From an uncultured Chthonomonadales bacterium (lineage in GTDB: Bacteria > Armatimonadota > Chthonomonadetes > Chthonomonadales > CAJBBX01), in the NCBI GenBank assembly GCA_938005745.1, contig CALLMM010000002.1, forward strand, positions 165,000 to 228,999: a stretch of DNA of 64,000 bases, given 5' to 3'. The translations under genes and the position numbers were made by a program. Below, piece after piece: positions 1 to 64,000 of this stretch (positions are counted from its first letter, which is position 1; the number at the start of each line of letters is the position of its first letter). The notes beneath the pieces were generated by a model. It had not been told where the DNA came from. It did not search any database and saw only the letters and a program-made list of their open reading frames with translations.

Positions 1-1080
1 CGACTCCCGGGTGCTCTGCCGATAACGGGTGATCCCGTTTGCCGGGTCGGGCGTATCAATCAGCGGCGGCTCCAGCCGGGAGATAGAGCGGGCGAAACCG
101 AACGGGTCGGGGTTGGCTCCGTCGTCGCGCAGCAGCCCGCCAAACGTCGTGAAGCCGGGATCGCTGCTCGGGATGATCTGCGGCAGGGTTGTCGGATCGG
201 GCGTGGTGGGCGTGGTCGCCAGATTCTGGAACCGCGCGACCTCCTTCGCCGGATCGTTGGCTGCCGGCGGCTCCACCACAATCGGACCGGCAACCTGCAC
301 CGCCTCATTATTGTTGGGGTCCAGCGCCAGGATGGTGTTATTGAGCAGGCGCATCCTGCCGTTGACGCGGAAGGAGGCTCCCGGCGTCCGGTAGCCGTTG
401 AAGTTCAGCCCGACGGCGCGCACCGGCAGTCCGCCAAACTGCATCCACAGCGGCACGCCGATCGGCGGCACGCCGAACGCAGCTTCAAAGTTGCTCTCGT
501 TGAAGCGGTTGGTGACAAACCGCAGGTAGTCGGTGATGCCGATGGACTTGTACGCCACCAGTTCGCGGCGCAGACGGGGCGCGGGATTGTTCAGGAAGGT
601 GGTCGGGTCGTTCTCGCGGATCACGCCGCTGCGTCCGACCGACTCGATCCGCAGGTACTTTCCGAGCGGATTGCGCGGATCGGGCTTCATCGAGACCCGC
701 ACCAGCGCACGCCCCTGATCGAAGGGGATGCGCGTGTAGCCGTCCACCAGCCACCGGCGATCCGGGTCGTTAGGCAGCACCGTGTTCGGGTCCTGCGGCT
801 CCGGACGCCAGTCGGCTCCCTCCTGGCTGTAGGTCAGGTAGTAGTCGCAGTAGCGAATGCCCGCCTCAGCAAGCTGGTACGCCGAGATCGTATCTTTCGC
901 GCGTCCCGCGTTGATCAGGTTGCGCGCCACCAGCCCGACAAAGACCCCGCCTATGAAAAGCAGCACGAACAGCACGATAACGGCGACCGCGAGCGACTGT
1001 CCGCGCTCTCTGCCGCTTCTTCGCACCGGGAGAGGCTGCCGGCGTGCGCGCCTGTCCTGCCGCGTCTGGTTGGTTATCAT
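1..1080 (-). CDS. PilX-like type IV pilus minor component (5' end in window, runs off left edge)
   Basis: Open frame on minus strand from ATG at 1080 to the window edge (not in ORF track because no stop). Translation MITNQTRQDRRARRQPLPVRRSGRERGQSLAVAVIVLFVLLFIGGVFVGLVARNLINAGRAKDTISAYQLAEAGIRYCDYYL: single N-terminal TM followed by 'AEAG' typical of PilX-like proteins; follows other prepilin genes. Confidence 0.7.
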   Translation of the reverse strand, partial: MITNQTRQDRRARRQPLPVRRSGRERGQSLAVAVIVLFVLLFIGGVFVGLVARNLINAGRAKDTISAYQLAEAGIRYCDYYLTYSQEGADWRPEPQDPNTVLPNDPDRRWLVDGYTRIPFDQGRALVRVSMKPDPRNPLGKYLRIESVGRSGVIRENDPTTFLNNPAPRLRRELVAYKSIGITDYLRFVTNRFNESNFEAAFGVPPIGVPLWMQFGGLPVRAVGLNFNGYRTPGASFRVNGRMRLLNNTILALDPNNNEAVQVAGPIVVEPPAANDPAKEVARFQNLATTPTTPDPTTLPQIIPSSDPGFTTFGGLLRDDGANPDPFGFARSISRLEPPLIDTPDPANGITRYRQSTRES

Positions 1081-1125
1081 TTCGGATCGCTCCACACAAG
1101 TCCCTCGACAATTCCCCATCTACAC

Positions 1126-3087
1126 CTACCGCTGTAGATTGCGAACCTGAATCTTCTGCGTCAGATTGACCTGCTGCGGCTGACCGGAGTTGGGTTCATA
1201 CAGCCGCACGCCCAGCGTGAAGGTCATCAGCGAGCGGGTCAGGTAGTCGGTCTTGACCACATCCGACGGCAGGTTGTTCTGAATCTGGTAGGAGACTTTG
1301 ATCGGCGCAGCGGGCTGGGAGACGCCGTTGGCGTCCACGTAGGTCTCCGGCAGATTATACTCCGCGCCCGGCAGGCTGCGGAAGATAATCGTTCCGCGCT
1401 TCATGCCGATCTCGTTCGGGTCTAATATGTTGGTACGGTCTTCGTTATTGATCACATACTCGTTGGGTCCGAGATTATCCACCTGGCTGCGCGGCACGCG
1501 GGTATAGGCGATCTCGCGACCGTAGTTGGGTCCGGGACGCATATCCGGTCCGGTCACGATCTCGGATCCCGGCACAATACGCACGTTGGGAATAAAGGAC
1601 AGGGGCGACGGACCGTTGGGATTCAGTCCCGGGTCGAGCCGCTCCAGCGAGATATAGCGCAGGGGCGTGCGTCCTGCCGCCTCCTCCACGCTGCGATTGT
1701 TGTTCGCCTCCGACGGGCTGAAGGTCGCCGGCTGATAGGGAGCCGTCTGCGAGATCGTATGCGGGAAGGCAAAGTTGACCACGCCGCGGCGGGTATCCAC
1801 GCCGAACATGATCTGCGGCGGGCTTGCCGGAGTCACATACGGGTTATTCGGATTGAAGTTCGCCGGAGTGGCGGTCAGGTCCCCGTTGGCGGTATCCAGC
1901 TGATAGTTCATCACGCTGCTGCTGACGCCGTCCCAGTAGAAGTAGCGCAGCATCGGATCGTTCAGCCGGCTGCGGAACACATAGAGATTGAACGGCGTCG
2001 TCCAGTGCCCGTGGGTCTCGACATAGGTGGTCGGCGCCGCGCTGCCCGCCTCGTTGCCCGGGTCGGAGAGGCGGTTGGGCGAGCCGGCGTCGTTGCCCAC
2101 ATAGGTCGGCTGGAAGGTGACCAGCGGGCGAATACGCATCCCGATCTGCGTTCCGTTATTGCCGGTATAGGTGAAGTAGAGCGGGCGTCGGTTCTCATCG
2201 CGCTCCACCTGCACCATATCGGCGCGGTCCAGGGGAACGACGGGGCGGGCGATGGCGCGCCAGTTCTCGCTGATGTTGACCTGTCCGTCCCCGTTCAGGT
2301 CCTTCCAGCCGGGTACCGCATTGCTGGTGACGGTGGGATCATTGGGCTGCACCGCGACGCTGTTATCGTAGAAGAAGTTCGGATCGTTCAGGATCGGGAT
2401 GTTCGGACTGTTCGCCGCGGTATGGAACAGGCGCGTGTCCACCTTCCCGCCGACCGTATAGGGCGACACGACGGCGCGATAGAGAATGAACGGATTATGG
2501 TCATCGAAGTCCACGTTGCGCCGGTCTTCGTAGAAGTTCTGATAGACGTTGATCGGGCGATCCATATTCAGGCTGGTGTCCCGCATGGAGGCGTTGTTAC
2601 GCAGTCCGAGCCACATCCGCACGATCACGCGCCCCGGAGCCAGCGGCAGAGCCACCTCCCCGCGATTGATCGCCAGTCCGGTGGTCGGATCTATCTCCGA
2701 GGCGGTCAACTGCGTGTTCTGATCGTTGACCCGTGCCGGGGGTACCAGGTCCACCATCCCGAAGGGGATCTGCATCACGATCGGCGGATCGCCCGCATTC
2801 GGTCCCGGAAGCCAGAAGTTGATCGGTTGATTCGAGTTATCAAAGACAAAGACACCGTTGGCCAGCTCACGCTGCGTCGCCTCCATCACCTGGCGCGCCG
2901 TATCCTGCGCCAGCACCTGGATCCGCGCCCGGTTGGTCAGGTTGAACCCCTGGATCATCGGACCGAAGATCAGTCCCAGCAGAATAACGGTGATCGCCAT
3001 GACAACGAGCAGTTCAACCAGCGTAAACCCCGCCCGCGCTCTGCGTATCATTTCGGTTCCTGTCATTATCGTAAACCTTCGCGGCAC
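1126..3087 (-). CDS. Prepilin-type N-terminal methylation protein, PilW-like, very large (653 aa; start may be at the internal M of MTGTEMIRR)
   Basis: RRARAGFTLVELLVVMAITVILLG class III prepilin signal with Glu+5. Confidence 0.88.
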   Translation of the reverse strand: MPRRFTIMTGTEMIRRARAGFTLVELLVVMAITVILLGLIFGPMIQGFNLTNRARIQVLAQDTARQVMEATQRELANGVFVFDNSNQPINFWLPGPNAGDPPIVMQIPFGMVDLVPPARVNDQNTQLTASEIDPTTGLAINRGEVALPLAPGRVIVRMWLGLRNNASMRDTSLNMDRPINVYQNFYEDRRNVDFDDHNPFILYRAVVSPYTVGGKVDTRLFHTAANSPNIPILNDPNFFYDNSVAVQPNDPTVTSNAVPGWKDLNGDGQVNISENWRAIARPVVPLDRADMVQVERDENRRPLYFTYTGNNGTQIGMRIRPLVTFQPTYVGNDAGSPNRLSDPGNEAGSAAPTTYVETHGHWTTPFNLYVFRSRLNDPMLRYFYWDGVSSSVMNYQLDTANGDLTATPANFNPNNPYVTPASPPQIMFGVDTRRGVVNFAFPHTISQTAPYQPATFSPSEANNNRSVEEAAGRTPLRYISLERLDPGLNPNGPSPLSFIPNVRIVPGSEIVTGPDMRPGPNYGREIAYTRVPRSQVDNLGPNEYVINNEDRTNILDPNEIGMKRGTIIFRSLPGAEYNLPETYVDANGVSQPAAPIKVSYQIQNNLPSDVVKTDYLTRSLMTFTLGVRLYEPNSGQPQQVNLTQKIQVRNLQR

Positions 3088-3157
3088 TGCGTATCAGGAA
3101 GAGCCTCTCTGCGCATCCCTCCGGCTCTCCTCTGCCCTGAGCGGCTGATACCTGCCT

Positions 3158-4978
3158 CTACAGACTTCCGCTGCGCGTCAGAAAAGTATCCACGTCCAGT
3201 TTGCGCCAGCGGTAGCGCACCACATTGCCTCCGGCGGCTTCCGTGACGGTTGCGCCGTTGCTCCAGATCACTCTGGACTTGAAGGAGATTCCCTGCACTC
3301 CGTTTGCCGGGATCAACGGCTCTCCGGTCGCCCAGGAGACGGCATCGAAGCGAGGTCTGCCGAAGACCGGGTCTCGCGGCTCCGTCAAGTCAATAAAAGT
3401 CAGCGGTCCCGAACCCAGATCCACGAACCGGCTGGGGTTGTCTTCGATTCGGAACGAGACATTGCTGGCGCGCCGCAGATTACCGGCGGCGTCGCGATAG
3501 AATATCTCACGGATGCTGATGGTCTTGCCGGCTTCCATCAGCGGGAAGTACATCCGGGTCGGCGCGGAGGGATCGCGCCCCGTGTCGCTCTGCGTTCCCA
3601 GATAGAACTGACCGAAGCCCAGATTGGGCGTGGCGAACCGCTGATAGAGATTCGCGGCTTTCTGCGCCTGCAGCGCCCACTCGCCTTTCGCTTTGTAGTA
3701 GAACCGGAAGGTTCCCGCCGCGTTGGCGGCTCCGAAGGCGTCGGTGAAACGCACGATCCCCTCTTTGTAGTCCACCGTATACTCGGTGCGGGGAACCGGC
3801 TGCCCCGTGCTCAGGTTGTAGACCAGAAAGTCCACCTGTTCGTTGGCGTTGGTGGTGCGGAACAGCCCCGTGTACGGCTCCTGGTCCTCTCCCAGTTCGC
3901 CCAGCGCCTTCAGGTTCTTCAGCGTGACCCGCACGTTGTAGGGAGGCGAGGCGGGCATGGGACGATCCTCGCGAATGATCCGCCAGTCGAGCACGTCGTA
4001 GCTGATCCGCGCCGACAGCGGCACCGAGCCGGAGGGCGTCTGCTCCACCTGGTTGTAGGCGAGCGGATGAAAGACCAGCACGCCGACATTGGCGAACCCG
4101 GCGATTGTGGGAGAGAGCACGCCGAACTCGTAGGGATCGTCCGACCAGTTGCCGACCGCGACCCGCCGAAACGCCCGGGCGACCGATTCGCTGTCGGGAA
4201 GCAGCGCGCGGAAGTCGCTGGGCCATCCGGGCAGCGTGGTCAGGTTGATCCAGCCGCTGGTGTTGGCAGGCACCGTGAACTCAATGCCCGGATTGGTCTG
4301 CACATTGTTGCTGGCATCGTAGTAGCTGAAGCTGATCTTGAAGTTGCGGACGTAGTTGACCGGCGCGAAGCCGATCTGATGATCGTCGTAGTCTATGGCG
4401 TACTGCCCTGGTCCCCGCAGGTTGGGCGTGGGATCGCTGGCGGCGTCCTGCACACTGCGGATCATCGGCGCGCCGTTGACGAACAGCGTATCGGTGATCC
4501 CGTCTCGGTCCCAGGCGACATCGTAGATCGGTCCGGAACTCAGCACATAGATCGAGCCGCGCACGCCGCTGGCGATCGGAGAGGGGATCGGGATCCGCAC
4601 GACCTCATCCAGCACCCGGCGGATCTTGTTGACGTTGCTGACATAGTAGGGATCCACGCCAAACGGAGCCGTCTCCACATCGCTCAGATCGTTGGGCGTC
4701 GCGTTCAGGTCGATCTGGAAGGTGTAGCCGGGCGGATTCTGGCTGGCGACCGGAACGACCGGAACGATAGCGTTCATCAGATTGGCGGAGTTGCTGGTAT
4801 AGCGATCCACCTCCTGCTTTGCCAGGCGAGAGGCAAAGGTGGTCGCCTCGGTCTGCTGATTGATCAGGAATCCGGGCGGGAAGAGCCGCACCACCGACAG
4901 GATGCCGACCAGCAGGATCACCAGCACGACCAGCACTTCGATCAGCGAGACGCCATATTGTCTAAACGCAGTCTTCAT
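3158..4978 (-). CDS. Prepilin-type N-terminal methylation protein, PilV-like, very large (606 aa)
   Basis: MKTAFRQYGVSLIEVLVVLVILLVGILSVVRLFPPG prepilin-like N-terminus with Glu+5. Confidence 0.88.
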   Translation of the reverse strand: MKTAFRQYGVSLIEVLVVLVILLVGILSVVRLFPPGFLINQQTEATTFASRLAKQEVDRYTSNSANLMNAIVPVVPVASQNPPGYTFQIDLNATPNDLSDVETAPFGVDPYYVSNVNKIRRVLDEVVRIPIPSPIASGVRGSIYVLSSGPIYDVAWDRDGITDTLFVNGAPMIRSVQDAASDPTPNLRGPGQYAIDYDDHQIGFAPVNYVRNFKISFSYYDASNNVQTNPGIEFTVPANTSGWINLTTLPGWPSDFRALLPDSESVARAFRRVAVGNWSDDPYEFGVLSPTIAGFANVGVLVFHPLAYNQVEQTPSGSVPLSARISYDVLDWRIIREDRPMPASPPYNVRVTLKNLKALGELGEDQEPYTGLFRTTNANEQVDFLVYNLSTGQPVPRTEYTVDYKEGIVRFTDAFGAANAAGTFRFYYKAKGEWALQAQKAANLYQRFATPNLGFGQFYLGTQSDTGRDPSAPTRMYFPLMEAGKTISIREIFYRDAAGNLRRASNVSFRIEDNPSRFVDLGSGPLTFIDLTEPRDPVFGRPRFDAVSWATGEPLIPANGVQGISFKSRVIWSNGATVTEAAGGNVVRYRWRKLDVDTFLTRSGSL

Positions 4979-5085
4979 GAGCGTATATCACACTTTCGCA
5001 TGGAGCGATGTCATCGTCGCATGGAGCGATCGCATCGCGCGGGGCGAAAAGCCCCTGCGCGTCCGCCGTTTCGCGCTCCGTGGGG

Positions 5086-5988
5086 CTACGGACCGGCGAA
5101 GACCCCGCCGCCGCCCAGCCGCAGAAAGTCCTGCGCGCGCACCTTGCGCGCTGAACCGCCGAGATTGATCGTCGTATAGGTCGGCGCGCCCGCGGTGGCG
5201 GTATGCCAGGAGCAGGCTGCCAGGATCGTCCGATCCTCCGGCGGATTGCGGTACTTCATCTGGTGCGGCAGATCCGATGCGCCTTCGACGCCGGTCCAGT
5301 CTATGCTGTAGCGTCGCTCATAGATCGGGTTGTTGCTCGAATCGCGCACGACCTGCCCGTTGGTTCCGATCATCGGGCTGATATCATACGAATCCCAGAC
5401 ATAGAAGTATTTGGGCTGACCGCTCAGCGGTCCGGACGTCCAGCAGTCCACCGTTCCCAGCCCGCTGATTGTCGGGCATCCGGCGGCGGCGAGCCGGTCG
5501 CCGATCCACTCCGCGCCGGAGGGCCAGTCGGGCGGGCGCGGCGGGAAGAGGGCGACGGTGGCGACGGATCGGCTGGTATTGGTGTTATTCGGACACTTGA
5601 ACAGGTTGATGTCCTTGACCTGCTCGCGATAGAGAAAGCCGTTGAGGAGGCTGTCCGCGCGCGCCAGACAGGGCGCGCCGTTGACAACCGGCGCGTTGGT
5701 TCCGTCGTAGAAGATGCCGGTAGAGCGCGCGGTATCGCAGTTTCCGCCGGAGACGATCCCCACCTCCGCATATCCCAGCAGCGCGGGAGGATAGCCGCCC
5801 TCATCCTCTTTGTAGACCTTGGCGGAGACGTAGAGCTGGTGCAGATTGGACATGCAGCTGCTGGCGCGCGCCTGTTCGCGGAGCGTGCCTGCCAGCGGGA
5901 AGAGGATGGCTGCCAGCACCGCGATAATGGCGATGACCGTGAGCAGTTCGATAAGAGTAAATCCCCGATATTGTGAGGTTCTATGCAT
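5086..5988 (-). CDS. Type II secretion/type IV pseudopilin (DUF1559/GspG-like)
   Basis: MHRTSQYRGFTLIELLTVIAIIAVLAAILFPLAGTLREQARASSCMSNLHQL prepilin signal and typical downstream helix. Confidence 0.88.
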   Translation of the reverse strand: MHRTSQYRGFTLIELLTVIAIIAVLAAILFPLAGTLREQARASSCMSNLHQLYVSAKVYKEDEGGYPPALLGYAEVGIVSGGNCDTARSTGIFYDGTNAPVVNGAPCLARADSLLNGFLYREQVKDINLFKCPNNTNTSRSVATVALFPPRPPDWPSGAEWIGDRLAAAGCPTISGLGTVDCWTSGPLSGQPKYFYVWDSYDISPMIGTNGQVVRDSSNNPIYERRYSIDWTGVEGASDLPHQMKYRNPPEDRTILAACSWHTATAGAPTYTTINLGGSARKVRAQDFLRLGGGGVFAGP

Positions 5989-6284
5989 CGCTGCCTACCT
6001 GACCTTTGCGCGTTGGGAATCGGCCGGATTCGCCCCGGCTCCTGCATGATAGTTCACGAATGGCAATGCCAGATAACTCCGCGCATTACCAAACATCTGA
6101 CGATATAGTAGCGTTCAATGTTCCCATGCAGACACTCTATATCTTAAGCCGGCTAACCGTTGCGAGGTTACCGGCAGCCGCCGCAGACGACGGCTGTCGC
6201 AGGGGATCCTCAAACGCCTGAGTCTGCGCCGAAAGCCCTCTGTTTCCGATCATGGGAGCGCACGAGGGCTGCACGCTGGCGCCG

Positions 6285-7403
6285 CTACTTTGCCGCCAGC
6301 CCCGCCCAGGCGAGATACCACTGTATCAGCGGATCGCCGATAAAGACCGCCAGCAGCGCGCCGATGACCATATAGGGACCGAACGGAAGATGGGTCGGAC
6401 CGGCGACGAAATCGTCCAGCTCCTCCTCTTCCATCTCCGGCGCAAGCTGCTGTTTCAGTCGGACGGCGGGACCGATCCGCAGCAGCGCGCCGAAAGCGAT
6501 CAGCAGGTCTATGAAGGCGATGTAGAAGGCGCCGGTTACCAGCGCGGTTGGAAGCGGAGTCGCCTCCGGCTCCTCCTGCGAACTGTCGTCTGCCGAGCCG
6601 GAAGCGGGTGTAACGGAAGAGGTGGAGGAGAGCCGTTCTGACGGCTCCTGTTTCCGATTCTCGAATCCCTGTTCGCGGCTCCCTGCCTGCGACTTTTCGC
6701 GGGAGGCTCTCCAGATCATCAACGCGCCGCCGATGAGCGCGCCGGCTCCGATTGCCAGCAGGAAGGAGACCAGCGCCTGCCCCAGAGGCAGCAGCGCGCC
6801 GATGGCGCGCGCCAGCTTGACATCGCCATCCCCCATCGCATCCCTGCGAAAGAGGAGCAGACCAACGACCTGAATGAGAACGAAAAGCGTGGAGCAGATC
6901 ACGGCTCCGCAGAGGGATCGCGGAAGCCAGCCCCAGAGTAACGCCTGCTGCGCATCCCGTGTGAGAATGCCCCACAGGTCGTGACCGACGCCCACCAGGA
7001 ATGCGAACGTGTTGAGTTCATCGGGAATGATGAACAGTTCGGCGTCAATGAAGAGTGCCGCGATCAGCGCGGCGGCAAACAGGCAGTAGGCGACGGTATG
7101 GTAGGTCGGACCGAATCGCCAGAAGAGCGCCACGAACGTCCCGCAGGTCAGAACCTCCACCCAGAAGTAGCGCCAGGGGATCGGCAAGCCGCACCCCCGG
7201 CAGCGACCGCGCAGGATCAGGAAGCTGAGCAGCGGGATGTTATCGTAGGCGCGAAGCGCATAGTTGCAGCGCGGACAGTGAGAGCCGGGGGAGATGAGCG
7301 ATTCGCCGCGCGGGAGCCGCCAGATCAGCATGTTCAGAAAGCTGCCGACCACCGCTCCCAGCACGCCCGCCATCACTCCCCAGAACGGATCGGGTACTCC
7401 CAA
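6285..7403 (-). CDS. pilD: Prepilin peptidase (A24 family) with an internal low-complexity insert
   Basis: CPRCNYALRAYDNIPLLSFLILRGRCRGCGLPIPWRY Cys pairs and GDGDVKLARAIGALL catalytic Asp motif; upstream genes pilC/pilT/pilB. Confidence 0.92.
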   Translation of the reverse strand: MGVPDPFWGVMAGVLGAVVGSFLNMLIWRLPRGESLISPGSHCPRCNYALRAYDNIPLLSFLILRGRCRGCGLPIPWRYFWVEVLTCGTFVALFWRFGPTYHTVAYCLFAAALIAALFIDAELFIIPDELNTFAFLVGVGHDLWGILTRDAQQALLWGWLPRSLCGAVICSTLFVLIQVVGLLLFRRDAMGDGDVKLARAIGALLPLGQALVSFLLAIGAGALIGGALMIWRASREKSQAGSREQGFENRKQEPSERLSSTSSVTPASGSADDSSQEEPEATPLPTALVTGAFYIAFIDLLIAFGALLRIGPAVRLKQQLAPEMEEEELDDFVAGPTHLPFGPYMVIGALLAVFIGDPLIQWYLAWAGLAAK

Positions 7404-7489
7404 TACCTCCCCCCGCGCTTCTATGCGAGGGCATCCGGGCGAACCGGGTCACACAGCGTCCCGGACGACGCCCGAATGCCTGTCGAGCG

Positions 7490-8731
7490 TTACTCTCCGC
7501 CGCCGCCGTCGCCGCCGCCGCCGCTCAGGTTCTGGATCACCTGGATCAGAGGCATGAACATGGCGATGACGATAAATCCGACACAGACGCCGAGGAAGAC
7601 GATCAGCACCGGTTCGATGGCGGAGGTGAGGCTCTGGAGCGTGGCGTCCACCTCCTGCTCGTAGAAGTCGGCGATCTTGGAGAGCATCGTATCCAGCGCT
7701 CCGGACTCCTCCCCGATGGAGATCATGTGCACGACCATCGGCGGGAACATCCGGCTCTTCTCCAGCGGATCGTTGATGCGGTCGCCTTCACGAATGCGCG
7801 CGCGCGCCTCCATCACCGCGTCGGCGATGATCCCGTTGCCGACCACCCCCGCGACCGTCTCCAGCGCCTGCAGGATCGGAACGCCGGAGACCAGCAGCGT
7901 GCCGAGCGTGCGCGAGAAGCGCGCCAGAACGATCTTATGGTGCAGTTTGCCGAAGACGGGAACCTTGAGCTTGATCCGGTCTATGACCCGCCTTCCAACC
8001 CGCGTAGTGCCGAACCACTTGGTGGTGACATAGAGGAGCAGAAGGATAATCAGCCCCATGTACCACCGGTTCTTCAGGAAGTCGCTGAAGTCCACCAGCA
8101 CCTGGGTCATCGCGGGCAGCTCCGTCACGCCGAGTTCCTTGAACAGGTCCACGAACTTCGGCACAATGAAGGTACACAGTCCCACGACGATGCCCACCGC
8201 GACCACCACGACGATCGCCGGATAGGTCAACGCCGCCTTCACCTTGCGGCGAAGCTCCATATCCTTCTCCAGGAAGTGCGACAGACGCTGCAGAGCCTCT
8301 TCGAGTACGCCGCCGACCTCTCCGGCGCGCACCAGACCGACGAAGAGACTGGTGAAGGTCTTGGGGTACTTGCCCATCGCCTTGGAGAGCGTCTGACCGG
8401 CTTCGACCTCCTGCTGGATGTCAATGATCATCCGGCGCAGCTTGGGGTTCTGGGTCTGCTCGCCCAGCACATCGAGGGCGCGCACGAGGGAGACGCCCGC
8501 GTCAATCATGGTCGAAAACTGCCGGCAGAAGATCGCCAGGTCGTTGAGCTTGACGCGCCCCCACCCTCCGCCGGGCGACCGCTTCTTGCCGGCAGCCGTC
8601 TGCTTGATGTCGGTGACGGTGAAGCCCTGCTCCTGAAGTCGGCGGCGGAGAATCTCCGCATTCTCGGCTTCGGAGGTTCCGGAGCGTGACTGCCCGCTGG
8701 CGTCTCGCACCGTGTAGCTAAAGGTTGCCAT
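7490..8731 (-). CDS. pilC: Type II secretion system F family / PilC inner membrane platform protein
   Basis: Full-length GspF architecture, e.g. FCRQFSTMIDAGVSLVRALDVL and FSRTLGTLLVSGVPILQALE. Confidence 0.93.
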   Translation of the reverse strand: MATFSYTVRDASGQSRSGTSEAENAEILRRRLQEQGFTVTDIKQTAAGKKRSPGGGWGRVKLNDLAIFCRQFSTMIDAGVSLVRALDVLGEQTQNPKLRRMIIDIQQEVEAGQTLSKAMGKYPKTFTSLFVGLVRAGEVGGVLEEALQRLSHFLEKDMELRRKVKAALTYPAIVVVVAVGIVVGLCTFIVPKFVDLFKELGVTELPAMTQVLVDFSDFLKNRWYMGLIILLLLYVTTKWFGTTRVGRRVIDRIKLKVPVFGKLHHKIVLARFSRTLGTLLVSGVPILQALETVAGVVGNGIIADAVMEARARIREGDRINDPLEKSRMFPPMVVHMISIGEESGALDTMLSKIADFYEQEVDATLQSLTSAIEPVLIVFLGVCVGFIVIAMFMPLIQVIQNLSGGGGDGGGGE

Positions 8732-8750
8732 CTGGTTCCCCCCTTACGAC

Positions 8751-9923
8751 TTAACGTCCAGGCATGCCCGGTCCGGGCATGGTGGCGGTTCGAATCATCT
8801 TCTCCAGTTCCGCCGGGTTCATCGCGCGCTCCATCGCCAGCTCATAGGTGATCATGCCGCGCACATACAGGTCGCGCAGCGACTGGTCCATGGTCTGCAT
8901 TCCCAGATTGGCGCTGGTCTGGATCATGGAGGTGATCTGGTGCGCCTTGTTCTCGCGGATCAGGTTGCGAATCGCGGGGCTGGCGGTCATGATCTCCATG
9001 GCGCAGATGCGTCCCGGCTGGTTGGCGCGCGGCAGAAGCTGCTGACAGAGGATCGCCTGCAGGTTGTTGGACAGCTGCAGGCGCACCTGCTCCTGCTGAC
9101 CGGGCGGGAACGAGTCCACGATGCGCTCCACCGAGGTCGCCGCGCTGTTGGTGTGCAGAGTCGCGAAGACCAGGTGTCCGGTCTCGGCGGCGGAGACCGC
9201 CATCTGCATCGTCTCCAGGTCGCGCATCTCGCCGACCAGGATCACGTCCGGGTCTTCTCGCAGGGCGGCGCGCAGCGCGTTGGCGAACGTCTTGGTGTCC
9301 TGCCCCACCTCGCGCTGATTGATGACGCTGAACCGGTGCGAGTGCAGGTACTCGATCGGGTCCTCGATGGTCAGGATATGCACGCTGCGCTCCGAGTTGA
9401 TCTGGTTGATCATGGCGGCGAGCGTGGTAGACTTGCCGGAGCCGGTCGGTCCGGTTACGAGGATCAGTCCGCGGGGCAGGCGGGTCAACTCCTCCAGCAC
9501 CGGCGGCAGGCTCAGTTCGCGCAGCGTCGGAATGCGGGAGGGGATGACGCGGAACGCCATCGCCACGTTGCCCCGGTCGCGATAGACATTGACGCGGAAG
9601 CGGGAGAGGCGTCCCAGCTGATAGGAGAAGTCCAGTTCGAAGTTGGTCTCAAAGCGCTGTATCTGGTCGTCCGTCAGGATATCGTAGATGAGTCGCTGGG
9701 AATCTTTCGGAGTAACCTTCTCATAATTGCAGGGCAGAAGCTGACCATCCACGCGGATAATGGGCGGGATACCGACCGAAACGTGCAGGTCGGAGCCGCC
9801 TTTCTCCACGACGATTCGCAGCAGGTCATCAATATGGGCGTCTTCCAGCGGACGGGGTCGGGCGGTCGCCGTCGGGGTCGGGGCGCCCCCCTGCGGCGGT
9901 ACGGGTTGGGTCTGTTCGGTCAC
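8751..9923 (-). CDS. pilT: Type IV pilus twitching ATPase PilT
   Basis: GLILVTGPTGSGKSTTLAAMINQIN Walker A, EDPIEYLHSHRFSVINQREVG, DPDVILVGEMRDLETMQMAVSAAETGHLVFATLHTNSA. Confidence 0.95.
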   Translation of the reverse strand: MTEQTQPVPPQGGAPTPTATARPRPLEDAHIDDLLRIVVEKGGSDLHVSVGIPPIIRVDGQLLPCNYEKVTPKDSQRLIYDILTDDQIQRFETNFELDFSYQLGRLSRFRVNVYRDRGNVAMAFRVIPSRIPTLRELSLPPVLEELTRLPRGLILVTGPTGSGKSTTLAAMINQINSERSVHILTIEDPIEYLHSHRFSVINQREVGQDTKTFANALRAALREDPDVILVGEMRDLETMQMAVSAAETGHLVFATLHTNSAATSVERIVDSFPPGQQEQVRLQLSNNLQAILCQQLLPRANQPGRICAMEIMTASPAIRNLIRENKAHQITSMIQTSANLGMQTMDQSLRDLYVRGMITYELAMERAMNPAELEKMIRTATMPGPGMPGR

Positions 9924-9947
9924 GGAATAGCCTCCAGCAGAAACAGT

Positions 9948-10015
9948 CGAGAGTCGCGGGCGCGAGCTGTGATAGTATCGGCAGGATACTCACAACTCTT
10001 AACCCGCGACTCGCG
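9948..10015. repeat. Long imperfect inverted repeat between pilB and pilT
   Basis: CGAGAGTCGCGGG (9948-9960) pairs with CCCGCGACTCGCG (10003-10015), 12/13; inner arms gagctgtgatagtatc and gatactcacaactc also pair. Confidence 0.7.
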
Positions 10016-10023
10016 GCTTGAGA

Positions 10024-11826
10024 TCAGTAGTTGCCAGCGGTGAAGACGACGCGCATGACCTCTTCGGGAGTGGTGATTCCCTCGAGGATCTTCAACAGTC
10101 CGTCCTCTTTCAGCTCCTTCATTCCGTTGGCTTTGGCGGCATCGCGGATGTCGGTCAGAGGCGCGCGGCGGACGATCAGTTCGGCGATTTCGTCATTGAT
10201 TCGCATCAGGGAGTAGATGCCAAGGCGTCCGCTGTAGCCGGTGTGGCGGCAGGCTTCGCAGCCGCGTCCCCGCCAGAGCGTCAGCTTCTGTTCGGGATCC
10301 TCCGGCTTGAATCCAAAGCGGCGCAGCTCGTTCGCCTGCACCTCATACGGCTCCTTGCAGTGGACGCAGATCTTTCGACCGAGGCGCTGGGCGAGAACGC
10401 CGATGACGGTTGCCGAGATCAGGTACGGCTCCACGCCCATATCCACCATACGGATGACGGCGGAGGGCGCGTCGTTGGTGTGCAGGGTGGAGAGAACGAG
10501 GTGTCCGGTCAGCGCCGACTCGATGGCGATCTCGGCGGTCTCCAGGTCGCGCATCTCTCCGACCATGATGATGTCCGGGTCCTGGCGGAGGAAGGAGCGC
10601 AGCGCGGTCGCGAAGGTCAGTCCGGCTTTTTTGTTCACCTGCACCTGCGTGATACCGCTCAACTGGTACTCGACCGGGTCTTCGATCGTCAGAATATTGG
10701 ACTGGATGGAGTTGAGCTTATTGAGCACGGAGTACTGGGTGGTGGTCTTGCCGGAACCGGTCGGTCCGGTGGAGAGCACCATTCCCTGCGGCTGCATCAC
10801 CAGCTCTTCGAGCTGCTCCTGCGTCTCCGCCATGAAGCCCAGCTTGTTGAGACCGATGAGAATGCTGGACTTGTCGAGGATGCGGCAGACGATCTTCTCG
10901 CCGAAGATGTTGGGCAGGCAGGAGACGCGCAGGTCGTAGTCTTTGTCTTGGAAGCGGATCGGGATGCGTCCGTCCTGCGGCACGCGCCGCTCGGCGATGT
11001 TCATCTCCGCGAGAATCTTGAAGCGGGAGATCAGAGGCGCCTGAATATATTTGGGAACCGACATCGTCTCATGGAGAACGCCGTCCACGCGGTAGCGGAT
11101 GCGCAGGTTGCGCCGATCCGGCTCCAGGTGGATGTCCGAGGCGCGCTCCTTGATCGCCTGCTGGATGATGGCGTTGGCGATGCGGATAATGGGCGCTTCG
11201 TTGACCATCTCCTCGCCGGTCTCGTCCTCATCCTTCGCCAGATCGCCCACCGAGCCGACCTTCGCCATATCCTCCCGGATCTGCACGAGCAGGCTGCCGC
11301 CTCCGCCGCCGTCGCCCGCCCCGCCGCCTTTGAGCGGGTTCATGCCGGGCTGCGCACCTCCGGCGTTGGGCGCCAGCGAGGCGGTCGTCCCGCCGTAGAC
11401 GCGCGCGATGGCATCCTCAATCGCTCCGGGCGCCGCCAGCACCGCCTTGATCGTGCAGCGCGAAACCAGCCGCAGATCGTCCGCCGCGTAGGGGTTGTTG
11501 GTATCCGCCATCGCGACGTAGAGGGTGTTGGTATTGGAGTCTTTGCGTACCGGGATCACATTATGGCGCTTGGCAATCTGTTCGGGCACTACGTTGACTG
11601 CGCTCGCTTCCGGAGCAAACTTATTCAGGTCCACGAAAGGCAGCCCTAACTCCTGCGCCTTTGCCTCGGTCACGTCGCGTTCACTGGCAATACCCTGTTC
11701 GACGAGGATCTTCTCCAGCGGAGTCCCCGACTGCTTCTGCAGATCGAGCGCCTGTTTGAGTTGTTCTGTGGTAATGTATCCCTTCTCAACCAGATAGTCG
11801 CCCATGCTCTTCCGTACGATCGCCAT
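10024..11826 (-). CDS. pilB: Type IV pilus extension ATPase PilB/GspE family
   Basis: N-terminal MshEN-like domain (MGDYLVEKGYITTEQLKQALDLQKQSG), Walker A GPTGSGKTTTQYS, Asp box, tetracysteine CVHCKEPY...CEACRHTGYSGR. Confidence 0.95.
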   Translation of the reverse strand: MAIVRKSMGDYLVEKGYITTEQLKQALDLQKQSGTPLEKILVEQGIASERDVTEAKAQELGLPFVDLNKFAPEASAVNVVPEQIAKRHNVIPVRKDSNTNTLYVAMADTNNPYAADDLRLVSRCTIKAVLAAPGAIEDAIARVYGGTTASLAPNAGGAQPGMNPLKGGGAGDGGGGGSLLVQIREDMAKVGSVGDLAKDEDETGEEMVNEAPIIRIANAIIQQAIKERASDIHLEPDRRNLRIRYRVDGVLHETMSVPKYIQAPLISRFKILAEMNIAERRVPQDGRIPIRFQDKDYDLRVSCLPNIFGEKIVCRILDKSSILIGLNKLGFMAETQEQLEELVMQPQGMVLSTGPTGSGKTTTQYSVLNKLNSIQSNILTIEDPVEYQLSGITQVQVNKKAGLTFATALRSFLRQDPDIIMVGEMRDLETAEIAIESALTGHLVLSTLHTNDAPSAVIRMVDMGVEPYLISATVIGVLAQRLGRKICVHCKEPYEVQANELRRFGFKPEDPEQKLTLWRGRGCEACRHTGYSGRLGIYSLMRINDEIAELIVRRAPLTDIRDAAKANGMKELKEDGLLKILEGITTPEEVMRVVFTAGNY

Positions 11827-11885
11827 TTTGCCCCACCTAGCCTCTCATCTACTGTGAGATTCGTAACACGCGCCTAGACGCCGCG

Positions 11886-11915
11886 ATTATAACACACCGC
11901 TGAAGGACGGCGCAA
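11886..11915 (-). promoter_or_regulatory. sigma70-type promoter upstream of pilB
   Basis: Minus strand TTGCGC-N18-TATAAT (-10 at 11886-11891, -35 at 11910-11915), about 60 bp upstream of the pilB start. Confidence 0.6.
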
Positions 11916-12053
11916 GAGTAATTTTGAGCCGCTAACCAAAACAGGAAAGTAACGACGCGCGAAGGCGGAACTGCCCTCCTCGGACGATAGCCTGAATGCA
12001 TCGTCACAACGAAAGGTTACCGCCGGCGCGCCCGCTTGTCCCCGGCAGCCCGC

Positions 12054-12926
12054 TCACCGTTCCAGTCCCGCCAGGACAGCCTGCTCCATCACGTCCAGCG
12101 GCGGTCGGGTTCCGGTCCAGATTTCGAACGCGGCGGCACCCTGGTGCACGAGCATGGCGATGCCATTGAGGGTCTGCGCCCCGACGGCTCGCGCCGCAGC
12201 CAGCAGCCGCGTCTCCTGTGGACGATAGATAAGATCGTATACAAACAGACCAGGATGTAGAGCGTCAAGAGGGATCGGGGGAATCGCCTGATAGTTCGGC
12301 GACATCCCCACCGAGGTGGTGTTCACCAGCAGCTGCGCCCCTTTCATCACATCCGTCAGTCTGGTTCTTTCCGCAAAATGCAGCCAATCTACCATCTCCC
12401 TGCCGACCGAGCGATTCACCTCGTCCGCCAGCGCCTGCGCGCGTTCCGGCGTCCGATTGACCAGCGTAATCTGCGCTCCGTCGCGCGCCAGCCGATGCGT
12501 TACCGCGCGCGCCGCGCCGCCCGCCCCCAGCACTACCGCCCGCTTCCCCTGCGGAGAGAACCCCGCTGCGCGAAGCGGCTCTGTAAAGCCGCGATCATCG
12601 GTGTTGTATCCGATGAGGCGGCTCTCCACGTTATGAACGGTGTTGACGGCTCCCAGAGCCTGCGCTTCCGGCGCGATCTGATCCAGATACGGTAGGACAC
12701 GCTCCTTGTGCGGTATGGTGAGATTGACCCCGATAATTCCGAGTGCGACCAGACTGCGAATCGCCGGACCGATCTGGTCCGGAGGGACTGAAAAAGGGAT
12801 ATAAACGTAATGAAGTCCAAGCGCGGCAATCGCCGCATTGTGCATCGCCGGAGAGAGTGTGTGTTCGACAGGGTACCCGAACACGCCCAATATCCTGGTT
12901 CGCCCGTCAATGAACGTAGTACAAAC
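12054..12926 (-). CDS. aroE: Shikimate dehydrogenase (exact start uncertain)
   Basis: GVFGYPVEHTLSPAMHNAAIAALGLHYVYIPF, GVNLTIPHKERVLPYLD, LGAGGAARAVTHRLARDGAQITLVNRT, NTTSVGM. Confidence 0.92.
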   Translation of the reverse strand, partial: VCTTFIDGRTRILGVFGYPVEHTLSPAMHNAAIAALGLHYVYIPFSVPPDQIGPAIRSLVALGIIGVNLTIPHKERVLPYLDQIAPEAQALGAVNTVHNVESRLIGYNTDDRGFTEPLRAAGFSPQGKRAVVLGAGGAARAVTHRLARDGAQITLVNRTPERAQALADEVNRSVGREMVDWLHFAERTRLTDVMKGAQLLVNTTSVGMSPNYQAIPPIPLDALHPGLFVYDLIYRPQETRLLAAARAVGAQTLNGIAMLVHQGAAAFEIWTGTRPPLDVMEQAVLAGLER

Positions 12927-12948
12927 TCCCCAGTCGTTTCGACGACAT

Positions 12949-12977
12949 ATTATAGTACAAGGTTCCCGAAAATGCAA
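12949..12977 (-). promoter_or_regulatory. sigma70-type promoter upstream of aroE
   Basis: Minus strand TTGCAT-N17-TATAAT. Confidence 0.55.
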
Positions 12978-13071
12978 AGATACCGGCAAAACGCACAGGC
13001 GCTTTTTTGAAAGTAATTTCCGTCGCGCCCGGTTCCATCGAAAACGTCCGCGCCTCCCGTTGACCGGGCGG

Positions 13072-13623
13072 TCAGAGATCGCCTCTGCGCCGGAACCAGA
13101 TCAGCAGAACCGACTCGGCGACCCGGCTGATCTTCGTTCCCAGAAACTCCCGCTTCGCCATCGGCTTGACCATATAGGTGAAGACGCCCACCCGGTTGCC
13201 GCCCAGCACATCGGTAAACATCTGGTCGCCGATCATGACGGTTTTCGACGGCTCGACCCCCAACTCCTGCATCGCCTCCAGAAAACCCTTTTTGCGCGGT
13301 TTCCAGGCGCGCCGGACGTAGGGGATCTCCAGTCGCTCGGAGAGCGCGCGCAGACGCCTGCCGAAACGGGTGTTGGAGACCAGACAGAGCTTGAAGCCGG
13401 CTCTTTTCAGCTGATCGAGCCACTCCAGCACCTCGCGCGAGATGTCGCTGCGCTGCCAGCCGACCAGCGTGTTATCCAGATCGAGCAGCACCGCCTCCAC
13501 GCCCGATTCCTTCAACTCCTCGACGGTGATCTCGGTTACGCCCGTATGACAGTAGCGTCCCGGACAGAGAACGCGCAGACCCCTGCGGCGTCCATTGTGT
13601 CTGTTACTCATCGCGTTATCCAT
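13072..13623 (-). CDS. YqeG family HAD IIIA-type phosphatase
   Basis: AVLLDLDNTLVGWQRSDIS...LCLVSNTRFGRRL...ERLEIPYVRRAWKPRKKGFLEAM...VMIGDQMFTDVLGGNRVGVFTYMVKP. Track ORF start (13914) is upstream over-extension; the likely start overlaps the mltG stop. Confidence 0.9.
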   Translation of the reverse strand: MDNAMSNRHNGRRRGLRVLCPGRYCHTGVTEITVEELKESGVEAVLLDLDNTLVGWQRSDISREVLEWLDQLKRAGFKLCLVSNTRFGRRLRALSERLEIPYVRRAWKPRKKGFLEAMQELGVEPSKTVMIGDQMFTDVLGGNRVGVFTYMVKPMAKREFLGTKISRVAESVLLIWFRRRGDL

Positions 13624-14659
13624 CTCCGTCTCCCGCGCTGCGCCGGCGCAGGGCGCGCATCTGTCGAACCGCCTTTTCATGCTCCGCCAGCGTGCGCGTG
13701 AACTGATGCGTGCCGTCCGGTCTGGCGACATAGAAAAGGTAGTCGTGTCTCTCCGGGCGCAGCGCCGCCTGCAGCGACGGCTTGCCGGGACTGGCGATCG
13801 GACCGGGAGGCAGTCCGGCGCGGCGATAGGTGTTGTAGGGAGAGTTGACCTCCAGGTCCCGATAGAGCACCCGCTCCTTATGCCGCCCGAGCGCATAGAG
13901 CACCGTCGCGTCAATCTGAAGCCGCATCCCCCGCCGCAGGCGGTTCTCGATCACCCCGGCGATCCGCGCACGATCTTGCGGCGCGGACGCTTCCCGCTCG
14001 ATCATCGCCGCGATGGTAACGATCTGATGCAGGCTGTGCGGACTGCGCCGTATCTCGGCAAGATGCGGCGTATAGAACTCCCGCGTGAAGGTGTCCAGCA
14101 TCGTCTGCGCGACCCGCTCCGGCGCGCTCTGCGGATGAAAGCGGTAGGTCTCCGGGTAGAGGTAGCCCTCCAGCCCCGTCTTCGGCAGCGGAAACGGCGC
14201 GGAGAGCGGCGCAGACGCGCTGCGGGTCATCCGCAGAAACGCCTGCGCGTCCCGGATCACGCCCTTCTCCTGCAGGGTCTGCGCGATCTGCGAGAGGGTG
14301 AACCCCTCTGGGATGGTTACGCTAATATCGTCGGGGTCTCCCGCGCCTCGCTGGAGAAGGTCGGAGATCTGCGCGGCGGACATATTCGGCGAGAGCCGGT
14401 ACACTCCCGGCTTGAAGCGTCCGGCATCGCCCTTCCAGTGGGCGTAGAGCAGAAAGAGAGAGGCGTTGCGGACCAGCCCCTCCCGCTCCAGCTGCCGCGC
14501 GATCTGCTCGGCGCCCGTTCCCGGCTTGACGGCGACCCGCACCTTCTGCGCGGAGCGCGAAACGGGCTGAAGCTGCCGCCACGCCCACCAGATTCCGCCT
14601 CCTGCCGCCAGCAGCGCCGCCGCGCTCCCGATCCCTAGAAGACGCCGTATGCGCTTCAC
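13616..14659 (-). CDS. mltG: Endolytic murein transglycosylase MltG (YceG-like)
   Basis: N-terminal TM, VTIPEGFTLSQIAQTLQEKGVI, LEGYLYPETYRF, VTIAAMIEREASAPQDRARIAGVIENRLRRGMRLQIDATVLYALG, NSPYNTYRRAGLPPGPIASPGKPSLQAAL. Confidence 0.95.
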   Translation of the reverse strand: MKRIRRLLGIGSAAALLAAGGGIWWAWRQLQPVSRSAQKVRVAVKPGTGAEQIARQLEREGLVRNASLFLLYAHWKGDAGRFKPGVYRLSPNMSAAQISDLLQRGAGDPDDISVTIPEGFTLSQIAQTLQEKGVIRDAQAFLRMTRSASAPLSAPFPLPKTGLEGYLYPETYRFHPQSAPERVAQTMLDTFTREFYTPHLAEIRRSPHSLHQIVTIAAMIEREASAPQDRARIAGVIENRLRRGMRLQIDATVLYALGRHKERVLYRDLEVNSPYNTYRRAGLPPGPIASPGKPSLQAALRPERHDYLFYVARPDGTHQFTRTLAEHEKAVRQMRALRRRSAGDGDG

Positions 14660-15093
14660 GCCCCCTGCTCCTCTTCACGGCGTCGCCGGTTCAGGTAGTC
14701 CTGCAGAATGATGGCGGCGGCCGCCGAATCGATCCGCTGCCTCTGGCGCTGGCGTCCCGCGCCCGCCTCGCGCAGCCGCTCCGCCGCCTCCCACGTCGTC
14801 AGCCGCTCATCCTGCACTTCGACCGGCTGCGCGATCCGTTTTCGCAGCGCCTCCACAAAGAGCAGCATCCTCTGCGCCTGCGGACCGACGGAGCCGTCTT
14901 CGCAGAGCGGGATTCCGACCACCACGCGCTCCACCGCATTGGCGGCGATCAGGTCGGCGATGGCCGCGACGGCTTTCCGATACCCCTCCGAACGGGGCAG
15001 AGTTCTGCCGGGAAAGACGAAGGTCTGCGTCTCGTCGCTCAACGCCACGCCGATCGTCTTCTCCCCCACGTCCAGAGCCAGAATCCGTCCCAT
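14656..15093 (-). CDS. ruvX: Putative pre-16S rRNA nuclease / Holliday junction resolvase family YqgF/RuvX
   Basis: MGRILALDVGEKTIGVALSDETQTFVFPGRTL...VVVGIPLCEDGSVGPQAQRMLLFVEAL...QDERLTTWEAAERL...IDSAAAAIILQDYL. Confidence 0.93.
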   Translation of the reverse strand: MGRILALDVGEKTIGVALSDETQTFVFPGRTLPRSEGYRKAVAAIADLIAANAVERVVVGIPLCEDGSVGPQAQRMLLFVEALRKRIAQPVEVQDERLTTWEAAERLREAGAGRQRQRQRIDSAAAAIILQDYLNRRRREEEQGA

Positions 15094-15175
15094 CCTCGCT
15101 CCTCCACGCTGCAGATTATACCACAGGGGCTGTCCGCGCTCCTCCCTGCGCCGGACGCTGCGAGCGGGCGTAAAG

Positions 15176-15204
15176 TTGACACTCGCCGCATTAGGGGCTA
15201 TAAT
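15176..15204 (+). promoter_or_regulatory. Perfect-consensus sigma70 promoter for the M48 protease gene
   Basis: TTGACA (15176-15181), 17 nt spacer, TATAAT (15199-15204). Confidence 0.8.
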
Positions 15205-15290
15205 GTGCCAACCTGACTGTGACGGGCTGACGGATCGGCGACCCTTTTCAGCGCGGTCAGGCGACTGTCGGGGGGAAGGAAGGGAACCGC

Positions 15291-16085
15291 ATGAGGTACG
15301 ACAGATCACTGCGGACGGCTTCGTGCGCGCAGAAATGGCTGCGCCGGAGCCTGCGGAGGAGCGTTGCCGCCGCAGGCTTGCTCTGCCTGATCGCCGCTCT
15401 GATGGGCGCGACCGGCTGCAAAAACACCAACTTCCTGAGCACCAAAGACGAGATCCGACTGGGGAGAGACGCCTCCAAAGAGATCGAGCGTCGCTACCCT
15501 GTAGATACGACCTCCGCCGACGCGGCGCGTGTCAAACGCATCGGCGAACGCATTCTGCTGCATGCCGAGCAGCGTCCTGGCGTCCCCTACTCCTTCAAAG
15601 TGCTCGATCTGCGCGACGTGAACGCCGTCTCGCTGCCGGGCGGTCCCATCTACGTCTTCCGGGGCTTGCTCGATCTGCTGGGCGATGACGACGACGCGCT
15701 GGCGGCGGTGATCGGTCACGAACTGGGGCACGTCAACGGACGGCACGCCGCCAAACAGGTCAGCCAGCAGCTTGCCGCCAACATCGGCATCACCCTGCTG
15801 CTGCGGGGACAGACGGCGGATATCGCCTCCGTCGCCTCCGATCTGCTCAGTCTCAGCTACAGCCGTGATGATGAATATGACGCCGACCGGCGCGGTCTCT
15901 CGTATGCCTATCGGGCGGGCTTCGATCCGCGCGGGCTGGTGCGCTTCTTCGCGAAGATGCAGGAGTTAGAGAAGAGAGCCGGCTCCGGCACGCCGGAGCT
16001 GCTGCGCACCCACCCGCTGACGAAGGGACGCATCGCACGCGCCGAAAAGATTATCGAGACCCAGGACTTCCGCTACGGAAAGTAG
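15291..16085 (+). CDS. M48 family metalloprotease, probable lipoprotein
   Basis: Signal peptide ending MGATGC, HEXXH motif VIGHELGHVNGRHAAKQ, YSRDDEYDADRRGLSYAYRAGFDP. Confidence 0.9.
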   Translation: MRYDRSLRTASCAQKWLRRSLRRSVAAAGLLCLIAALMGATGCKNTNFLSTKDEIRLGRDASKEIERRYPVDTTSADAARVKRIGERILLHAEQRPGVPYSFKVLDLRDVNAVSLPGGPIYVFRGLLDLLGDDDDALAAVIGHELGHVNGRHAAKQVSQQLAANIGITLLLRGQTADIASVASDLLSLSYSRDDEYDADRRGLSYAYRAGFDPRGLVRFFAKMQELEKRAGSGTPELLRTHPLTKGRIARAEKIIETQDFRYGK

Positions 16086-16122
16086 GTCTCTGCAACCGGT
16101 CAGCCGAACGCGCGTCTCCTCC

Positions 16123-16947
16123 ATGACGCCGGGGGCTGAGGAGAGTTCTGTTTTGAAAATCGCCGCTGTCATACCGGCATATAATGAAGAGGAGCGTATC
16201 GCCGGCGTACTGCGCGCCGTGCTGAAATCGCCCTCCATAGATGAGATCATCGTCGTGAATGACGGCTCCACCGACAATACCGCGCAGATCGCCCGCGAAT
16301 TCTCCCGCGTCCGGCTGGTGGATATTCCCGTCAACTGCGGGAAAGGGGGCGCGATGGCGGAGGGGGTGGCGGCTACCGATGCGGAGATACTCGTCTTCGT
16401 GGACGCTGACCTGATCGGACTGCGCCCGGAGCACGTGGAGGCGCTCGTCGCGCCCCTCAAAGCCGGGAAGATCAAGATGACCGTCGGGAAGTTTCGGGGA
16501 GGGCGCAGACTGACCGATCTCTCCCAGCGGCTGGCTCCCAACGTCAGCGGACAGCGCGCCATTCGCCGCGATGTCTACGAACAGATCCCCGATCTTTCGG
16601 AGTCGCGCTACGGCGTCGAGATGGCGATCACCCGCTTCTGCCGCTACTACCGTGTCCCCACGCAGACAGTCTGGCTCTACGGCGTGACCCATCCCATGAA
16701 AGAGGAGAAGCTGGGCGTGATGCGGGGCTGGGCTTCCCGCGCCCGCATGTACTGCGAGATCCTCAAGATCATGCTCGACCCGCGCCGCCCGCGCCGCGTT
16801 CGTCCCCGGCGCGCCCCGGCGTTTCCCAACCTGCTGCGCCGCCTGGCAGCCAACCAGCACCGCAACGGTCATCACAACGCCGCGCACTGGCTCTACCGGC
16901 AGGAGCGGCGATGGAACCAGCGCAAGCAGAAGCGGAAGATCACCTGA
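16123..16947 (+). CDS. Glycosyltransferase family 2 (TTG start at 16153 also possible)
   Basis: LKIAAVIPAYNEEERIAGVLRAVLKSPSIDEIIVVNDGSTDNTAQIA...EILVFVDADLIGL; basic C-terminal tail. Confidence 0.88.
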   Translation: MTPGAEESSVLKIAAVIPAYNEEERIAGVLRAVLKSPSIDEIIVVNDGSTDNTAQIAREFSRVRLVDIPVNCGKGGAMAEGVAATDAEILVFVDADLIGLRPEHVEALVAPLKAGKIKMTVGKFRGGRRLTDLSQRLAPNVSGQRAIRRDVYEQIPDLSESRYGVEMAITRFCRYYRVPTQTVWLYGVTHPMKEEKLGVMRGWASRARMYCEILKIMLDPRRPRRVRPRRAPAFPNLLRRLAANQHRNGHHNAAHWLYRQERRWNQRKQKRKIT

Positions 16948-16965
16948 CCTGCCCGCAACGCCCCT

Positions 16966-17922
16966 TCAGGACAGAAGCCCCAGACGCAGGGCGCAGTCCC
17001 GCAGCAGTTCTTGCTCCCAGGCGGGACGCTGCGGATTGAGGGGATGGGTGCGGTCGGTGGAGATGCGCCCCAGCAGATGTAAGAAGACGGCGGCGGAGTG
17101 CTTGTAGGCGGGAACCGGCGCGCGAAACGCCAGATTTCCCAGATGCTGCAGTGCATCGGTGAGCGCGTAGTATGCCGGGTCGCCCTGCTCCCAGGCGCGG
17201 TCCCGCTCCGCAAACTTCTCCGGGCAGAAGGTCGCCAGCCCCAGCAGGTAGTCGCTCCCGTACTCGATCATGTTGATCCCCAGATCGTTGCCCGTATAGA
17301 TGCGAAACTCCGGGCGCAGCCGATCTCGCAGCGCCAGACGCCGCAGCTCCGTTGCGCGATCCAGTGACGAGTGCTTCAGCCCGGTCAGGGGCGGGATCTC
17401 CATCAAGCCGGCGATCGTCTCCTCGTCGAAAATCTCGCCGTTGGGTGCGAACATCCTTCCCAGTTCGAAGCCCAGAACCTCGGGAACCCCCTCGCAGACC
17501 GCCCGATAGACGGCGATCTTCTCTGAAGGCGTCATCCCGTGCAGCCGAGTGGTCTGGAACAGGATCGGCGTGCCGCCATACGCCGCGATCTGCTCGATCT
17601 CGCCTCTGTAGAGGGAGACGATCTCCCCCTCACGCCCCTCCACGTAGGCTCCCGCCACAAACGGCGCGCCCTTCCCCAGCGCCTCCCGCGTGATCTGCAG
17701 CACCCGGCGCTTCTCGGCGTCGGTCAGGTAGTTGGCGTAACCGGTGTCCATATTGACGGCGTTGGTCAGTCCGGCGCGATGGGTCGCCTGAAGATGCGCG
17801 GCAAACTCCTCCTCCGCGATCCTCCCCTGCGAATCGTAGGGCAGCAGCGCGGCGGCGATGCCCTTCACCTTCCGGCGAACCTGTATCCGCTGCTGCCAGC
17901 TTTCGATGGTCTCCATGATCAC
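16966..17922 (-). CDS. Dihydrodipicolinate synthase/N-acetylneuraminate lyase-like family protein
   Basis: DapA-type TIM barrel; GLKHSSLD (Schiff base Lys) and YTGNDLGINMIEYGSDYLLG. Confidence 0.8.
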   Translation of the reverse strand: MIMETIESWQQRIQVRRKVKGIAAALLPYDSQGRIAEEEFAAHLQATHRAGLTNAVNMDTGYANYLTDAEKRRVLQITREALGKGAPFVAGAYVEGREGEIVSLYRGEIEQIAAYGGTPILFQTTRLHGMTPSEKIAVYRAVCEGVPEVLGFELGRMFAPNGEIFDEETIAGLMEIPPLTGLKHSSLDRATELRRLALRDRLRPEFRIYTGNDLGINMIEYGSDYLLGLATFCPEKFAERDRAWEQGDPAYYALTDALQHLGNLAFRAPVPAYKHSAAVFLHLLGRISTDRTHPLNPQRPAWEQELLRDCALRLGLLS

Positions 17923-18119
17923 TCCGGGTCCAGCGCGTGCGCCTCAAACCGCTCCAGTTCGCGCCGCAGATGCGCCTCCATCTCCGAGTCGCCTTCGCGA
18001 TGCGCCTCGGCGAGCGCGGTGGCGAGGAGTTCGTAGCCCTCGACAATGCACTCCTCCCTCGCCAGCTTCCGCGCCCGCGCTCCGATTTTGAAGGCAACGA
18101 TCTGTTTGTAGTCCGGCAT
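17919..18119 (-). CDS. Small hypothetical protein, 66 aa, overlapping the downstream DHDPS-family gene
   Basis: MPDYKQIVAFKIGARARKLAREECIVEGYELLATALAEAHREGDSEMEAHLRRELERFEAHALDPE; 4-nt overlap suggests translational coupling. Confidence 0.6.
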   Translation of the reverse strand: MPDYKQIVAFKIGARARKLAREECIVEGYELLATALAEAHREGDSEMEAHLRRELERFEAHALDPE

Positions 18120-18145
18120 CGAAACGCCCGTCCTGCTAACGAAGG

Positions 18146-21100
18146 CTACAGGGCAGGGGGCGGGCTGTCCGCGCCCGCGCCGCCCGCGCCGCCTCCGCGC
18201 CTTCCGCGCCCGCGTCCGCCGCGGCGTCTGCGACGCCGCGATCGCCCGGGAACGGGGGCGGTTGCGGCAGTCCCGGACGCGCCGTTGGCGAGCGCCTCCT
18301 CCTCTGCCGCATCCGCCAGCGCCTCCGCGCGCGCCTCCTCAAAGAGCGCCGCCACGCCCTCGATCTCTATCCCATCTTCGGCGGCGACGAACTCAGGGGT
18401 CTCAACCGGCTCCGGCGCTGCGGTCTCGATCACCTCCGCCACCGACGCCTCGATCAGCACCGCAGGCGGCTCCGCGCCGGAGGGACGCTTGCGGCTGCGC
18501 GGACGCTCCACGCCCGAAAGCCCGATCTTATGCATCTCCTCCAGCGAACCCACGAAATAGGTATAGGTTGAGCGTCCGCGCAGGAAGGTATGATACTCCC
18601 GCAGGCTCTCCCCCACCAGCCGCCCGCCATTCAGATCGTACAGCGCGGTGTCGGGAGGCAGCAGCAGCGAGCGATTGCCGTCGCGGGTAGTGTGGATCGT
18701 CAGCCAGCCGTTGCCCGCATAGACGAAGTCGTCCATGCCGCCGGTATACAGATGTACTCCCGCATAGCGGCACAGTCCGCGCAGCAGGTCCGTCGTCAGG
18801 GTCGGCTCGCCGATGAAGACGGAGCGCCAGTCCGCCAGACGGCGCACGCCCATCGAAGGCTGCCCGGTCTGCAGATACTCCGCCAGCACGGTCAGTTCGG
18901 GGTTGTCATCGTCAATATAGAAGGAGGGATTCAGCCGCTCGCGCACTCCCAGCGTCTTCTCCTGCAGCCGTTCGGTGATCGGATGGCGCGTCTCCACCAC
19001 CCGCGAACCGACCTCCGTGCTCCAGGACTGCTGCCGCAGGGTCATGCCGATCAGATCGTGGATGCCCTCTTCGGAGCGTCCGCGCTCATCGCAGACCCCG
19101 ACGGCGTAGAGCCATACGAGCGTTTTGCCGCCGTTCTGCAGCCGCTCCTTGATCGCGGCGCGCTGCTCCGCCGGCATACGGTAGGGCGTCAGGAAGAGAT
19201 AGAGCTTCGCGTCGGTCGGGAAGTGGCGCGCCGTCACGTCGCTCTGCAGGTAGAAGCCGACCGACGCGCCGCAGCGCAGGATCGCCTCTCGCTGTCCCTG
19301 CAGCAGCCGGCGCAGGAAAGCCTCTCCGCGCTGAATGTGCAGCAGACTGCGTTCGTCCACTAGCGCCACCACCTCCGGCGAGCGCAGCCGGCGATGCGGC
19401 AGGGTCCGGCGGTACAGATCGGAAAACTTTCCGATGCGCTCCCAGATATCCTCCGCGTCCAGCCACCCCTCTCCCCAGAGGTCCATCCATCCGACCGCGG
19501 TCTGATGCGCCAGCGCCTGCCCCATCGCCCGCAGATGCGCCTGCTCGGTCTGCGCGCGGTTCTCCATGCGGGGGTTGTAGTCGTCGGGGGTCGCATTGCC
19601 GCCCTGCGCCAGGTGGGTCTTGGTATCGTCCTCCGACAGCCACAGCTTGCCGTGAATGGCGAACGAATCGACCGGACAGGGGAACGCTCCGGCGGCGCCG
19701 GGAAGCCGATCGCGATAGGAGGGCGGTCCCGCCACGATGTCAATGGAGGAGGCGGACAGCAGCCTTCCCAGCGCGAGATGCCCGGAGAAGGTGTGCCCGA
19801 ACTCGAAGGTGTAGCCGTAGCAGACGGAGACCAGCGCGCGATGATTGGTCGCCTCTTTCACCACCTTCGAGAGCGAAATCAGCCGCTCCGCCATCATCTC
19901 GGAGGTGTACTCCATGAAGTCAATCCAGCGGCGCTCCCGGCGCGGCTCAAAAAAAGCGGCGTCCGGGCGGGGCTGCGCGGGCAGCGGCGGGATTTCGGCG
20001 GTGTAGAACTGCACGGCTCCATCGTTCCAGGCGGCGCGCAGCGCGACCTCGTTCTTATATTTGCGCCGGAGCCAGCCGCGAAACGCCTCCCGATTGGCAT
20101 AGGAGCGGTCGTAGCCGTCCTGCGCCGGATGGAACCACTCGCCCCGCTCCAGATGATAGCCGATGACCCGGGAGCCGTAGGGCGTGCGCTGTATATGTTC
20201 AATCAGAAGGGTCAGGGAGTTTTCGACCTCCATCCAGAAGCGGTCGGAGGCGATGGAGGGATCGTCCGTCGGTCCGTCCAGATACTGGTTCACCTCATGG
20301 GGATACTGCTTCTGCCAGCCCTTTGCCGGGACGAAGACCAGACGGGGCATCAGGTAGGCTTTCGGGTTGGCATCCATCAGCGCCTGCAGGCGTTCGTCTA
20401 CATTCTCATAGGCGGTGTCATCGGGCGGAATCGGACAGATCAGTTCGACCAGCGTGGAGCAGAGATGGACCCCGGCGGCGGCGGCGCGCTGAATCTCGCC
20501 GCTTACGCGGCGCGTCTGCTTCTGTCCGTCAAGATTGCCAAAGAAGAGGATCGGCGGCGTTGGCGCGCCCTCAATCAGCAGTTCTGGCAGCCCCCGGCGG
20601 GTAACGATGCGCGTTCCGGTCAGCGCAGGCTCGGTCTCCTCCGTCGTCTTGCGGTCGGCGCGCTGCCGGCGCGATGCGGATCGGCTCTCCCGCTTCGTCC
20701 TGACGGAAGGCTGCGGCTCTCCCTCCGGCTCCGCCGGTTCCGCGCTCTCAGCGGCGGGACCCGCCTCCGGCGCGACGGCGGGCGTCTCCGCCGGAGCCTC
20801 CGCTGTCTCCGCCGGGGAGACAGAGGCGTCGAGGACCGCCTCTTCGACCGCCGGCTCCTCCGCGACCGACTCCGGCATCTCAGTCTTCTTCCGGCTGCGG
20901 CTGCCACGCCTGCGCGCCGGCTTCGCTCTGTCAGCCGTCTCTGCGACCGCCTCCGCCGGCGTCTCTGCCGCCCCATCGGTCGCGGCCATCTCCGCAGCGG
21001 GCGGAGCTGTCTCCGCAACAGCCTGCGCCCCCTCCACGACCGCCTCTGGCGGAATCGCGAACCCCTCTGCTGGCGGCGTCTCTGCCTCCGCTGCAGGCGC

Positions 21101-21643
21101 AAGGGTCTCCGGCGCGGAGATCGGCTCCGCCGTCGGCGGCGGCTCCTGCGCGGCGGCGGGCGTTTTCCGGGAGCGCGATCTCTGCCCGCTCCGGCGCGCG
21201 AGGCGCGCAGGCGCGGGCGTTTCGGAAGAGGGGATCTCCGGCGCGCCGCCCGCCTCCGCCGCGGATTCCGGTTCGGGAGCCGCGACAGGCGTTTCGACTT
21301 CGGGCAGCGGCGCCGATTCCGACGAATCGGCGGGAGCGGCGGTTTTACGAGAGCGAGAAGAGCGAGAAGAGGAGGAGCGGCGTCTGGCAGGCGCGGAAGC
21401 GGGTTCCGCAGCGGAATCTTCCGCACGCGGTGCGTCGTCCGCCGGTGGAACCGCGCCGCTTCCGGCGATGTCCACCGGGGACTCGTCGTTCATCATAACA
21501 TGTTTCTCCTGACTGATAACCAGCGCGCGCGTCCTGAGCGACAACGCAGGACGCAGCAGCGACAAATCGTTTCGAACCGGCTCGCCTGAGGGGAGCGCCC
21601 CTTCCCTGAGACTCTCAACCAGCGGCTCAGACGGCTCCGTCAC
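18146..21643 (-). CDS. GH42/beta-galactosidase-like protein with disordered SR/APE-rich N-terminus and Arg-Gly-rich C-terminus (start may be MMNDESP at about 21494)
   Basis: Core TIM-barrel-like segments VIGYHLERGEWFHPAQDGYDRSYANREAFRGWLRRKY, SFAIHGKLWLSEDDTKTHL and a C-terminal LLLPPDTALYDLNGGRLVGESLREY; N-term repeated R(S)RSRK blocks; C-term RSRRRRRRGGRGRGRRGGGAGGAGADSPPPAL. Confidence 0.78.
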   Translation of the reverse strand: MTEPSEPLVESLREGALPSGEPVRNDLSLLRPALSLRTRALVISQEKHVMMNDESPVDIAGSGAVPPADDAPRAEDSAAEPASAPARRRSSSSRSSRSRKTAAPADSSESAPLPEVETPVAAPEPESAAEAGGAPEIPSSETPAPARLARRSGQRSRSRKTPAAAQEPPPTAEPISAPETLAPAAEAETPPAEGFAIPPEAVVEGAQAVAETAPPAAEMAATDGAAETPAEAVAETADRAKPARRRGSRSRKKTEMPESVAEEPAVEEAVLDASVSPAETAEAPAETPAVAPEAGPAAESAEPAEPEGEPQPSVRTKRESRSASRRQRADRKTTEETEPALTGTRIVTRRGLPELLIEGAPTPPILFFGNLDGQKQTRRVSGEIQRAAAAGVHLCSTLVELICPIPPDDTAYENVDERLQALMDANPKAYLMPRLVFVPAKGWQKQYPHEVNQYLDGPTDDPSIASDRFWMEVENSLTLLIEHIQRTPYGSRVIGYHLERGEWFHPAQDGYDRSYANREAFRGWLRRKYKNEVALRAAWNDGAVQFYTAEIPPLPAQPRPDAAFFEPRRERRWIDFMEYTSEMMAERLISLSKVVKEATNHRALVSVCYGYTFEFGHTFSGHLALGRLLSASSIDIVAGPPSYRDRLPGAAGAFPCPVDSFAIHGKLWLSEDDTKTHLAQGGNATPDDYNPRMENRAQTEQAHLRAMGQALAHQTAVGWMDLWGEGWLDAEDIWERIGKFSDLYRRTLPHRRLRSPEVVALVDERSLLHIQRGEAFLRRLLQGQREAILRCGASVGFYLQSDVTARHFPTDAKLYLFLTPYRMPAEQRAAIKERLQNGGKTLVWLYAVGVCDERGRSEEGIHDLIGMTLRQQSWSTEVGSRVVETRHPITERLQEKTLGVRERLNPSFYIDDDNPELTVLAEYLQTGQPSMGVRRLADWRSVFIGEPTLTTDLLRGLCRYAGVHLYTGGMDDFVYAGNGWLTIHTTRDGNRSLLLPPDTALYDLNGGRLVGESLREYHTFLRGRSTYTYFVGSLEEMHKIGLSGVERPRSRKRPSGAEPPAVLIEASVAEVIETAAPEPVETPEFVAAEDGIEIEGVAALFEEARAEALADAAEEEALANGASGTAATAPVPGRSRRRRRRGGRGRGRRGGGAGGAGADSPPPAL

Positions 21644-21691
21644 GCAGCATAACGCCGGCGCGGAGACTTATCGGGTATGGTCGGCTGACCT

Positions 21692-21721
21692 ATTATACAC
21701 TTTTGCCCGAAAGTGCGTCAA
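21692..21721 (-). promoter_or_regulatory. sigma70-type promoter with palindromic spacer
   Basis: Minus strand TTGACG-N18-TATAAT; spacer reads CACTTT-CGGGCA-AAAGTG. Confidence 0.65.
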
Positions 21722-21869
21722 ATGGGGAGAAGAGGTGCCGGACGCCGCCGTCTGCGGGCAGGAGGTCATTTTCCGGACAGCGAAACAGGCGTCAGAAGCG
21801 CACGCACCTTTTCCGCCTCTATTGCAGAGACCGTCTCGCAGACGCATCCCACCATGAGGAGCAGCACCA

Positions 21870-24724
21870 TGAAACGTTTTTCGCTACCCGTTTTGATCTG
21901 TCTGTCTCTGTTGGCGTCGTTGGCGGCGGCAGCCGGCGCGCAGGCGTCCGCGCCGAAGACCTTGACCTACGCCGATATTCTCCGACAGTTGACCGACCTG
22001 GACCGCCTGACCCGCCTGCATCCCGGATTTAAAGCAGGACAGTTCTCCAGCTGGGATCGCAACGGACGCGAGGTCTGGGGCGCAAACGGCGATGCCGGGC
22101 ACTACCTCCGCGAGGAGCCGAACGGCGAAGCCGTCATGATGGAGATAGACGGACCGGGCGTCATCTATCGCGTCTGGTCGGCGAATCCGCAAGGCAAGAT
22201 CCGCCTCTACCTCGATGGAGACGCGCAGCCGACCTATGAATGGGACTTTGACGCTCTCTTCAACGGGAGCACGCCCCCCTTCCTCAAACCGCTGGTCTAC
22301 AAGCGCGGCGGGCAGATGTCGGCGTCGGACTGCTACGTCCCCATTCCGTTCCGCAGGAGCATCAAGATCACGGCGGACCGCCGGCACGGTCAGTACTACC
22401 ATTTCAACTACCTGCTCTACCCGAAAGACTGGACGCTTCCCTCGTTCCGGCTGCCGCTCACGCCGGAGGAGCAGACCGAGCTGCAGCGGGCGGCGGAGGT
22501 ATGGAACGCCCCCGGACGCGACCCGAAACCGACGCTGGAGGGGCAGACGACCCTGAAACAGACGATCACTCTCCAGCCCGGCAAAACCGCGACGCTGGCA
22601 AACCTGAAGGGACCGGGCATGGTGCGCGCCATCCGCGCCCGCGCCTCCTCCGAACAGCGCTACTTCTGGCGCAAACTGGTTCTGCGCGGCGTCTGGGACG
22701 GCGCGAAATCGCCGCAGATCCTCACTCCGCTCGGCTCCCTCTTCGGGTTCGACTGGGAGACGGCGGAGTACGGCTCGCTGATCGCGGGATGCCAGAACGG
22801 TACCGCCTACTTCCACTACCCGATGCCCTTTCGCAGATCGGGCAGACTGGAGCTGATCAGCTATCTCTCCCGACCGGCGCAGGTGGAGATCGAAATTGAC
22901 TGGGCGCCGGTGAAGTCGCTGCCGGAAGATACGCTCTACCTCTTCGCGCGCTGGCGGCAGGAGCTGGACTTCATGCCCTTCGAGTTCACCTTCCTGGAGA
23001 CCGCCGGAAAAGGGCACTTTGTCGGGGTCTCCATGCCGATAGATCACCCGCTGCCCGGCTGGTGGGGCGAGGGCGACGAAAAGATCTGGGTGGACGATGA
23101 CGACTTCCCCCCCTGGATCGGGACCGGATCGGAGGACTACTTCGGGGATGCATGGGGCATTCGCTATCTCTCCGCGCCCAGCTTCGGCTGCAGTCTGCAG
23201 AAGGGCAATCGCACCTGCAACTATCGCTGGCACTTCATGGACTTCGTTCCTTTTTCGAAGCGGTTCCGCATGTCCATCGAGAACTACGGACCCAACGGCG
23301 TCGGTCCGCGCGGTCACTACGCCTACGCCTCCACCGCCTTCTGGTATCAGGCGGAGGCGACTCCTCCCTTGGAGCAGCTGCGGGGCGTAACCTACACCGG
23401 CGGTCTCGATCCGGCGCAGAAGCCCTCTCGCTACGAGTATAACCCGAACGTCTTCGGTCCGCTGGATGCGAACGCCCTGCGCACCTACGGACTGTCCATC
23501 CCGTTTGCCCTGGAGGCGGAGGAGCTGTTCCGGGGCAGGATCGTTACCGACGCGGACCGCGCCTACGAGTTCAATAAAGAGCGCGCGGTCGATTTCGGAA
23601 CCGTCAAAACCGGGCAGCGACTGTCGGCAGGCACGCTCAGGATTGAGGAGGGGCTGGTCTACTACCCGAAAATCTATCTCGCGCCGGAAGCGGGCGCGGC
23701 GGAGGTGACGCTGGAGATCGGCGGCAGACGCCTGGAGATCCTGCAGCGCGAGGGAAAGCATATCCTGGAACTGAGCGGCGCCTATCTGCCGGCGGGCGAA
23801 CACCCGGTCTCCCTGATCGCCGTTTCGGACGGGCGCGCGATTGTGGACTGCATCCAGTTGCAGCCCTCTTATCGTTCCGGAGGCGCAATGGAGGCGGAAG
23901 ACCTGCCGATCGTCCGATTCAGCGACGGAATGGAGAAGCCGCACGCCAGTCCGCCGATGAAGGGCGCCAGCGCGGGGCGGATCCTCGAAGTCCACGCGAC
24001 CGCCCCCGGACAGGGCGTTACGCTCCGCTTCGACCGCTCTCCCGGAAAGCCCTACGCGCTCGGCGTCCGCACGATGCGCGGACCGATGGGCGGGATCATT
24101 CAGGCGTTTGCGGGCGGCAAGCCGCTCGGACCGGCGTTCGACATCTATGCGCCGCAGAAGTCCGCAGGCGAGGTCATCTTCCCGCTCGGTCCGATGCCGA
24201 CCGACACCCGTGAGGTGGAGATCCGCGTCGTCGGCAAGAACCCGCAGTCGCAGGGCTATCACTTCGGGCTGGACTACTTCCGCTATGAGCCGCAGATCCT
24301 CGGACCGGAGAGCGCGGAGGGCGTCTGGGCGATGGTGCTGGGCGTGCGCGGAGGCGGCTACCAGATTCAGGACCTGGGACCGGACTGGTCGCAGGGGCAT
24401 CACCTGTGGATTGCGCCGTCGAGTGAAAGCGCAGAGGCGCAGATCGCGCTGGAGATCCCAAGCGCCGGCGAATATGAGATACTCGTTCGCTACACCACCT
24501 CCTGGGACTACGCCATCGTGCAGACCTATCTCGACGGGCAGGCGATGGGCGATCCGACCGACTGCTACACCCCGGAGGTGCGCCTGCGTGATCCGCTCAC
24601 TCTGGGGCGCGTCTCCCTGACCGCCGGGCGACACATTCTGCGGTTCCGCGCCGTCGGGAAGAACGCCTCCTCCGCCGGATACCTGATGGGGATAGACCAT
24701 ATCACCGTCCGCCCGGCAAAATAG
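21870..24724 (+). CDS. DUF2961 (GH172-family) secreted protein with C-terminal beta modules
   Basis: Signal peptide MKRFSLPVLICLSLLASLAAAAGAQA; DUF2961 hallmark GTGSEDYFGDAWGIR plus NGDAGHYLREE. Track start at 21713 is upstream of the signal peptide. Confidence 0.9.
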
Positions 24725-24732
24725 GAGTGCGT

Positions 24733-24861
24733 ATGTGCTGTCATCCGGCTCTGCGCCGCATTTCGCGCATGACGCTGCTGACGGCGGGTATCTGGAGCAC
24801 AGCGGGAGTCCTCTGCGCCGCAGTGCGGGCTCCCGTTACATTCATTTGGGCGGCTTTGTAG
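24733..24861 (+). CDS. Putative small ORF, 42 aa
   Basis: ATG preceded by AGGAG at SD spacing, 9 nt after the GH172 stop; MCCHPALRRISRMTLLTAGIWSTAGVLCAAVRAPVTFIWAAL. Not in the supplied track. Confidence 0.3.
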   Translation: MCCHPALRRISRMTLLTAGIWSTAGVLCAAVRAPVTFIWAAL

Positions 24862-24910
24862 ACCAGCGGCAGAGACGCAGGTCGGCAGAAGAGGTTAGAC
24901 CCTGAAGGTC

Positions 24911-25843
24911 TCAGGTCTGAAAGGAGTCCCCCGCACGGATCCGCGCGCCCCGCGCCCAGTCGGCAGCCGCCATGCGCCGACCGCTCTCCGGCTGAACCTC
25001 CTGCAGCGTTACCGCGCCGCCGCCTGTCCCGACCGTCACGCCGTCGCGCGTTACCGCCAGCACCTGCCCCGGCTCTCCCGCACGCTCCGGCGCGACCTGC
25101 GCCCGCCACAGCTTTACACCCCTGCCGCGAAAGGTCGCGAAGACGCCGGGGCGGGGCGACAGGGCGCGGATCCGGTTGCAGACCCGCTCCGCCGACTCCT
25201 CCCAGCGCACGCGGGTGTCGTCCGGGGTGATCGCCGGGGCGTAGGTCGCCCGCGCATGATCCTGCGGCGTGCGCGGACATATGCCGCGCTCCAGCAGAAG
25301 GAGGGTCTCCGTCAGAAGCTGCGCGCCGACCGTCGCCAGCTTCGGGGTCAGCGTGCCGGTGGTGTCGTCGGGTTCGATGGGAACCTCGCGCTGCAGCAGC
25401 ATGTCGCCTGTGTCCAGCGTCGCCTCCATCCACATCGTGGTAACGCCCGTCATCGTCTCTCCGTTGAGAAGCGCGTGCTGTATCGGCGCCGCGCCGCGAT
25501 AGGCGGGCAGCAGCGAGCCGTGCACGTTGATCGGACCGAGCGGGGGCAGGTCCAGCAGCGGCTGCGGGATGATCTGTCCGAACGCCGCCAGCGCCAGGAC
25601 ATCCGGCTGAAGGGAGCGCGCCTGTTCCAGAAAATCGGCGGATCTCACCCGGCGCGGCTGCAGCACCGTCAGACCGGCATGCAGCGCCGCCTGCTTGACA
25701 GGCGAGAAGACCATGCGCTGACCGCGCCCCTGCGGCTTATCCGGCTGCGTCACGACGGCGAGGATCTCAAACCGCCGGTCCGCCAGCAGCGCCTCCAGCG
25801 AGGGAACCGCAAACTCCGCGGTACCAAAAAAGAGCACCCGCAT
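24911..25843 (-). CDS. fmt: Methionyl-tRNA formyltransferase
   Basis: MRVLFFGTAEFAVPSLEALL, VVTQPDKPQGRGQ, INVHGSLLPAYRGAAPIQHALLNGETMTGVTTMWM. Confidence 0.96.
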   Translation of the reverse strand: MRVLFFGTAEFAVPSLEALLADRRFEILAVVTQPDKPQGRGQRMVFSPVKQAALHAGLTVLQPRRVRSADFLEQARSLQPDVLALAAFGQIIPQPLLDLPPLGPINVHGSLLPAYRGAAPIQHALLNGETMTGVTTMWMEATLDTGDMLLQREVPIEPDDTTGTLTPKLATVGAQLLTETLLLLERGICPRTPQDHARATYAPAITPDDTRVRWEESAERVCNRIRALSPRPGVFATFRGRGVKLWRAQVAPERAGEPGQVLAVTRDGVTVGTGGGAVTLQEVQPESGRRMAAADWARGARIRAGDSFQT

Positions 25844-25857
25844 TCGGGTTCCTCCGT

Positions 25858-26748
25858 TCAGTGCGAATCCTCCGTCCAGTTGCCCCGCACCAGCGCATCG
25901 GTCATCCGGACGACCCGCGTCATCGCCTTCACATCATGCACGCGCACCACCGACGCCCCGTTGGCAATGCAGATCGCGACGGCGGCGGCGGTCCCCTCCA
26001 GCCGATCCTCCGCTGGAAGCCCGCCCAGCACCCTGCCGATCGTGCTTTTGCGGGAGACGCCCAGCAGCAGCGGATAGCCGAGCGCGGTCAGTTCGCGCAG
26101 TCGGCGCACCAGTTCCAGATTGTGCGCCGCCGTCTTGCCGAAACCGAATCCGGGGTCTAACAGAATATTTTCGGGAGCGATCCCCGCCCGTACCGCCGCC
26201 TGCGCGCGCTCCGCCAGCCAGTCGCGCACCTCCGCAGCCACATTCGCATAGACCGGGTTCTGCTGCATCGTCTTCGGATTGCCCTGGATATGCATCAGGC
26301 AGACCGGAACCTGCAGCGCGGCGAGGGTCGGAGCCATCTCCGGATCGAAGGTCATGGCGCTGATGTCGTTGACCATCGCCGCACCCGCCTCCACCGCCCG
26401 GCGCGCCACCGTCGCCTTGTAGGTGTCCACCGAGATCGGGATCGGCAGGCGCGCCGAAACCGCCTCGATCACCGGCAGGATACGCGCCAGCTCCTCCTCC
26501 GCCGGAACCGGATCAGAGCCGGGGCGGGTGGACTCTCCGCCGATATCGAGGATGTCCGCGCCCTCCTCCGCCATCCGCTCCGCCTGCGCGATCGCCGCGG
26601 AGGGGGCAAAAAAACGCCCCCCGTCGGAGAAGGAATCGGGGGTTACGTTCAGCACGCCCATCACGAGCGTGCGCTCGCCGCGCCGGGCGGTCTCCAGCAG
26701 CGCCTTCAGCCGGGCGCGCGGCTCTAGTGGTAGCGTCTCGGTCTGCAA
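25858..26748 (-). CDS. folP: Dihydropteroate synthase (TTG start at 26748 likely)
   Basis: VMGVLNVTPDSFSDGGRFF, DILDIGGESTRPGSDPVP, ISVDTYKATVARRAVEAGAAMVNDIS, GFGFGKTAAHNLELVRRL. The upstream part of the track ORF is out-of-frame read-through of the TPR gene. Confidence 0.94.
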   Translation of the reverse strand: MQTETLPLEPRARLKALLETARRGERTLVMGVLNVTPDSFSDGGRFFAPSAAIAQAERMAEEGADILDIGGESTRPGSDPVPAEEELARILPVIEAVSARLPIPISVDTYKATVARRAVEAGAAMVNDISAMTFDPEMAPTLAALQVPVCLMHIQGNPKTMQQNPVYANVAAEVRDWLAERAQAAVRAGIAPENILLDPGFGFGKTAAHNLELVRRLRELTALGYPLLLGVSRKSTIGRVLGGLPAEDRLEGTAAAVAICIANGASVVRVHDVKAMTRVVRMTDALVRGNWTEDSH

Positions 26749-27527
26749 TCTTCCTCCTGCTCCTCCAGCCGACGGGCGATCCATTCGTGCAGAAACTGCC
26801 TGCCGGCATCGCTGAGATAGAAGCCCCGCTCCTCCGCCGCCGCCTCCGCATTGCGCAGCAGCTTCGCCCGGAAGATCGGGTCTTCCTCGCTGAGCACCAG
26901 TATCGCGTTCAACTGGTAGGTGTCGAGCATCTCCAGCTGCTCCCGCGCATTCTGCGTCATCTCGGGATCGGAAGACATATCCAGCACGCGCTGAAACTCC
27001 TCCACCGCCATGCGGACCTCGCCCTGATGCTGGCACAGCAGCGCCTTCTTGAAACGATGCGCGGGATCGTAGGGGTTCAGACGGATCAGATCGTTGGCGA
27101 CCCGCACTGCCGCCTGCACATCCCCCAAACCGATGTAGGCGGCTCCCAGTGCATCGCGCGCCGGAAGATGTCGGGGCGCAAGCTTCAACAGCGCCTTGCT
27201 GGCGTCTACCGCGCGCTCGTACTCCCCCGCCTCCAGATAGAGCGCGATGATCGCCTCGCGCGCGCTCAGTTTGCCGGGATGCTCCGCAATCGCCATCTCC
27301 GCCGCAGAGACCGCCTCCTCCCACCGCCGCCCTGCCTGATACAGACGCGCCAGACGCAGATAGCAGGTGTAGCGGTCGGCTCCCAGCCGCATCGCCTGCT
27401 CAACGCTTTGAATAGCCTCCGAGACCTGCCCCCGTTCCGCCAGTTGTTCCGCTTGCTGAAGCGCGCGCGCGGCGCGCTGTGTCTGCTTGACGCCTCCTCG
27501 CTGGGCATCGGTGCTGTGTATGGTCAT
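26724..27527 (-). CDS. TPR-repeat protein
   Basis: Consecutive TPR helices: LARLYQAGRRWEEAVSAAEMAIAEHPGK, IIALYLEAGEYERAVDASKALLKLAPRH, LGAAYIGLGDVQAAVRVANDLIRLNP. Confidence 0.82.
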   Translation of the reverse strand: MTIHSTDAQRGGVKQTQRAARALQQAEQLAERGQVSEAIQSVEQAMRLGADRYTCYLRLARLYQAGRRWEEAVSAAEMAIAEHPGKLSAREAIIALYLEAGEYERAVDASKALLKLAPRHLPARDALGAAYIGLGDVQAAVRVANDLIRLNPYDPAHRFKKALLCQHQGEVRMAVEEFQRVLDMSSDPEMTQNAREQLEMLDTYQLNAILVLSEEDPIFRAKLLRNAEAAAEERGFYLSDAGRQFLHEWIARRLEEQEEDCRPRRYH

Positions 27528-27716
27528 AAAGGGGAACCCTTCCGGTTAATCTCTGCCACTATTCGCGCCCTCTCCGGCAGATTCCTGCCTCTAATCCGCT
27601 CTGTTAATTTTTTCACGACGGCGCGCCGCAGAGGGAGACGACGCCGCCTCACGGGCTGACGCCGGCACGATGCACCCCCTCCGCTGGATGGGCGTCTTTT
27701 CGGCTATAATGAGGGA

Positions 27717-28436
27717 GTGAAAACCCTGTTTAACGGACTGCGCGCCGCGCTGTTTGATCTGGACGGCACGCTGATCGAAACGCATATTGATTTCGCGCAG
27801 ATGAAGCGCGAGATGCTGTCGCTCGTCTCCCGCTACGGCGTGGACACGGAGCCGATCCGCGGGCTGGATGTGCTGCGGCTGGTCGAGGCGGCGCGCGCGC
27901 ATCTGGAGGCAGCCGGACGGCACGGCGAGGGCTACCGCCTGCGTCTGGAAGCCTTTGCGCGGCTGGAGGAGATTGAGCGGGAGCAGTGCGCTTCCCCCGT
28001 AGAGCTTCCCGGCGCGGCGCAGCTGCTGGCGATCCTCCATACGCGGGGCGTGCGGATCGGGATCGTTACGCGCAACTGCCGCTCCGTCTCGCTGCGACTG
28101 CTGCGCGCCGGGAATCTGATCTGCGATACGCTGGTTACCCGCGACGACGTGCCGCGCACCAAGCCCGATCCGGCGCATCTGCGCGCGGCGCTGGCGGCGA
28201 TGGGCGATGAGACCCTCCACTGGCTTCACTCCGGAGGATCAGCAGAGGCGTCCTCCGCGCCGCCTCCGATCGTCATGGTGGGCGACCATTGGATGGATAT
28301 TCAGGCAGGACACGCGGCGGGAGTCTGGACGGTGGGTCTTCTGCGCGGACGTTCGCCGGACTTCTTTGCGCCCGCGCCCCCGCACCTTCTGGTAAACGAG
28401 ATCGCCGACCTGCTGCCCGGAACCGAAACGCGATGA
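27717..28436 (+). CDS. HAD family hydrolase (phosphoglycolate phosphatase-like)
   Basis: AALFDLDGTLIETHIDF...IGIVTRNCRS...TKPDPAHLRAAL...VMVGDHWMDIQAGHAAGVWTVGL. Confidence 0.9.
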   Translation: MKTLFNGLRAALFDLDGTLIETHIDFAQMKREMLSLVSRYGVDTEPIRGLDVLRLVEAARAHLEAAGRHGEGYRLRLEAFARLEEIEREQCASPVELPGAAQLLAILHTRGVRIGIVTRNCRSVSLRLLRAGNLICDTLVTRDDVPRTKPDPAHLRAALAAMGDETLHWLHSGGSAEASSAPPPIVMVGDHWMDIQAGHAAGVWTVGLLRGRSPDFFAPAPPHLLVNEIADLLPGTETR

Positions 28437-29284
28437 CCCTCTCCATCGTGATCGTCAACTGGAACACCCGCGACCTGCTGCTGGAGGCGCTGCGCTCGAT
28501 CTACGATGCGCCGCCCGACTTTCCGTATGAGGTGATCGTGGTGGATAACGCCTCCTCCGACGGCAGCGCGGAGGCGGTCCGCGCCGCCTTTCCGCAGGCG
28601 CATCTGATCGCCAATACCGACAACGCCGGCTACGCGCGCGGGAACAACCAGGGGCTTCAGGTCAGTACAGGGAGATACCTGCTGTTGCTCAATCCGGATG
28701 TCGTGCTTCCCCCAGAGGGTCTGCAGACCGCCGTCGCCTGCATGGAGAGCCGTCCGGATGTCGGCGCGCTGGGCGTCCGGCTGGTCAATCCTGACAGAAC
28801 CGTGCAGCGCTCGGTGCGCGGCTTCCCGACGCCGCTCTCCGTCTTCTGGGAGGCGGTCGGTCTGAGCAGACTGTTTCCTGAAAGCCGCGTCTTTGGAGCC
28901 TACCGCATGACCTGGTTCAACTACCGGGAGGAGGCGGAGGTGGATCAGCCGATGGGAACCTTCCTGCTCTGCTCCCGCCGCGCGATGGAGGATGTCGGTC
29001 TGCTGGACGAGCGGTTCCCGATCTTCTTCAACGAGGTGGACTGGTGCTATCGCGCGAAACAGCGCGGCTGGAAGATCGTCTTCCTGCCGACGGTCGAAGT
29101 GGTGCACTACGGCGGCAGCAGCACGAAACTGGTCAGCGCAAAGATGGCGTGGGAGTCGCGGCGGGGGCTGCTCGATTTCTACCGAAAACACTACCGCTCG
29201 CCGATCTTCGCCCCGATCTACTGGGTCGCGGCGGCGGCATCCTGGCTGCAGGCATGGCTGGTCTCTCGCCGCCGCCGCGCATAA
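28433..29284 (+). CDS. Glycosyltransferase family 2 (rhamnosyltransferase-like)
   Basis: MTLSIVIVNWNTRDLLLEALRSIYDAPP...VIVVDNASSDGSAEAV...LLLNPDVVLPPEGL; ATGA overlap with the HAD gene. Confidence 0.92.
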   Translation: MTLSIVIVNWNTRDLLLEALRSIYDAPPDFPYEVIVVDNASSDGSAEAVRAAFPQAHLIANTDNAGYARGNNQGLQVSTGRYLLLLNPDVVLPPEGLQTAVACMESRPDVGALGVRLVNPDRTVQRSVRGFPTPLSVFWEAVGLSRLFPESRVFGAYRMTWFNYREEAEVDQPMGTFLLCSRRAMEDVGLLDERFPIFFNEVDWCYRAKQRGWKIVFLPTVEVVHYGGSSTKLVSAKMAWESRRGLLDFYRKHYRSPIFAPIYWVAAAASWLQAWLVSRRRRA

Positions 29285-29339
29285 ATGCAGGGCGCGTTCC
29301 CGCGCGAAAGAGCGCGGCGGATGCCCGGAAAAGGCTACG

Positions 29340-30248
29340 ATGAGCGCCGATCTCTCCGTCATCATCCTGAACTGGAACACAAAGGTCGAACTGCGCGCCT
29401 GCCTGTGCTCCATTCTGGAACAGACCCACCGCCATCAGATCGAACTGATCGTGGTGGATAACGCCTCCTCCGACGGCAGCCGCGAGATGATGTCCGCTGA
29501 GTTTCCGGACATCTGCCTCGTGGTCAACTCCACCAATCTCGGATTTGGCGCGGGCAACAATCGGGGCATCCCGCACGCGGGCGGACGCTATATCCTGTTT
29601 CTCAACACCGACACCATCGTGACGGAGGGAGCCTTCGACGCCATCCTCGCCTATGCCGACGCCAACCCGGACATCGGCATCCTCGGACCGAAGCTGCTCA
29701 ATGAAGACGGAAGCCTTCAGTACTCCTGCCGCCGCTTTCCCAATCTGGGAACCGGCTTCTTCCGCAATACGCCGCTCGGTCGTCTCTTCCCGAAGAACCG
29801 CTTCACGCAGGACTACCTGATGAGCGACTGGGATCACTCCACGCCCCGCGATGTAGACTGGGTCTCCGGCGCGGCGCTGGTCATACGGCGCGAGGCGCTG
29901 GAGAAGATCGGAGGGTTCGACGAGGGCTTTTTTATGTACTGCGAGGAGGTAGACCTGTGCTATCGAACTCATCAGGCGGGATGGCGGGTCGTCTACTTTC
30001 CCGACGCCGTCATCTATCATATCATCGGGCGCAGCACCAGCCAGGTTCCCACCCGCATGACCTACCACTTCCACGCCAGCATGTACCGCTTCTATAAAAA
30101 GCACTATGCGCGCAACACCTCCCTCTTTGTGCGCCCGTTTATCATCCCCGGCTTGATCGCCCGCGCCGCCGGGCAGATTGTCCGCTACCAGTGGCGCAAC
30201 TTCAAGCGAAGATTTCAGCGCCCGGAGAGAGCGTCCGATGGCAGGTAA
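29340..30248 (+). CDS. Glycosyltransferase family 2 (rhamnosyltransferase-like)
   Basis: MSADLSVIILNWNTKVELRACLCSILEQTHRHQIELIVVDNASSDGS...ILFLNTDTIVTEGAF...DEGFFMYCEEVDLCYR. Confidence 0.92.
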   Translation: MSADLSVIILNWNTKVELRACLCSILEQTHRHQIELIVVDNASSDGSREMMSAEFPDICLVVNSTNLGFGAGNNRGIPHAGGRYILFLNTDTIVTEGAFDAILAYADANPDIGILGPKLLNEDGSLQYSCRRFPNLGTGFFRNTPLGRLFPKNRFTQDYLMSDWDHSTPRDVDWVSGAALVIRREALEKIGGFDEGFFMYCEEVDLCYRTHQAGWRVVYFPDAVIYHIIGRSTSQVPTRMTYHFHASMYRFYKKHYARNTSLFVRPFIIPGLIARAAGQIVRYQWRNFKRRFQRPERASDGR

Positions 30249-32607
30249 CGATCGCGTGCGAAGAGCGGCTCCTCTCTCCGCCGGCGCGATAGCGCTGTGG
30301 CTCTGCGCGGCGGCGCTGCTGATCGGCGTGCCGGGCGGCGGGATGCTGGATGACCGGGTCACGCCCGCCCCGGACCGCGCCAGCCTGTTCGGGCTGATCG
30401 CCGTTCCGCTGGCGATGGCGATGGCGGGGATTGCGCTGGCGCTGTCGTTGCGGGAGAAGGACGGGGACGTGCGCCAGCGTCCTCTGCCCTACCCCGCGCC
30501 GCTGGTTCCCGCGCTCTTCGGGCTGATGCTGCTCTGGGCGGCGCTCTCGCTCACACGATCCGTCTACCCGTATGCGAGCGTCTCCGGTCTGGTGATGCTG
30601 ATCGGGACGATGGGGCTGGGGGCTGTCGTGGCACGATCCGCAAGAACGCGCTCCGCCGTGCTGGCGTTCGCAATGGCGCTGACCGGCATCGCCGCGATCG
30701 TGGCGGGGATCGGTCTGAACGAGTACCTCTGGAACCTGCTGAAACCCGATCCCAACCCCTACTGGAGAGTCTTCGCCACCTTTGTCATGCCCAACTTCCT
30801 GGCGGGATTTCTGGTGATGACGCTTCCGGTCGCTCTGGGGCTGTTCCTGACGTCCCGGGAGCGGAACCTGAGCGTTCTGACCGGGCTGGCAGCCGTTCTG
30901 CAGACCCTCTGCCTGCTGTTGACGCAGTCGCGGCTGGGGCTGCTGGCGCTGGCGATCGGCTTGGCGGTCTTCGCCGTGCTGGCGATTCGCGGTGGCGCGC
31001 TGACCGGCTCCACCCGACGCCGCGCCATGCTGCTGGCGGGGCTGGGGATCCTGGCGATCCTCGCTTCGGGACCGATGGCGCGACGGCTTCTTACCGCCGG
31101 CGGAGAAGCCTACTCCGGACGTTTTCGTCTGCTGACCTGGCAGGGAACCAATCGCATGGCGCAGGCGAATCCGCTGCTCGGAACCGGGTTCGGCACCTTT
31201 GAGACCGCCTACCCGCGCTATGCGATCCTCCAGTTCACACAGCACGCCCACAACAGCTACATCCAGCTAGCCGGGGAGATCGGCTACCCGGGAATGCTGT
31301 TTCTGGTGATCGGTCTTACGGCGACGCTGGCGGTCGGGACCGCCGCGTTGAACGGCGCGCGCCGTCGTGCGCGGCTATCCGAAGAGGAGGAGTCGGAGAC
31401 CGCCGGGGAGGAGCCGGAGGTCTCGCCGGCGGACTCTCCGGTAAAGCAGGAGAGCGCGGCGACCCGCACCAAACGCGTCAGCCGACGCGCGCGAACGCGG
31501 CGCAACGGTGCCTCTCCCGCTCCTCCCGCCGTCCCTGCCCGCGCTGCCTTCCTGCCCTCGTTGTCCGACCTGAACCCGCAGTGGACGCTGATCGGTCTGG
31601 TGGCGGGCATTACGGGGGCGGTGGCGCATAACTTCTTCGACTCCGATCTCTACGTCCCCGCCATCGCGCTCACGCTGGGGGCGATGGTCGGTCTGACGCT
31701 GGCGGCTGCCCGCCAGCTCTCCGATCCGCTGCCGCTCGGCGCGGAGCCGAAGCCCGTCTCTGCGCGCCTTCTCATGGCGGCGCGTCTCGTCTGCGTCGCG
31801 GCAGCCGCGCTGCTTGTTCTCTACGCCGTCCTCATCGCCGGCGGACGCGCCTACGCCTATGACGCCGCCGGGAAGCTGAATGCGGGGATGGGTGCGCGCG
31901 CCGTGGAGAGCTACCGGGAGGCGATCGCGCTGGACCGCTGGAACCCGGAGTATCGCCTGAGTCTGGCGTTGATCTACGAGGGCGTCGGTCAGATGGACGC
32001 GGCGCGCGCAGAGTACGAGCGGGCGATACGCGCCGCTCCCATCGGCAAGGTCTACTATCGCTACGGGCGTTTTCTGGCGCGGCGGGGGCAGTATCCCGAG
32101 GCGATCGCCATGCTGGAGCGGGTGCGCGCCGTCGAACCGCGCAACCTGAACAACCTTCTGGCGCTGGCAGAAGCCTGTACCGCCGCCGGGCGCGCGCAGG
32201 AGGCGGAAGCGATCTACTCCGAGATGCTCGCGCTCTACCAGAGTCCGTTCGGCGCGGTGCGTCCGCTGCCGGAACTGGTGGACTGGGAGTTCGGTTTCGC
32301 CTATCTGGGGCTGGCGGAGGCGCAGCTGGCGCGCGGCGACCGGGCGGCTGCTGAAGAGAACCTGCGCGAAGGCGCGGGCATTCTGGGCGAGTTCTGGCGC
32401 ACGCGCCATCTGGAAGCCGCGAAGATACGTGTCAGCCCGGAGGTTCGCCGGCGCACTGCCGACCGCTACGACTGGGCGCTGGAGCAGTGGGCGAAGACCC
32501 TGGAGGCGCAGAACCGTCCGGCGGGGGCGGCGCAGATCGTCGAACGCCGCAACCGCTTCCGGGCGGAGCGCGAAGAGGAGGCAAACCGTGCGCAGAACAC
32601 GCCCTGA
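30238..32607 (+). CDS. O-antigen ligase/polymerase (Wzy-like) with C-terminal TPR domain
   Basis: Multi-TM; GTGFGTFETAYPRYAILQFTQHAHNSYIQLAGEIGYPGMLFLV; C-terminal TPRs (YREAIALDRWNPEYRLSLALIYEGVGQMDAARAEYERAIRAAP). Confidence 0.88.
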   Translation: MAGNDRVRRAAPLSAGAIALWLCAAALLIGVPGGGMLDDRVTPAPDRASLFGLIAVPLAMAMAGIALALSLREKDGDVRQRPLPYPAPLVPALFGLMLLWAALSLTRSVYPYASVSGLVMLIGTMGLGAVVARSARTRSAVLAFAMALTGIAAIVAGIGLNEYLWNLLKPDPNPYWRVFATFVMPNFLAGFLVMTLPVALGLFLTSRERNLSVLTGLAAVLQTLCLLLTQSRLGLLALAIGLAVFAVLAIRGGALTGSTRRRAMLLAGLGILAILASGPMARRLLTAGGEAYSGRFRLLTWQGTNRMAQANPLLGTGFGTFETAYPRYAILQFTQHAHNSYIQLAGEIGYPGMLFLVIGLTATLAVGTAALNGARRRARLSEEEESETAGEEPEVSPADSPVKQESAATRTKRVSRRARTRRNGASPAPPAVPARAAFLPSLSDLNPQWTLIGLVAGITGAVAHNFFDSDLYVPAIALTLGAMVGLTLAAARQLSDPLPLGAEPKPVSARLLMAARLVCVAAAALLVLYAVLIAGGRAYAYDAAGKLNAGMGARAVESYREAIALDRWNPEYRLSLALIYEGVGQMDAARAEYERAIRAAPIGKVYYRYGRFLARRGQYPEAIAMLERVRAVEPRNLNNLLALAEACTAAGRAQEAEAIYSEMLALYQSPFGAVRPLPELVDWEFGFAYLGLAEAQLARGDRAAAEENLREGAGILGEFWRTRHLEAAKIRVSPEVRRRTADRYDWALEQWAKTLEAQNRPAGAAQIVERRNRFRAEREEEANRAQNTP

Positions 32608-32633
32608 AGAGCTATCGGGAGAAGCGCGGCGCT

Positions 32634-33495
32634 CTATTTATTACCCTCATCCGACGCCTGCGCAATCACAAGCTGCAGTTTCGCTGCTTGATCGGTCGAG
32701 CAGCTTTCTGATCTCGTTATGAACACCCAGGGGCGTCCGACAGACAGCCCCAGCCGCAAACGGGAGAGAGACTTCTGATCCTGCTCATCGAGTTCCGGCA
32801 GGATGAATGCCGCCATCCGTTTCCGTGAGGAGTTGAGCGAGAAGAAGGATAGCTGCCCTTTCAGAAGGCGGTCGCGCTGTGATACAGAGAGCGCCGCATA
32901 GAAGCGCAGCGTATAGTAGTCACACAGCATGTTCTCCGACAGTATCTGAAACGGCAGCCAGTCGGCTTTCGGGTTGTTCGGATCGTAGACTCGTCCGACC
33001 TCCGCAGGCACATAGTCTGCCAGTCCCTTGGCGATCTGCAACAGGTTAATGTGAGCGACCATATCCGCCTTCAGATCAAGAACTCTCCTCTCGCGAGGAG
33101 ATACCAGACAGCCCTCGGAAACGGCGGCAGATTCTTTGCTTTCACGGATATCCCGGAACTCTTTCACCCACCTCTGGAGCAGTAACGTCTGCGCGCCGAG
33201 GCGGGCGACCATTCAGAACAGAGACAGGCTCCCGCTCCACCGGGGCGTTTTGCCAGACCACGCTGTTCTGATACTCGGCAAGTCTCTTCCAAGCATCCGG
33301 AGCCTGCTTCCCCATCCTCCGCACGATTGCGGGTGGCATCTTGTGGTTTAGCTCCAGCATGAATGTCTCCGGCACAAAGCCCGGGGTCAGACTGAACGGC
33401 ATGCCCCGCCACTTTCCATCCGTTCCGAAGAGGCTTACCATCACCTCCGCGATCTCCTCTTAGGACCTGCCCTCGACATGGTACATGACGATCAT
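32634..33495 (-). pseudogene. Decayed hypothetical gene: in-frame TAA plus frameshift
   Basis: Reading from 33495: MIVMYHVEGRS*EEIAEVMVSLFGTDGKWRGMPFSLTPGFVPETFMLEL...PVSVL then +1 nt shift into MVARLGAQTLLLQRWVKEFRDI... (track ORFs 33142..33444 and 32634..33212). Confidence 0.55.
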
Positions 33496-33575
33496 CAAAA
33501 GGCAACCCGACCGGACGGTAGAAGCGTATAATAAATACGGAAATTAGAAAACTCCGCCGCGACAGGAGACATCTC

Positions 33576-36338
<2,763 letters not shown>

Positions 36339-36345
36339 CAAAAGC

Positions 36346-36377
36346 AAGCCGGAGAGGTCCGGAGACCTCTCCGGCTT
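36346..36377. terminator. Bidirectional hairpin terminator between convergent genes
   Basis: AAGCCGGAGAGGT-ccggag-ACCTCTCCGGCTT, 13-bp perfect stem. Confidence 0.85.
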
Positions 36378-36397
36378 GTTCCTGCCGGGATAGGCTC

Positions 36398-37699
36398 CTA
36401 CTTCGGCGGATCTACAATCGCGCCCATAAACAGGATCGCGCCCGTCTGCCGATCGCGAATCGCCAGGAAGAAGGGACGATCCACCACCATCTCAAACGGC
36501 TTTTCCGGCTCCACTGGCGCGGAGGTTACGCCCACCTCGACGCTGGTCGCCGCCGCCGCCTCCGTTCCCTCCTCGTTCACATCCAGATAGGTCTTATGCT
36601 TGACGCGGCTGATGAAGAGGCGCTGTCCGTCGTTCGCCTGATCCGGCGGGCGCATCTTCGTCAGGTTGGCGCGCCCGGGATCGAAAGCCACGCCCATCCC
36701 CAGCGCGGTCAGCGCGTCCTTCAGCATCCTCTCCTGCTCCATCTTGAAGCGTGGCAACGCGATCAGTCCCTTCTTCCGTTCCAGACGGCTCATCCAGCGG
36801 CTCCAGTTCTCCTCATTCAGCGTCTGCAGGAAAGCCGGCAGGCTGCTGCGCTTTGCCGGCAGAAAGACGCACATGCTCACTCTGCCGCTGCCGTAGGGAA
36901 GTTCAATCGCCTGGAAGGCGTCCGTCTCCAGATAGGCGAAACGCTCCTGCTGAAACATCAGCGGATGCGGTCTCGTCCTGCCGTCCGGCAGCGTGAACGG
37001 TCGGTCCGCCGTCATATTTTTCTGAAACTTCTCCGTCCACTCTCCGTGAAAATAGATCGCATTGATCAGGAACAGAACGGTCTGCCCGTCAATCCGGTCC
37101 ACGATCTGCGTGATCTTGCCTCCCGTGCTGCGGCGCACCCAGTCGTTGATGGTGGCGACGGCTCCCGGATCGTCAAAGTTGAGGGTAGTCGCCTCCGCGC
37201 CGAAATAGCGGCGGTTCGCCTGCAGAAAGTCGGGGTTGAAGTCGAATCCAGCGCGCATCCAGAGCGAGTTGGCGATGGCGAGCTTCACCTTCGGATCGGA
37301 GCTGTCCAGCAGGGCGCGCAGGGCGGCGCTGCCCCGATTGATGTCCTCCAGCGTCATCCCCTGAAGCTCCAGCGCCCTCTCCATCGCCTCCTTCGTCTCG
37401 TCGTCTGCGCCGTTATACGTCATGGTCAGCGCAAAGGCGATGCTCGACGGCGAGATGAACAGATTCTGGTCAGGCGTCTCTTTCCACAGTTCGGCGAACA
37501 GCTTGAAGCCGAACCGGTTCTGTCTCGGAGCGATCTTCGCCGACAGCTGCGGAGCCAGCGGGCTGTCGGCTCGAACAGCCAGAACGGGCGCAGGCATCTT
37601 CCTGCTCCCTCGCGCGATATAGTCGTAGACCCCGAACGTCAGCAAGCCGCCTGTGATCAGCGCGATCGTCATGAGATAGAGTTTTCCGTGGATGGTCAT
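36398..37699 (-). CDS. Serpin family protein 1, N-terminal membrane anchor/signal
   Basis: NLFISPSSIAFALTMTYNGADDETKEAM, LFLINAIYFHGEWTEKF, ISRVKHKTYLDVNEEGTEAAAATSVEV, DRPFFLAIRDRQTGAILFMGAIVDP. Confidence 0.95.
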   Translation of the reverse strand: MTIHGKLYLMTIALITGGLLTFGVYDYIARGSRKMPAPVLAVRADSPLAPQLSAKIAPRQNRFGFKLFAELWKETPDQNLFISPSSIAFALTMTYNGADDETKEAMERALELQGMTLEDINRGSAALRALLDSSDPKVKLAIANSLWMRAGFDFNPDFLQANRRYFGAEATTLNFDDPGAVATINDWVRRSTGGKITQIVDRIDGQTVLFLINAIYFHGEWTEKFQKNMTADRPFTLPDGRTRPHPLMFQQERFAYLETDAFQAIELPYGSGRVSMCVFLPAKRSSLPAFLQTLNEENWSRWMSRLERKKGLIALPRFKMEQERMLKDALTALGMGVAFDPGRANLTKMRPPDQANDGQRLFISRVKHKTYLDVNEEGTEAAAATSVEVGVTSAPVEPEKPFEMVVDRPFFLAIRDRQTGAILFMGAIVDPPK

Positions 37700-37711
37700 T
37701 CTGCTGCTCCC

Positions 37712-38959
37712 TTATGATTCCGGCTGATTGACCGTTCCCATGAACAGCGTCTCGCCGGTCGTCTCGTCGCGGATCGCGCAGAAGAAGGGGCGGTCCGCCG
37801 TAAAGGCGCGCGGCGCGCTCCGGGTCATGATCACGGCGGTCGCCCCTGCCGCCTCCGATCCCTCTTCGTTCACCTCCAGCACGGTCTTATGCTTCACCCG
37901 GCTGATCCAGAGCGGACCGGAAGCCATTGTGCCGAAGTCCGCCTGCGGGGAGAAGGCGACCGCCATCCCCATCTTCGAGAGCGTTCCGCCCAGCTCCGCC
38001 TCATACTCCAGCCTGAATCGCGGCATCGTCACCTGCAGCGGCGTCTCGCGGAAGCCGCCCATCCACCGCCTCCAGTTGTCGTCGTTGAGCTTCGACAGGA
38101 GCGCGGGCATTCCGACGCCCCGCTCCGGCAGGAACAGATAGAAGGAGAACCGCTTCCCGGCGTAGGGGATCTTCACCGCCTGAAAGCCCTCCCCCTGCAG
38201 ATGGTAGAACCTCCCGCTCTGGCGCATCATCGGGATCTGCCGGATGGTTCCGTCCGGCAGATGAAAGTCGCCCGGTCGGGTCAGCGCGGGGTCGAAGGGA
38301 CGCTCCCAGTCCGCCTTGAAGTAGATCGCGTTGGTCAGCGCAGCTACCGCATTTCGCAGATCGGCGGCGGTCAGGATTTCGCGAATCTTTCCACCGGTAC
38401 TCTTATCCACCCAGTCGTTGATCGTCGCCGGCGCCTCCGCAGACCGAAAATCGAGCGAGGCGGTCTTTGCGCCATAGAACGCGCGCGCCCGCTCCGAGAA
38501 GCCGGGAAGGTAGGTGAAGCTTCGATCCGCCCAGAGCGCATTGGCGACGCGCATCTGCACGCCGGGACCGGGGTTCTGCCAGGCGTTACGCAGGGCGTCA
38601 TACCGGCGGTTGATCTCCTCCAGCGTCCGTCCCTCGCTGTCCAGCGCGCGCAGCATCGCCGTCAGCGTCTCTCCCTGCGCGCCGTTGGCGGTCATGAAGA
38701 GCGCAAACGAGAGGCTTGCCGGCGAGAGAAAGAGATTCTTCTGCGGCTCCTCCCGCGCCAGTCGCTGTAACAGGTTCCAGCCGAAGCGCGCCCCGAAAGC
38801 CTGTGACGCCGGATCGGAAACCGGCGCCTCCTTCTGAACGGCTGTCGTCGTATCCATTTCCATACGGGTGCGGCATCCCGTGACCGACCCCCACAGACCG
38901 CCGGCTGCCAGCAGACAACCCAATCCCATCCATACAGTTCGCATCATCTTCTCCTGCAT
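37712..38959 (-). CDS. Serpin family protein 2, probable lipoprotein (start may be MRTVWMG at 38944)
   Basis: Lipobox SVTGC; NLFLSPASLSFALFMTANGAQGETLTAML, ISRVKHKTVLEVNEEGSEAAGATAVIM, DRPFFCAIRDETTGETLFMGTVNQP. Confidence 0.95.
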   Translation of the reverse strand: MQEKMMRTVWMGLGCLLAAGGLWGSVTGCRTRMEMDTTTAVQKEAPVSDPASQAFGARFGWNLLQRLAREEPQKNLFLSPASLSFALFMTANGAQGETLTAMLRALDSEGRTLEEINRRYDALRNAWQNPGPGVQMRVANALWADRSFTYLPGFSERARAFYGAKTASLDFRSAEAPATINDWVDKSTGGKIREILTAADLRNAVAALTNAIYFKADWERPFDPALTRPGDFHLPDGTIRQIPMMRQSGRFYHLQGEGFQAVKIPYAGKRFSFYLFLPERGVGMPALLSKLNDDNWRRWMGGFRETPLQVTMPRFRLEYEAELGGTLSKMGMAVAFSPQADFGTMASGPLWISRVKHKTVLEVNEEGSEAAGATAVIMTRSAPRAFTADRPFFCAIRDETTGETLFMGTVNQPES

Positions 38960-39115
38960 CTTTCAAGCGTATCGTTTCACTTCTATCGTTTCGTTCCGAA
39001 CCGGCGGAAAAAGGTTCACCCCGATTCGTCCGGCGGTTTGTCCGTAAAAGAGGATTGCGCGGCGCAGGGCGTGAATACAAAGGCGTCAAGCTGTATCCAT
39101 GTCGGGAGGGTTGGG

Positions 39116-42100
39116 ATGCGTTACGCGATACTTGGGATCATCGGATTCTCTCTGCTGGCGGGGCTGCGCCCGGCGGAGGGACAGACACGCCCCCCTGCGC
39201 CGCCAAGAGCGCAGGAGCGTCCGCGCACGCAGAATCCGCCTCCGGCGCGCCCGCCCCGACCGCGTCTCATTGTTCCGGGCATCGGGGGCGCGCTCTCCGG
39301 CAGCCGCGCCGCCGCGCCCGAAGGTCCTGTGGTCGGTCCGCCGGGTCCGCGTCCGAACTTCCCCGCGCCCCCTCCCGGTCCCTTCCCGGCGCTGCCCGGA
39401 ACCGGGCAGGTCGCGCCGCCGGGCGTAGCGCGCCCCCTCAATCCCTTCCTCTTCGGCATGAACGTCGCCTGGGATGAGGCGGGCGGCTACGCCGGCTGGG
39501 ACCGCGACAACGGCGTTCGCGCCCGGCGGCTGGCTCAACTGCTCAAGGAGGCGGGCGTAACCAACGTGCGCGTCCGCCTGCGCTGGCAGGAGATCGAGCC
39601 GCAGCGCGGTCAGTACAACTGGCGCGCCACCGACCGCTTCCTGCGCTTTCTCGCCGATCAGGGACTGCGACCCGTCTGCCTGCTTGCCGACATTCCCGCC
39701 TGGGCGAACGAGGCGAACCCATCGCCCCAGCTCTACGCCGATGTGGGACGATTCTCCTTCGCGATCGTGAGCCGCTATCGCGGGCTGGCGCAGCACTGGG
39801 AGTTTCTGGACGCGCCCGAAGGAAAGCCGAATGCGCCGCGCCCCTTCACGCGGGAGCCGCGAGTCTATCTGCAGATGCTGCGTTCCTTCGCCGAGAACGC
39901 CCGCCGCGCCAATCCCGCCGTCCGCATCGCCATCGGACGCCTGAAACCGGAGCAGGCTCCCTTCCTCGCCGCGCTCTACGCCGCCGGAGCCAGTCCCTAC
40001 TTCGACGCCGTCGCCCTGCATCCCGGCAGCGGTCCCGGCGGACTCGATTTCGACTGGATTGACCGCTGCCGCAGTCTGATGCTCAACAACAACGACGCGG
40101 CGAAGACCGTCTGGATCACCGAATGGGGCTGGACGATCCCCCCGGATCAGCCCGACTCCCTCAGTGAGGCGCAGCATGCCCGCCTGATCCGCAATACGCT
40201 GATCTCCATGCAGGCGCGCCCCTATATCACGCAGTCGAGCTACCAGATCTTCAATACGACCGCCGCCCTGGATCGCAGCCTGCGTCTGTTCAGTCTCCTC
40301 TCCTCCACGCTGATCCCGCGCGCAGGCTACGCCGCCTTTCGAGAGGTCGCCCTCGGTCAGCCGATGCCGACCGCCACGCCGGGTTTCCGCCGGGTTCCTC
40401 TGATCAGCGGGTTTCCAATCGGAGAGGAGTCGGGCGGGAGCGGCTCCGGCTACCGTGTGCGGGGCATCCCGGCGAACGTGACGGTCGAAGCCAATCGCCC
40501 CGGCGAGCCGCTGCCCCCGCTCTGGGAGGGGTATGTTCTGGGCGGCGATCCGGGCATTCTGTCCGGCTTTGAGGGAGCCGTCCCGCGCCTGCAGGCGGTT
40601 GGCGCGAAACTGGTGCGGATGGACCCCTTCCCCAATCCCGGCATGGTCGCCGCCTCCGGGGGCGCGGCTCCGGCATCGGCGCAGCCCGCCGACTTCGACG
40701 CCTCCCGTATAGATTTCCGCTACGCCGATGCCCTCGTTGATCTGCTGGCGCGGGCGGGCGCGAAACCGATGTTCAACTTCGCCACCATGCCGACCGCGCT
40801 CTCCTCCCCGACCGGCAACCCTCGCCTTCCGCGCAGTCCGCAGGAGTGGGCGGGATTCGTCGGGGCGGTAGTCCGACGCTACAACCTCGAGCAGAAGCGC
40901 GGCATCGTCTACTGGGAACTCTCCCACCAGCCCAACACGGGTGACTTTACGCTTGCGGAGTGGCTGCGCTTCTATGAGACGTTCGCCCGCGCCGTGACTG
41001 CCGCCGATCCGAACGCAAAGGTGGGCGGTCCGGCTGCCGCCGCCTTCGGGGAGGAGTGGTTGAGCGGACTGGCGGACTACTGCGCGAAGAACAGCGTGCC
41101 GCTTCACTTCCTGAGCTGGCAGGCGTACAACCAGTCCCCGGCGGAGTACGCCCGTCAGGCGGAGACGGCGCGCGGCATCCTGCGCCGCCATCCCTCGCTG
41201 GGCAACGTCGAGTTGATCCTCGGAGAGTGGAACGCCAGCGCCGCCGCCTCGCCCGACAACGACGGTCTGTTTGCCGCGTCTCATGCGCTGTCGGTGGTGG
41301 AGCAGCTTGCGAAGGCTGCGCCGGTGCGGTCGCTGTTCTATGCGGTGAAAGACGGTCCCAATTTCCGCGATCCGGGCGTTCGGTTCTGGGGGCGCTGGGG
41401 AATGCTGACCTATGACAACCGCCCGAAAGCGGTCTACAACGCCTTCGTCATCCTCAGGCGCATGGAGGGGCTGCGCCTGCCCGCTGTCAGTGATGACAGC
41501 CTGATTCGCGTCATGGCGACGCGCGGTCCCAACAGCGTGCGCGTGCTGCTCTGGAGCTACCCGACCGACCCGAACCGCAGCCAGCTCGCCGATACGCAGG
41601 TGCGTCTGCAGGTGAGAAGCCTGCCCTGGACGACCGGAACGCGCGGCGCGCAGTGGCTGATAGACACGCTGCGCTCCAACCCGCTGGACAACCCGGCAAG
41701 CGAGAACCTGGCGCAGATCGCCTCGTTCCAGAGCGCGCCGGGCGATCTGGAGATACCGATCATCCTTTCGCCCTACGGCGCGACGCTGATCGAGCTGACC
41801 CCGGCGCGCTCCCTGCCGGTTGAGGTCGCCGTCGAGACGCCGCGATATCTGGTCTACAGCGGGGCGTCGTTCCCGCTGATCTCTACCGTTCGCAACCTGT
41901 CCGCACAGCCGCAGACCGTCGCCTTCACGCTGACCGGCAGCGACCCGGCGGTGCTGAATCCCGCCGGAATCCGCACGCGGCTGACGCTTCGCCCCAACGA
42001 GGTGCGCCAGGTTCGCTACAATATCCCGGCAACGCTCAACCGCGCCGACACGCAGCAGTTTTTCCAGGTGGCGGCGGGAGAGGCGACCGCCAGCCTTGCG

Positions 42101-43045
42101 GTTCGCTTCGCGCTGCCGATCCATGCCCGGCTGGAGACAGTGCGGGCGGACATCCTGCCGCCGGGCGGAACGCTTGCGAACCTGCCGGCGACCGTTCCCG
42201 TCCGCGCCGTAGTGGAGAACCGCTCCGATGCGCCGATCAGGGTCGGGCTGGTCGCGGGACGCACTACCCGCACGCTCAGCCTGCCCGCCGGACAGCAGGA
42301 AGTCGCCGTCGTTCCAGTTCCCGTCCCCGAAGCCGTTCCCGGTAACTACTCCGTCCCGATCCGGGTGATGCTGGAGGAGCAGAGCGTCCTGACCCTCAAC
42401 GCGCAGGTGAGCGTCCCGGCGATCTGCCGCTTCGCGGCGCGAACGCCGCGCATCAACGGCGATCTCTCCGAGTGGACGGACGCCGTTCCCATCGCGCTCG
42501 ATCGGATGGAGATGTTCCGGGGCAGACGATGGAACGGCATGAGCGATCTCTCCGCGCAGGCGTTCGCGATGTGGGACGCGCAGAACCTCTATCTCGCCCT
42601 GAGCGTCTCCGACGACACCCATTTTCAGCCCTTCTCCCTCAACGACATCGCGCGGGGCGACTCCGTGCAGTTCGCCCTGGACACGCGCCGGTCCGCCCGC
42701 TCCCCCGCCGGAGGCTATGATGAGAACGTCTATGAGTTCATCATGGCGAACGGGACGACGCTGCCCTCCGTCCTCTACCGGATCACCGGAGGAAGGGGTC
42801 GCGCGCCTGAACTGGTTCGCGCGGCGCAGGTCGCGACTCAGCGCGTCGGCAGCCGCACGCTCTACGAGGTCGCGATCCCCTGGACGGAGCTGTCGCCCAT
42901 GCGTCCGGCGGAGGGCGCGCTGGCGGGAATCGCGATACGGATCAACGACAGCGACGGCGAGGCGGTCGGTCAGATGGAGTGGGGCGCCGGTCTGAGTCCG
43001 TCCCGGCAGCCCGGTCAGTTCATCGGTCTGCGGCTGGTGAAGTAG
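39116..43045 (+). CDS. Large secreted protein: Pro-rich linker, two GH39-like/GH-A clan TIM-barrel domains, C-terminal CBM9-like domain
   Basis: Signal MRYAILGIIGFSLLAGLRPAEGQ; domain 1 FGMNVAWDEAGG...VWITEWGW; domain 2 RIDFRYADALVDLLARAGAKPMFNF...LILGEWNAS; C-term PRINGDLSEWTDAVPIALDR...AMWDAQNLYLALSVSDDTHFQPF CBM9-like. Confidence 0.82.
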   Translation: MRYAILGIIGFSLLAGLRPAEGQTRPPAPPRAQERPRTQNPPPARPPRPRLIVPGIGGALSGSRAAAPEGPVVGPPGPRPNFPAPPPGPFPALPGTGQVAPPGVARPLNPFLFGMNVAWDEAGGYAGWDRDNGVRARRLAQLLKEAGVTNVRVRLRWQEIEPQRGQYNWRATDRFLRFLADQGLRPVCLLADIPAWANEANPSPQLYADVGRFSFAIVSRYRGLAQHWEFLDAPEGKPNAPRPFTREPRVYLQMLRSFAENARRANPAVRIAIGRLKPEQAPFLAALYAAGASPYFDAVALHPGSGPGGLDFDWIDRCRSLMLNNNDAAKTVWITEWGWTIPPDQPDSLSEAQHARLIRNTLISMQARPYITQSSYQIFNTTAALDRSLRLFSLLSSTLIPRAGYAAFREVALGQPMPTATPGFRRVPLISGFPIGEESGGSGSGYRVRGIPANVTVEANRPGEPLPPLWEGYVLGGDPGILSGFEGAVPRLQAVGAKLVRMDPFPNPGMVAASGGAAPASAQPADFDASRIDFRYADALVDLLARAGAKPMFNFATMPTALSSPTGNPRLPRSPQEWAGFVGAVVRRYNLEQKRGIVYWELSHQPNTGDFTLAEWLRFYETFARAVTAADPNAKVGGPAAAAFGEEWLSGLADYCAKNSVPLHFLSWQAYNQSPAEYARQAETARGILRRHPSLGNVELILGEWNASAAASPDNDGLFAASHALSVVEQLAKAAPVRSLFYAVKDGPNFRDPGVRFWGRWGMLTYDNRPKAVYNAFVILRRMEGLRLPAVSDDSLIRVMATRGPNSVRVLLWSYPTDPNRSQLADTQVRLQVRSLPWTTGTRGAQWLIDTLRSNPLDNPASENLAQIASFQSAPGDLEIPIILSPYGATLIELTPARSLPVEVAVETPRYLVYSGASFPLISTVRNLSAQPQTVAFTLTGSDPAVLNPAGIRTRLTLRPNEVRQVRYNIPATLNRADTQQFFQVAAGEATASLAVRFALPIHARLETVRADILPPGGTLANLPATVPVRAVVENRSDAPIRVGLVAGRTTRTLSLPAGQQEVAVVPVPVPEAVPGNYSVPIRVMLEEQSVLTLNAQVSVPAICRFAARTPRINGDLSEWTDAVPIALDRMEMFRGRRWNGMSDLSAQAFAMWDAQNLYLALSVSDDTHFQPFSLNDIARGDSVQFALDTRRSARSPAGGYDENVYEFIMANGTTLPSVLYRITGGRGRAPELVRAAQVATQRVGSRTLYEVAIPWTELSPMRPAEGALAGIAIRINDSDGEAVGQMEWGAGLSPSRQPGQFIGLRLVK

Positions 43046-43065
43046 ACGGAAGGAGCGAACCTGCC

Positions 43066-43749
43066 TTGTTCCCCGATGGAGCGAAGATTGCGGTCGTCAG
43101 CAGCTGGGACGGCGGAACCCTCGCCGACCTGGAGATGGCGGAGGTGCTGGATATCTACGGGTGGAAGGGAACCTTCTTTCTCTCTCCGGAGCAGTTCGGA
43201 CAGGAGGGCTGTCTGAGCGCGGATCAGGCGCGCGCGCTGCGGGAGCGCGGGCATGAGATCGGCGCGCGTTGTCTGGCGCCGGCGGATCCGCAGACGCTGA
43301 CGGCGGAGGAGTGGGCGCGTCAGGTCGCCGGGAGTCGGGAGCGGCTGGAGCAGATCCTAGCGGCTCCGGTCGTCTCCTTCGCCTATCCATCCCCCTTCGA
43401 CCTCGACCGGCTCTGGCTGACGGAGGCGGTTCGCGCCGCCGGATACCTCAGCGCGCGGACGACGACTCCCGCCGATCTGCTGGCAAGCCGCATTGAGGAC
43501 TGGATGCGCCTTCCGGTTACCGCGCACGCCCTGCAGGATCATATGCAGCTGCGCGAACGATGGGACGCCATAGAGAGTTCCGGAGAGGGCATCTTCTATC
43601 TCTGGGGACGCCCGGACGAGATTCTGGACGACACCGACCTGCGCGCCGATCTGGAGTGCAACCTCTCCTGGTTCTGCGGACGGCTCGATGTCTGGTACTG
43701 CACGCAGGGGGAACTCGCCGCCCATCTCCTGAGGCGCACTGCGGAATAG
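43066..43749 (+). CDS. Polysaccharide deacetylase (NodB)-like protein with degenerate metal site (TTG start)
   Basis: AKIAVVSSWDGGTLADLEMAEVLDIYGWKGTFFLSPEQFG...ALRERGHEIGARCLAPADPQTLT...VVSFAYPSPFDLDRLWLTEAVRAAGYLSART. Confidence 0.75.
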   Translation: MFPDGAKIAVVSSWDGGTLADLEMAEVLDIYGWKGTFFLSPEQFGQEGCLSADQARALRERGHEIGARCLAPADPQTLTAEEWARQVAGSRERLEQILAAPVVSFAYPSPFDLDRLWLTEAVRAAGYLSARTTTPADLLASRIEDWMRLPVTAHALQDHMQLRERWDAIESSGEGIFYLWGRPDEILDDTDLRADLECNLSWFCGRLDVWYCTQGELAAHLLRRTAE

Positions 43750-43765
43750 CAGGAGGAGGACGGGT

Positions 43766-44758
43766 GTGAACGACGCTCTGATCGCCGCCTGTCTGCAGGG
43801 AGACCTGCCGGGGGTGCGCGAATCCCTGGACGGAGGCGCAGAGACCGAGACCTCGCTGGAGAACGGCATCACGCCCCTGATGATCGCCTCGGCAAACGGA
43901 TATCGGGAGATCGCGGAGCTTCTGCTGGAGCGCGGCGCCGATATCCATGCGATGGCGGAGGGTCCGATCAATGCGCTGTCTCTGGCGGTGATGGGCGATT
44001 CCCTGCCGGTGGTGGAAGTTCTGATTGCACGCGGGGCGCAGGTGAACGCGGCTCTGGCGATGGAGATGCGCGCGTTGATGCTCGCCGCCAGCCGTGAACA
44101 GCCCGCCATCGTGCGCGCCCTGCTGGCGGCGCATGCCGAGACGGAGGCGCGGGATCACCGGGGCTGGACGGCGTTGATGTTTGCCGCGCAGGAGGGCAGC
44201 CCGGAATCGGCAAGGCTCCTGCTGGAGGCGGGCGCAGATGCGAACGCGCGCGACGTGGTCGGCTGTACGCCGCTGCACCATGCGGCGCGCACCGGACAGA
44301 TCGCGGTCGCGCGTCTGCTGCTGGATCACGGGGCGGAGGCGGACGCGCAGGCGGACTGGTTCACGCCGCTCATCGCCGCCGCCTCCGTCGGACAGAACGA
44401 GATGGTCGCGCTGCTGCTGGATCACGGGGCGGAGGTAGACCGGCTCGACCGCACGGACGGCTACTCCGCGCTGATGATGGCGGCGTATCACGGTCAGACC
44501 GAGACGATCCGCCTGCTGCTGTCGCGCGGAGCCGATGTCGATCTGACCACCGAATGGTTCGTCACCGCGCTTCAGATGGCGGAGCGCGCCGGACACAGAC
44601 GCGCCGCAGAGGTCTTACGGCAGGCGGGCGCGCGGGAGCCGAAAGAGCTGCCGCCGCTGGTGGTCCTGCCCTGGGGCGTGCAGGGAGATCCGATGCAGCG
44701 CGCCGCCTACGAGGCGATGCTCAGAAAGAGACAACAGGAAGACGCAGAACCATCCTGA
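43766..44758 (+). CDS. Ankyrin repeat protein (about 9 repeats)
   Basis: Serial ANK units, e.g. NGITPLMIASANGYREIAELLLERGADIHA, GCTPLHHAARTGQIAVARLLLDHGAEADA; GTG start; no signal peptide. Confidence 0.92.
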   Translation: MNDALIAACLQGDLPGVRESLDGGAETETSLENGITPLMIASANGYREIAELLLERGADIHAMAEGPINALSLAVMGDSLPVVEVLIARGAQVNAALAMEMRALMLAASREQPAIVRALLAAHAETEARDHRGWTALMFAAQEGSPESARLLLEAGADANARDVVGCTPLHHAARTGQIAVARLLLDHGAEADAQADWFTPLIAAASVGQNEMVALLLDHGAEVDRLDRTDGYSALMMAAYHGQTETIRLLLSRGADVDLTTEWFVTALQMAERAGHRRAAEVLRQAGAREPKELPPLVVLPWGVQGDPMQRAAYEAMLRKRQQEDAEPS

Positions 44759-44784
44759 ACATACCTCACTCACAGGAGAATCAG

Positions 44785-45777
44785 ATGCCGGGAGAAGGAA
44801 AAGTACGGGTCGGATTTATCGGAAGCGGCGGCAACGCCCGTCACCATATGGGCAACGTGCTGAAACTGAGCGAGTTTGAGATCGTGGCGCTCAACGACCC
44901 CAACAGCGCCATGATCGCGCAGGCGAAGCGCGACTATCCGGCGCTGGAGAGCGTGCCCGCGTTTGCTGACTATCGCGATATGCTCGGCAGCGTCGAGATG
45001 GACGCGGTGGAGATCAGCACGCCGCACACACTGCACTACCAGCAGGTGATGGACTCGTTGGACAGGGGGCTGCATGTTCTGTGCGAGAAGCCGCTGGTCT
45101 GCTCGGTGGCGCACGCCCGTGAGGTGATCGCCAAACGCGACGCGACCGGCAAGGTCTGCATGGTCTCCTACCAGCGGCACTTCCAGCCGGAGTTTCGCTA
45201 CATCCGCGAGAAGATCGCCTCCGGGGAGTTCGGTGCGGTTACCTTCGTCAGCGCGCTGCAGTGCCAGGGATGGAAGCGCGGAACGGCGGGAAGCTGGCGG
45301 CAGGACCCCGCGCTCTCCGGCGGCGGACAGTTGAACGACTCGGGCAGCCACCTGCTGGATATCATCCTGTGGATCACCGGGCTGCATGTCTCGAAGGTCT
45401 CCGCCTTCATTGATAACTGCGGCACGCCGGTAGACATCAACTCCGCGCTCTCGATCACCTTCAAAAACGGGGCGCAGGGCAACGTCTCGGTGGTCGGCGA
45501 CTCGGCGGCGGGCTGGCACGAGGATGTTACGATCTGGTGCGAGCGCGGCGTCTTCTTCATGCGTAACGGCAAGCTGCAGGTCTGCGATCAACGCGGCAAT
45601 CGCTACACCTTCGACAGCATGCCCGGCGGCTCCACGCCGGACCGCAACTTCCTGGACGCCATTCAGGGGCGCGACACGGTGCAGTCGCCCTTTGAGTGCG
45701 GACTGCGCGTCATCGAGCTGACCGAATCGGCGTGGAAGTCGGCGGCGCAGGGCGGCGCGGTCGTCGAGGTGGCGTAG
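44785..45777 (+). CDS. Gfo/Idh/MocA family oxidoreductase
   Basis: KVRVGFIGSGGNARHHMGNVLK, VEISTPHTLHYQQVMDSLDRGLHVLCEKPL, QLNDSGSHLLDIILWITG. Track start 44554 is over-extended. Confidence 0.93.
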   Translation: MPGEGKVRVGFIGSGGNARHHMGNVLKLSEFEIVALNDPNSAMIAQAKRDYPALESVPAFADYRDMLGSVEMDAVEISTPHTLHYQQVMDSLDRGLHVLCEKPLVCSVAHAREVIAKRDATGKVCMVSYQRHFQPEFRYIREKIASGEFGAVTFVSALQCQGWKRGTAGSWRQDPALSGGGQLNDSGSHLLDIILWITGLHVSKVSAFIDNCGTPVDINSALSITFKNGAQGNVSVVGDSAAGWHEDVTIWCERGVFFMRNGKLQVCDQRGNRYTFDSMPGGSTPDRNFLDAIQGRDTVQSPFECGLRVIELTESAWKSAAQGGAVVEVA

Positions 45778-45796
45778 CGGAGAGAGGCGATACCGG

Positions 45797-46144
45797 ATGC
45801 AGAGACCGCGCACGCCCGAAGAGCAGCGTCTGCGCGCCGTAGGAGGCGGATGTTTTCTGTCCTTCTACGGCGTGCTGGCGTGGTGCGTCCTGCCCCTGCT
45901 GCTCATCTCTCACTTTGAGTACGCGCTGAAAGACGAGGCGCCGATCACCCTGCGGATGGCGGCGCTCTTCTACGGCATCCCGATGGGCGCGATCGCCGGC
46001 GCGATCGCGGGGGGCGTCGTCTATCAGTGGCCCGGTCGCGCAACGGTCTGGCGTTTTCTGCTGGCGATGCTCGCGCTGCTGATCGTGCCGACGGTGGCGA
46101 CGCTCCTGTTCGGACGGCTCGAGTCCCTCAAACCGCCCTTCTGA
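45797..46144 (+). CDS. Small hypothetical membrane protein (about 3 TM)
   Basis: Hydrophobic segments GGCFLSFYGVLAWCVLPLLLIS, ALFYGIPMGAIAGAIAGGVVY, FLLAMLALLIVPTVATLLFG. Confidence 0.6.
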   Translation: MQRPRTPEEQRLRAVGGGCFLSFYGVLAWCVLPLLLISHFEYALKDEAPITLRMAALFYGIPMGAIAGAIAGGVVYQWPGRATVWRFLLAMLALLIVPTVATLLFGRLESLKPPF

Positions 46145-46234
46145 CCGGCAAGGCGATACTTCCCGCACACGCCGACGCCAATCGCCCCGGACCGCCCGAC
46201 ATACCGGGGCGAACGCTCTCTCAAGGAGACTGCC

Positions 46235-47212
46235 ATGATCGAGATTGCTGAGATGCTGTCGCTGGAGCCGAAGCCCCTGTGGAAGCTGGTTCAACAGGCG
46301 GGGGTGAATCACGCCGTCGTCGGGCTGCCCTACGGCGACTGCGGGGACGAACAGCCCTGGGACTATGCGCCGATGCGCCGGATGAAAGAGCGTTTCAACG
46401 AGGCGGGCTTCGAGGTCGCGGTCATCGAGAGCAGTCCGCCGATGCAGAAGATCCGTCTGGGGCTGCCGGGGCGGGAGGAGGAGATCGAGTACTTCCAGAC
46501 CATGCTGCAGAACATGGGCGCGCTGAATATCCCCGTGGTCTGCTACAACTTCATGGCGGTGATCGGCTGGTCGCGCACCCATAACGCGCTGCCGGGACGC
46601 GCCGGCGCGCTGGTAACCGGCTACGATCATCCGACGATGGAGGCGCAGGGGCTGACCGAGTACGGAGAGGTCCCGGAAGAGCGGCTGTGGGAGAGTCTCG
46701 CCTACTTCCTGGAGCGCGTGCTTCCTGTGGCGGAGGAGGCGGGCGTCCGGCTGGCGATGCATCCCGACGATCCCCCGCTGTCGCCCATTCGCGGCATAGG
46801 ACGCATCATGCGCTCGGTGGAAAACTTCCAGCGGCTTCTGGACATGGCTCCCAGTCCCGCCAACGGCATCACGCTCTGTCAGGGTAACTTCGCGCTGATG
46901 ACCGACGACATGCCCGCCGTGATCCGTCTCTTCGGGCGGCAGGGCAAGATATTCTTCGTGCATATGCGCGATGTGCGCGGCACGCCCGAACACTTCGAGG
47001 AGTGCTTTCACGACGAGGGACCGACCGATCTGCTCGCCTGCTTCCGCGCCTATCAGGAGGTCGGTTTCGAGGGCGTACTGCGCCCCGACCATGTCCCGAC
47101 GCTGGAGGGCGATTCCAACGACACCCCCGGCTACTCCAGCATCGGACGCCTGCTTGCCATCGGCTACCTGAAGGGACTGCGCGAAGCCGTCTACGGACGT
47201 CAGGCGTCATGA
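46235..47212 (+). CDS. uxuA: Mannonate dehydratase-like / sugar-acid dehydratase
   Basis: VAEEAGVRLAMHPDDPPLSPIRGIGRIMRSVENFQRLLD, GITLCQGNFALM, IFFVHMRDVRGT, LRPDHVPTLEGDSNDTPGYSSIGRLLAIGYLKGL. Confidence 0.85.
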   Translation: MIEIAEMLSLEPKPLWKLVQQAGVNHAVVGLPYGDCGDEQPWDYAPMRRMKERFNEAGFEVAVIESSPPMQKIRLGLPGREEEIEYFQTMLQNMGALNIPVVCYNFMAVIGWSRTHNALPGRAGALVTGYDHPTMEAQGLTEYGEVPEERLWESLAYFLERVLPVAEEAGVRLAMHPDDPPLSPIRGIGRIMRSVENFQRLLDMAPSPANGITLCQGNFALMTDDMPAVIRLFGRQGKIFFVHMRDVRGTPEHFEECFHDEGPTDLLACFRAYQEVGFEGVLRPDHVPTLEGDSNDTPGYSSIGRLLAIGYLKGLREAVYGRQAS

Positions 47213-48024
47213 AGCCCCTTTTAACCGACCTGACCGAATCGCAGCTGAACGACGCCATCGAGTGCAACGTCCGCGACTATCTGCAGACAACCTTGCGCGC
47301 CTTCCCCTCGGGGCAGACGCAGGAGGAGCGGGGATCGCTGCGCTTCCTCACGGGGCTGCCCCATCCGCTCTTCAACGGTCTGTTCAGCGCGGAACTCGCG
47401 CCGGAGAGCGCGGAGGCGCAGATCAGGGCGGTTCAGGAGGAGTTCCGCCGGCGCGGTCTGCCGATGGTCTGGTGGGTCGTCGGGACGACCCGACCGGGCG
47501 ACCTGGGGGCGCGGCTGCAGGCGCACGGATTCCTGAAAAGCTGCGCTCCCAATATGGTTCTGGACCTCTCCGCGGCGGAAGAGACGCCGGAGACCGACGG
47601 TGCGCTGCGCGTCTGCGCCGTCGCCTCCGCGCAGACCTACCGCAACGGCTGGTCGGCGGTGATGGCGGCGGCGTTTCAACTGCCGCCGTTTGTGGAGAAG
47701 GCGGCGGCGGAATCGGGCGAGAGGCTGGACCTCTCCCCGCAGAGCGATATGCGCTGCTTTCTGGGCAGTTATGAGGGGCGGGCAGCCGCCTGCGCCTGCC
47801 TGTTCCTGTCGGCGGGGGTGGCGGGTATCTACAGCGTGGGAACGCTTCCGGAGTTTCGCGGGCGCGGGTTTGGCGCAGCGGTTACCCGCGCCGCCCTCGC
47901 GGAGGCGCGCCGGCGCGGGTATCGGTTCTGCACGCTGCAGTCCTCCCAGAAGGGCTACTCCCTCTACCGCCGCCTGGGTTTTCGCGACTGCGGGCAGATG
48001 TGCCGTTATACCTGGCATCCCTGA
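47209..48024 (+). CDS. GNAT family N-acetyltransferase
   Basis: GIYSVGTLPEFRGRGFGAAVTRAALAEARRRGYRFCTLQSSQKGYSLYRRLGFRDCGQMCRY; ATGA overlap with preceding CDS. Confidence 0.88.
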   Translation: MKPLLTDLTESQLNDAIECNVRDYLQTTLRAFPSGQTQEERGSLRFLTGLPHPLFNGLFSAELAPESAEAQIRAVQEEFRRRGLPMVWWVVGTTRPGDLGARLQAHGFLKSCAPNMVLDLSAAEETPETDGALRVCAVASAQTYRNGWSAVMAAAFQLPPFVEKAAAESGERLDLSPQSDMRCFLGSYEGRAAACACLFLSAGVAGIYSVGTLPEFRGRGFGAAVTRAALAEARRRGYRFCTLQSSQKGYSLYRRLGFRDCGQMCRYTWHP

Positions 48025-48042
48025 CCCGCGCCTCCGGCAGCG

Positions 48043-48777
48043 TTACGGCTCGGTCGCGGCGGCGTTCAGTTTCGCCAGCTCTCGCTGCGCGCGTTCGGCA
48101 TGACGCGATCCCGGCATCTCGCGCACGATCGTCTCGAAAGCGCGCCTTGCCCGATCCCTGTCTCCCAGCCGCGCATAGGCTATCCCGAGTTCCCCGTAGA
48201 TCTCGCCGCGCACATGGGGAGAGACCTTCGGCATCCGCTCAGGACCGATGAAGCGTATCGCCTTCTCCAGGTCTGCCGCAACCGTCTCCCAGAGCGCGCG
48301 CGGCATCTCATTCTCCGGCAGAAACTGCCCGAACAGGAAATAGGTTACGGCGCGCATCACGTAGATATTATGGTTATCGGGGTCTAGCGACACCGCACGG
48401 TCGCAGGTCTCGCGGGAGAGCTGGAGCAGACGACGCGCCTCCTCTCTGTTCCCGCGCAGCCACGCCAGCCCGGAGCGAATCATATAGCCGTTCCCCAGCC
48501 ACACCACCGCGCGCGCATCGTTCGGGTTCCGCTTCACCATCTCCTGGATCTCGGACATCGCCCGTTCAAAACGCGCGATGTCCCCCCGGTAGACCGCAAA
48601 GAACTCGCGCCGATAGCGCGTGATAAAGGGGTCCTCCTCGTAGGTGCCCGGAACCGCCTGCCGGTTATCCTCCGGGCGGGGCCAGACAAACTGCGCCTGC
48701 GACGGCAGCGCGGACACCGTCAGCAGCAGCCAGAGCAGACACCCGCCGATCATCTTTCTCATCTTCGCCTCCTTCAA
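48043..48777 (-). CDS. Secreted TPR-repeat protein downstream of secretin array
   Basis: Signal peptide MRKMIGGCLLWLLLTVSALPSQAQF and TPRs (LGIAYARLGDRDRARRAFETIVREMPGS). Confidence 0.8.
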   Translation of the reverse strand: MKEAKMRKMIGGCLLWLLLTVSALPSQAQFVWPRPEDNRQAVPGTYEEDPFITRYRREFFAVYRGDIARFERAMSEIQEMVKRNPNDARAVVWLGNGYMIRSGLAWLRGNREEARRLLQLSRETCDRAVSLDPDNHNIYVMRAVTYFLFGQFLPENEMPRALWETVAADLEKAIRFIGPERMPKVSPHVRGEIYGELGIAYARLGDRDRARRAFETIVREMPGSRHAERAQRELAKLNAAATEP

Positions 48778-48848
48778 TGCCAGCGGACTCTACGCGCTGG
48801 CAGCCGGCAGCGTTCCGGCAGGGAGGCTCTGCGCCGCGGCGGAGCGGT

Positions 48849-50552
48849 CTACTTTTCGGGCGGCTTCGCAGTCTCCGGCTTCGGCGGCTCCCCCGCAGGC
48901 AGGATTCGCGGCGTTACGAAGATCACCAGCTCCGTGCGCACTGCGTTCTTCACACTGGACTGGAACAGCTTGCCGATCAGCGGGATGTCTCCCAGAATGG
49001 GTATCTTGCGGCGGCTGGACTGCTCCTGATCGAGGGTCAATCCGCCGATCGCGATCGTCTCTCCCGAACGGACACGCACGGTGGTTTCGGCGCGGCGCGT
49101 GGAGAGGACCGGCAGCCCCGTCTGAAGATCTATCTCGGTGATATTGGAGACCTCCGGCGCGATTCGCAGCGTGATCTCGTCGCTGCCTCCCGTCAGCGGC
49201 GTGATCCCCAGCTTCACGCCCACATCCACCGGCTGAATGCGGGTCTGCGTCTGTCCGTACTGATTGAACTGGGTGAGGATAAACCGCTGCGCCCCGATAA
49301 AGATATCGGCGTCGCGCCCGTTGACCGCCGCCATCTGCGGACGGGCGCGCACCCGCGCCTTTCCGGCAAGCTCCAGCGCCTTCAGGTTCGCCTCGAAGTC
49401 GCGCGGCAGCCTCCCGATGGTGTTGTAGGTGATGACTCCCGCCGGACCGTCCACCGCGCTGAACGAGGTGCGCTGTTGATTGGTCCACTTCAGTCCGATA
49501 TCGCGGTCATTGGTATCGGTCAGCTCCACGGCGACGGCTTCGATCAGGATCTGCGGCGAGGGGACATCCATCTTCTGCAGATCGGAGCCGATCTTGGCAA
49601 GCATCTGCGAGGGAGCCGTCGCGACGACCGCATTCTGCTCCAGATTGACCTTCACGTAGGAGAAGAGGAAGTTGGGCAGCAGACCGGAGGAGGTCGTCGC
49701 GCCGGTGTTCTTCATCCGAAACGACTGGGTATTGGAGAGCAGATAGGTCGCCAGGTCGGTCGGCACGCCCTCGCTGATCATGAAGATGCCCCCGATCTCC
49801 GACAGCGCCAGCCCGTAGCCGGAGGCGATGCTGCGCACCGCATCCGCCGGCTCCACCTCGCGCAGACTCAGGCTGATCTTTCGATCCACCGCGTCATCCA
49901 CCGCAATGGAGAGTCCTGTCTTCTGGGCGATCGCCCCCATCAGCTCATGAATATCGGCGCGAACGGCGCGCACCGACAGCAGCTGGTTCTCAAAACGGAC
50001 CTCGGTGGAGGTGTCCGGCGGTCTCTCTTCGGGCTGTCCGGGACGCGCGGCTCCGGCGGTCGGGCGGCGTCCGCTCTCGATGGTGCGATCCGACTCGATG
50101 GTGAAGAGCACGCCCTGCCCGTCCGGAGTGTTGGTGACGGCTCCTTCGGTATCCACAAAGTTGAAGATCGTCAACTGCAGCCCGATTCCGTTCACCGCGT
50201 TCTGCGGCGTGGTCAACTGGATGTGCGATACCGGGTAGCGGTTGACGTTGATGAAGTTCTTGCCGGTTCCGTTGCGCGCGTCGGGGAAGCTCAGGCGCAT
50301 CTGCCGTCCGGTCGTATCGGCGTCGCGATACTGGAGTATCCCGTCCGCCGCGATCCGGATCTGGACGCCGTTGGAGAGCGCGGTGATGTTGACGGCGTTG
50401 ATGGTGGCAAAGGACTGGGGCGGTCCCTGTCGGCGCTCCTCCCGATTGCTGCGCGCCTGCGCCGACAGCGCGACCGGTAGCAGAAGCGGCAGACAGAGGA
50501 GCGTCAGCCTCCGCACCATGCGAGAACAGATCGGACAGTCGTGAGAAGACAT
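48849..50552 (-). CDS. Secretin (type II/type IV pilus secretin family)
   Basis: Secretin core VRSGETIAIGGLTLDQEQSSRRKIPILGDIPLIGKLFQSSVKNAVRTELVIFVTPRILP; STN/secretin N domains. Confidence 0.93.
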   Translation of the reverse strand: MSSHDCPICSRMVRRLTLLCLPLLLPVALSAQARSNREERRQGPPQSFATINAVNITALSNGVQIRIAADGILQYRDADTTGRQMRLSFPDARNGTGKNFINVNRYPVSHIQLTTPQNAVNGIGLQLTIFNFVDTEGAVTNTPDGQGVLFTIESDRTIESGRRPTAGAARPGQPEERPPDTSTEVRFENQLLSVRAVRADIHELMGAIAQKTGLSIAVDDAVDRKISLSLREVEPADAVRSIASGYGLALSEIGGIFMISEGVPTDLATYLLSNTQSFRMKNTGATTSSGLLPNFLFSYVKVNLEQNAVVATAPSQMLAKIGSDLQKMDVPSPQILIEAVAVELTDTNDRDIGLKWTNQQRTSFSAVDGPAGVITYNTIGRLPRDFEANLKALELAGKARVRARPQMAAVNGRDADIFIGAQRFILTQFNQYGQTQTRIQPVDVGVKLGITPLTGGSDEITLRIAPEVSNITEIDLQTGLPVLSTRRAETTVRVRSGETIAIGGLTLDQEQSSRRKIPILGDIPLIGKLFQSSVKNAVRTELVIFVTPRILPAGEPPKPETAKPPEK

Positions 50553-50556
50553 TATT

Positions 50557-52347
50557 TCAAACCTCTTGCGCGGTAACCAGCAGGATGGTTCGGCGCAGGG
50601 CGCGGCTGCCGCGGCGCGCGCCGAAGGGAGTGTCTGGCAGGGCGTTCGCGCCGACGCCCGGACGGCGATGGTCGTCAGAGGAGAGGCTCTCCGTCAGCCC
50701 TGCCAGCAGCGCGGCATGTCCGGGACGCAGGCGTATCACGGAGATCATCTCGCGAATGCCCAGCGTCGGCAGTCCGGTTCCGCGCTCCACAGCATCTACC
50801 GTAGAGAGCCGGGCGGTCAGTTCCAGCGTAATATCCTTCTCCGCACCGACCGTCGGCGAGACATTGAGCGTATAGCCGACGGGCAGCCGCAGCGCCTGAA
50901 CGTTCTGCGACCCGAACCGCGATTGCAGCACCGTGATATAGCGCTGCTGTCCGACAAAGAGAACCCCGCTCTTTCCGGAAGCCACCACCACCGACGGACG
51001 CGCCTGAATCCGGGCGCGTCCGGAGGTCGCCAGCGCGTTCAGGGAGGCGGAGACGCGCTTCTCCTGCCCCTGCTGCAGCAGAACCGACAGCTCCGCCAGA
51101 GGAGAGAAGAGGCGAACCCGTTCGGAGCCGCTCTGATAGATCGTCTCCAGAGCGTACTGGAAGTCGTCGTCGGTGGCGACCTCCCAGACGGAGAGTTCCA
51201 CCCGCACCTGCGCGGGCGGGCGATCCAGTTTTTTCAGGTCTTCCCGCAGACGCGCCGCCAGGGTTGGCAGACCGGAGAAGACAAGCGACCGGTTCTCCCG
51301 ATCGGACTTCAGAGAGGGGAGGAGAAAGTCCGGGAAGAGCAGGCGCGCCTGATCCGGGTCGAGATACCGCAGCGGCAGCCGCTCCGTCACCGAGACAGCT
51401 CCGTTGCGCCCTACCGAAAAGCCGCCCCCCTCCTCCGGCGGGCGGGACAGCACCGTCAAGCCGTAGGCGACTGTCAGCGTACTCAGCAGCTCCTCCAGCG
51501 TGGCGTCGGGAAGCGTCAGCGAGACCGCCAGGCGGTCCACATCGGCGCGTGCGGTCAACGCGACGCCGCTGACTGCGGCGACCTCCGCAAGCAGTTCCGG
51601 CAGAGGCGTGTTCAGCGCGGACACGCGGAAGCGTCCTTCGGAGAGCAGCTGCAGCGACAGGGACTGACGGCGGCTTGCCGGCGGGGAGCGGCGAATGCTG
51701 GCGGCGCGTCCGGAGTCCAGACGGTCGGTGATCACCGTGATGATGATAGAGCGGCGATCCGGACCGATCTCGACGGAGACATCGCGGGGTCCCAGAAATT
51801 CGGCGAAGTTGATCCCCTCTCCGCCTTCGTTCTCCTCCCGCGAATCGCGCACGTTGCGATTGAGAATGAAACGCTGCACGCGAACCGGCACAAAGAAGTG
51901 GAGCAGGACATCCACGCGCGGCTCCTCCATCTCGTTGCCCTCGCTGAAGAAGGGGAACTGCATCTCCTCATTGCCCAGTGTTACCTGCGCGGAGTCGACC
52001 GGATAGGAGCCGATATTGATAAAGGCAGGCAGGCGGGCGCGGGCGCGCAGCAGACGGATACGCAGCGTGGAGGTCTCCTTCGGCTCCACATCGTTCTCCA
52101 CCGGACGGAGCAGATCGAACAGGTCGGTGCCGAAGGTTACGGCTCCGTCGGTCCGGATGGTCACCTGCACGGCGTTGGGGAGCGTCCGCGTCTGGACGCC
52201 GGTAACGTTATAGAAGGAGGCGGCTAACTGAGCCTGCGCCGGGATGCAGAGCAGTCCCGCCAGCAACGTTATGCACAGCCGCGCCCCCGGGCGGAACAGA
52301 GGGAGGACCCCTCTCCAGCGCGCGGCATATGGTCGCAGCGACCACAT
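50557..52347 (-). CDS. Divergent secretin-like protein
   Basis: ARIQARPSVVVASGKSGVLFVGQQRYITVLQSRFG...LRLPVGYTLNVSPTVGAEKDITLELTARLSTVD; degenerate C-terminal signature. Confidence 0.85.
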   Translation of the reverse strand: MWSLRPYAARWRGVLPLFRPGARLCITLLAGLLCIPAQAQLAASFYNVTGVQTRTLPNAVQVTIRTDGAVTFGTDLFDLLRPVENDVEPKETSTLRIRLLRARARLPAFINIGSYPVDSAQVTLGNEEMQFPFFSEGNEMEEPRVDVLLHFFVPVRVQRFILNRNVRDSREENEGGEGINFAEFLGPRDVSVEIGPDRRSIIITVITDRLDSGRAASIRRSPPASRRQSLSLQLLSEGRFRVSALNTPLPELLAEVAAVSGVALTARADVDRLAVSLTLPDATLEELLSTLTVAYGLTVLSRPPEEGGGFSVGRNGAVSVTERLPLRYLDPDQARLLFPDFLLPSLKSDRENRSLVFSGLPTLAARLREDLKKLDRPPAQVRVELSVWEVATDDDFQYALETIYQSGSERVRLFSPLAELSVLLQQGQEKRVSASLNALATSGRARIQARPSVVVASGKSGVLFVGQQRYITVLQSRFGSQNVQALRLPVGYTLNVSPTVGAEKDITLELTARLSTVDAVERGTGLPTLGIREMISVIRLRPGHAALLAGLTESLSSDDHRRPGVGANALPDTPFGARRGSRALRRTILLVTAQEV

Positions 52348-52348
52348 C

Positions 52349-53797
52349 TCAGCGACGCTCCTCCGGCGTCGCGCCGTCCGGCAATTTCTCCGGCGTCTTC
52401 GGGGCTTTGCCTGGGTGCATCTCGGAAGGAAGCTTCGGCGGAGCCGACGGTCTGGACGGGCGCATCCGGTTGAGTTCCGGTTCCAGCAGCCGCCCCTTCA
52501 TATCCTGCTCCTCCTGCTCCGGCAGGTGTCCGGTGTCCGACAGCACGCGCGGGGTGATGAACAGCATCAGTTCGGTGCGGGTACTGCGCACATCTTTCGT
52601 GCGGAAGAGGGATCCGATCAGCGGTATATCGCCCAGCAGCGGCACGCGGGTGCGCACCTCCCGCCGCTCCTCCTGCACCAGCCCCCCGATCACGATGGTC
52701 TGCCCGTGATTGACGCGGACGGTGGTGCGCGCCGTGCGGGTGCTCTTCTCCGGCAGGCGCGTGAGGGGATCAATGGCGGAGAGGGTGGAGACCTCGGCAT
52801 CCACATCCACCAGCACCTGCCCGTCCCCGCCGGTGTAGGGGGTGATCCGCAGGCGCACGCCCGCGTCAATGAAGTTGCGCTGACCACCCATCTGGTTCTC
52901 GATGGGCGTTACGATGTAGCGCTGTCTCCCCACAAAGATCGAGGCGCGCCGCCCGGAGACCGTTGCGATGCGGGGATTGGCGTTGACGCGCGCGCGCCCC
53001 TGCTCCTCCAGCGCCTGAAGCTGCGCGGCGAAGAGATCGGGCAGCGTGGTCACCGCGCGATAGATCAGGTTTCCGGTTGCGGGATCGGCGGAGATGCCGC
53101 CGCCGTTGTTCTGCCAGTTCAGTTTCAGCCCCAGCTCCTCCACGCCGGTCTCGGTCAACTCCACCAGCAGCAGATCCACCATGATCTGCGCGGCGGGAAT
53201 GTCGAACTGGGCGATATCCTGGCGAAACTTGCGCAGCACCTCGGACGGCGCGGAGAGCACCACCGCGTTCTGCTCAAAGTTGACCTTCACGTAGTCCTGC
53301 AGAAAGACCGGGAGAAGGTTGCGGGCGTTGGCGGCGTTGACGTAGCGGGTCGGCACAGAATCGATCTCGGAGAGCAGATAGGACGAGGGCGAGCGCGGAA
53401 TCCCTTCGGAGATCATGATCACGCCCTCGACCTCCGCCGACGAGAGACCGTAGGCGCTGACGATGTCGTGAACGACCTCGCGCGCCGGCTTTCCGGAGAT
53501 ATTCACCGTGATCCGCCGGGAGACAGTGTCGTCCACCACCAGCCGCAGACCGGCTCTGTCCGCCAGCGCAGTGAACAGTTCCGGTGCATCCACGCTGACC
53601 GAGAAGACGCTCAGCGACTCCGCCGTTCCGGTGATGCGATAGGTCCCCTTCGCGGGCAGCACAGGGGCAGCCTTCTCCTGTGGCGCGGGGGCGGAGGCGG
53701 GCGGATTCGCCTCCTGCGCGACGACAGGTGAACGCGGCAGCCCGAATGTCAGAGCGCAGAGGAGACCGATCAGACAGCGTTGGATGGACATGGACAC
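52349..53797 (-). CDS. Secretin (type II/type IV pilus secretin family)
   Basis: VNHGQTIVIGGLVQEERREVRTRVPLLGDIPLIGSLFRTKDVRSTRTELMLFITPRVLS. Confidence 0.93.
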   Translation of the reverse strand: MSMSIQRCLIGLLCALTFGLPRSPVVAQEANPPASAPAPQEKAAPVLPAKGTYRITGTAESLSVFSVSVDAPELFTALADRAGLRLVVDDTVSRRITVNISGKPAREVVHDIVSAYGLSSAEVEGVIMISEGIPRSPSSYLLSEIDSVPTRYVNAANARNLLPVFLQDYVKVNFEQNAVVLSAPSEVLRKFRQDIAQFDIPAAQIMVDLLLVELTETGVEELGLKLNWQNNGGGISADPATGNLIYRAVTTLPDLFAAQLQALEEQGRARVNANPRIATVSGRRASIFVGRQRYIVTPIENQMGGQRNFIDAGVRLRITPYTGGDGQVLVDVDAEVSTLSAIDPLTRLPEKSTRTARTTVRVNHGQTIVIGGLVQEERREVRTRVPLLGDIPLIGSLFRTKDVRSTRTELMLFITPRVLSDTGHLPEQEEQDMKGRLLEPELNRMRPSRPSAPPKLPSEMHPGKAPKTPEKLPDGATPEERR

Positions 53798-54032
53798 CTC
53801 CGGGGCGCGGAGCAGGATGGCGCAGTGAGCCGATTCGAGGGTGCAGCGCGCTCAGAGCGAGGAAAACTGCCTCTTTGCAGACGCTCCTAAAGATAGTATA
53901 CCCGCCGGCAGGCGGAAAAGCCTCTTCGCGTTCAGGTATCGCGGCAATTCCACAGATACGTTCCGTTTTTCTGCTGGGGTACAATGAGTTCTGTGAAAGG
54001 TTACGGACGGGCATCGGGGATCGTTTACTATC

Positions 54033-54165
54033 GCGATGGGCTTCCGTCCATCGCTGTAATCCCCGCAGTCGGGGGGTGAGATTGCTTCGGTAGGCTGTCG
54101 CCTCCCCTCGCAATGACGCCATGAGACCTCTCACACTGTCATTGCGAGCGATAGCGAAGCAATCT
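54033..54165. repeat. Palindromic intergenic repeat block (REP/RPE-like), three successive hairpins
   Basis: GCGATGG-N8-CCATCGC (54033-54054); CCCCG-CAGT-CGGGG (54061-54074); AGATTGCTTCG...CTCGCAATGAC (54079-54117) complementary to GTCATTGCGAG...CGAAGCAATCT (54138-54165). Confidence 0.85.
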
Positions 54166-54262
54166 TCCACGTTCCGGGATTGAAACCGACCGGCAGGGAT
54201 TTCGTCGGTCAGAAGAGAATGATGGCAGCAGCGATGTATCGAGAAAAGGAAACGTCCTGCGA

Positions 54263-55303
54263 ATGAGGAGACCGAGAACGACTCAGAGCGGTTCGCTGCC
54301 TCTCACTCTGGGGGTAGAAGAAGAGCTTTTCCTTCTGGAGAAGGGGCGTCTGGAACCGACCTTGCAGTCGCTGGACTACATGCGCCGCCTGCTGTGGTCC
54401 AACCCCCGACGCTACTCCCGACACACCGCCTCCAACTTCTCGCGCGGCAAAGACGCCCGAATCTGCCTGATGAGCAGCGTCGAGATCGCCACCGGTGTTC
54501 ACGCCAGTCTGGAGGAGCTTCTGGAGGATCTGCGCCAGTGCCGCCAGGATATGCTCCGCGCCTCCCGGGGCGCGCTAGCGGTTCCGGTCGGCTCTCTGTT
54601 CACGCTGGAATCCCCCTCCAATACCGCCGGTCTGCATATCCATATCGGCGTGCCTGTCGAAGAGCGGGACCGCGTCTACAATAATATCGCCGCCTTCCTG
54701 CCCGTGCTGGCGGTCGCCTCCGCATGCAGCCCCTTCGCGGGAGGACGCTACTTCGGACTCTCCTACCGCATGGCGCAGGCGTATGCGCAGGGACCGCTGC
54801 GCGAAGACCGCGAGCACCGCTTCCAGGACCTGATCATCAGCAAGCGTCTCGGAACCATCGAGGTGCGCCTGCTGGACCCGATCCCGGAGATGGATCGTAT
54901 GCGGGAGATTCTGCAGGCGTTGATCGCCCTGGTGCAGTATCCCCAGCGTCTGCCGTTCGATCGTGAAGAGTACAACGCCATGCGTCCCTCCTGGACGCAG
55001 CAGGGACTGACCCCCTGGGTGCGCGCCCTGCATGAGCGTCTGCAGGCGGTCTATCCGTTTCCGATCGAGCTTCTGGAGCATACGCTCTCCAGCCGCCTGC
55101 GCGAGGTCGCCTGCGAGGAGTCGTTCCTGTGCGCCTATCGCGAAGCCAATCGGCTCTGGCGGCACGCCTCGGAGACCTCGAGCGTTACGCGTCGCTACTC
55201 CGGCATTCGCACGCTCATCGGCGTCGCCGGTTTCTACGCCCCGCGCCTGCCCTACATGGCGTATAAAGGCTTCCGGGAGTGGCACGGAGAGCCTCCCCGC
55301 TAA
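54263..55303 (+). CDS. Carboxylate-amine ligase / glutamate-cysteine ligase GCS2 family (YbdK-like)
   Basis: LTLGVEEELFLLE, ASNFSRGKDARICLMSSVEIATGVHASLEELLEDL, HIHIGVPVEERDRVYNNIAAFLPVLAVASACSPFAGG. Confidence 0.9.
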   Translation: MRRPRTTQSGSLPLTLGVEEELFLLEKGRLEPTLQSLDYMRRLLWSNPRRYSRHTASNFSRGKDARICLMSSVEIATGVHASLEELLEDLRQCRQDMLRASRGALAVPVGSLFTLESPSNTAGLHIHIGVPVEERDRVYNNIAAFLPVLAVASACSPFAGGRYFGLSYRMAQAYAQGPLREDREHRFQDLIISKRLGTIEVRLLDPIPEMDRMREILQALIALVQYPQRLPFDREEYNAMRPSWTQQGLTPWVRALHERLQAVYPFPIELLEHTLSSRLREVACEESFLCAYREANRLWRHASETSSVTRRYSGIRTLIGVAGFYAPRLPYMAYKGFREWHGEPPR

Positions 55304-55336
55304 CCGAACAACGGACTCACTGCGATACCAGAAACG

Positions 55337-56104
55337 ATGCAATACGTCCTGATCATCCTCGGCGCGCTCGCCCTCCTCTTTCTCCTCGTCCTCTGGTTTC
55401 TGCGCACCATCTGGTTCCACCGCGACCCGGATCATACGCAGACGGAGCAGGACGACCGGCTGATTCGCAGCCCGGTCTACGGGCGGGTCGCCTATATCCG
55501 CCGCATTACCGATGCCAGCGTCGAGAGCGAAAAGATCGGCGAGCGGATCCCGGTGCGCGACATCACCCATGAGGACTGGCCCCCCGACTGTCCCGACGGC
55601 TCCGGCTGGCTGATCGGCATCGCCATGACCGCCATAGACGTCCACTTTCAGTATGCGCCCGTCGCCGGAACGGTCGTCTCCATCCGCCACTTCCCCACCG
55701 GTCGCAACCTGCCGATGTTCGACTTCTGGGAGTATCTGCGGATCACCTATTTTCGCCGCGCGGTGCAGCTGTTTGCGAAACGGTACACCTTCGTCAATGA
55801 GCGGCAGACGATGTGGATTGCCGGGAGGCAGGTCAAGGTGGGGCTGGTGCTGATCGCCGACAAGTTCGTGGACAAGATCACGACCTTCATTCAGGCGGGG
55901 CAGTCGGTGCCGGCGGGCGGGAAGCTGTCGTTTATCGGGCGTGGCAGTCAGGTGGATGTGGTGATCTGCGGTCACCCGGACCTGACGCTTCTGGTGAAAG
56001 AGGGGGACCCGGTCTTCGGTCCACGGACGGTTCTGGCGCGGCTGGCGGGGGGGGAGCAGGGGCATCCGCCCTCCGCCCTGCAGGCGGGAGCAAGTCCCGC
56101 TTGA
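55337..56104 (+). CDS. Phosphatidylserine decarboxylase-related membrane protein
   Basis: N-term TM (VLIILGALALLFLLVLWFL); IDVHFQYAPVAGTVVSIRHFPTG, VPAGGKLSFIGRGSQVDVVI...VKEGDPVFGPRTVLARL similar to PSD C-terminal core. Confidence 0.8.
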   Translation: MQYVLIILGALALLFLLVLWFLRTIWFHRDPDHTQTEQDDRLIRSPVYGRVAYIRRITDASVESEKIGERIPVRDITHEDWPPDCPDGSGWLIGIAMTAIDVHFQYAPVAGTVVSIRHFPTGRNLPMFDFWEYLRITYFRRAVQLFAKRYTFVNERQTMWIAGRQVKVGLVLIADKFVDKITTFIQAGQSVPAGGKLSFIGRGSQVDVVICGHPDLTLLVKEGDPVFGPRTVLARLAGGEQGHPPSALQAGASPA

Positions 56105-56115
56105 AAATGCGAGAG

Positions 56116-56135
56116 CCCTCCGAGCGCTCGGAGGG
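56116..56135. terminator. Hairpin terminator between convergent genes
   Basis: CCCTCCGA-GCGC-TCGGAGGG. Confidence 0.75.
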
Positions 56136-56159
56136 CGTCCCGGCTCAGGCGGTCTGCTG

Positions 56160-58307
56160 TCAGGCGGCCATCTGCAGGGTCACTCTCTCATCTTTGGAGG
56201 TCTCGCCCTGCCCATGCAGCCCCTGCTCCTGATCGATTCGGAACTGCTGCGTCAACTCCTTGAATTTGACAGACATCTCTTTCAGCCGGGCGACTGCAGC
56301 GGACATCTCCTGGATGCTTGCCGTCTGCTGCTGGATCGCAGAGGAGACTTGATGCACGCTCGCAGACACCTCCTGCGCCGACGCGCTCATCTCCTGCGCT
56401 CCTGCCGCCGTCTCCTCGCTGATAGAGGCGACCGTTGTGATCGCAGAGGAGACCTGATCTGCGTGAGCGGATACCTGCTCCAGCGCCTGCCGGTTCTCGA
56501 CGGCCACTTTGCCCACAGCCTCGACTGTCCCCATCACCTGTTCGATGCTTTGGGACATCTGTTGAGACAGATGCGCCACCTCCTTCACGTCCTCTGCCAC
56601 CGCTTCGGTCGCCTGCACAATGCGAGACAGGGCGCTCATCGCGGCTTCGCTCTGCGTCGAGACCGTCTCGACCTCTTGCGAAGTGATCGCCATCGCCTCC
56701 ACGGCTTCGCCCACCCCTTCGCGCACACTGCCGATCAGCCCGGCGATCTCCTTGGTCGCCGCGGCGGCGCGCTCAGCAAGCTTGCGCACCTCGTCGGCGA
56801 CGACGGCAAAGCCCTTGCCATGCTCTCCGGCGCGCGCCGCCTCGATCGCGGCGTTGAGCGCCAGCAGGTTGGTCTGTTCGGCGATCTGCTCGATCGTCTC
56901 CACAATGGAGCCGATCTGCTGCCCCATCCTGCCTAGCTCCTGAATCTGCTTCGAGGAGGCTTGCACCTGCTGGGTCACGCGCTCCACGCTGTTCATCGTC
57001 TGCCTGACCGCTTTGCCTCCCTCTTGGGCGACAGTGGTCGCCTCCGCCGAGCGGTGCGCCATCTGATCGGAGGTGCGACTCACCGACTCGACCGCCTGCT
57101 CCGCGCGCTCCATCTCCTGTATGACCTGTTGAGTTGCCTGCTCCTGCCGGCGGCTGCCCTCCTGCGCCTGTCCGACCGCGCGCTGCAGCGCCTCCATGCT
57201 CTGCGCAGTCTCGGAGGCGGTGCGCGCCTGCTGTTCGCTGCCTCGAGCGATCTCCTGGCTCGTGCGCGCCGACTGTTCCGCCGCATTCGTCACCTCCCGC
57301 ATGCTGCGGGCGATGTCGGAGGCGGCGTGTGCGCCCTGATCGGAGGAGGCGGCGAGCTGAACGCTGGACGCCGCCAAATCGTCGGCGCCAGAGGCGATCT
57401 GCCTGATAAGCGCACCAAGGCTCTTCTGCGCCTCTGTGAAGGCGGCGATCGTCTCCTGGACCAACAAGATGATCTGGTTGACGTTGTCCGCGATGCGTCC
57501 TAGCTCATCCTTACCGGGATTCTCGATAAGGCTAGTGCCTGTATGAGCTTCAACAGTCAGGTCGCCTCGCGCCATCGCCTTGACGGATCGATGAATCCCT
57601 GTAATGCAGTTTGACCGCAGGCTCTCCAGCCGCTGCTGGATCTGCCCCACCATGAAGGTGATCTGGCGCGTCGTCACAAAGGCAAACACGACGCCGATCA
57701 GGATGCTCAGCCCCATCATCAGCAGGGTAACCCGCTGCGCCTGCCGACTGACGCTGGCCCCCTCCGCCGCCAGCTGTTTGCCGTAAGCTTCGTTCCACGC
57801 AAGCATCTGATCAACGCGTTTGCCGATCCTCTCCAGAAACAGCTTCGCCCCCTCATCATCCAGCAGACGGTACGCCTCCTTGAAACGGTCCTGATCGCTT
57901 AGCGCGATCGTCCGCTGACGTAGCTGCTGGTAGGTTCGCCACGCGCCCATCAGCTCACGGAAGTTCTGACGGTCCTCCTCGACATAGATCGTCGCCTCGT
58001 ACCGCTTCAACGCGTCCTCGATTTCGCTCATATTTTGATTCGCCAGAGCAAGGATCTTCTGCCGATCCGCAGTATCCTTCTCGAGAATGTAACGAAAATC
58101 CAGAATGCGCACCTGCCGCATCAAGCTAGAGATCTTCCCGATCGCTGCCGCTCCCGGAAGCGGGTCACTGGCGATCTGCGCAGCGACGGCGTCCATCTGC
58201 CGCATCCCACGAATAGAGACTGCGCTCAATAGTGCCATCAACAGCAGACACAAACCGAAGCTGACAGCCAGTCTATAGCCCATTTTTAGGTCTCGAAACC
58301 AACGCAT
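56160..58307 (-). CDS. Methyl-accepting chemotaxis protein
   Basis: 4HB-type sensor between two TMs, HAMP, signalling hairpin [50 protein letters not shown]. Confidence 0.96.
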
Positions 58308-58459
58308 CTCAGTTGTACCCCTTGTGTTCAGATTGATACAGAATTTTCGCCAAGTGAGTATCTAAAGGAATATCGGCAGATAGCGCAGGGAATGACAGTC
58401 CATTCTGGAGGCGGAAGAGCGCCCCAAGGCGTGCAGAAAGAGGGGAGAGTCTCGGGGAT

Positions 58460-59212
58460 TCAGCGGCGTTTTGCTGGTTCACCTGTTTTGTGGGCGGGAT
58501 GGCGGAAATCGCGAATAAAGCGCGAGTGGATCGCCAGCCGGACACAGCGACGTTGGATGCGCATCAGCCCGCGCACCGCCCGCATCCCTTCCCGCGCTTC
58601 CCCCGCCGTCAGCGCGCTGGCAGCCGCCGTGCAGAAGTAGGAGGCGCACTGGATTGGGCGCAGGTCATAGGGAAGCTGACAGCCCTTCGTGGTCAGCATC
58701 GCGCACCCGCCGCAGACGCGGTGCCCGGCGTTCTGTAGATCGATCTCAACCAGATGCGGCCGCAGTTTGAAGGCGACCGGCTGCCCGACGGTGCGACGCG
58801 CCTTCAGGTGCTCGGTTTCGGGGTCCTGCACGACGCGGTCAATAAAAGAGTCGCGCTCGCGGGTTCCCTTGCAGCATTTGCCCTTGCACTCCGCACAGAC
58901 ATGCCCGTGCCGGTCTCCGAGACGGCTGAGCACGCCCTGCAGGGAGACGCGCTCGGCGTTCAGGCGGGCAAGTTCGGCGGCGATGGGCAGAGAAGAGAGC
59001 TTTCTTCTATCCATGAACACCCGCATCAGATGATTGCAGGCGATCTCGTTGATGCGAAAGAGCGGACGGGTATAGAGGAGAAAGAGCAGATGCGACCCGG
59101 TGGTGCGTGAGAGACAGGCTTCCATTCCTCCGCCGGGCCAGTGACCCAGGTCCGGACGCGAGCGCCGCTCCCAGAGGCGCAGGAACTGACTGCGAGCGCG
59201 TTTCAAAGGCAT
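58460..59212 (-). CDS. YkgJ-family Cys cluster protein (putative metal-binding; start uncertain)
   Basis: CAECKGKCCKGT...VCGGCAMLTTKGCQLPYDLRPIQCASYFC. Confidence 0.75.
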   Translation of the reverse strand: MPLKRARSQFLRLWERRSRPDLGHWPGGGMEACLSRTTGSHLLFLLYTRPLFRINEIACNHLMRVFMDRRKLSSLPIAAELARLNAERVSLQGVLSRLGDRHGHVCAECKGKCCKGTRERDSFIDRVVQDPETEHLKARRTVGQPVAFKLRPHLVEIDLQNAGHRVCGGCAMLTTKGCQLPYDLRPIQCASYFCTAAASALTAGEAREGMRAVRGLMRIQRRCVRLAIHSRFIRDFRHPAHKTGEPAKRR

Positions 59213-59376
59213 CGAACGTTTTCCTTTCCGGGTTCATTCTAGTCGGGAGAGCGCCACTGTGTCAAGCCGCGCGGCGATACGGAGAGGTCTGCCGCCGGCG
59301 GCTGGGGCAGACGGGGCGCAAACCGCGCCGGAAACTGGTAAACTCATAGGCATCTGCGGTAAGGAGGAGCGAACGC

Positions 59377-59643
59377 ATGGAGTGTGACCGGGACACGATT
59401 CGCGTCCAGCTGAACTATCCGCTGGAACTGGTGCAGGAGCCGATCCTCTACGAACTGATCATCCAGTTCGGGCTGATCCCCAATATCCGCCGCGCCAACT
59501 TCGACTGGAAGAACGGCGGCTTTATCTTCCTGGAACTCAGCGGCGAGCGCCAGGCGCTGGAGCGCGGGCTTGCCTGGCTTCAAGAGCGGGGGATTACCAT
59601 CAGCGGTATCGGGCTGGACGGCACACAGGAGTGGGCGATTTAA
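59377..59643 (+). CDS. Stand-alone NIL-domain protein
   Basis: VQLNYPLELVQEPILYELIIQFGLIPNIRRANFDWKNGGFIFLELSGERQALERGLAWLQERGITI resembles the NIL domain of MetN-type proteins. Confidence 0.8.
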   Translation: MECDRDTIRVQLNYPLELVQEPILYELIIQFGLIPNIRRANFDWKNGGFIFLELSGERQALERGLAWLQERGITISGIGLDGTQEWAI

Positions 59644-59645
59644 CG

Positions 59646-60812
59646 ATGGCGGAAGCGATGCTGGCACAAGACGACGGCAGGTCGGTCGGGATCGTCGAAC
59701 GGCAGTTCTTCACCTTCGGCTCGGAGGAGGAGCCGTTCGTGCTGGAGAACCGCCAGACGCTGCCGGAGGTTACCACCTGCTACGAGATGTACGGCGCGCT
59801 CAACGCCGCCGCTGATAACGTGATCCTCATCACGCACGGCTTGACCGGCAGCAGCCACGCAGCGGGACGCTACCGTCCCGACAGCCCGTATGCCGGCTAC
59901 TGGGACCCGCTGATCGGTCCGGGCAAAGTGTTCGACACCGAACGCTACTGCGTCATCGCCCCCAACGCGTTGGGAGGATGCCGCGGCTCAACCGGACCGG
60001 CTTCCATCAATCCGCGCACCGGGCGGGAGTACGGGCTGGAGTTTCCGATCATCACCATCCGCGACATGGTGCGGGTGCAGAAGCGGCTGATGGAGCATCT
60101 GGGCGTGCAGCGGCTGCGGCTGGTGGTGGGCGGCTCGATGGGCGGCATGCAGGCGCTGGAGTGGGCGGTAACCTACCCGGAGATGGTGGACTCGATCTGC
60201 CCTATCGCCTCCAGCGCGCGCAACTCCGCGCAGGCGATCGCCTTCAACGAGTGTATGCGTCGCGCTATCATGCTGGACCCCAACTGGAATCGGGGCGAGT
60301 ACTACGGCGGTCCCAAGCCGGCGGGCGGACTGGCGCTGGCGCGCATGATCGGCACGATCACCTATCTGAGCGACTCGATCATGGAGGAGATGTTTGGGCG
60401 CAAACCGGCGATGGAGGAGACGCCGCTGGAGCATGAGCTGCACCGCCGCTTCGATGTGGAGCGTTACCTGCACGACGAGGGCGAGAAGCTGGTGCGCCGC
60501 TTCGACGCCAACTCCTACCTGTATGTCACCCGCGCCATTGATATGCACGACATCAGCCGGGGCTACGCCTCGCTGGAGGAGGCGTACCGGCGTATTCAGG
60601 CGAAGGTGCTGCTGATCGGGATTCGCTCCGATATCCTCTTCTACCCGCACCGGATCCGCGAGATGCACGAGAGCCTGCGGCGTCTGGGGATCGCCTCCGC
60701 CTACTGGGAGATGGATTCCGACTACGGGCACGACGCCTTTCTGGTAGAGCAGGAGAAGATGATCCCTCCGCTGCGCGAGTTTCTGGCAAGCCTGGACGCC
60801 GGGCAGGCATAA
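59646..60812 (+). CDS. metX: Homoserine O-acetyltransferase
   Basis: [82 protein letters not shown]. Confidence 0.95.
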
Positions 60813-60843
60813 TCACAACAACACAGGCACGGGAGTTCTACGG

Positions 60844-61731
60844 ATGACCTTTCAAAACCTTCTACTGACCCTCACACAGTTCTGGGCGGATCGGGGATGC
60901 CTGATCCTGCAGCCCTACGACGTCGAAGTCGGCGCGGGAACCAACGCCCCGATGACCACCCTGCGCGCCCTCGGTCCGGAGCCATGGAACGTCGCCTACG
61001 TGCAGCCGTCCCGCCGTCCCGCCGACGGACGCTACGCGCTCAACCCCATGCGCATGCAGCGCTACTATCAGTATCAGGTCATCATGAAGCCCTCGCCGGA
61101 CGACATCGTGGATATCTATCTGGACAGCCTGCGCGCGCTCGGAATTCGCCCCGAAGAGCATGACATCCGGTTTCTGGAGGACGACTGGGAGGCGCCGACG
61201 CTCGGCGCGCAGGGGGTCGGATGGGAGGTCTGGCTGGACGGCACGGAGATCACGCAGTTCACCTACTTCCAGCAGATGGGCGGGATCGAGTGCCGGTCGG
61301 TCTGCGCGGAGATCACCTACGGCACGGAGCGGCTGGCAGCCTGCCTGCAGAAGGCGGACAGCGTCTGGGAGATGGAGTGGGCGCACGGCGTTACCTATGG
61401 CGAGAGCGAAAAGGACGCCGAATACCAGAACTGCGTCTACAACTTCGAGGAGGCGGACGTCTCCATGCTGCTGACGATGTTCGACCTGTACGAGAAGGAG
61501 AGCCTGCGGATCGTGGAGAAGGGGCTGGTCTATCCGGCGTTCGACATTGCGCTCAAGTGCTCGCACCTGTTCAACCTGCTGGATGCGCGGGGCAGCATCT
61601 CCGTCACCGAGCGGGCGTCATATATCAACCGGGTGCGCGCTCTCTCCCGCCGCTGCTGTCTGCGCTTCCTGCAGCAGCGCGAGGAGCTGGGCTTCCCGCT
61701 GCTCCGGCAGGAGACGGCGGCAAAGCGATAA
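60844..61731 (+). CDS. glyQ: Glycine--tRNA ligase alpha subunit
   Basis: [85 protein letters not shown]. Confidence 0.97.
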
Positions 61732-61750
61732 CGCGCCCTCACACAGCGCT

Positions 61751-61782
61751 GCGGGGCGAGGGGAGAACTCCCCTCGCCCCGC
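61751..61782. terminator. Bidirectional hairpin terminator between convergent glyQ and citrate synthase
   Basis: GCGGGGCGAGGGGAG-aa-CTCCCCTCGCCCCGC, 15-bp arms. Confidence 0.85.
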
Positions 61783-61808
61783 GTCGTCTTTGAAAACCCT
61801 GCCGGAGA

Positions 61809-62975
61809 CTACCGGATGTCCATCGGCAGCCACTGCAAGCCGCGCGGACCGACATAGACCGCACTCGGGCGGATCAGGCGGTTGTCCTGAATCTGCTCGA
61901 TCATGTGCGCCGTCCAGCCGGCGGTGCGCCCGATGGCAAAGCAGGGCGTGAACAGCTCCGAATCGACCCCGACCTCATGCAGGATCAGCGCGGCGTAAAG
62001 CTCCACATTGGCGTAGAGATCGCGACCGGGTTTGACCTCCGCCAGCACGCGCACCGTCGTCTGCTCGACCGCACGGGTCAGGTCGAACAGCGAGGTGTCC
62101 CCCGTCAGGGCGACCATCTTCTCCGCGGCAGCGCTGAGCAGCGCGGCACGGGGATCGCGCACCTTGTAGACGCGGTGCCCGAACCCCATAATCCGGTGTC
62201 CTGCCGCCAGTTCGGCGCGTATCCAGGACTCGGCGCGATCCGGCGTCCCGATCTCGTGGAGCATCTTCAGCACCGGTCCGGGCACGCCCCCGTGTTTGGG
62301 TCCCTTCAGCGCGCCGATGGCGCCGGTCTGCGCGGAGACCATATCGGAGTCGGTGGAGATGATGCATCGTCCGGTGAAGGTCGAGGCGTTGAGACCATGT
62401 TCTGAGATCGCCACCAGATAGGCGTTCATTCCGTCAATGCGCGCCTGCGAAGGCTCCTTCCCCTCCAGCATATAGAGGAAGCCCTCCGCCAGTCCATGCT
62501 CCCGACGGGGAGGGACAATATCCAGCCCGTTCTTCAGCCGCCAGGTATGGGCGACCAGCGCGGGCATCTGCGCCTGGATGCGGGCGGCGCGGCGCTGACA
62601 CTGAGCGTGGTCGAGGTTGTCCACATCGTCGTCGCCGATGGAGAGCATGGAGGCGGCGATACGCAGGATATGCATCCCGGAGGCATGAGGAGCGAGCACG
62701 CGCAGCGCCTCCAGCACCGGCACGGGAAGATCGCGGGCGGCGCTCATCTCGGCGCACAGCTCGTTATACTCGGCGCGATTGGGAAGTTTCCCGTACCACA
62801 GGAGATACGCCACCTCCTCAAAGGTGACCCTCCCGGAAAGCTCATTCACATCGTAGCCGCGCAGCGTCAAACGCCCGTTCTCCCCGTCCACTTCGGAGAT
62901 ATGGGTGGCGGCGGCGACAATGCCTTCCAGTCCTCTGGCAACCTGCGCGGTCATGGATTCAGCTTGATTGCTCAC
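61809..62975 (-). CDS. gltA: Citrate synthase
   Basis: GFGHRVYKVRDPRAALL, FTGRCIISTDSDMVSAQTGAIGALKGPKHGGVPGPVLKML, GRTAGWTAHMIEQIQDNRLIRPSAVYVGP. Confidence 0.96.
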   Translation of the reverse strand: MSNQAESMTAQVARGLEGIVAAATHISEVDGENGRLTLRGYDVNELSGRVTFEEVAYLLWYGKLPNRAEYNELCAEMSAARDLPVPVLEALRVLAPHASGMHILRIAASMLSIGDDDVDNLDHAQCQRRAARIQAQMPALVAHTWRLKNGLDIVPPRREHGLAEGFLYMLEGKEPSQARIDGMNAYLVAISEHGLNASTFTGRCIISTDSDMVSAQTGAIGALKGPKHGGVPGPVLKMLHEIGTPDRAESWIRAELAAGHRIMGFGHRVYKVRDPRAALLSAAAEKMVALTGDTSLFDLTRAVEQTTVRVLAEVKPGRDLYANVELYAALILHEVGVDSELFTPCFAIGRTAGWTAHMIEQIQDNRLIRPSAVYVGPRGLQWLPMDIR

Positions 62976-63124
62976 GTCCAGCCTCCGTGAATAGATTCAT
63001 GCCCTGTCTCTCTGCCTGCAGTCTCCGGGGCTTACGGTTCATTATAGCCCCTGCAGCAGATGGATTGCAACCGCGCCTGCCGTCGCTCCATGCAGGCGGC
63101 GGACGCGCTTTTTTTCGGATACAC

Positions 63125-63153
63125 TTGATGAAATGGAGCGTTTCCCATACAAT
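63125..63153 (+). promoter_or_regulatory. sigma70-type promoter for cytochrome c gene
   Basis: TTGATG-N17-TACAAT. Confidence 0.6.
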
Positions 63154-63177
63154 GGTATTCAACCTCTGGTGAATACC
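63154..63177. promoter_or_regulatory. Operator-like inverted repeat abutting the -10
   Basis: GGTATTCA-acctctgg-TGAATACC, 8-bp perfect arms. Confidence 0.55.
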
Positions 63178-63215
63178 AGTTACTTCTCACCGTTTGAAAG
63201 GAGTTTTCGTTCGCG

Positions 63216-63593
63216 ATGCACCAGAAAAAGACGGTTTTCCTTGCGCTGGCGCTGGTCGGCGTACTTCTGCTGGGCGCGCTGACTCTCAGCGCGAACGCAC
63301 AGCGATCCGGCGGGCGCAAGCCGCAGCCCAAAACCAATCCCCTCGTTGCGCAGGGCAAGAAGGTCTACGACGCTAACGGCTGCGCCGCCTGTCACGCCAT
63401 CGCCGGCAAGGGTGGCAAGTCCGCGCCCGACCTGACCCGGATCGGCAAAGAGCACAAGGCGGACTGGCTGGGCGTCCAGATTCGCGATCCCCGCAAGAAC
63501 ACTCCGGGCAGCACCATGCCCGCCTACGGTCCGGAGCAGATCAGCGACAAGGATCTGAAAGCGCTGGTCGCCTACCTCTCCAGCCTGAAATAG
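63216..63593 (+). CDS. Class I monohaem c-type cytochrome
   Basis: Signal peptide, GCAACHAIAGKGGKSAPDLTRIG, distal Met in STMPAYGPEQISDKDLKALVAYLSSL. Confidence 0.93.
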   Translation: MHQKKTVFLALALVGVLLLGALTLSANAQRSGGRKPQPKTNPLVAQGKKVYDANGCAACHAIAGKGGKSAPDLTRIGKEHKADWLGVQIRDPRKNTPGSTMPAYGPEQISDKDLKALVAYLSSLK

Positions 63594-63604
63594 GAAGATG
63601 CGCT

Positions 63605-63628
63605 GAAGCCTGCCGGACGGCAGGCTTC
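63605..63628. terminator. Hairpin terminator
   Basis: GAAGCCTGCC-GGAC-GGCAGGCTTC. Confidence 0.8.
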
Positions 63629-63648
63629 GCGCTCTCCTTCTCCCCGTA

Positions 63649-64000
63649 TTAGATCAGGCGAGCCTCGGCGACCCCGGCGGCGCCGGCGGGAACGCGCACC
63701 CGCCACGCCGACAGCGCAAGCAGCGCCATAACGCCGGCTAACAGATAGAACGCCGACGCATAGGAGCCGGTAACATCCACGCACTTCGCCAGCAGCAGCG
63801 GTCCCACCGCCGAAGCCAGCACCGTCATCGCCTGCGCCGCGCCCTGTATCTTTCCCAGATGCGCCCGTCCATAGGCGCGCCCCCAGAACGAGAAGAAGAG
63901 CACCATCACAAAGCCGCCCGCGATCCCCATCACCACCGCCACGCCCATCGCCTGCCAGTAGGCGCGAATGTTAGGCAGCGAGAGCAGCCCGACCATCAGC
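63649..64000 (-). CDS. MFS transporter, C-terminal part (runs off right edge)
   Basis: FFSFWGRAYGRAHLGKIQGAAQAMTVLASAVGPLLLAKCVDVTGSYASAFYLLAGVMALLAL. Confidence 0.82.
   Translation of the reverse strand, partial: LMVGLLSLPNIRAYWQAMGVAVVMGIAGGFVMVLFFSFWGRAYGRAHLGKIQGAAQAMTVLASAVGPLLLAKCVDVTGSYASAFYLLAGVMALLALSAWRVRVPAGAAGVAEARLI

Follow-up and report, generated by a model that had tools for sequence, protein, structure and literature searches.

The RNase E of alpha-proteobacteria carries a disordered C-terminal region of alternating charge patches (PMC12691583; PMC10412687), and in Caulobacter the Arg-rich charge blocks of this enzyme drive its RNA-stimulated condensation into BR-bodies (PMC10412687; PMC12691583). 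Our searches of open-access papers turned up none on a bacterial glycosidase that has an RGG tail or a disordered one. A 64,000-nucleotide stretch of DNA from an uncultured Chthonomonadales bacterium (the window) encodes a protein with charge-block tails, disordered by prediction, at both ends of a core that resembles GH42 beta-galactosidases in its predicted fold.

Gene Structure and Layout

The ORF at 18146-21643 on the minus strand, described in a first-pass annotation of the window, is present and contains every motif quoted from it. Its first 49 codons (21497-21643) are a mechanical over-extension upstream of the real start, which is likely to be a double ATG at ~21496 (21494-21496/21491-21493) with AGGAG 9 nt upstream; the resulting N-terminus, MMNDESP, resembles the MTTDESP, MSNDESP and MTNDET of Chthonomonadales orthologs. 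With this start the protein has 1116 aa and an N-tail of 291 aa: the annotated long acidic Ala/Pro/Glu tail with basic blocks stands, but not its length of about 350 aa. The N-tail is followed by a core of ~705 aa and a C-tail of ~115 aa terminating in RSRRRRRRGGRGRGRRGGG. The parts are as follows.

18146..21496, minus strand: whole gene from the likely corrected start, 1116 aa plus stop (AGGAG before the double ATG; N-terminus kept in orthologs)
20624..21496, minus strand: N-terminal tail, residues 1-291, predicted to be disordered, with acidic Ala/Pro/Glu spacers and four Arg-rich blocks (pLDDT 28-37; block statistics)
21344..21385, minus strand: basic block 1, ARRRSSSSRSSRSRK, about residues 38-51 (sequence; block class conserved in orthologs)
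21164..21205, minus strand: basic block 2, ARRSGQRSRSRK, about residues 98-111 (sequence)
20882..20929, minus strand: basic block 3, ARRRGSRSRKKT, about residues 190-205 (sequence)
20648..20701, minus strand: basic block 4, RTKRESRSASRRQRADRK, about residues 266-283 (sequence)
18512..20623, minus strand: GH42-like folded core, about residues 292-995 (AlphaFold, Foldseek, profile against PDB GH42)
20138..20140, minus strand: Glu453, candidate acid/base, end of barrel strand beta-4, core E159 (conservation; AlphaFold strand 152-156)
19631..19633, minus strand: Glu622, candidate nucleophile, end of barrel strand beta-7, core E328 (conservation; AlphaFold strand 324-329)
18287..18358, minus strand: predicted helix 1047-1070 in the acidic C-terminal linker (AlphaFold, pLDDT ~46-70)
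18197..18244, minus strand: C-terminal motif, RSRRRRRRGGRGRGRR, about residues 1085-1100 (R1089-R1095 nearly invariant; synonymous codons vary)

The Folded Core

AlphaFold models the core with high confidence (pLDDT 93, pTM 0.93) as a TIM barrel, a flavodoxin/amidotransferase-like (Rossmann-like) middle domain and a C-terminal beta domain. Its best 27 PDB fold matches in Foldseek are all GH42 beta-galactosidases (TM 0.61-0.71, E 4e-24 to 9e-21, identity 12-15%), followed by a beta-1,2-glucosyltransferase and then GH164. A profile of the family searched against the PDB gives significant matches to GH42 beta-galactosidases only, covering the barrel (best E 3.9e-9), and 28 of 44 family members match PF02449 at E <= 0.01 (best 3.8e-15). 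Taken alone, the window protein is under the Pfam cut-off for PF02449 (13.4 bits vs 21) and sub-threshold for ThuA (17.7 bits vs 33.4), and it has no match in NCBIfam.

Two glutamates, Glu453 and Glu622 (core 159 and 328), do not vary among 29 tailed orthologs, and their conservation is 90% or more in all 44 relatives. In the model Glu453 lies just past strand 152-156 (beta-4) and Glu622 inside strand 324-329 (beta-7), in core numbering; enzymes of clan GH-A carry their catalytic glutamates at the ends of barrel strands 4 and 7. The Asn that directly precedes the acid/base Glu in GH42 (NE) is absent, with G, A or R at this position in tailed orthologs. By its fold and profile matches the core is GH42-like, and the two glutamates make a plausible candidate catalytic pair. 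The annotated GH42-type domain is thus upheld by structure prediction, family profile and Glu pair, and the contrary outcome, a core of some other type, did not emerge; the weak points are the missing Asn and the score of the single protein in Pfam. A second GH42-like match in the window (39524-39721, plus strand; PF02449, E 1e-5, 26 bits) lies in a separate 1412-aa open frame.

The Disordered Tails

In the full-length AlphaFold model pLDDT is <50 across residues 1-291 and ~1000-1113, except in the helix at 1047-1070, and in 48 of 54 orthologous N-tails the basic residues cluster more strongly than in composition-preserving shuffles (p <=0.01); both results agree with the first description of the tails as disordered and charge-patterned. 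The median N-tail has 4 blocks, against 0.3 in shuffles, and next to the blocks G, S and T are enriched and E and D depleted. Spacing between blocks has a median of 48 aa and is more even than under random placement (mean CV 0.30 vs 0.55; 0 of 500 simulations), a comparison among N-tails that hardly align but come from related sequences, and are in that sense not independent. The N-tails are divergent in sequence and range from 177 to 431 aa; that of the window protein is 11% R/K and 18% D/E, and the tails are overall net neutral to acidic.

In the flanking DNA 12 of 454 background ORFs have at least 4 blocks. Contig-truncated copies of the tailed gene itself account for 11, and the other is a tail-less RNase E/G with its Arg/Lys clusters in the folded domain. 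The basic blocks show no enrichment of kinase sites (R-x(1,2)-[ST], 507 vs 513 +/- 18). Recent repeat expansion was rejected as their origin, since likeness among blocks is overall just slightly higher within proteins (30.8) than between them (28.1), with a clear difference only in some lineages.

Most Chthonomonadales orthologs have RRRRRRGGRGRGRR as their C-terminal block, with one RGG plus RG dipeptides; related basic ends occur in other lineages, for example KKRRRRGGRKHRKKRD in family f6. The genes span 47-73% GC and their synonymous codons vary freely. Since RRRRRRGGRGRGRR is kept with different codons over this whole range, neither base composition nor a frameshift nor a misread strand accounts for it, and by this codon comparison the motif is under selection at the protein level. 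As a genome-wide unique signature it was discarded: it fails in GC-rich genomes, in which a reversed control pattern is equally common. In the single-contig genome G015 the signature does hold, the DNA pattern for RRRGGRGR being present a single time and within the tailed gene.

Within the otherwise variable C-linkers, where the window protein has its helix 1047-1070, lie short lineage-specific motifs: (D)LxTLxAVLxMDI in 13 of 14 members of family f3, (S/T)L(D/E)ELLPxS in the Armatimonadia-type group, and a terminal PIIAVQWRR in Fimbriimonadales. Conserved islands within disordered sequence usually mark partner-binding sites.

Distribution and Origin

Homolog searches covered 61 genomes, then 121 sampled genomes of the phylum. 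Exactly one match of at least 576 bits was found in each of 56 of the 121, and after a clear gap came shorter paralogs that score no more than 547 bits; in the high-scoring group the open frames run from 736 aa (contig-truncated) to 1407 aa. The first-pass annotation had considered that orthologs might lack the tails, and they do not: all 53 complete tailed Armatimonadota orthologs have Arg/Lys blocks in the N-tail (2-8 each), and 50 of the 53 have one or two basic blocks in the C-tail. Relatives outside the tailed clade (n=21) have 0-1 N-terminal and 0 C-terminal blocks. In family f2 (L033, L034) the N-tail blocks are kept and the C-terminal basic motif is lost, a natural test of the role of the C-tail; in L035 this motif is diluted.

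A quick tree was made of 89 cores, with proteins labeled "tailed" initially on their identity to the window core and this label afterwards checked by block counts. In it the tailed proteins form one side of a single branch (SH-aLRT 99), with the Chthonomonadales, Fimbriimonadia and Armatimonadia-type lineages nested inside. By this sequence evidence the tailed proteins are one clade of single origin, with one copy per genome. The tailed group also differs at its N-terminus. Within the first 60 residues its most hydrophobic 12-mer scores <=1.11 on the Kyte-Doolittle scale, bearing out the annotated absence of a signal peptide. Of the 21 tail-less relatives, 19 reach ~1.8-3.4, the level that a signal peptide or membrane anchor would give. 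The simplest reading of these patterns would be that export was lost once and the tails were gained once, and that the gene was inherited vertically from then on.

Gene Neighborhoods and the Separate RNase E/G

There is no phylum-wide conserved operon around the tailed gene, including with RNA-decay genes; its neighbors vary by lineage (HAD phosphatase, hisF, era, mtaB, fabF). In Fimbriimonadia and family f6 an HAD phosphatase of the PpaX/phosphoglycolate phosphatase group lies directly upstream, often overlapping, followed by the tailed gene and then hisF or era. An HAD-IA phosphatase (PpaX/Gph-like) directly before or overlapping the tailed gene was seen at 17 loci (L079, L091, L094, L099, L100 and L103 among them), which suggests that the two genes may be translationally coupled in these groups. 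Downstream of the tailed gene some f1 genomes encode MtaB, an enzyme that modifies tRNA, and some f3 genomes have fabF upstream and metK downstream; RNase G is adjacent (downstream) in only two close loci. The tailed gene is thus placed among housekeeping genes and not in a polysaccharide-use cluster, a setting that would fit a cytoplasmic role.

In the window, the tailed gene has directly downstream a 66-aa, probably helical ORF without a Pfam match (17919-18119, minus strand), which overlaps the start of a DUF993/DHDPS-like aldolase (16969-17922, minus strand). Divergent from the tailed gene is a DUF2961 protein with an apparent signal peptide (21869-24724, plus strand; E 4.6e-63).

The RNase E/G of Chthonomonadales is a separate protein, present in 21 of 21 genomes, and has no basic tail: it ends at its conserved domain in 11 of 11 loci complete at that end. 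The tailed protein, with its GH42-like core, does not contain the RNase E catalytic domain. In G015 the RNase E/G (L138) has a long acidic insertion in its N-terminal region (about residues 80-150), and no basic C-terminal tail.

Discussion

Our best explanation, to which we give a probability of roughly one half, is that the protein is a cytoplasmic enzyme or scaffold of glycosidase fold, whose multivalent Arg-rich tails tether it to RNA or to some other polyanion. It starts from the architecture, the disorder, the conservation, the single origin, the block patterning and the retention of two candidate catalytic glutamates; oligomerization, RNA binding, condensation, catalysis and partner recruitment would build on these. 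A GH42-like ancestor, normally secreted, would have given up its export signal and acquired disordered tails with charge blocks. As GH42 enzymes usually form trimers, the folded core probably oligomerizes; each particle would then present several N-tails with evenly spaced Arg-rich "stickers" and several RRRRRRGGRGRGRR ends. These may make multivalent contacts with polyanions, most likely with RNA: the spaced Arg-rich layout of the tails is of the RNase E type, so that the enzyme may be anchored on RNA or in a droplet-like body. The protein could in this way be concentrated on RNA, on ribosomes or in condensates, as alpha-proteobacterial RNase E is through its Arg-rich blocks. The core probably retains glycosidase-type chemistry, or at least sugar binding, for an intracellular substrate, and the lineage-specific C-linker motifs probably recruit partners. 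Points against this explanation are the charge of the tails, net neutral to acidic as a whole, the absence of RNA-decay genes from any conserved neighborhood, and the C-terminal motif that is lost in f2 and diluted in L035.

Arg blocks bind any polyanion, and an enzyme with a glycosidase fold and no RNA-decay operon around its gene might instead be held at the inner membrane surface, on polyphosphate or on an anionic sugar polymer that is its own substrate, RNA being irrelevant. We regard this as unlikely, if worth keeping in mind, since an RGG/RG-rich end together with patches of alternating charge is the hallmark layout of RNase E, and, for the membrane in particular, the N-tail is without a hydrophobic or amphipathic anchor. 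Rather more doubtful is the idea that the tails have no specific ligand and are generic solubility or spacer segments of a cytosolic oligomeric enzyme: the divergent sequence and length of the N-tails would suit it, but inert spacers would hardly be expected to end in a near-invariant motif, to keep their blocks evenly spaced or to hold short motifs conserved by lineage.

Still less probable is a nucleoid-associated protein whose Ala/Pro-rich basic-block tails form a linker-histone-type DNA tether for the enzyme. The Ala/Pro/Lys/Arg composition and the S/T adjoining the basic blocks speak for it, but the tail spacers are strongly acidic, as linker-histone tails are not, and RG-type ends are more typical of RNA-binding proteins. 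A sequence artefact (a frameshift, a wrong-strand ORF or GC-driven low complexity) has practically no chance of being the answer: long ORFs do overlap on the opposite strand and local GC is high, but the same architecture recurs in 53 complete orthologs, including genes at 47-55% GC, and the turnover of synonymous codons together with these orthologs rules out all three forms.

The reading as a tethered enzyme or scaffold has a more far-reaching version, in which the RNA-condensate scaffold of Armatimonadota would be this recruited glycosidase-fold protein and not RNase E: its tails would nucleate RNA bodies, its linear motifs would recruit partners, and a carbohydrate enzyme core as hub might connect sugar status with the turnover of RNA or with translation. 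The occurrence of a tail-less RNase E/G beside a tailed GH42-like protein makes a replaced scaffold worth testing and is not proof of it; we think this version improbable. What the locus offers is a glycosidase-fold core with charge-block disorder like that of RNase E, of single origin and in one copy per genome, in three large lineages of Armatimonadota. Neither the open-access literature nor the libraries that we searched gave a precedent for this architecture, and it supplies a concrete protein for two questions. Can proteins other than RNase E organize RNA condensates in bacteria? Is there an association between carbohydrate enzymes and RNA within the bacterial cell? The phylum has cultured members, so that both are testable.

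Among described systems, the RNase E of alpha-proteobacteria likewise joins a folded enzyme core to a long disordered region of alternating Arg-rich and negative patches, and the annotated likeness to RNase E-type tails is borne out by this layout (PMC10412687; PMC12691583). The Armatimonadota protein differs in its unrelated, GH42-like core and in having blocks at both ends; RNA-stimulated condensation has been demonstrated for RNase E, and the likeness here is one of sequence layout. The RRRRRRGGRGRGRR end is also similar to the RG/RGG RNA-binding tails of DEAD-box proteins, RNase E and eukaryotic RGG proteins, although most orthologs have a single RGG, with an Arg run before it and RG dipeptides after it, and no tri-RGG repeat.

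For the core, the tail-less paralogs of Armatimonadota, Verrucomicrobiota and Lentisphaerota are homologous (23-37% identity, Glu pair kept at 90% or more), but are without basic blocks, have mostly a signal-like N-terminus and often carry additional N-terminal domains. GH164 beta-mannosidase (6T5O/6T6G; TM 0.57-0.67) is the next-best characterized glycosidase fold class, and a weaker match than GH42 (E ~1e-15, identity ~11%). The GH42 beta-galactosidases themselves (for example 4UZS/4UCF, 3TTS, 1KWG) are at 12-15% identity, have the Asn before the acid/base Glu and, in the solved chains listed, measure ~640-700 residues, none long enough for such tails; they share with the Armatimonadota protein the three-domain fold over the whole core and the glutamates at strands 4 and 7.

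Follow-up and report, generated by a model that had tools for sequence, protein, structure and literature searches.

The window, by which we mean the whole stretch of 64,000 nucleotides that was analysed, contains two adjoining serpin genes at 36398-38959. They lie head to tail on the minus strand, in the order serpin 2, serpin 1, terminator (Table 1). The first-pass annotation had described two adjacent full-length serpins, and both open reading frames were found where it had placed them. The matches to the Pfam profile PF00079 (cut-off: 27 bits) covered the whole profile of 370 positions in both proteins, with E-values of 9e-116 (serpin 1) and 6e-106 (serpin 2). Full-length alignments to solved serpins were also obtained for both. 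By the full-length profile match, both proteins belong to the serpin superfamily (PF00079, MEROPS I4). AlphaFold2 models from three-row alignments had pLDDT values of 34 and 33, too low to inform on the fold. The two proteins were 43% identical over 392 columns and are the only serpins found in the 4.26-Mb genome.

Table 1. Features of the serpin locus (positions in the window) and serpin arrays of the phylum (genome handles or genome:contig:positions)
Feature	Position	Strand	Description
Serpin 1	36398-37699	-	433 aa, N-terminus of signal-anchor type; PF00079 387.5 bits, profile 3-370; best solved relative miropin 5ncs, 248.9 bits
Serpin 2	37712-38959	-	415 aa from annotated ATG, lipoprotein-type, promoter-proximal; PF00079 355.1 bits, profile 4-370; best solved relative conserpin 5cdx, 259.7 bits
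Intergenic gap	37700-37711	-	12 nt with Shine-Dalgarno-like GGGAG, from serpin 2 TAA to serpin 1 ATG
Intrinsic terminator (predicted)	36345-36378	-	15-bp stem, -40.8 kcal/mol, z -7.6; between the convergent serpin operon and P-type ATPase gene
Serpin 1 hinge and reactive-centre loop	36512-36577	-	EEGTEAAAATSVEVGVTSAPVE; miropin-like V-T-S
Serpin 2 hinge and reactive-centre loop	37820-37870	-	EEGSEAAGATAVIMTRSAP; Arg at hinge-counted P2, place of miropin Lys335
Serpin 1 hydrophobic stretch	37625-37681	-	LYLMTIALITGGLLTFGVY, residues 7-25, 19 residues, mean Kyte-Doolittle 1.73
Serpin 2 lipoprotein signal peptide (predicted)	38870-38947	-	M-R-TVWMGLGCLLAAGGLWGSVTG/C; from sequence, start-site context and lipobox pattern
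Array locus L070, apparently fast-changing loops	G216:C94:12057-16847
Array locus L069, apparently fast-changing loops	G250:C304:415-4023
Array locus L076, apparently fast-changing loops	G110:C1:537008-539441
Array locus L072, apparently fast-changing loops	G051:C1:717739-720081
Serpin pairs	G051, G052, G058, G083, G107, G110, G206, G215		among the matches listed
Larger serpin arrays	G247, G250, G216		three, three and four serpins; among the matches listed

The two genes form one operon and are possibly translationally coupled, because the short gap between them carries a Shine-Dalgarno-like motif. The strong terminator 3' of serpin 1 is predicted to work on both strands and would be common to the convergent P-type ATPase gene. 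Upstream, the operon is bordered by a divergent gene for a glycoside-hydrolase-39/CBM9 protein (39116-43042, plus strand), an exported-looking product of 1309 aa with glycoside hydrolase 39 and CBM9-like domains. Further along the plus strand (43766-44755), a 330-aa protein consists nearly entirely of ankyrin repeats (Ank_2, 273 bits). No protease gene was found beside the pair among the near neighbours tested.

The N-termini of the two proteins differ in type. That of serpin 2 (M-R-TVWMGLGCLLAAGGLWGS-VTGC) has the build of a bacterial lipoprotein: a short basic n-region is followed by a hydrophobic stretch and, by pattern match, the lipobox VTGC with its Cys near the N-terminus; lipidation is predicted. 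A ribosome-binding site (AGGAG, at about 38949-38953) lies between the first ATG and the codons for Met5 and Met6. Since it is directly upstream of these codons, Met5 or Met6 is the likelier start. In serpin 1, sequence inspection and pattern match showed no lipobox at the N-terminus, and no signal-peptidase I site was obvious there. Its hydrophobic stretch may be a signal anchor, of ambiguous topology as positive charges flank it on both sides. The genome encodes two Omp85 proteins, which indicates an outer membrane, and a LolA match was marginal. Both serpins would be exported at least as far as the periplasmic side. Their placement on different envelope faces, suggested in the first-pass annotation, is at most a possibility.

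The different anchors claimed in the first-pass annotation are thus borne out as N-terminal types, and differential anchoring is a fair prediction. Membrane-anchored prokaryotic serpins have already been described (PMC8233489). Precedents for a difference in anchoring come from siropins 1 and 2 of Eubacterium siraeum and from a three-serpin array of the phylum (G250), which mixes two lipobox members with one that has no lipobox. The siropins are differently located paralogues of one bacterium, 60% identical, one predicted to be intracellular and one secreted; the two share a preference for neutrophil elastase and proteinase 3, and a tandem or operon arrangement is not mentioned in the text of that paper (PMC5127057). 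The window pair, in contrast, is 43% identical, and both of its members are predicted to be exported.

The hinges (P17-P8) are intact and made of small residues in both proteins: EEGTEAAAAT in serpin 1 and EEGSEAAGAT in serpin 2. The inhibitory hinge motif is ExGTEAAAA (PMC8233489), and both proteins follow the pattern E-x-G-T/S-E-A-A-x-A-T. The loops likewise span about 17 residues between P17 and P1 in both, serpin 1 being in the miropin register and serpin 2 at conserpin length. Hinge and loop sequences were exactly as first quoted, so that the description of kept inhibitory hinges and diverging loops stands. Serpin 2 had also been described as one residue shorter in the loop, which is true on the hinge side when the loops are aligned on S-A-P. 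On the far side, the distance from P8 to the D-R-P-F strand was 14 residues in serpin 2 and 21 in serpin 1.

Counted from P17, the P4-P3' residues (slash between P1 and P1') were V-G-V-T/S-A-P in serpin 1 and M-T-R-S/A-P-R in serpin 2, compared with M-V-K-T/S-S-P in miropin and I-V-P-R/S-P-P in conserpin. Miropin of Tannerella forsythia (PDB 5ncs/5nct/5ncu/5ncw) is the best solved relative of serpin 1 and shares its hinge and loop register. It also has a basic residue at the hinge-counted P2, as does serpin 2. Conserpin, a synthetic consensus serpin (PDB 5cdx), is the best solved relative of serpin 2 and has a loop of equal length, but its Arg stands at P1 and that of serpin 2 at P2. Among the solved-structure sequences found with the miropin loop, three miropin chains ended after Val334, Lys335 and Thr336, beside an intact chain. 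The bonds next to the miropin-type site are possible cleavage sites in the pair by homology.

This qualifies the trypsin-like Arg-Ser scissile bond proposed for serpin 2 in the first-pass annotation, which had also suggested aligning the loops to characterised serpins to assign P1. In that alignment, the hinge count puts the canonical P1 at Ser and the Arg at P2. A miropin-like trypsin bait is nevertheless plausible, because the Arg aligns with Lys335 of miropin, where one of the three bonds cleaved in the solved chains lies. Judged by homology, Val-Thr or Thr-Ser in serpin 1 and Arg-Ser in serpin 2 are usable bait bonds. The Val/Thr bait of serpin 1 would point to elastase- or subtilisin-like enzymes. 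The comparison supports two inhibitory-type serpins with differing anchors and P1 regions. Miropin itself is a lone serpin from a host-associated bacterium, whereas the window has an operon with two, which differ in bait and N-terminus.

From the observed gene identities, operon layout, hinges, loop sequences and N-terminal types, we infer with a probability of about 0.7 an operon of two exported, envelope-held inhibitory serpins of the miropin/conserpin type, which guard the envelope with different baits. The lipoprotein serpin 2 would be made first from the two-gene operon and the signal-anchored serpin 1 second. The N-terminus of each would tether it to the cell envelope, with the metastable reactive-centre loop exposed. 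When a protease cuts the loop, the cleaved loop would insert into beta-sheet A and the protease would be trapped covalently (suicide-substrate mechanism). The Val-Thr-Ser bait of serpin 1 would suit elastase- or subtilisin-like enzymes, and the Thr-Arg-Ser bait of serpin 2 trypsin-like ones. In this way, the pair would shield the proteins of the envelope both from serine proteases that the cell itself exports and from those of its surroundings.

A search of the genome for secreted serine proteases, which had been suggested at the outset, gave candidates. Five S8 subtilases were found, of which at least four were exported-looking with an intact catalytic GTSMA motif, several having signal-like N-termini. 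The several trypsin-fold proteases were all DegP-like (DegP-type S1) or short Trypsin_2 proteins; to our knowledge, neither group is Arg-specific. The S8 subtilases and the DegP/Trypsin_2 proteins are candidate endogenous targets of the pair. As no Arg-specific secreted trypsin was evident among the trypsin-fold proteases of the genome, the target of serpin 2 may be external. At G000:C11:73760-75189, two adjoining Trypsin_2 proteins have similar N-terminal membrane segments; the second has no GNSGG and may be catalytically dead.

The two baits may also mean less than they seem to. At least three neighbouring bonds are used in miropin, and the V-T-S of serpin 1 aligns with the K-T-S of miropin. 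Both serpins could hence be inhibitors of broad range that, like miropin, offer several bonds and whose targets overlap. They would be kept for dosage or redundancy and not for a division of labour, and the difference in anchors would be incidental. The divergence of the loops fits this as well. Their gapped identity was 0.36 at a body identity of 0.43, which is average: 47% of 518 cross-genome pairs with a like body identity had loops as low or lower. The idea that the loops of this pair are unusually divergent was rejected on this basis; their divergence is normal for the age of the pair. What speaks against overlapping targets is that Val/Thr and Arg are baits of different kinds and that R-S loops recur in related serpins scattered over the tree (L003, L006, L007, L047, L070 and L086). 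We regard such redundancy as a real but minority possibility.

That one or both proteins are non-inhibitory, with a role as substrate, chaperone or storage protein, is quite unlikely. Some serpins are of this kind, and serpin 2 has a Gly at P10 and a short loop. However, the P17-P8 residues are small and inhibitory-like in both proteins, the loop of serpin 2 has the length of the conserpin loop, and alpha-1-antitrypsin also has Gly at P10. The preferred reading remains that of two envelope-held inhibitors with different baits.

The descent of the pair is less clear. In a 67-row tree, serpin 1 grouped with L084 of another family (95/89) and serpin 2 was not placed. This favours two serpins of different descent that came to adjoin, with no local duplication. 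On the other hand, the best match of serpin 2 within the sequence set was serpin 1 (44%), and a joint clade of the two was not rejected (p-AU 0.236). We consider separate descent somewhat short of an even chance. A search of genome contigs for related loci returned one relative only, from a Krumholzibacteriia MAG. This serpin (L009, JAQTVX010000017.1), from another phylum, has a distal loop, EPEKPFEM, nearly exactly as in serpin 1 and is 49% identical to it overall; horizontal transfer is a possible explanation of the likeness.

The pair is real, but it is of a kind already known, as both serpins and side-by-side serpins are common in the phylum. The first-pass annotation had called bacterial serpins uncommon and paired, differently anchored ones notable. 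The rarity was not borne out in this phylum, where 127 of 291 genomes had a serpin (97 of 194 among those of good quality). Adjacent serpins were present in at least 12 genomes among the matches listed, this one and at least 11 others, and at least one other array (G250) mixes anchors. Lipobox serpins were common, and TM-type N-termini occurred in L047, L048 and L051. In the genome's own family, serpins were found in 6 of 12 genomes; one of these (G008) had two, each on its own contig, with a T-S loop in the one and an R-S loop in the other. Except in two close relatives, no conserved gene neighbourhood was found around related serpins, and synteny therefore gave no partner protease. A literature search for bacterial serpins in tandem or operon arrangement returned nothing on this pair or phylum, and one for serpins with Armatimonadetes returned nothing relevant.

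Loops appeared to be constant in some lineages. The V-G-(I/V)-T-S loop type of serpin 1 was widespread and constant within genera. In genus g92 (L029-L037, L042; nine genomes examined), for example, each genome had one serpin, with the near-identical loop SVQVGITSVQQPRPPF and a single P-to-Q change in L042, while the serpin bodies were 74-94% identical. This strong constraint suggests a fixed target.

The tandem arrays of the phylum (one of four, two of three, eight pairs) resemble the window pair in having adjoining same-strand serpins with divergent loops, but they are not orthologous to it and their loop sequences differ. Young arrays were compared by pN/pS ratios computed from pN and pS. 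In seven arrays with a body identity of at least 55% (nine same-genome pairs), the ratio was about 0.3-1.3 in the loop versus 0.2-0.6 in the body, values to be read with the loops being short, some pS near saturation and the loop alignments uncertain. The loop value was the higher one in eight of the nine pairs (G110: 1.3 vs 0.19; G051: 1.0 vs 0.35). In six between-genome pairs used as controls, the loop ratio was 0-0.3 and overall no higher than that of the body. As a lead only, loop amino acids in young tandem arrays would change much faster than the body, and orthologues would keep their loops. A rather tentative reading is that these arrays are small inhibitor repertoires in which, much as in the serpin clusters of animals, bait loops diversify after local duplication by relaxed or positive selection around a conserved body. 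If this is true, the window pair is an old case with two members.

Little is known about the natural roles of serpins in bacteria (PMC8233489). As this genome has exactly two, encoded in a single operon and unlike in bait and anchor, it offers a tractable system in which to ask what serpins guard against. The threat could come from within, in the form of subtilases and DegP enzymes that the cell itself exports, or from proteases of outside origin. Moreover, the recurrence of tandem arrays in which the loops apparently change fast and the hinges are conserved suggests that bacterial serpins also diversify by duplication, a pattern that is testable by sequence analysis alone.
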